From positions 1-22,390 of IMG/VR virus record IMGVR_UViG_3300030019_001278: a stretch of 22,390 bases of DNA; one strand, written 5' to 3'. Below, one piece after another: positions 1 to 22,390 of the stretch. The notes beneath the pieces are model-generated. The model worked only from the letters and a program-made list of their open reading frames with translations. It ran no database searches and had not been told where the DNA came from. The stretch is from a virus. Position 1 is the stretch's first letter. Each line of letters opens with the position of its first letter. The position numbers and the translations under genes were made by a program.

Positions 1-1302
1 ATGGCTACATTTAAATCAGTAATATACAAGCACCAAAAAAGAAATGATGGTACTTGGAACGTTAAAATAAGAGTAACTCACAAAAGAGAAGCTAAGTATA
101 TACCAACTTCTATCTTTGTGACAACTAATGATGTCACTAGGTCTCTGAACATAAAAAACAAAATAATAGAATTGGAAATAGATTCTATCATTTTCGAATA
201 CCGGTCCATTTGCAATAGACTAGGAACATCAATAGACAATCTTACTCCAGATGAACTTATTGAAATTCTTAAAAGAGGAGATAAGGAAGAATCCAACGAT
301 ATCGATTTTATTGCTTTTAGCTTAAATCATATTGAAACAATAGAATCTAAAGGGACGGCCAGCAATTATAGAATAGCACTAAACTCTTTTATGCGGTTTT
401 CAAAGAGGAAGAAGATCCTTTTTTCCGAGATAACATATAATCTACTTACCTCGTATGCGAAATACCTCATCAAGCAGAAAGAGAAAAGGAACAAAGAGGC
501 TATTAAAAAAGGGGAAAGGGTAACCACTAATAGAGCATTGTCTTTATACACCGCTTGCTTGCGCCATTTGTACAACGAGGGTAAACTTTTCTATAACGAT
601 GAAGATCGCAACCGTTTGCCTATACCTTGGTCTCCTTTTTCGAAATTCAAAATACCGAGCGAAGAACCTACTAGAAAAAGAGCTCTTACGCCGGAACAAA
701 TAAGAGCTATCTTTGAACTTCCTGATAAAGAAATTAAAAATAAAAGAAAAACCATAACAGAGAATTGCAGACGAAATATTGCGCGAGATATTTTTATTTT
801 ATCTTTCTGTCTTATAGGCATGAACTCTGCTGACCTTTACCTCTGCGATGATATAGACGGAAAGACTATAAAGTATTACCGCGCTAAAACAAAATCAAGG
901 AAGAAAGACCGGGCTGAATTGCATGTTGACATACAAAAGATTATAGAGCCTATTGTTGAGAAGTACAGAGATCGTGTAGGAAACAGGGTGTTTAACTTCT
1001 GCTACATGTACAGAGATACCCAAACCTTTAATGCGGCTTTAAACAAGGGCTTAAAGGAGATTGGAGATATCCTACAGATAGAAGACCTTGAGTTCTATGC
1101 AGCTAGGCATTCTTGGGCTACAATAGCTACAAATAATCTTAGAATCGATAAGTACGTAGTTCATGAAGCTCTAAACCATGCAAGCGATGAAATGAGAATT
1201 ACGGATATCTATATTAAAAAGGACTTCTCCGGCATAAATGATGCGAATAAACAGGTACTTGAATATGTGTTTGGAGAAGATGCTAAAAACTTACATAGTT
1301 AA
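1..1302 (+). CDS. int: Tyrosine recombinase (phage integrase), Bacteroides-type
   Basis: This 433-aa site-specific recombinase would integrate and excise the phage genome at att sites. Residues 1-75 match the Arm DNA-binding domain common in Bacteroides integrases (an HQKRNDGTWNVKIRV-type start). Residues about 100-205 form the SAM-like core-binding domain, and 225-415 the catalytic domain. Visible catalytic positions are the beta-hairpin lysine near 296-302 (KTKSRKK), R369 and H370 in ARHSW, H393 in LNH, and the nucleophile Y404 in TDIYIKKD. The canonical first arginine is absent: the aligned motif is LIGMNSADL, with N275 at that place. The first His of HxxR is Y366, as in many Bacteroides homologues. 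The ATG is the first base of the window and gives the family's usual N-terminus, so the gene looks complete. It converges on the lysis cassette and is the only rightward gene. The family call is certain from the motifs; the target site cannot be inferred. Confidence 0.95.
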   Translation: MATFKSVIYKHQKRNDGTWNVKIRVTHKREAKYIPTSIFVTTNDVTRSLNIKNKIIELEIDSIIFEYRSICNRLGTSIDNLTPDELIEILKRGDKEESNDIDFIAFSLNHIETIESKGTASNYRIALNSFMRFSKRKKILFSEITYNLLTSYAKYLIKQKEKRNKEAIKKGERVTTNRALSLYTACLRHLYNEGKLFYNDEDRNRLPIPWSPFSKFKIPSEEPTRKRALTPEQIRAIFELPDKEIKNKRKTITENCRRNIARDIFILSFCLIGMNSADLYLCDDIDGKTIKYYRAKTKSRKKDRAELHVDIQKIIEPIVEKYRDRVGNRVFNFCYMYRDTQTFNAALNKGLKEIGDILQIEDLEFYAARHSWATIATNNLRIDKYVVHEALNHASDEMRITDIYIKKDFSGINDANKQVLEYVFGEDAKNLHS

Positions 1303-1551
1303 ATAACGTTATATTCTTTATTACACACGCTATCATTTTAAAAAAAGATTATATATTTGTCACATCAGCAAGGTTGGAATTGAAATACTTTAATGTAACC
1401 GTGATTTTTCTTAAAAGGAAATCGCTACTAATCGCACCATCCTAAACTGTAGTAATACAGCATGGCCTTGTTGATCTTCAGTTTTACTAAAGATTGAGTG
1501 TCTGAAAATTCACTCTAAAATAAAGGGGAGCTTTTTGCTCCCCTTCTTTAT
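1303..1551. other. Non-coding stretch between integrase and lysis cassette; possible attP region
   Basis: No gene is seen in these 249 bases. The stretch holds a perfect 10-bp palindrome ATAACGTTAT right after the int stop (1303-1312). A direct repeat AATCGC occurs at 1420-1425 and 1430-1435, spaced one helical turn. A small dyad CTGTA/TACAG lies at 1447-1460, and a GAGTG/CACTC dyad at 1496-1515. A strong terminator lies at 1523-1545. Phage attachment sites commonly lie just beyond int, and short repeats and dyads would suit integrase or excisionase binding. No core sequence or tRNA 3' end could be recognised, so the attP role is inference only. Confidence 0.4.
1523..1545. terminator. Bidirectional intrinsic terminator between int and the late operon
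   Basis: A perfect 9-bp stem has arms AAGGGGAGC (1523-1531) and GCTCCCCTT (1537-1545) closing a TTTTT loop. It is flanked by T-rich DNA on the right and A/T-rich DNA on the left. It sits only six bases beyond the stop of the last leftward gene and downstream of the rightward integrase. It can therefore end both converging transcripts. Confidence 0.85.
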
Positions 1552-2118
1552 TTAAAATTTATAGTGAAATCCAACTTCGTATGATTTGTCGTTTGGGGTA
1601 TACTTAATCGAAGCGCCTACATCCTTTACATACACTCCTCCACCTAATCCCATCCCATTTATCGAATTAAATGAAGCGGTTACAAAAGGTGAAAACACAC
1701 GTTTTCGCTCTACGGTTACCTCTTTATGTATAGGGTCGTAGCTGTAGTCGAAGTGCTTCACGCGGTTGTATTGCAGGGTTTCGTTTACAGTAAGCGTTCC
1801 AAGTGTATCGTTTTTAAAAATAGGTAACTTGTAAAACATTTCTGAACTGTATTCTTTAAACACTCGGTTCGTATCTACTACTTGTGTAATATACACACTG
1901 TCACCTTTTAGTCGAACCGTGTCGGGCCTAGTTGGCAATACAGGATTAGCAGTAACTTTCACTTCATAAGGTTCAGGAACCTTTATGCTATCGTGTATAG
2001 GTTCTCCTTTAAGGTACCTTACGCCCGAAATAGTGTCATTGTTCCACCTGCCAACCAAAAAGCCCACAGCGAGCAACACAATAGCTATTAGAATGTATTT
2101 CCAATTAAGTAGCTTCAT
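1552..2118 (-). CDS. Membrane-anchored lysis-cassette protein; candidate spanin-like protein
   Basis: This 188-aa protein starts at the ATG of MKLLNWKY. A strong Shine-Dalgarno, AAGGAGG at 2124-2130, lies 5 bases upstream. An ATG at 2160 is open in frame, but it would add 14 residues buried in the upstream gene and lacks such a site. A short basic N-terminus precedes one transmembrane helix (about residues 6-24, YILIAIVLLAVGFLVG), predicting an N-in topology. The remainder is periplasmic and rich in alternating polar/hydrophobic strands. The last 45 residues are glycine- and aromatic-rich and end in Phe (GFHYKF), like outer-membrane beta-barrel strands. It is the last gene of the operon after holin and endolysin, the usual spanin position. 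It resembles uncharacterised Bacteroides phage proteins (possibly DUF6808, from memory). The spanin role is inferred from topology and position only. Confidence 0.75.
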   Translation of the reverse strand: MKLLNWKYILIAIVLLAVGFLVGRWNNDTISGVRYLKGEPIHDSIKVPEPYEVKVTANPVLPTRPDTVRLKGDSVYITQVVDTNRVFKEYSSEMFYKLPIFKNDTLGTLTVNETLQYNRVKHFDYSYDPIHKEVTVERKRVFSPFVTASFNSINGMGLGGGVYVKDVGASIKYTPNDKSYEVGFHYKF

Positions 2119-2356
2119 CTTCCCCTCCTTCCTTTGTACGAGTTCCTGCAATTCCTGCAATTATAGCAGAGGCAAATGTAATGTATCCTAACGCGTTGGT
2201 AAACCATTCAGGAAGCGTGATACCCATACCCTGAAATGTGACCCAAGCCGTGGGTACAATAGCCGTTATTGTACCCGCAATATTCCGTATAGCTTTTGCC
2301 AGTCCGGGAGTGTCAGCCCTCCAGCGGCGAATAAGCTCATTAATTATTTTCTTCAT
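2105..2356 (-). CDS. Small two-TM membrane protein, holin-like
   Basis: This 83-aa protein has a basic N-terminus (MKKIINELIRRWR) and two hydrophobic segments at about residues 24-46 and 55-71, separated by a short turn (LPEWF). It ends in a charged tail (KEGGEDEAT). Size, two transmembrane segments and charged ends fit a class II-type holin or a holin accessory protein. It lies one base after the endolysin stop, and its 3' end overlaps the next lysis gene by 14 bases, so translation is probably coupled. A larger holin-family protein is encoded upstream, so this one may be a second holin, an antiholin or a pinholin. No specific family is recognised with certainty. Confidence 0.75.
   Translation of the reverse strand: MKKIINELIRRWRADTPGLAKAIRNIAGTITAIVPTAWVTFQGMGITLPEWFTNALGYITFASAIIAGIAGTRTKEGGEDEAT
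2124..2130 (-). promoter_or_regulatory. Strong ribosome binding site deciding the start of the last lysis gene
   Basis: AAGGAGG on the minus strand lies 5 bases before the ATG at 2118. Strong Shine-Dalgarno sites are rare in this window and Bacteroides genes usually lack them. This one supports the 2118 start over the upstream in-frame ATG at 2160. Confidence 0.7.
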
Positions 2357-2357
2357 A

Positions 2358-2774
2358 TCACACTCTTGTGAAAAGTGAATGTTCCCAGTTCCGACGTTTC
2401 ACCAAACCGTCCAATTTTTGTTTTCCTGCATATACATACTTTAGTAGGTCTTTTGCAGTTTGTTCATTGGATTGTCCGGCTCTAATTCTTGTAAACATCG
2501 GTGTATCTGCCCCCAAGTTAAAAGAAAAACTCACAAGTGCATCAAATTGACTCTGTGTGAACGTTCTATGTAGTGAATCTATAGCTTTCTCATAGATCAA
2601 TAAATCGCCCTCAAGCAACACTTCTGCTTGCTTTTCACTTATGACTTGTCCGGGCTTTACGCCTTTAGTGTGGCCGTAACCAATCGTCCACACACCTGCA
2701 GGGCATTTATAGGCCTTTGACATAAACTTTTCGAAGCCTTTAATTCCTGCAATTCCTACTTTACTTGTTTTCAT
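2358..2774 (-). CDS. Phage endolysin, GH24 lysozyme (muramidase)
   Basis: This 138-aa T4-lysozyme-like muramidase cleaves the MurNAc-GlcNAc bond in peptidoglycan. The catalytic triad spacing is visible: E15 in GFEKF, C24 and T30 in WTIGYGHT. This fits the family pattern E-8aa-(D/C)-5aa-T, here with cysteine at the middle position. A later block, ALVSFSFNLGAD (about residues 79-90), and the C-terminal RRNWEHSLF also match the family. No signal peptide or SAR anchor is evident, so release should depend on a holin. The start follows a clear Shine-Dalgarno, GGAGGT at 2780-2785, with 5 bases of spacing. Length is at the short end of the family. Confidence 0.95.
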   Translation of the reverse strand: MKTSKVGIAGIKGFEKFMSKAYKCPAGVWTIGYGHTKGVKPGQVISEKQAEVLLEGDLLIYEKAIDSLHRTFTQSQFDALVSFSFNLGADTPMFTRIRAGQSNEQTAKDLLKYVYAGKQKLDGLVKRRNWEHSLFTRV

Positions 2775-2779
2775 CTATT

Positions 2780-2785
2780 ACCTCC
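2780..2785 (-). promoter_or_regulatory. Ribosome binding site of the endolysin gene
   Basis: GGAGGT on the minus strand lies 5 bases upstream of the endolysin ATG. It is one of only two strong Shine-Dalgarno sites noticed here, both in the lysis cassette. Confidence 0.65.
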
Positions 2786-2792
2786 ATTTCTA

Positions 2793-3257
2793 TTAATTAT
2801 TATATTCTTGTTTAAGATACTCTTTAAGATACGGAATCTTAGATACCATTTTCATACTCAATACCCAATACAGGAATGCGAAAAGCCTGCCTAGTGTTGA
2901 GCCTTTAAATGCAACAGCTCCATTACGGGCTATATTAGTTCCGTAAAACCAACACGCTACCCAGCAGAACATAATTACAGCATATCTCGTTTCTTGCGGA
3001 TTGCCCTGAAAAGAACCTACTCCATACATGAATAATATAAGCGCAAAAAAAGCAAGCGCCTCTATAAAGAAATGATATACCTTTTTTTTATTCCAACCCT
3101 CTCCAGTCCTTATCGCTGCTGCAAATCCAAACATGAAATTGAGTGTGAAAAGCATTGTCATCGCCAATATATTTAATTGTATCGGAGATATAAATGCTAG
3201 CATACTTGCGAAGAATACTTTCAAATACGCGTATAGTTCATCTGCTTTTTCTTCCAT
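2793..3257 (-). CDS. Multi-pass phage holin family protein
   Basis: This 154-aa protein is very hydrophobic. It has about four transmembrane helices (roughly residues 12-48 as a long or paired segment, 62-84, 90-110 and 121-137). Between them lie a positively charged loop (RTGEGWNKKKVYHF) and conserved-looking segments (NIARNG, GSTLG). This fits the phage holin_4 / toxin-secretion holin family, which is widespread in Bacteroides and Firmicutes phages. It is the first gene of the lysis cassette, 12 bases after the last fibre gene and 18 bases before the endolysin. Its expected role is to permeabilise the inner membrane at the programmed time of lysis. Family assignment is from topology and motif memory. 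Confidence 0.85.
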   Translation of the reverse strand: MEEKADELYAYLKVFFASMLAFISPIQLNILAMTMLFTLNFMFGFAAAIRTGEGWNKKKVYHFFIEALAFFALILFMYGVGSFQGNPQETRYAVIMFCWVACWFYGTNIARNGAVAFKGSTLGRLFAFLYWVLSMKMVSKIPYLKEYLKQEYNN

Positions 3258-3269
3258 ACCTTTAAAAAA

Positions 3270-6200
3270 TTATGTCCACTGCCCGGACTTAGAAGTTAAA
3301 TAATAATTTGTTCCGCTATATACTTCAGCATTGAAGTCATTCGGATTTTCTATAATCCAAATAAGCTCCCCGCCATCTGTCAGCGCTAAATCCTTCCGCC
3401 AAAATGCCCACAGGTGCAATACTGATACGCGAAGAAGTCTTATCTCAAGTATTTGATTTCCGGAAGCTAAAGAATTCGCATAGAAAGACTTCTGTCCCTC
3501 AACCTCAGAATTCTTAACCATGACCTTTATATTATAGCCTTGGAAGTCTTCGTTGGCATCATACACACCTGAGTTAACTATCGTGCATTTAACGCCATCA
3601 AAAGCTTGTGTGGTTGGTAGACAAAGCGTACTCCCCTCGCTGTAGCTACTTCCGACTGTCAAGTTGAAATCATCATCACCTGTAAGGTAATAGAACCCGC
3701 TTGTAACAGCTTCGTTAACCGAAAATAGGCGTGTATGAGTAGTGTTACGAAGAAGCCCTGAGAATGTCCCGTTTGTCGCGTTAACAGTTCCGCTTATATT
3801 AGCATCTTTAGCTTCCAACTTACCCGTTTCAGCAGAGAGTCGGGTCATGACCTCACCCTCGTTTACACCGATGATATCACTCTTTCCCGTTTCGATTACC
3901 CCAGTGCCCATACCGAAGCCGGTTAGCTTACCGGTTGTTTCATTCTTGGTACCGAAAAAAGCTTTAGGAGAAACAACCTTAGTACCATCTATCAAGGTGG
4001 CGTTAGTGTCCCATTCTACCAACCATGGAAGCAGGTTTGCATCTTTGCCATCAGCACCGGATGCGCCAGTATCTCCCTTTATCTTGATTGGATTCCCCCA
4101 TGTTCCGGAAGTAGAAGAAGCAGCTACCTTTTGGCTCATCCATACATCTGAAGATGTTGCGGACGTATGCCACCCGTTAAGCGTTCCATTTCCGGTAGGT
4201 ACAGCAGGCTCTGTGGCGATTGCGTTATACGTAATAAAAACAGAAAGGCCATCTGTACCGTTAGTACCATCAGCCCCATCGCTACCATCAGCTACCATTA
4301 ATGCCCAAGCAGTGCCTGTATAGATATAAACAAGTCCATTATCCGTATCTCGATATGCCCAATTCTTGACTGGAGATGCAGGAGCGGAAGATAGGTCACC
4401 TTTCCATACAATGCTTAAACCATCTGCGCCATTAGTACCATTAACACCGGCTGCACCGTCAATAGTCATCTGATACCAAGTTCCATCTCGATATGTATAA
4501 CTCTTTTTGTCGGTTGTATTTCTATATGCCCAACCATCAGAAGGGCTACTTGGATGAACAGAGAAATCACCTTTCCATACAATAGATGTTCCATCTGTGC
4601 CATCTGACCCGTCTACACCCGCAGCCCCGTTGGTACCGTTCGTTCCATTAGTGCCGTCAGCTCCATACTTTGCCCATACGGCAGGTGCGGAAAATGTTCC
4701 CCAAGTGCCATTGTTTTTTTTGCGTACAGATACCCATTCGTAGGGTAATATAGACGTAACTCCAGTAGGATTATCAGTCCATCCAGTCGGCACTTCATCA
4801 TCTGATGTTCCAGTGGCTACAGGAGTAGATGGCGATGTGTTGGTAGCAGTTCCTTTATAGACATATTCAAAGCCATCTCCATCTTGTCCTTTCTCTCCCC
4901 ATTTTGCCCATAGTACTGCCGTTGAATAGATTCCCCAAGTTCCATTCTTCTTATATCTTACACAGACGTATTCATACATGGAAGTCGAAGTAACGCCTGT
5001 TGGGTGATCCGTCCACCCGGTAGGAATATTTCCATCTGTATTAACGGATGTTGGTGTTGTGGGCGCTGTGGCAGAAGTTGAAGATTTGTATATAAATTCA
5101 ACATCGGTTCCGTCAGTACCATTTTGACCATCAGAACCTGTAATACACACGGGAGCCGTCCAGTATGTATTATCAGCTTTTTTGACGATAACACCTGACC
5201 CGTCAAATTCAGCTTGAATCATCCATATATAAATGAATGTGGTTGATGTTGAAGGCGTATAGCTCCATTTATTATTCGCTCCGGGGTCATCGTTAGGGTT
5301 AGTCACCAATCCTTGGCCGAATTCAGGTGATTGCTCATAACTATCACTAGCATAGAACATCCACTTAAATGTATGTCCTGCTATTCCTGTTGCTCCGGTA
5401 GCGCCAACTGCACCAGAGTCTCCTTTTTCTCCTTTTAAATTAGTTTGTGTTTCGGTAGAAAGATTGTTCCATGTGAGTACAACATTACTAGCCAATGTAC
5501 ATTCATACTTGGCCGTTGTTGCGTTATACGCCCACGAAATAGCACCACCCGCAATAAAGCCGCTTTTATCTGCCTTAAAATTTACAGCATCCTGAGCAAA
5601 AGAAGCTGATCCGTCAGGGTTTATTTGATACATGACAGTACCTGTATCGTTAACTCCTTTTATTAGTCCGTTTACACAATAGAATCCTTTCAGCCCATCC
5701 GTTCCGGGTATATCTCCGCCAATTCTTATCTTAACACATCCATCCCAATTTTTAGAATTAATTCCAAACATAACGTCAATAGCAGGTTGGCCATCTTCAT
5801 CTGCATGTAGGTAGATTGCCGATTGTCTTGCCGTATTAACCGAATTACCGAACTGAACAATATCATCACCAACTTCAGGAATAGAATCGGTAAACTGATC
5901 TTGTAATATCTGAATAGCAGTTCCCTCAATATTCGCAATTTGTACGTGATACATTTTTTGCGAGGTACCTGAAAAAGTCTGGCAACGTACAAAATCATTA
6001 ACGATAAAAGATTGATCTTTATCGTCAAGAGTGATTGAATAGTACGGATCACTATCTTCTGGAGTGATCAACTCTACAGTAGCAATCGTTCCAAATGCTT
6101 GAGTAATTCCTAATGCACCTTTAATAGCTCTAATTTTAGATATTAGTAATTCAAAAATAGTCATCTGACCTCGAACCGTAAGGGCATCCACCTCAAGCTT

Positions 6201-6341
6201 CCATTTGCCCGAAGTGTACTCCCATAATTTCCATCCGTAGCCCGCGAATCCGGAGAGGAAACGCTCTACATATTTAGTTCCACTTTTTATGCTCGAAAAT
6301 AAGCTTTTGCCGTGAAATCCTGTATTGTAAAATTCTGCCAT
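3270..6341 (-). CDS. Modular tail fibre/tip protein with collagen-like Gly-X-Y blocks
   Basis: This 1023-aa structural protein has an N-terminal region (1-300) like Bacteroides phage baseplate/tail proteins (GNSVNTARQSAIYLHAD, GFYCVNGLIKG). Seven short collagen-like Gly-X-Y blocks follow, at about residues 304-322, 402-413, 482-490, 560-584, 629-641, 686-698 and 756-767. They separate globular modules. Two of these are near-duplicates at 413-481 and 490-560 (PTGWTD-PTGVTS, KNGTWG, WAK-G). Two more repeat at 585-629 and 642-686 (SIVWKGD, WAYR, DG). A segment near 846-865 reads AKDANISGTVNATNGTFSG. The C-terminal domain (866-1023) is beta-rich. Collagen-like blocks imply trimers. The protein is the last fibre before lysis and is probably exposed for receptor or polysaccharide binding. 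No enzymatic motif is seen. Confidence 0.88.
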   Translation of the reverse strand: MAEFYNTGFHGKSLFSSIKSGTKYVERFLSGFAGYGWKLWEYTSGKWKLEVDALTVRGQMTIFELLISKIRAIKGALGITQAFGTIATVELITPEDSDPYYSITLDDKDQSFIVNDFVRCQTFSGTSQKMYHVQIANIEGTAIQILQDQFTDSIPEVGDDIVQFGNSVNTARQSAIYLHADEDGQPAIDVMFGINSKNWDGCVKIRIGGDIPGTDGLKGFYCVNGLIKGVNDTGTVMYQINPDGSASFAQDAVNFKADKSGFIAGGAISWAYNATTAKYECTLASNVVLTWNNLSTETQTNLKGEKGDSGAVGATGATGIAGHTFKWMFYASDSYEQSPEFGQGLVTNPNDDPGANNKWSYTPSTSTTFIYIWMIQAEFDGSGVIVKKADNTYWTAPVCITGSDGQNGTDGTDVEFIYKSSTSATAPTTPTSVNTDGNIPTGWTDHPTGVTSTSMYEYVCVRYKKNGTWGIYSTAVLWAKWGEKGQDGDGFEYVYKGTATNTSPSTPVATGTSDDEVPTGWTDNPTGVTSILPYEWVSVRKKNNGTWGTFSAPAVWAKYGADGTNGTNGTNGAAGVDGSDGTDGTSIVWKGDFSVHPSSPSDGWAYRNTTDKKSYTYRDGTWYQMTIDGAAGVNGTNGADGLSIVWKGDLSSAPASPVKNWAYRDTDNGLVYIYTGTAWALMVADGSDGADGTNGTDGLSVFITYNAIATEPAVPTGNGTLNGWHTSATSSDVWMSQKVAASSTSGTWGNPIKIKGDTGASGADGKDANLLPWLVEWDTNATLIDGTKVVSPKAFFGTKNETTGKLTGFGMGTGVIETGKSDIIGVNEGEVMTRLSAETGKLEAKDANISGTVNATNGTFSGLLRNTTHTRLFSVNEAVTSGFYYLTGDDDFNLTVGSSYSEGSTLCLPTTQAFDGVKCTIVNSGVYDANEDFQGYNIKVMVKNSEVEGQKSFYANSLASGNQILEIRLLRVSVLHLWAFWRKDLALTDGGELIWIIENPNDFNAEVYSGTNYYLTSKSGQWT
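4284..5105 (-). repeat. Duplicated fibre modules interspersed with Gly-X-Y repeats
   Basis: This part of the fibre gene encodes two tandem copies of an approximately 70-aa module (5105-4899 and 4874-4662). Two copies of an approximately 45-aa SIVWKGD...WAYR module follow (4589-4455 and 4418-4284). The copies are separated by collagen-like blocks of low-complexity DNA (repeated GGT/ACN triplet patterns). They are diverged at the protein level, so the duplication is not recent. Such repeats allow length change by recombination. Confidence 0.75.
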
Positions 6342-6353
6342 AGTTAGATATTA

Positions 6354-8126
6354 TTACGATACGAATTCTAGTTCGCACATGTTATATCCTACATAAAGTG
6401 CACCGGTTGTATTACCTTGACACCTTACCGTAAGTGTTCCATCTGTGATGGTTACCGCCATATCTGCACAGAATTTTGTTGCGGTATCCTGTGTTTGTCC
6501 GTCCTGGAACGTAAGCGGATATGCTGTACCATTTACGTAGATAGTTCCTGTTGTCATATTATTACCTCCTGAATATCTATTAAGGAAGAACCTAATCTTA
6601 TAATTTCCATTTGGTAAACCTGTCATTCCGCCTGCTGCCATGTATGGAGAAGATGCATTAGTATTGCCGTAGCAAACCATTCCTAAACTCGTTTGAGTAC
6701 TAACAGCAGTCCAATAAGCATAAGGTATATTTGCAATAATTGCAGTAGCAAGAGTGCTCTTATTATCAGAGTTATATTGCTTGGTAGGACTTACTGGAGT
6801 TGCTCCCAATGCTGTCGCCAACGCTGCCCTAGACATGCTCGTTGCCCTTGCCGTATTGGTCGTGTCAACCAGACTTCTTGTTAGATCGAATTCGAAGTTC
6901 AAGTTCACATAATCGCCATTCGTTGGAGAAGCAACCTTCTGAGTTGCGTTATTATCATAGCTCGCTTGCAGAAGCATCTTCCAACCGGAAGAAGCTGCAA
7001 CGCAAGTCATATCGGCTGTATCGGTAAGTGCTGAATTAGCATTCGATGTAGCGGTTATAGTCACACTTCCTGCTGCAATGAATGTTACAAGTCCGGAACT
7101 AGATACAGTAGCAATAGCGGAATTAGAGGTGCTCCATAAAACGCTCTTATCTGTTGCATTAGAAGGAAGTACAGTCGTTGCTAATTGCAACGTACCTCCC
7201 GCGTTATAACTAGCTGCAATGGTTGTAGTAATCTCTACGGAAGAAGTAGCGACAACGGGTGTTACCGCAACAACAGAGAATGTATCTGTAAGTGATGTAT
7301 TTCCATTCGCTGTAGCGGTTATCGTTGCATTTCCTGCGCCTACGATAGTGACTAATCCTGTATTAGAGACGGTTGCGATCGCTGTATTGGAAGATAGCCA
7401 AGACACGGTGCTGTCGGTTGCGTTTGACGGTGTGATCGATACTGCCAATTGTACCGTATCTCCTACATTGTAACTAGATGCAGGCGTATTAGTTATATCG
7501 ATTGCAGTAGGTGCAATAACAGAAGTAGCTGCTATTCCCGTAAATGCAACCGAATCCGTGATGGCAGAACTATATGAAGAGGTCAATGTGATCGTTACAG
7601 ACCCTTCGCCGACTACGGTTACTAATCCGGCTGATGACACAGTAGCTATTGCCGTGTTAGAAGAAGACCAAGATACATTCTTATTACCCGCGTTCGAAGG
7701 AGTTACAGAACTTGTTAAATTGAATGTAGAACCAACTGTTTTTTGAGTCGACGCATAAGTAGCCTTATTCGTAATTAATACGGCCGTAACTGCAATCTCA
7801 CTAATAGTCACACTCACCGTATCAACGATCGTATTGCTATAGCTTGAGGTAACGGTAATAGTTGTAGTGCCGTATGCGAGAATCGTCATCACTCCCGCGG
7901 ATGTAATTGTAGCAACGCTCGTATTACTTGAGGAATATGTGTATCCCTTATTTGTCGCATTCGTTGGAGTGAATGCGGTCGTAAATGTGAATGTACCGCC
8001 AATAGCCAATGTGCCGACTGATGTCTTATTGGCAATAGAAATACCCGTAAGTGCTATTGCAGCAGCAGAGATACTTCCTAGATTAGTTGCGAAAATGCAA
8101 TCTGATAGTAATATATATTTTCCCAT
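6354..8126 (-). CDS. Fibre/adhesin with four tandem Big2 (Ig-like) domains
   Basis: This 590-aa protein is Ser/Thr/Ala-rich. After a short N-terminus (1-22) come four tandem bacterial Ig-like group 2 repeats of about 85-90 aa: roughly 23-108, 109-197, 198-287 and 288-377. Each has the signature TPSNATNK-VSWSSSNTAIATVSSAGLVTVV-G-VTIT. The C-terminal part (378-590) is a different beta-sandwich with W382, NGNYKIRFFLNRY and VYVGYN-like strands, perhaps a galactose-binding or malectin-type carbohydrate module. Big2 domains are known on phage tails and bacterial adhesins and bind glycans or act as spacers. Start and upstream stop overlap by one base (TAATG), so translation is coupled with the preceding fibre gene. 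Its role as a fibre or surface decoration is inferred from position. Confidence 0.85.
   Translation of the reverse strand: MGKYILLSDCIFATNLGSISAAAIALTGISIANKTSVGTLAIGGTFTFTTAFTPTNATNKGYTYSSSNTSVATITSAGVMTILAYGTTTITVTSSYSNTIVDTVSVTISEIAVTAVLITNKATYASTQKTVGSTFNLTSSVTPSNAGNKNVSWSSSNTAIATVSSAGLVTVVGEGSVTITLTSSYSSAITDSVAFTGIAATSVIAPTAIDITNTPASSYNVGDTVQLAVSITPSNATDSTVSWLSSNTAIATVSNTGLVTIVGAGNATITATANGNTSLTDTFSVVAVTPVVATSSVEITTTIAASYNAGGTLQLATTVLPSNATDKSVLWSTSNSAIATVSSSGLVTFIAAGSVTITATSNANSALTDTADMTCVAASSGWKMLLQASYDNNATQKVASPTNGDYVNLNFEFDLTRSLVDTTNTARATSMSRAALATALGATPVSPTKQYNSDNKSTLATAIIANIPYAYWTAVSTQTSLGMVCYGNTNASSPYMAAGGMTGLPNGNYKIRFFLNRYSGGNNMTTGTIYVNGTAYPLTFQDGQTQDTATKFCADMAVTITDGTLTVRCQGNTTGALYVGYNMCELEFVS
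6996..8060 (-). repeat. Four tandem Big2 domain-coding repeats
   Basis: Each unit is about 255-270 bases and encodes one Ig-like domain with the conserved core SxSNTAIATVSSxGLVT. The units differ at many codons, so the array is old or diversified. Confidence 0.85.
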
Positions 8127-11080
8127 TATAATGTACTTATTATGTTATTATAATATGTTTGTAAACTCGGTTTAAGTTGGCTTACGAAATAAGTCAAGTC
8201 GGCTAAATAAGTAGTCCGCACATAACTCGTAGAAGTAGCCCGTACACGTTCGATAATAGTATCGATAGTCGTTAATATGCGACTATCACCGTACAGATTA
8301 ATAATTCCCTTAGAAGTAGATGAGGTCACATTAATTAGCTTTTTGTCATAGGAAGAATCAGGAAATGAGACTACACTGTTAGCTGTTAAATTTGCCTTCA
8401 ATGTGGTTTCCATGAATTCAAGGGCATTACCGTTGGCATCAGCAGTTGGCATATATACCTTAACATGAAAAGTATCTCCCAACTTATACACTCTAATTTT
8501 AGAATACTTCTTAATGCGATAGTAGTCGAAGAATTCCAGTTGTGAAGGAACCCACATTACATCAGTTCCTGCTTTTCCATGCGAAGTAGCGAAATCACGC
8601 AGCATAGTAATCTTAGCATCTACCGCATCATGCGTTCCGACTACCATGTATTTTCTATTCTCCTTTCCTGCAACAGCAAGTTCGGTTGTAAAGTCGCTTA
8701 CAAATGTAGAAAAAGCGGTATCAAACCAGTTGCGGCCGATTGAATTTACATAAAATTGAGCTGCATAGGCCGAATTGTATGGAGGCCTGTCTATGTTGTT
8801 ATACTCAGAAGTCGATCCGGTAAACCATTTAATGTATGGTTGTAACGAGTTGTATGCATCACTAGCAAGCCAGTACGACAAGCTATTTTGTGGACTTCCT
8901 TTTGTGTAGCAACTGAACTTCTTAAACAATCGTGCCGCATGGCCATACCCTGCTGTATCTCCATCAGGTATAGCGTGCATGCGACATCCGGGCAATCCGA
9001 AGAATTTGTATAGAGTATCGTCCATCTCGAATCCTGCGGGCATAGAGGTATAACTTCCCTTCGTAACCTGAGGTAGCGTAAATGTAGTACCTAGATAGCT
9101 AATTGCCGCACTGCTATTTTCATTACAGTTGTGGCTAGATAGCGAATTTCCATACATGTACATCTCTTTATAATTCGTGTAATGGCAGTTCATTGACCCA
9201 CCATACAAAGTTGTATCAGAAGATGCCATTAAACAACGCGGAACACTATTATACACCGATTGCGGCATGAATATAGCAGTAAACTTGTACCTCTTATCTA
9301 ATCCGCATCCGTCTGTAAATAAAGGTATGGCATAGCTAACAGTAGATAGTCCTTTCCCCTTTATCGTAGTTAGGTTACCGCTAAGCCATTGGCTCTGTGT
9401 ATAGATATTGCCATTACTAGTCGCTGCGAGTTCCCTCCCATTAAACAGGGCAAAAAATCTATCGTAAGCATCCGAGCTATTATCATCGATGCTGACTGTC
9501 ATTGCAATTTCCTTGTCGAATTTTAAAGGAGCGATCGACAGTCCTAGTGCATCTACGTCCGCTATGGAACTATCCGTTATAGAGAATTCTAATCCTACGT
9601 AGTCCGCACCATCATCGGTTTTAACGTATCGCAATGTAATTTCAATAGTTACGGCCGTGGATATCGTTTCTGCGGGAGTGAGCACAAATTGCAGACCTCC
9701 TGCCGTGTTAGTTACTTTTGTTTTAGTGAATGGATTATTATAAACAATCTCATCCGAGTTGCTTTTCACAGTGATGTTATGTAGAATTACATACTTTTGA
9801 TAGTCAATGTAATCAAGGAAGCTAAATACCTGTGTGATATCAGTTCCTGCCGTAATTGATGCCGCAGATATAGAAACTTTCTGCTCATAAACTGGGAGAT
9901 ATGTCACCACGCCAGAAAGCAAATACTTATACTTCCCGATTACATTTTCTCCGGTTGAATCAACTATCATTCCTGCCGAATCTAATCCTAAAAGTGATTT
10001 AAAATGATCTGAAACTAATGCAGCATCAAATCCCTCATCTTCGGAATATTGCATGCCTATATTTCCAGTATTATCTGCTACACAGAATACTTTTTTAGAA
10101 GTGTTTACAAGTTCATCGGCGGGGAATTCAGCTTCTATTTGCAATTTTAGAGCAGTTAATTGCTCTGTTAATGTATCACGAACGGGTGTCTGTGTAACCC
10201 ATATTGTGCCATTCCAATATATAACCTGCCCCTGCGTTGCGGAAACACCAAATACGGTTCCTGTCTTCACAACAAGGTAGCAATCATTTGCAGTCGGGCT
10301 AGTTGGTGCGTATTCACTAGTACTAGCTAAACCTTTAGCTAGTTTAGACTCATCGAATACTGGTAGCCACGCCTTAAACATAGTGTATGTAAGGCTATCG
10401 GTATATTGTTTGTTTGATCCGTGTAGTTTATCTGCAGGGTCAGGAATATAAGGGCTCTGATCGTACGTAATTACCCCTCGTACGGTTTTATCTCCTTCCA
10501 ACGGAAGAAAATTATTGTCAACATATTTTTTATTTGTATAGGAATTTTCATCATCTGGTTCATTCTCACAATAAGCTCCGACAGAAAATGTTTTAGCTCC
10601 ATCAATCGTTTCAATACCGGTTTTGTGAACTGCGTTAGAATCGTTAGAAGATACTGTTTGTGATAGAGCTGTTATTTTAGTATTATAATCATTCTCCAAT
10701 GTGGTACGAAGGGTATTCATAAGTCCCACAAGAGTATCCTGATCAGTAATTGAAGTTAGAAAAGTCTCAATCTCACGGAATGTATCAATTGCATTACTTA
10801 AGCTTGTTCCAACAAGTGCATCCAAACGATTCTGAACTACCGCTATTGCAGCATCAATCTGATCAGAAGTATACTCGGTACAATTACTTAATTTCTCATA
10901 TAATTCTGCTGTTAAGTCATGTGTAGAAAGCCCTTTCCCTACAATGGCATTTACCTTATTAGCCACCGTAGTAGTTAAAGAAGTAAGAGATGAATCTGTC
11001 CCATTTATAAATTCTATAATCTGCATTAGCTCAGCAGCAGAGAAAGAATCACCGGTTTGTTTTGATATGGTTATTGCCAT
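8126..11080 (-). CDS. Tail spike/fibre with polysaccharide-deacetylase-like domain
   Basis: This is a 984-aa protein. Residues 1-150 are a helical, probably coiled-coil tail-attachment region with the typical fibre phrase KGLSTHDLTAELYEKL. Residues 150-310 carry fibre linker repeats (KTGIETIDGAKTF, NKKYVDNNFLPLEGDK). Residues 400-510 are beta-rich. From about 520 to 875 there are features of the NodB/CE4 deacetylase fold. MTVSIDDNSSDAY has the paired Asp (D532, D533). YGNSLSSH has the metal-ligand-like H650. GTHDAVD contains H817, and DVMWVPSQLEFFDYY lies at 840-854. The usual second His of motif 2 is not obvious. If active, the domain would remove acetyl groups from capsule or surface glycans during adsorption. 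It is the first of three large fibres downstream of the baseplate genes. The structural role is well supported; the enzyme call is moderate. Confidence 0.85.
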   Translation of the reverse strand: MAITISKQTGDSFSAAELMQIIEFINGTDSSLTSLTTTVANKVNAIVGKGLSTHDLTAELYEKLSNCTEYTSDQIDAAIAVVQNRLDALVGTSLSNAIDTFREIETFLTSITDQDTLVGLMNTLRTTLENDYNTKITALSQTVSSNDSNAVHKTGIETIDGAKTFSVGAYCENEPDDENSYTNKKYVDNNFLPLEGDKTVRGVITYDQSPYIPDPADKLHGSNKQYTDSLTYTMFKAWLPVFDESKLAKGLASTSEYAPTSPTANDCYLVVKTGTVFGVSATQGQVIYWNGTIWVTQTPVRDTLTEQLTALKLQIEAEFPADELVNTSKKVFCVADNTGNIGMQYSEDEGFDAALVSDHFKSLLGLDSAGMIVDSTGENVIGKYKYLLSGVVTYLPVYEQKVSISAASITAGTDITQVFSFLDYIDYQKYVILHNITVKSNSDEIVYNNPFTKTKVTNTAGGLQFVLTPAETISTAVTIEITLRYVKTDDGADYVGLEFSITDSSIADVDALGLSIAPLKFDKEIAMTVSIDDNSSDAYDRFFALFNGRELAATSNGNIYTQSQWLSGNLTTIKGKGLSTVSYAIPLFTDGCGLDKRYKFTAIFMPQSVYNSVPRCLMASSDTTLYGGSMNCHYTNYKEMYMYGNSLSSHNCNENSSAAISYLGTTFTLPQVTKGSYTSMPAGFEMDDTLYKFFGLPGCRMHAIPDGDTAGYGHAARLFKKFSCYTKGSPQNSLSYWLASDAYNSLQPYIKWFTGSTSEYNNIDRPPYNSAYAAQFYVNSIGRNWFDTAFSTFVSDFTTELAVAGKENRKYMVVGTHDAVDAKITMLRDFATSHGKAGTDVMWVPSQLEFFDYYRIKKYSKIRVYKLGDTFHVKVYMPTADANGNALEFMETTLKANLTANSVVSFPDSSYDKKLINVTSSTSKGIINLYGDSRILTTIDTIIERVRATSTSYVRTTYLADLTYFVSQLKPSLQTYYNNIISTL

Positions 11081-11082
11081 AA

Positions 11083-13719
11083 TTATGATAGTATTAATGG
11101 TAATGTGTATGGAAATTTATTATTAGTGATAACTTGGCCGGATCCGAATATAGAGCACGGAACAAATATCATTTTTTGAAGTACCGTATGCCACACAGGA
11201 ACTAGCATGTTAGCAATATCAGTTGCAATGTCTGCTTGAGATGGTATAACAGCCCATTGTGTGCCGTCAAAGCCAAGTATTGACCCGGCACTTGCATTAT
11301 CTGCTTCATCACTTACATTTTCTAATCCGCCAATAGTAGTTGAAAATTCAGAGGCATCGACTTCTATAATTTCGCTTTCCTCTCCTTCAATTATTCCATT
11401 TCCTGCGCCTTCTGTGGAGGTGGAATAAGCTGTTAAGCCTTTTCTGAAAGTAATTCTTTCGGCAGCCGTATCTTCTTTGATTTTTGAAAGAGCATTTTGC
11501 TCTACCCATGCGGGGGTAGCTATGCTTTTATCGTCAAGAGGTACGTCTGTATCTGAATCGGAGCTTCTTTTTACTGCTGTTATGTCTTTTTCTCCTAATG
11601 CTATACCTTTTTCAAAAGTTATCTTTTCAGAGGCAGTGTCTGCTTCTGTTTTTTTTAGAAACTGCTTGTTAGCACGAAGTGAAGAATAAACATTACTATC
11701 AGTTGGGGCTTTTGTGTCGGTTGACTTTATAACACTAATAGATGATCCGTTTGATGAGGTAGAAACCCCACCGGATGAAGTGTTAGAGCCACTATACTTT
11801 AAAGCCTCAATATCATCTTCTGTTTCAGATATCCATGAATATTTTGGACTTTCTCCAATCGTGTATGTGATAGAAGAACCGTCTAGCTGTTTTTCAAAAC
11901 CATAAATGCGACTTTCTCTTATCTCTGTTAGATAAGTTGGTGCTTCTAGCTGTACAATATTACCAAGGGGGAGAAAAAGAGTTCTATTTTCAGGTGAAAG
12001 GTTAAGCTCTTCAGACATCTGATATTCGTTTACCTTACACTCGTATGTGTTTGGGTCTATCTTTGTTTTATTAGCATATTTTATAGTGGCTACCTTCAAC
12101 TCATTTTCCGCTTGCGAAACAAGGCTGTTATCGACATAACTTGTATCAAATCCATAAACTATGAATTCATCCCCCTCGACAGGCTTCATAGTATCGCAAG
12201 GTAGATTTATCCCCCATTCATCATCGCGCACAATCTCAAAGACGTTGTATGATGATTGCCCGTTTATATCTCCCGCAGAATATAAAGTAACTTCAAAGGA
12301 TTTTCCATTCAGTTGGCCGCTAGTCATTTCGATGGAAAGCGTTTCCCCTGATAAGATATAATCTTTTGTAAAATCGGCAAGTGCATTGCTGTGTAATTGA
12401 TACGCTAAAAAAGTACCCACAGTAGTAGTTCCGTCCGATTCAGTAGTTTCTAATTTACGCGCTTTCGTATCTAATTTATCTACCTTACAAACGGTACGCG
12501 GATAAATATCTTCAAAAATAACTATATCATCAATAACATCTTCTGTAGAAAGATTATCTTCCGTATCAATATATCCACCCGTAGAAGATGGAAGATGAAG
12601 ACGTGTAGTTACCACGCTTTCTATATAGGAATCGTTTGTGCCGGCACTGAAATAGATGCTTGGCACATGTCTTAGAACAATGCCATTCAATGCTGTAAAT
12701 CTGTTACCTACTTCAACGTCAACATCAACAGCTGATTGGTAATTCTCATAACTATAATCCGTTATAAACTTAAATTCTCCTTCATCTGTAGTTAATGTTC
12801 CATCTGTTGAAATATAGTAAACAGCCCGGCAGGCTTTCCCTGTGTTTTTGCCATTTAGAAATAAGATGTCTATGTACGCCATTGACTTGTCGGAAGAAAC
12901 ATCCGAAAAGCATTTCACGCCTAGAATCTCGCTACCCACATTTACACCATGTACCAACCCACCCGCAATGCCGTTTATGGACCCTATAGTAAACGTTAGT
13001 GTTTTGCCATAGTAGGAAGTTATATTTTTTGTAGAGCCAAATGCGTATATACGGGTCGCATACGCAGAGCTACTGTCATTGCGAGTTATGGTTGATAGGT
13101 TATCACCCTCTTTTAGTAAAACAGACTCTCCTACTTCATATTTACCAAGATGAAGTACGCTACCCTCAAACCACCATTCGCATTCCCACGCCTCTGCTAT
13201 GTTGTTTAGAGCGTTAATGATGTTAGTAGCATCGTATGACAAGTATTTCGCTTCTGTGCCTACTACGGTTTCATCTATCACGTAGGAATATGGTATTCCC
13301 CCATATTTATATCCTAAGGCGGATATGTTAGATATCACTATATCTAAATGTCTAGATGCTTTTGCTGTTAAACTCCATTCTTTTTCGTGACCTGCAGAAC
13401 GATCATAGAATAGTATCTTATGCTTAAACTTCCAATAAGGGGCATCAAATCTTAATTCATAATCATAGCCTCCGGTAGTTTTGTTGTATGTAGGATGCTG
13501 CTTGTCTATAATTTCAAACACACCAAATGCAATTCCCTGCGCATCGTATTCTTCACCAACTAATTCAATGTAACTACCGCGTTTGAAATTAATCACAGAA
13601 GATGTTGTAAACTTAATAGTTACATATTCTTCGGACATTATGGTAGCCTTATATATACTTCCGCTATTAGCGATAGTAGATATAATGACGTTACCGGATA
13701 TGTCTTTGATGGTTACCAT
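11083..13719 (-). CDS. Baseplate hub / Tal-like tail tip protein
   Basis: This 878-aa protein follows the Dit-like gene, the normal place for the tail-associated hub (Tal). The first 400 residues look like a hub fold: ATIMSEEYVTIKFTTSS, FGVFEIIDKQHPTY, YELRFDAPYWKFK, and a LNNIAEAWECEWWFEG segment typical of Bacteroides phage tail proteins. The C-terminal part changes character. After a Ser/Gly-rich linker (about 645-665) it carries two copies of a short motif (FLKKTEADTASEKITFEKG near 687, and LSKIKEDTAAERITFRKGL near 744), as in fibre-anchoring tails. It then ends with ILGFDGTQWAVIP and a hydrophobic tail. No peptidase or muramidase motif was recognised, so it is best seen as a structural hub that bears the fibres. 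A 79-base gap with a hairpin precedes it. Confidence 0.82.
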   Translation of the reverse strand: MVTIKDISGNVIISTIANSGSIYKATIMSEEYVTIKFTTSSVINFKRGSYIELVGEEYDAQGIAFGVFEIIDKQHPTYNKTTGGYDYELRFDAPYWKFKHKILFYDRSAGHEKEWSLTAKASRHLDIVISNISALGYKYGGIPYSYVIDETVVGTEAKYLSYDATNIINALNNIAEAWECEWWFEGSVLHLGKYEVGESVLLKEGDNLSTITRNDSSSAYATRIYAFGSTKNITSYYGKTLTFTIGSINGIAGGLVHGVNVGSEILGVKCFSDVSSDKSMAYIDILFLNGKNTGKACRAVYYISTDGTLTTDEGEFKFITDYSYENYQSAVDVDVEVGNRFTALNGIVLRHVPSIYFSAGTNDSYIESVVTTRLHLPSSTGGYIDTEDNLSTEDVIDDIVIFEDIYPRTVCKVDKLDTKARKLETTESDGTTTVGTFLAYQLHSNALADFTKDYILSGETLSIEMTSGQLNGKSFEVTLYSAGDINGQSSYNVFEIVRDDEWGINLPCDTMKPVEGDEFIVYGFDTSYVDNSLVSQAENELKVATIKYANKTKIDPNTYECKVNEYQMSEELNLSPENRTLFLPLGNIVQLEAPTYLTEIRESRIYGFEKQLDGSSITYTIGESPKYSWISETEDDIEALKYSGSNTSSGGVSTSSNGSSISVIKSTDTKAPTDSNVYSSLRANKQFLKKTEADTASEKITFEKGIALGEKDITAVKRSSDSDTDVPLDDKSIATPAWVEQNALSKIKEDTAAERITFRKGLTAYSTSTEGAGNGIIEGEESEIIEVDASEFSTTIGGLENVSDEADNASAGSILGFDGTQWAVIPSQADIATDIANMLVPVWHTVLQKMIFVPCSIFGSGQVITNNKFPYTLPLILS
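11434..11661 (-). repeat. Duplicated tail motif in the hub protein C-terminus
   Basis: Two copies of a roughly 20-residue motif share the pattern (K/I)K-DTAxExITFxKG, with centres about 57 residues apart. Such units recur in Bacteroides phage tail proteins and probably form short beta or triple-helical segments that anchor fibres. Confidence 0.6.
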
Positions 13720-13739
13720 AGTACAAAGTTCGCATAATA

Positions 13740-13774
13740 AAAAGGGAAGTCCGAATTTTCAGACACCCCCTTTT
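13740..13774 (-). terminator. Hairpin with T-run between distal tail and hub genes; possible attenuator
   Basis: On the minus strand an AAAAGGG arm (13774-13768) pairs with CCCTTTT (13746-13740). An inner GTC/GAC pair surrounds a 10-base loop, and the transcript continues with TTTATT. It lies in the 79-base gap between two genes of the same operon. It could lower downstream transcription or protect mRNA ends rather than stop it completely. The stem is partly A-U and has an internal loop, so strength is moderate. Confidence 0.45.
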
Positions 13775-13798
13775 ACACATCATCTTGTTTGTGGTAAA

Positions 13799-14206
13799 TT
13801 AACTCCTATTAGACGGATTAGGTTCGTTAAACTTCACCGAAATCTTACAAAAAGTTCTTCTTGTATTAAGAGCGAAACTCGCACAACTAAGATACGTCAG
13901 ACGATATTTCTCTTCCAATTCTGGAACTTCTATTTCTACGTTTCCTCCGTACAATATAGATTCGAAAGCTTTCTTTCTAGATTTATATTCAGCAGTCGTA
14001 CTTCCCTCTATATGGAATGTTAATGTCAACGCTCTTTCGTCAACCTGAGGATTATTATGAGAAACCTGCTTACCCGGCATAAGCCTTGATTTATTCTCTA
14101 TAAATTCTTTCAATGGTGCTAAAGAGTCGATATCGTTCAAAAAGTTATCTCCCATCTTAACACCTAAAGTAGACGCATCTACTCCATTAATTAGCATTTC
14201 AATCAT
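13799..14206 (-). CDS. Dit-like distal tail protein
   Basis: This 135-aa protein lies directly after the tape measure gene, with a 4-base overlap, and before the hub gene. That is the distal tail protein position in siphoviruses. The sequence is beta-rich and typical of the Dit/gp19.1 N-terminal fold in short form. MIEMLINGVDASTLGVKMGDNFL is the leading strand pair. PGKQVSHNNPQVDERALTLTFHIEG and AEYKSRKKAFESILYGG (about 44-86) resemble the core, and FCKISVKFNEPNPSN ends it. It would form the ring joining the tail tube to the hub. It is shorter than Gram-positive Dit proteins (about 250 aa), lacking their second domain. Confidence 0.75.
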   Translation of the reverse strand: MIEMLINGVDASTLGVKMGDNFLNDIDSLAPLKEFIENKSRLMPGKQVSHNNPQVDERALTLTFHIEGSTTAEYKSRKKAFESILYGGNVEIEVPELEEKYRLTYLSCASFALNTRRTFCKISVKFNEPNPSNRS

Positions 14207-17200
14207 AATTTGCTCGTATTAGTTTTAATATCCTTTAAAAATTCATTGCTTGCAACAAGCTGTTTTACTGTATTAGCTGTATTAAGACTTATCTCTCGAA
14301 GTTCTAGAAAAGAATTAACTGCAATCGTCCTAGTTTCATCCGCAATATTGCAATGAGCAGTTGATACGGTTAAAACAGAGTTTAGAAGATCGGTTTGCTT
14401 TACGTTCTGATCTTTTATTTCCTCACCAGACATCTGCAATGCTGCAAATCGACCGTTCAACTCATCTGTGCTTTCTTGACTGGCTGATGCAAATCCTCCC
14501 GAAGTAGAAGACTGTGTTGAACTACTGTCAATTCCGGCAGCAGAAAGTAAATCGTCCCTTTCTTGTACAGCGGCCTGAACAATTGCGGTGTATTCCTCAT
14601 TAAGCGAAGTTATTTCGTCAGCCGTTAGCTTATCGTTGCTCGCAGTGTATTCAGCGAACTTCTTATACCACGCTTTCAATTTGTCTTCGTATGTATTTGT
14701 CATCATCATTCTGATGATAGCATTTCGCATATCTTCTTCGAAGTTTTTCGCAAAGTCTGATGAATCACTACTCATATCCTGAAGCAGGCTTTCAAAACTA
14801 TCATAAGTCGAATCAAAGGAAATACCTGTTAATGCTTCATTTAGGGTATCATCTAGATCGCTTAACTGGTCTTTTGTATCTATGATTTTTTGTAGATAGG
14901 TTTGCAAAGAGCTATCTAGTGAAGACCACCAAACATACGAGTTCTGTTGAAGCTTTAGAAGATTATCTGCTGACAAATTAATAACATCGTTGATATTATT
15001 AAGTCTGAATCCCATCTTCTCACTTAGCTCATTCCAGTCCGTATTTTTGTTGATATGATAAGCGTAGGAGTGAGACTTCCAACTCGATCCGGCCTTTGCC
15101 GTTTCATTGGCCATATTACGAGCTGATTGAATTTCTTGTTTAATTAGTTCGATAGACTTCTGTGCGGATTCTACAGCCTCAGAGCCACTCTGCTTTTCAA
15201 GTAACTCGGTTTGCTTATCTAACAGATTTGATATTACGGTTGTAAGAGCTTCATAGGAATCTATTAGCTTTTGAGAAACAACTTTTTCACTTCCACCAAG
15301 AGCAGAACCTATAACGCTTGCAAACCCGCTCAATACTTTAGCACTGCCTGTAATTATAGACATGGGCTTAGTGAAGTCTATTTCAGCTAATCCATCAGCG
15401 ACTTTACCATATCCCGCTATAATGCCTGACACTTGATCAGATGTTTCTATTCCCAAATCATTTAGGCCACTCAAGATATCTTGTCCTGCTTCGGCTGTGG
15501 CTTTCATATTACTACCTAAATTATTAACAGTCTTATTAAGAGCGGCCTTTGAAACAGCCTGATCTTTTTGCGCATCAGTAAGTGCCTTGGTGGCCTTTCT
15601 CTGCTCTTCGGTATCACCTGTCCCGCTTTCTTGCAACTTGTTTAGGGCCTTTTGCGCGGTAGCTACTTTTTCGCATGACGCTTTGTAATCGTCGTACGCC
15701 TTGCCTACTGCCGTAATTGCAGGAGCTCTGGAAATGTCTTCTTTCTCTAGATTCTTAAAAGCATCTGACAGTTGCTTGAAGTCGGTCTCACTGATTTTAC
15801 CCTGCACCAACTTCAAATACTCTTGAATCTTCGTCTTTAGCTCACCGATACTCTTTGTAGATATCTTATCCAAGTCTCCAAAGACATCTTCAAAGTTTAT
15901 GCTCTTTTTGAACTGCTCTGTACTTACGGCACTCAACTCATTGTTCTTGCTTTTATTAGCTTCTCCTATAGATGCATCTATCTTTGCGTTTACAACAGGA
16001 TCGCTTCCTTTCTTTGAATTAAGATCAGCTATCTTATCATCATACTTCTTTGAAATTGCTTCTTTTTGAGCTTCGTAGTTCATAAACTCGGCAAGCATAT
16101 TTTTAAGAAGATCTTTTTCAGCTTTTTCTTTGTATGTATTCGCAGAATCAGTATAGCCCTGAAGCACTTTCTTTTGATCTTCAGTGAGATTGTTTTCAGT
16201 GCTTGTAGGAGTGAATGCAAGACCTTTTTCTTTTGCCTTAGGGTTCTTATTCTCCCATTCTAGCTTTTCTTTTGCTTGAAGCTGTTTTACCATCTCATCC
16301 CTACGAGATGTGTTCGCAGTTATAAGCTTTTGGTAGTTTAATGCAATTTGAGCTTCTTCTTTCTGAGCACCATTCTCCATAGCATCAATATGCGATTGCT
16401 CAATCTCATTTTCAGATTGAGCCACTGACTTAGATATAGCCTCTGTGTACTCATTTATCTTTATTTGTCTATCTGCTATCTCTGCCTTTTGCTCATTAGC
16501 CTCTTTGGCTGCTCTTGCCGCCTTAGACGCTGCACTTTTGGCATCTTTAGAGGAGACACCGCCCCCTTTTTCGTATTTTTCTTTGGCGGTCTTGTAATCT
16601 TCGTCATATTGCTTGTACAACTTATCATATTCTTCTTTTGAATAGGTGTTTTTGCTCTTTACGAAGTTATCAAGCTTGCTTTTGGCGGCTTCCATAGCCT
16701 TACGGTTATCTTCTACCCACTGGTTAGCTGTTTTCTTTGGGGTATCACGTGCGTTTTTCTCTAAAGTAAGGGTGTTTAGTTGCGATTCTAATTCGTCCTT
16801 TGTATAAGTCCCCTGTGCGCCACCGATAGATACCTTTCCGTATTTTTTGCCACCACTACCCATGTTTGCCAAAAGACGTTTACGAGTTTCAATCTCTGAT
16901 TTTAATCTGGAGTTTGAGATACCTGTTAAGTTAGTAAGATATTCCTCTGTATTGCTGTTTGCTATTTTTTTTGTGTATAGCTTTCTTTTTTCTTTAAGTA
17001 CAGCTATTTGGTCGTCAATACCTTTACTGTATGCGGCGGGAGAAACCATTGGATTTGAAGACCCGCTAGCTTTCTCTTTTTGAAGTTGAGATATCTTATT
17101 ATCAATATATGTTACTTTATCGGTAGCATTATTTTGTGTTTTTTTTCTATCCGATTCATTTATTTGATTCTTTATTTTCAGTATGTCACGAAGCATATCT

Positions 17201-18876
17201 GCCTCAGTCTTATACTTTGCAAAAATAGATGGATATGCATCTCTTAATTTAATAAGGGCTATTTTTCGATCTTGTGTACTTAGAACTTCGTTTGATGCAG
17301 TGGATATAAGTGCCTCTATTTTGTTTTTATGTTCTTCCTCTGCCTGATTCAACTTATCCATCTCTTCATTGAAGCTCTTTTGTGCTTTTTCTGCTGCGGT
17401 GGTAGAATCATACATAGCCCATGCGGCAGTAGCAAGTACGCCAAGGGCTACGGCAGCTGCTACATAAGGATTGCTAAGCATAGTAGTGTTTAGAAGAGCT
17501 TGAGCCTTTCTAAGGAGAATTATTCTATCTCTCAAGAACATTGTAGCAATGGAGTGTCCCGCTTCTGCATTAGAAGCTAATACAACGGCAACTCTGTACG
17601 CTCCGTATGTACCTATCAATCCAATGAGAACCTTACCGACTTCTTCGTAGTTGTCTACTATGGATTTAGCACCTTGAATAGACATCATGATAATACCCTC
17701 TGAATTCTTACCTAAGCTGTTGAAAGCATTATCGGTCGAATCTTGTAACATTGAGAGCTGTCCTGATATGGTCTTACTGCCATTCTCAGCCATTTTGTAG
17801 AATCTGCCACCCTCACTAGTGGCATCGATGAATGCTTGCTGAACCATCTCTGTGGAGATAGCACCTTTCTCCATCTCCTTTTTAAGGTCCGCAATAGACT
17901 TACCTGTTTTTTGGGCAATAATCTGCAATGGATTGAACCCGGCATTTATCATTTGGTTTAAGTCCTGTCCCATCAACTTACCCGCTGCCGATGATTGAGA
18001 GAATGCAAGGGTGAGAGAATTGAATTTTTGCGAATCTCCCATAGAGACATCGCCAAGTGCTTGAAGGAACTTAGGTACTTTCTCTACTTCAAGATTAAAG
18101 CCAAGCATCATTTGTGTGGCTGCCGTAAGATCACTAACAGTCAATGGAGATATAGCCGCATAAGCTTTTACCTGTGTGAGCAACTTATCGGATTTCTCTT
18201 TGCTGCCAAGCATGGTCTCTATGGCCATGTCCATTCGTTGGAACTCTGCACGGGTGTCAATGAGTTTATTCTTGAATTCATTCAACAAAGCCAATCCGCC
18301 AATAGAGGCCATCATCTGTTTAAATGAAATTGCCATTCCACCGTTGGCAACAACTACTCCTTTTGATTCATTTTTGAACAACGCATATTCATCCTTAAGA
18401 CCCTTTACAGATAGTCTAGCCGATGCCTGTTGCTGTTGTAGATCAAAGAGTGCAGTCTTTTCTTCTATGAGGACTTTCTTTGCTGAATTAAGCTCTAGCA
18501 AAGAATTCCCTTTCCCCGCATTATACGTGGACATAGAACGGTATGCGTTACTTAAATTCCTTACGTCCGATTCTACTTGCTTGATGACTGATTTCTGATC
18601 AATCATCTTTTGAGTAAGTTCATTAACCGAAATAGAGCTTTGATATATCTTCTGCTTTAGATTGGTTTCAACTGCTACACCCGCACTTGCAGCCTCTGTA
18701 ATGAAAGACCGCATAGACGTTTGGGCAGTTGATAGGCTTGCCGACAATGATTTAGCCAAATCGGGCTGCTTGTTAGCATCAATGCTTGCCATTTCTGCTT
18801 TTAACTTGGAGATTTCATCTCTCAGGCGCTGTACTTTATCGAAGTCAGCCTCTACCTTGAAATATAGTTTTGCCAT
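14203..18876 (-). CDS. Tail tape measure protein
   Basis: This 1557-aa protein sets tail length and is ejected with DNA. Residues 1-200 are helical and coiled coil. Residues about 205-395 carry the conserved tape-measure domain: FQRMDMAIETMLGS, YAAISPLTVSDLTAATQMMLGF, GQDLNQMINAGFNPLQIIA, LSMLQDSTDNAFNSLGK. Hydrophobic segments follow at about 412-440 and 465-488 (YVAAAVALGVLATAAWAMY), which may insert into the host membrane. The middle (about 490-1150) is long, charged coiled coil rich in Lys, Glu and Ala, and the end is a Ser-rich helical region. The ATG at 18876 abuts the TAA of the frameshifted chaperone extension with no spacer, a coupling expected of gpG-gpGT-tape measure order. From length alone (about 0.15 nm per residue) the tail would be near 230 nm. 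Confidence 0.95.
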   Translation of the reverse strand: MAKLYFKVEADFDKVQRLRDEISKLKAEMASIDANKQPDLAKSLSASLSTAQTSMRSFITEAASAGVAVETNLKQKIYQSSISVNELTQKMIDQKSVIKQVESDVRNLSNAYRSMSTYNAGKGNSLLELNSAKKVLIEEKTALFDLQQQQASARLSVKGLKDEYALFKNESKGVVVANGGMAISFKQMMASIGGLALLNEFKNKLIDTRAEFQRMDMAIETMLGSKEKSDKLLTQVKAYAAISPLTVSDLTAATQMMLGFNLEVEKVPKFLQALGDVSMGDSQKFNSLTLAFSQSSAAGKLMGQDLNQMINAGFNPLQIIAQKTGKSIADLKKEMEKGAISTEMVQQAFIDATSEGGRFYKMAENGSKTISGQLSMLQDSTDNAFNSLGKNSEGIIMMSIQGAKSIVDNYEEVGKVLIGLIGTYGAYRVAVVLASNAEAGHSIATMFLRDRIILLRKAQALLNTTMLSNPYVAAAVALGVLATAAWAMYDSTTAAEKAQKSFNEEMDKLNQAEEEHKNKIEALISTASNEVLSTQDRKIALIKLRDAYPSIFAKYKTEADMLRDILKIKNQINESDRKKTQNNATDKVTYIDNKISQLQKEKASGSSNPMVSPAAYSKGIDDQIAVLKEKRKLYTKKIANSNTEEYLTNLTGISNSRLKSEIETRKRLLANMGSGGKKYGKVSIGGAQGTYTKDELESQLNTLTLEKNARDTPKKTANQWVEDNRKAMEAAKSKLDNFVKSKNTYSKEEYDKLYKQYDEDYKTAKEKYEKGGGVSSKDAKSAASKAARAAKEANEQKAEIADRQIKINEYTEAISKSVAQSENEIEQSHIDAMENGAQKEEAQIALNYQKLITANTSRRDEMVKQLQAKEKLEWENKNPKAKEKGLAFTPTSTENNLTEDQKKVLQGYTDSANTYKEKAEKDLLKNMLAEFMNYEAQKEAISKKYDDKIADLNSKKGSDPVVNAKIDASIGEANKSKNNELSAVSTEQFKKSINFEDVFGDLDKISTKSIGELKTKIQEYLKLVQGKISETDFKQLSDAFKNLEKEDISRAPAITAVGKAYDDYKASCEKVATAQKALNKLQESGTGDTEEQRKATKALTDAQKDQAVSKAALNKTVNNLGSNMKATAEAGQDILSGLNDLGIETSDQVSGIIAGYGKVADGLAEIDFTKPMSIITGSAKVLSGFASVIGSALGGSEKVVSQKLIDSYEALTTVISNLLDKQTELLEKQSGSEAVESAQKSIELIKQEIQSARNMANETAKAGSSWKSHSYAYHINKNTDWNELSEKMGFRLNNINDVINLSADNLLKLQQNSYVWWSSLDSSLQTYLQKIIDTKDQLSDLDDTLNEALTGISFDSTYDSFESLLQDMSSDSSDFAKNFEEDMRNAIIRMMMTNTYEDKLKAWYKKFAEYTASNDKLTADEITSLNEEYTAIVQAAVQERDDLLSAAGIDSSSTQSSTSGGFASASQESTDELNGRFAALQMSGEEIKDQNVKQTDLLNSVLTVSTAHCNIADETRTIAVNSFLELREISLNTANTVKQLVASNEFLKDIKTNTSKL

Positions 18877-19131
18877 TTACTTTACCTGTTTTCGTTTAAG
18901 CATTTCACGCCCCGACATTTCTACGACATCGTCAGAATCATCACTCACAATCCTCATTTTGTCACACTGCATCAGTATCAGTCTCCTGTAAGGAATAACT
19001 TCTAGCACCTCTGTATAAGTCAAATGAAGGTCTTCTATGAAGGAAGCTATTTGACCCTCAAGTGTATTATTTCCGCTTACTTTTGTTTTGCCGCCATCTC
19101 GGCTAGATCCTTTGCTAAGATGGCACAGTCG
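18877..19131 (-). CDS. Predicted -1 frameshift extension of the tail assembly chaperone (gpT-like)
   Basis: This 84-codon frame is open in the -1 frame relative to the chaperone gene. It runs from the slippery site to a TAA that touches the tape measure ATG. It has no ATG except a late one leaving only 31 residues (codon at 18970-18972), which is why ORF callers miss it. The product begins RLCHLSKGSS and includes EDLHLTYTEVLEVIPYRR and LILMQCDKMRIVSDD, then a charged C-terminus. It looks like real protein and resembles the second chaperone exon of Bacteroides siphophages. After slippage, residues 1-120 of the chaperone would be fused to these 84, giving 204 aa. In lambda-like phages the gpGT form bridges the tape measure and tube subunits. 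Independent initiation at a non-ATG codon is the alternative. Confidence 0.7.
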   Translation of the reverse strand, partial: RLCHLSKGSSRDGGKTKVSGNNTLEGQIASFIEDLHLTYTEVLEVIPYRRLILMQCDKMRIVSDDSDDVVEMSGREMLKRKQVK

Positions 19132-19490
19132 AAAAAATCACCGCCCTTTATAAAATCAGTTACAGAAATCATAGACTTTTTTAACTCGAAGCCGGTGCAA
19201 CTGGAAATATTTTTTGCTATTGATATTGATTTAGCTTCCCAGTCTTCCACGTCACCGGCTATTAATTTGGAAAGCCCGTCAATTATATAGCTTGAATTTT
19301 CTTCAAGTCCACTGAGTGACTGCAATAGCGTTGCTTGATCTTCTGCATCTACACCAGAAAAGCTTTTAATTGCCCTGCATAATACTTTTATGGTAGGAGG
19401 CCATATCGTGTATGGCTTACCTGCTAATATTACTGTTAGAAAGTCTTCATCTATTATCGATGAAGAAATAAGTCGTGCTGCTTGATTCAT
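19077..19490 (-). CDS. Tail assembly chaperone (gpG-like)
   Basis: This 137-aa mainly helical protein lies between the tail tube and tape measure genes, where siphophages encode their tail assembly chaperone. It opens MNQAARLISSSIIDEDFLTVILAGKPYTIWPPT, a strand pair plus proline-rich turn seen in several chaperone families, then amphipathic helices (IKVLCRAIKSF, ATLLQSLSG, SIAKNISSC). No lambda gpG sequence identity is claimed; position and the overlapping frameshift frame carry the call. An in-phase TTTTTTC slippery heptamer lies at codons 119-120, 17 codons before the stop. Most ribosomes would make the 137-aa form and a minority the 204-aa fusion. The gene follows a terminator-like hairpin that may reduce its level relative to the tube protein. 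Confidence 0.8.
   Translation of the reverse strand: MNQAARLISSSIIDEDFLTVILAGKPYTIWPPTIKVLCRAIKSFSGVDAEDQATLLQSLSGLEENSSYIIDGLSKLIAGDVEDWEAKSISIAKNISSCTGFELKKSMISVTDFIKGGDFFDCAILAKDLAEMAAKQK
19093..19137 (-). promoter_or_regulatory. Predicted programmed -1 ribosomal frameshift signal
   Basis: On the minus strand TTTTTTC (19137-19131) is read in frame as T TTT TTC, a canonical X XXY YYZ heptamer. A 6-base spacer follows, then a perfect 7-bp stem with arms GCCATCT (19124-19118) and AGATGGC (19099-19093) around an 18-base loop. A TGA closes the -1 frame immediately before the heptamer, and the frame is open afterwards for 84 codons. Phase, spacer length and downstream stem all fit known -1 frameshift sites. 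Confidence 0.7.
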
Positions 19491-19506
19491 ATCTTTTTAT
19501 TCTAAA

Positions 19507-19539
19507 ATAGGGCTGGACAGAAATTCCACCCAACCCTAT
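19507..19539 (-). terminator. Terminator-like hairpin (attenuator) after the tail tube gene
   Basis: ATAGGG and CCCTAT arms (six pairs), a one-base mismatch and three more pairs (TGG/CCA) enclose a 13-base loop. On the minus strand the hairpin is followed by TTTTAGAAT. It sits in the 72-base gap between the tail tube gene, needed in hundreds of copies, and the chaperone gene, needed in few. Partial termination here would fit that stoichiometry. Confidence 0.55.
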
Positions 19540-19562
19540 CTACATTAATAAAGCACTAAAAA

Positions 19563-20348
19563 TTACGCCCCTGCCTGTGTAACAGGAACAATAGCAGTCT
19601 TACCATCTGCAATAACAGTTACGTTTGCCATTCTAGATTCAGAATTAGCATTTGCAGATACCTTGACAGTAACAACCTTTCCGCTCTTAGTGACAGTAAG
19701 CCACTCAGAGTTGCTTGGAGCTGATGCATAAGAAACACTAGCTGTTGAATTTGCTGTGATAGTTTTACCTGTAGCGTCAGCTGCGGCAGTGAATGCAAGA
19801 GATGTAGGTGATACATCTAATACCAATGCAGACAAGTTTAATCCTTGTACATCGATCCAAAGCTCGTCCTTGAAATCTCCCTCTAGAGGCATAGCGTTAA
19901 GACCAATGCCGACAGCTTTATCAGCATCTTTGCCATTGCCAACTATAACAGCTTTCGGGAATACGATGCAAATATTGTCTTTCGTAATTGCAAAGACTGA
20001 TTTATACCGTACTTCGGTAGGATCACCTGCCTCCCAAGCTGAGCCGTCTGAAGCAGCAGTACCACCTTGTAGGGCGGCCTTTGTTTCAAAGTCATACTCT
20101 CCGATGGTGAATTTGATGGTTTTATCACCACCCTCAACCTCTACTCTGTATGCCACTCCAGTTAATTGATTCTTATACTTTGTCAGACTAGGGTCTGCCT
20201 CTTCGTAAGAATAAGAATCTTGGTGCATGTTTTTTACCTCTGTTCCGGCTTGAATAAGAGAAACAATATTCGCTTTCGTTGGATATACAGTGATAAGATC
20301 GCTGTAGAAAAATTTGTCAATCTTGACAGCGCTAAATTTTCGTCCCAT
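19563..20348 (-). CDS. Major tail tube protein with C-terminal BACON domain
   Basis: This 261-aa protein is placed directly after the tail terminator and before the chaperone and tape measure genes, as expected for the major tail protein. Residues 1-175 are the tube domain (GRKFSAVKIDKFFYSD, YRVEVEGGDKTIKFTIGEYDFETK, and ELWIDVQGLNLSAL at its end). Residues about 177-261 fit a BACON domain. This part starts with the phrase VSPTSLAFTAAADATGKTI, continues NSEWLTVTKSGKVVTVKVSAN and SESRMANVTVIADG, and closes with the family's VPVTQAG ending; W216 is the conserved Trp. BACON modules are typical of Bacteroidota glycan-related proteins. Here they would project from the outside of the tail, as Ig-like domains do on other phage tubes. 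Glycan binding is inference. Confidence 0.88.
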   Translation of the reverse strand: MGRKFSAVKIDKFFYSDLITVYPTKANIVSLIQAGTEVKNMHQDSYSYEEADPSLTKYKNQLTGVAYRVEVEGGDKTIKFTIGEYDFETKAALQGGTAASDGSAWEAGDPTEVRYKSVFAITKDNICIVFPKAVIVGNGKDADKAVGIGLNAMPLEGDFKDELWIDVQGLNLSALVLDVSPTSLAFTAAADATGKTITANSTASVSYASAPSNSEWLTVTKSGKVVTVKVSANANSESRMANVTVIADGKTAIVPVTQAGA

Positions 20349-20354
20349 AATAAT

Positions 20355-20750
20355 TTATTTTTTTGTATTTAAAACTTCGAATAATAATTTTACATTTACA
20401 TAGTGACACTTTAAAGCAGTGTCAGCTTCACGACCAATAGAAGAAATACCATAGCAATATGTAGTACCATCGTATGAGCTTACCACATCATCCAAAATAG
20501 ATTGAGCTTGTCTTTCAAGCTCTCCTAGACGGATAGAATTAGCGGAAGTATCACTTAAATTTGGTACGCATAAGTTTACCTCTACAAAATCTTTCTTCCA
20601 GTATGTACCGGGTTGCTGATTCTTGGCGTGAATGACAATTTTTTCAGCTGTAATCTCACCCGTAAGAGTTTCTCCATCGGGGATTATATCAATGCCGAAA
20701 GCCTCGCAATCACGGTAAATGATATTGGCTATGTCGCTACTTACTATCAT
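20355..20750 (-). CDS. Tail terminator/tail completion protein
   Basis: This 131-aa protein is encoded just before the tail tube gene and after the neck protein, the order seen for tail terminators (gpU/gp17-like). The fold pattern is alpha/beta. A helix comes first (SSDIANIIYRDCEAFGI), followed by strands around KIVIHAK and FVEVNLCVPNLSD. A long helix follows (SIRLGELERQAQSILDDVVSS), and it ends with a strand pair (KCHYVNVKLLFEVLN). The PNLSD...A-EL--QAQSIL arrangement is common in Bacteroides phage proteins of this slot. Translation overlaps the upstream gene by 4 bases. Function rests on synteny and fold pattern rather than a recognised signature. Confidence 0.65.
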   Translation of the reverse strand: MIVSSDIANIIYRDCEAFGIDIIPDGETLTGEITAEKIVIHAKNQQPGTYWKKDFVEVNLCVPNLSDTSANSIRLGELERQAQSILDDVVSSYDGTTYCYGISSIGREADTALKCHYVNVKLLFEVLNTKK

Positions 20751-21043
20751 TCGAATTCTTCTTTTAATCTTGTTTCAGCATGTAAAGCTGCACTACCTAA
20801 AACATCAAATCCTTTGGATTCCACGAATGAAGCATATTCCGCTTCGTTCTTAAGCAATACCCCGTCTTTTGAAACCTCTGAATCGTTCGACTGTCTCAAA
20901 GTACCTGTATGGTCTTGGTAATTACCATTCTCCTTAGCATACTCGACTGATTCCTCTGCTATCTCACGCTCTTTTTCAAGAACACGCGACATTTCGGCAT
21001 CAAACCAAGGATCTACATCGGAAAAGTCAGAACCTACGCCCAT
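20747..21043 (-). CDS. HK97 gp10-like neck/tail completion protein
   Basis: This 98-aa protein has the features of HK97 gp10 family proteins: an N-terminal helix, then NYQDHTGTLRQSND (the family's -RTGNLR-S- motif) near 41-54, and EYASFVESKGFDVLGSAALHAE near 68-90, matching the usual YA-FVE-G and terminal helix. Such proteins sit at the head-tail interface and are needed to join tail to head. The gene overlaps its upstream neighbour by 10 bases and its downstream neighbour by 4, as in a tightly packed connector block. It is slightly shorter than most members. Confidence 0.8.
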   Translation of the reverse strand: MGVGSDFSDVDPWFDAEMSRVLEKEREIAEESVEYAKENGNYQDHTGTLRQSNDSEVSKDGVLLKNEAEYASFVESKGFDVLGSAALHAETRLKEEFE

Positions 21044-21357
21044 ATCTCTGAGTAATTAAAGTAATTAGTACGCTTAACGGTGTAAACAGTTCCCTGTCCT
21101 CTTACCGTATCACCGTCCATGCACCTAATTTCATCGCCCGCTTTCAGGGAAACTTCTTTCTCACATACAACATGATAATTAGGCCTGTAAACAGTGCCAT
21201 TTTCAGAGGTAAACTCCTTTGTAGTATTATCATCACACCGACACGCACATACTGTCATCCAACTGTTACTGTCCGTTCCGGGAATAGGTCTGCCGAATGC
21301 ATCCGTTTCATTACCGGAAGCAACCTTAACTTGCAATATGTGAGGTGTGTAAATCAT
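21034..21357 (-). CDS. Head-tail stopper/adaptor-like protein
   Basis: This 107-aa beta-rich protein lies between the connector and gp10-like genes. The features fit the head-tail joining (stopper, SPP1 gp16-type) fold. A TPHILQVKVASGNETDAFGRPIPG start is the common lead-in. CRCDDNTTKEFTSENGTVYRPNYHVVCEK is a strand-loop-strand. SLKAGDEIRCMDG...GQGTVYTVKRTNYF ends with the barrel strands typical of these proteins. It contains four cysteines (CACRC, VVCEK, IRCMD), unusual for the fold but with no clear metal site. It overlaps the genes on either side. The call is from position and beta-barrel pattern. Confidence 0.65.
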   Translation of the reverse strand: MIYTPHILQVKVASGNETDAFGRPIPGTDSNSWMTVCACRCDDNTTKEFTSENGTVYRPNYHVVCEKEVSLKAGDEIRCMDGDTVRGQGTVYTVKRTNYFNYSEIWA

Positions 21358-21656
21358 AGAAATGTAACCTTAGGTTTATCGCTTAGATTATCTTTCAACC
21401 CGTACTCCTTACACTTCATTGAGTAGAAGTCTTTGATGCCTTGAATATTCCAAGACATAGAGAAACCGCTCTCAGATATGGAAGTAGCTCGAAGAAGTAA
21501 GTTAGGAATGAACTTAACGATATTGTAGTTAACAATTTCTTTGTTTTCATCCGTAACCTCATCTTCTAGATTGGTAGAAATGTCCAAAAGGTCAGCCTCC
21601 GACAATTGAATGCCGAAGGACTGAAACTTCTGTTTTATGTAGTCAGCAATGATCAT
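21354..21656 (-). CDS. Head-tail connector-like protein (possible DUF6706)
   Basis: This 100-aa helical protein is encoded immediately after the capsid gene with a 4-base overlap. That position is typical of the gp6/gp15-like adaptor, which docks on the portal. The sequence MIIADYIKQKFQSFGIQLSEADLLDIS, then NYNIVKFIPNLLLRATSISESGFSMSWNIQGIKDFYSMKCKEYGL, predicts four helices. The SWNIQGIKDFYS part recurs in Bacteroides phage proteins that I recall as DUF6706, a family without an assigned function. Role is inferred from place and size. Confidence 0.65.
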   Translation of the reverse strand: MIIADYIKQKFQSFGIQLSEADLLDISTNLEDEVTDENKEIVNYNIVKFIPNLLLRATSISESGFSMSWNIQGIKDFYSMKCKEYGLKDNLSDKPKVTFL

Positions 21657-22390
21657 GCGTTCATTGTAGAAAGGTCAAAATTCACAATATCAGTAGGATT
21701 ACTGATTTGAGGAATCCATTCTGCGGTGTACTCGAGATAACGTCCGTTTTTATCTCTACCCTGAGAAACCAACATATCACCATCAGTTTTGTTGTAAGTA
21801 CGTCCGGGGATAGGATCAGTAAACTCATAAGGAGTATGGAAGCGCATATAACCAATATTGTCTTGCTGTAGCAAGGTAATACGGTTGTCAGCATAAACAG
21901 CCTGATTTGTGCCAGTCTGTTCTTTTACGTAATCCTCTTTGATCTCAATAGCAGGAAGACCTATTCCGGTAAATACCTCACTTGCCATCTGCGATGTAAC
22001 AACACCGGCGCCAAGATAGAATTGATTTGAGCCCATAATCATTTTGAACTTATCTCCGAACTCGCCTGAGCCAATGACGTTCTTAATGAAAGTAGCACGT
22101 GTCATAATCATTTTTGAGAAAACGCCATGGTCAGCTTTCAGTGAATTCATCTGCTCTTGCAGGTAAGTAATGAAATTGCTCTTAACATCAGCAGCAGGAG
22201 TGATAAATTTAAACGGAAGATCGATATCCAAAACATCTGGAGTATTCACATCTGTTCTGTTATCTTTGTTCTTCACAGTAGCAGAGCCAGTCATCAACAA
22301 ACTTCCTACAATCAAGTCCATACGCTTATGAGCAGCCAAAAGAATTTGACGGAAGTCGTCATAGATGAAAGTTATGATATCATTCAAAGC
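21653..22390 (-). CDS. Major capsid protein, C-terminal part (cut by window edge)
   Basis: The frame is open to the last base, so the N-terminus lies outside; the first codons seen read Ala-Leu-Asn, and the TTG there is not a real start. The 245 visible residues fit the gpE-like major capsid family with HK97 fold. They include HKRMDLIVGSLLMTGSATV near the beginning and an acidic-aromatic middle (DIDLPFKFITPAADVK, probably near the spine helix). The closing part (YADNRITLLQQDNIGYMRFHTPYEFTDPIPGR and the terminal EYTAEWIPQISNPTDI) matches the family's peripheral domain and C-terminus. Usual length is about 330-350 aa, so roughly the first 90-100 residues are missing. The neighbouring connector genes agree. 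Upstream, portal and scaffold/protease genes are expected. Confidence 0.85.
   Translation of the reverse strand, partial: ALNDIITFIYDDFRQILLAAHKRMDLIVGSLLMTGSATVKNKDNRTDVNTPDVLDIDLPFKFITPAADVKSNFITYLQEQMNSLKADHGVFSKMIMTRATFIKNVIGSGEFGDKFKMIMGSNQFYLGAGVVTSQMASEVFTGIGLPAIEIKEDYVKEQTGTNQAVYADNRITLLQQDNIGYMRFHTPYEFTDPIPGRTYNKTDGDMLVSQGRDKNGRYLEYTAEWIPQISNPTDIVNFDLSTMNA

Follow-up and report, generated by a model that had tools for sequence, protein, structure and literature searches.

The closest described system is the G/GT frameshift of phage lambda, which is conserved in double-stranded DNA phages (Levin 1993; Xu 2004; both as cited in PMC5009743). Bacterial frameshifting by -1 is governed mainly by re-pairing of the A-site tRNA, and in Escherichia coli, tested together with the IS3 pseudoknot, U_UUC and U_UUU came second and third of 16 tetramers (PMC4066793). 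Slip sites of the types G_GU and G_GAU_UUU are also already known (PMC5009743). Among the open-access papers searched, none was found to describe tail chaperones made by frameshifting in phages of Bacteroidales.

Here, we analyzed a predicted frameshift site in viral DNA of 22,390 nucleotides (positions 1 to 22,390 of the IMG/VR record IMGVR_UViG_3300030019_001278), the whole of which is referred to as the window. The sequences of its homologues strongly argue that the gene upstream of the tape-measure gene gives rise to a tail assembly chaperone pair of the G/GT type through programmed -1 ribosomal frameshifting, a reading in which we have high confidence.

The anatomy of the site in the window was confirmed (Table 1). 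The in-phase heptamer T_TTT_TTC that had been reported near the end of the putative chaperone gene is present in the zero frame of the minus strand at 19137-19131, in the context GAT TTT TTC GAC, and the TGA said to lie just before it in the -1 frame was located at 19140-19138, where it sets the upstream limit for a shift. Counted from the heptamer, the -1 frame has 86 open codons, and the claimed run of 84 codons, i.e., those after the two slip codons, matched base for base up to its TAA (18879-18877), which is followed directly by the tape-measure ATG at 18876. An open -1 run of such length occurred in 0.1% of base shuffles. The proposed product sizes were correct as well: the window sequence gives 137 aa for the zero-frame product, which ends at the stop codon 19079-19077 (minus strand), and 204 aa for the -1 fusion. 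Also, the described 6-base spacer and perfect 7-bp stem were found, with GCCATCT (19124-19118) facing AGATGGC (19099-19093) 6 nt after the heptamer; G-U pairs at its ends extend the stem to 9 pairs (TGCCATCTT, 19125-19117, with GAGATGGCG, 19100-19092). The window itself thereby shows the canonical layout of a U_UUU_UUC in phase, a spacer of 6 nt (criterion, 5 to 9 nt) and a 7-bp stem. When the region was folded alone, a free energy of -15.6 kcal/mol was obtained (z = -1.75), and since 9 of 200 shuffles folded as well, the folding of this single sequence gives only modest support to the stem. An Rfam search of the window, including the curated frameshift elements, yielded no match at the gathering threshold. 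The decisive support for the site comes from the comparison of homologous sequences.

Table 1. Features of the putative chaperone locus and its neighbors in the window
Feature	Coordinates	Strand	Basis
Gene for the G-like part (137 aa) of the putative tail assembly chaperone, zero frame (phrog_13669)	19077..19490	-	ORF; phrog_13669, E=3.5e-23
Slip heptamer U_UUU_UUC, including the family-wide invariant U_UUY tetramer	19131..19137	-	Sequence; homologue alignment
TGA of the -1 frame, directly 5' of the slip site	19138..19140	-	Sequence
Stem-loop 3' of the slip site, 16-nt loop	19092..19125	-	Sequence; folding; family stem columns
Coding region of the -1 frame from the slip site, T-like C-terminal part (phrog_14740)	18880..19137	-	Sequence; phrog match; homologues
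TAA closing the -1 ORF, abutting the tape-measure ATG	18877..18879	-	Sequence
Tape-measure protein gene, 1557 aa	14203..18876	-	Pfam TMP_3, E=1.2e-27; phrog_9959, E=2e-142
Putative major tail protein gene, C-terminal BACON domain	19563..20348	-	phrog_14600, E=1.5e-44; BACON_2, E=1.2e-10

By tblastn, both parts of the protein were found to have relatives in BS-TP2, an isolated Bacteroides phage, as well as in contigs of faecal phages. When a profile was built from the extension, it retrieved 80 loci on viral contigs and 22 in genomes or MAGs of bacteria, most of them Bacteroides, Prevotella-related, Paraprevotella and Tannerella. This search used the extension alone and allowed any frame. The extension lay in the -1 frame of the upstream gene in 105 of 105 loci (85 distinct), as it did in all 14 more distant viral loci that were fetched later. 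The alignment of the N part contained no segment with enough conservation for a profile search. No in-frame fusion of the two parts was present among these 105 and 14 loci. Sampling of genomes gave 2 matches in 395 genomes of the phylum and 11 matches at threshold in 301 genomes of one family; the full-length loci from these samples showed the -1 frame as well. The weakest of the matches, L121, sits inside a long unrelated ORF and was discarded as a chance hit, and in a shorter extra copy, L122, no slip site was found at the expected place. In BS-TP2, the annotated gene order is tail protein, gp75, tape measure. The frameshift extension of this phage is unannotated (PQ571275.1, 44401-44508), and a small opposite-strand gene, gp76, which is probably spurious, has been called over the overlap region.

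Closer examination of the slip site revealed a zero-frame T_TTY in a single alignment column, near the end of the zero frame, in all 85 distinct loci (U_UUU in 79, U_UUC in 6). The codon before this Phe codon varies (GAT, GCT, AAT, GTT, TCT, CCT, CTT or AGT), with T always as its last base. Among representatives sharing less than 85% identity, the tetramer was invariant (42/42), and the adjacent codons were poorly conserved in either frame. Canonical heptamers were present in 22 of 50 aligned sequences (U_UUU_UUY in 8, A_AAU_UUY in 12 and C_CCU_UUY in 2); the remaining 28 have U_UUY only, with a partial or poor fit in the P site (G_GNU_UUY in 21, other forms in 7). In some members, such as those with G_GCU_UUU_CAG or N_UCU_UUU, the P-site codon cannot re-pair well. 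A canonical X_XXZ_ZZN heptamer is thus not conserved family-wide in this alignment, and on a tree built without the overlap region the slip-site class changes at least 12 times. The original prediction had proposed to look for conservation of heptamer, spacer and stem. U_UUY is the only invariant, whereas the exact heptamer T_TTT_TTC is confined to the clade of the window (8 of the 50 aligned sequences) and is to be seen as the form of one clade. Judged from these alignments, what the family has in common is U_UUY together with a stem that starts 5 to 6 nt after the A-site codon. We tentatively consider, at somewhat less than even chances, that the family has fixed the A-site half (U_UUY) only and left the P-site codon free, and that the stem shifted by about 3 nt in the clade that acquired UUC as its A-site codon. 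If true, nature would here provide evidence that Bacteroidales ribosomes can do without re-pairing in the P site and that they gauge the spacing from the A-site codon.

The stem is likewise a family feature. In the alignment of 50 sequences, 87.5% of cells were paired at the family stem (columns 11-20/41-49), and the stem of the window occupies the same columns. The covariation score of the stem was 0.311, compared to 0.232 ± 0.013 for shuffled data and a maximum of 0.188 for slid positions of the stem. At pair 14-46, the 49 distinct rows comprise 36 G-C, 11 A-U and 2 G-U pairs, and RNAalifold independently predicted the stem core with the same compensatory pairs. Compensatory changes on well-supported tree branches were few. 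The tree-based test alone is small, since only 2 independent row pairs differ at 14-46; their changes were nearly always in the compensatory direction. In the nearest relatives of the window, the register of the stem has moved by about 3 bases (TGCCGCC/GGCGGCA), which matches the move of the slip heptamer by one codon. In most sequences of both layouts, 5 to 6 nt separate the presumed A-site codon from the stem, i.e., for N_NNU_UUY sites and, when counted after UUC, for most of the U_UUU_UUC clade. Against codon-shuffled controls, the best stem ranked in the top 5% for 51 of 60 sequences; a few members, L038, L096 and L030, have a weak or displaced one. In BS-TP2, the loop looked convincingly able to form a pseudoknot with RNA further downstream (AGGAACGT with ACGTTCTT); this candidate was dropped, with only 2 of 40 sequences at p<0.05 against codon shuffles.

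Furthermore, the overlap bears the marks of dual coding. For synonymous differences, the observed/expected ratio was about 1.0 upstream and 0.36 in a 7-codon segment at the slip codon, where the constraint begins, and dropped to its lowest value, 0.13, downstream of the slip site. The synonymous-site constraint anticipated for this place is therefore strong. In the 85 loci, the first 18 codons from the site contain a single -1-frame stop in 1,530 codons, compared to 7 to 10% upstream, and 177 stops in 1,530 codons in the +1 frame. Since none of the 85 loci has an open +1 frame, a +1 shift of the UUU_Y type (PMC5009743) was dismissed. The sole -1-frame stop is a TAG just after the site in a prophage of a Tannerella MAG (L014, ~2525); the rest of the site and the stem are intact there, and the locus is either a decayed prophage or carries a sequence error.

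These data bear directly on the possibility that the C-terminal part is a separate gene, whose translation starts by reinitiation or coupling once ribosomes have reached the stop of the zero frame. PHROGs does keep this part as a family of its own, the 58-aa phrog_14740. However, in the stretch that leads from the slip site to the conserved domain, the loci share no ATG, GTG or TTG, and the commonest first ATG in the extension is at +98, inside the domain. The -1 frame, moreover, is conserved and stop-free from the slip codon on, ahead of the zero-frame stop. Stops, constraint and start codons therefore argue strongly against a separately started gene and for a shift at or just after U_UUY. 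Such a gene would also leave the T_TTY tetramer and the stem unexplained, and we regard it as very improbable. Homologues with the extension in frame or with its own start codon, named beforehand as the finding that would speak against a frameshift, were looked for; in no homologue is the extension in frame or preceded by a conserved start codon of its own.

The fusion might also be made by transcriptional slippage on the T run instead of by ribosomes. T runs can cause RNA polymerase slippage, and the window has six T in a row. Polymerase slippage has been noted for U7 (PMC4066793). In many homologues, however, the run consists of four T, or of three T followed by C (CCC TTT C, AAA TTT C), and is therefore too short for efficient polymerase slippage. 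The conserved stem 5 to 6 nt past the A-site codon is, furthermore, the layout of a ribosomal frameshift, and an origin of the fusion in transcription appears even less probable than a separate gene. Least probable is an error in sequencing or assembly, or decay of a gene whose true form is one unbroken frame. Errors are common in homopolymer runs, and the window comes from a virus contig, but two further IMG/VR contigs carry the region with an identical protein sequence, and isolate genomes as well as the isolated phage BS-TP2 keep the frame relation without a long run at the site. By these homologous sequences, an error is already refuted. The comparative evidence thus supports the original reading that the phage would make two forms by a -1 frameshift.

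As to the identity of the protein, its gene sits between the putative major tail protein gene (BACON) and the tape-measure gene (TMP_3), which is the place of lambda G/GT. In PHROGs, the two parts match phrog_13669 and phrog_14740, both of "unknown function." Neither part of the window protein had a significant match in Pfam; one relative of the C part matched Phage_TAC_19 (E=0.006). Structures were predicted with AlphaFold2 from alignments without loci from annotated phage records. In the N part, predicted with fair confidence (pLDDT, 80.6), a helical bundle comes after one helix and two strands; the C part consists of a disordered, dual-coded linker and a confident helical core, predicted as a helical hairpin with a pLDDT of about 83 to 90 over the conserved core. 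Foldseek searches of the N part against the PDB gave spurious helical matches only, and those of the C part nothing usable. In a second-look alignment, the best PDB match of the N part among 673 chains was the HK97 tail assembly chaperone 2ob9 (rmsd of 6.4 over 90 residues), with a Z of 4.0, which is too low to prove a common fold. Weak BFVD matches of the N part include named tail chaperones, N15 GT among them. Position, architecture and these weak structural hints indicate that the protein is very likely a tail assembly chaperone.

Weak matches of phrog_12247 to 16 of 38 N parts and of phrog_11996 to 29 of 38 C parts were observed, and these families may represent a remoter branch that is organized alike. 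In BFVD, the N part had its best structural match in A0A8S5SM04 and the C part a weak one in A0A8S5SM93; both come from Myoviridae sp. ctPoO4, which may hold an unannotated frameshift pair.

According to the mechanism that we propose, most ribosomes would end at 19079-19077 and release the 137-aa G-like chaperone. A minority would run into the stem-loop (19125-19092) while tRNA-Phe is paired to UUC in their A site, move back by one base on U_UUU_UUC and read on to 18879, yielding the 204-aa GT-like protein; that slippage occurs, and at low efficiency, is what we infer from the site. Throughout the family, the essential step would be the re-pairing of the A-site tRNA-Phe from UUY to UUU, and the P-site codon may re-pair too (A_AAU, U_UUU, C_CCU) or fit partly (G_GNU, UCU). 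By analogy to lambda (PMC5009743), the short form would coat the tape measure through binding by its G part, and the extension, as the T part, would recruit the tail-tube protein.

A likely function is thereby suggested for two families of "unknown function," as phrog_13669 and phrog_14740 would be parts of one frameshifted protein. This also corrects the annotation of Bacteroides phages, e.g., BS-TP2, where the extension is missing, and provides a natural series of -1 frameshift sites with a fixed A-site half for the study of slippage rules in Bacteroidales.

Some neighboring genes of the window showed further features. Shorter homologues (about 180 to 190 aa) of the BACON-containing protein, located beside the chaperone genes of relatives, seem to be without this domain. 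A 984-aa tail-region protein (8126-11080, minus strand) has a putative polysaccharide deacetylase domain at residues 792 to 973 (Pfam, E=1.5e-11) and is possibly a capsule-modifying tail part. The tail-region proteins encoded at 6354-8126 and 3270-6341 (both minus strand) contain bacterial Ig-like Big_2 repeats and collagen-like Gly-x-x stretches.

Among known systems, the HK97 chaperone 2ob9 is the top second-look match to the predicted N part, yet with 12% identity and the low Z given above. T7 gene 10 (G_GU type) and the G_GAU_UUU site of pea enation mosaic virus (PMC5009743) resemble the G_GNU_UUY class described here in the P-site half-fit of G_GN before U_UUY, whereas their genes and hosts are unrelated. 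The U_UUU and U_UUC sites of the IS1 and IS3 families share the minimal motif, the re-pairing of the A-site tRNA-Phe and a 3' structure (PMC4066793); those are, however, transposase genes, and IS3 has a pseudoknot, which our simple test did not find here. Compared to lambda G/GT, there is no detectable sequence relation, the slip site is based on U_UUY instead of GGGAAAG, the phages are those of Bacteroidales, and a covarying stem-loop lies 5 to 6 nt downstream. Like lambda G/GT, the gene is located just upstream of the tape-measure gene, has its slip site close to where the first frame ends, is prolonged in the -1 frame by a long extension that lacks a start codon, and has a helical first product. 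It is a system of this known kind, the lambda G/GT type, in a previously unannotated family (phrog_13669 plus phrog_14740).
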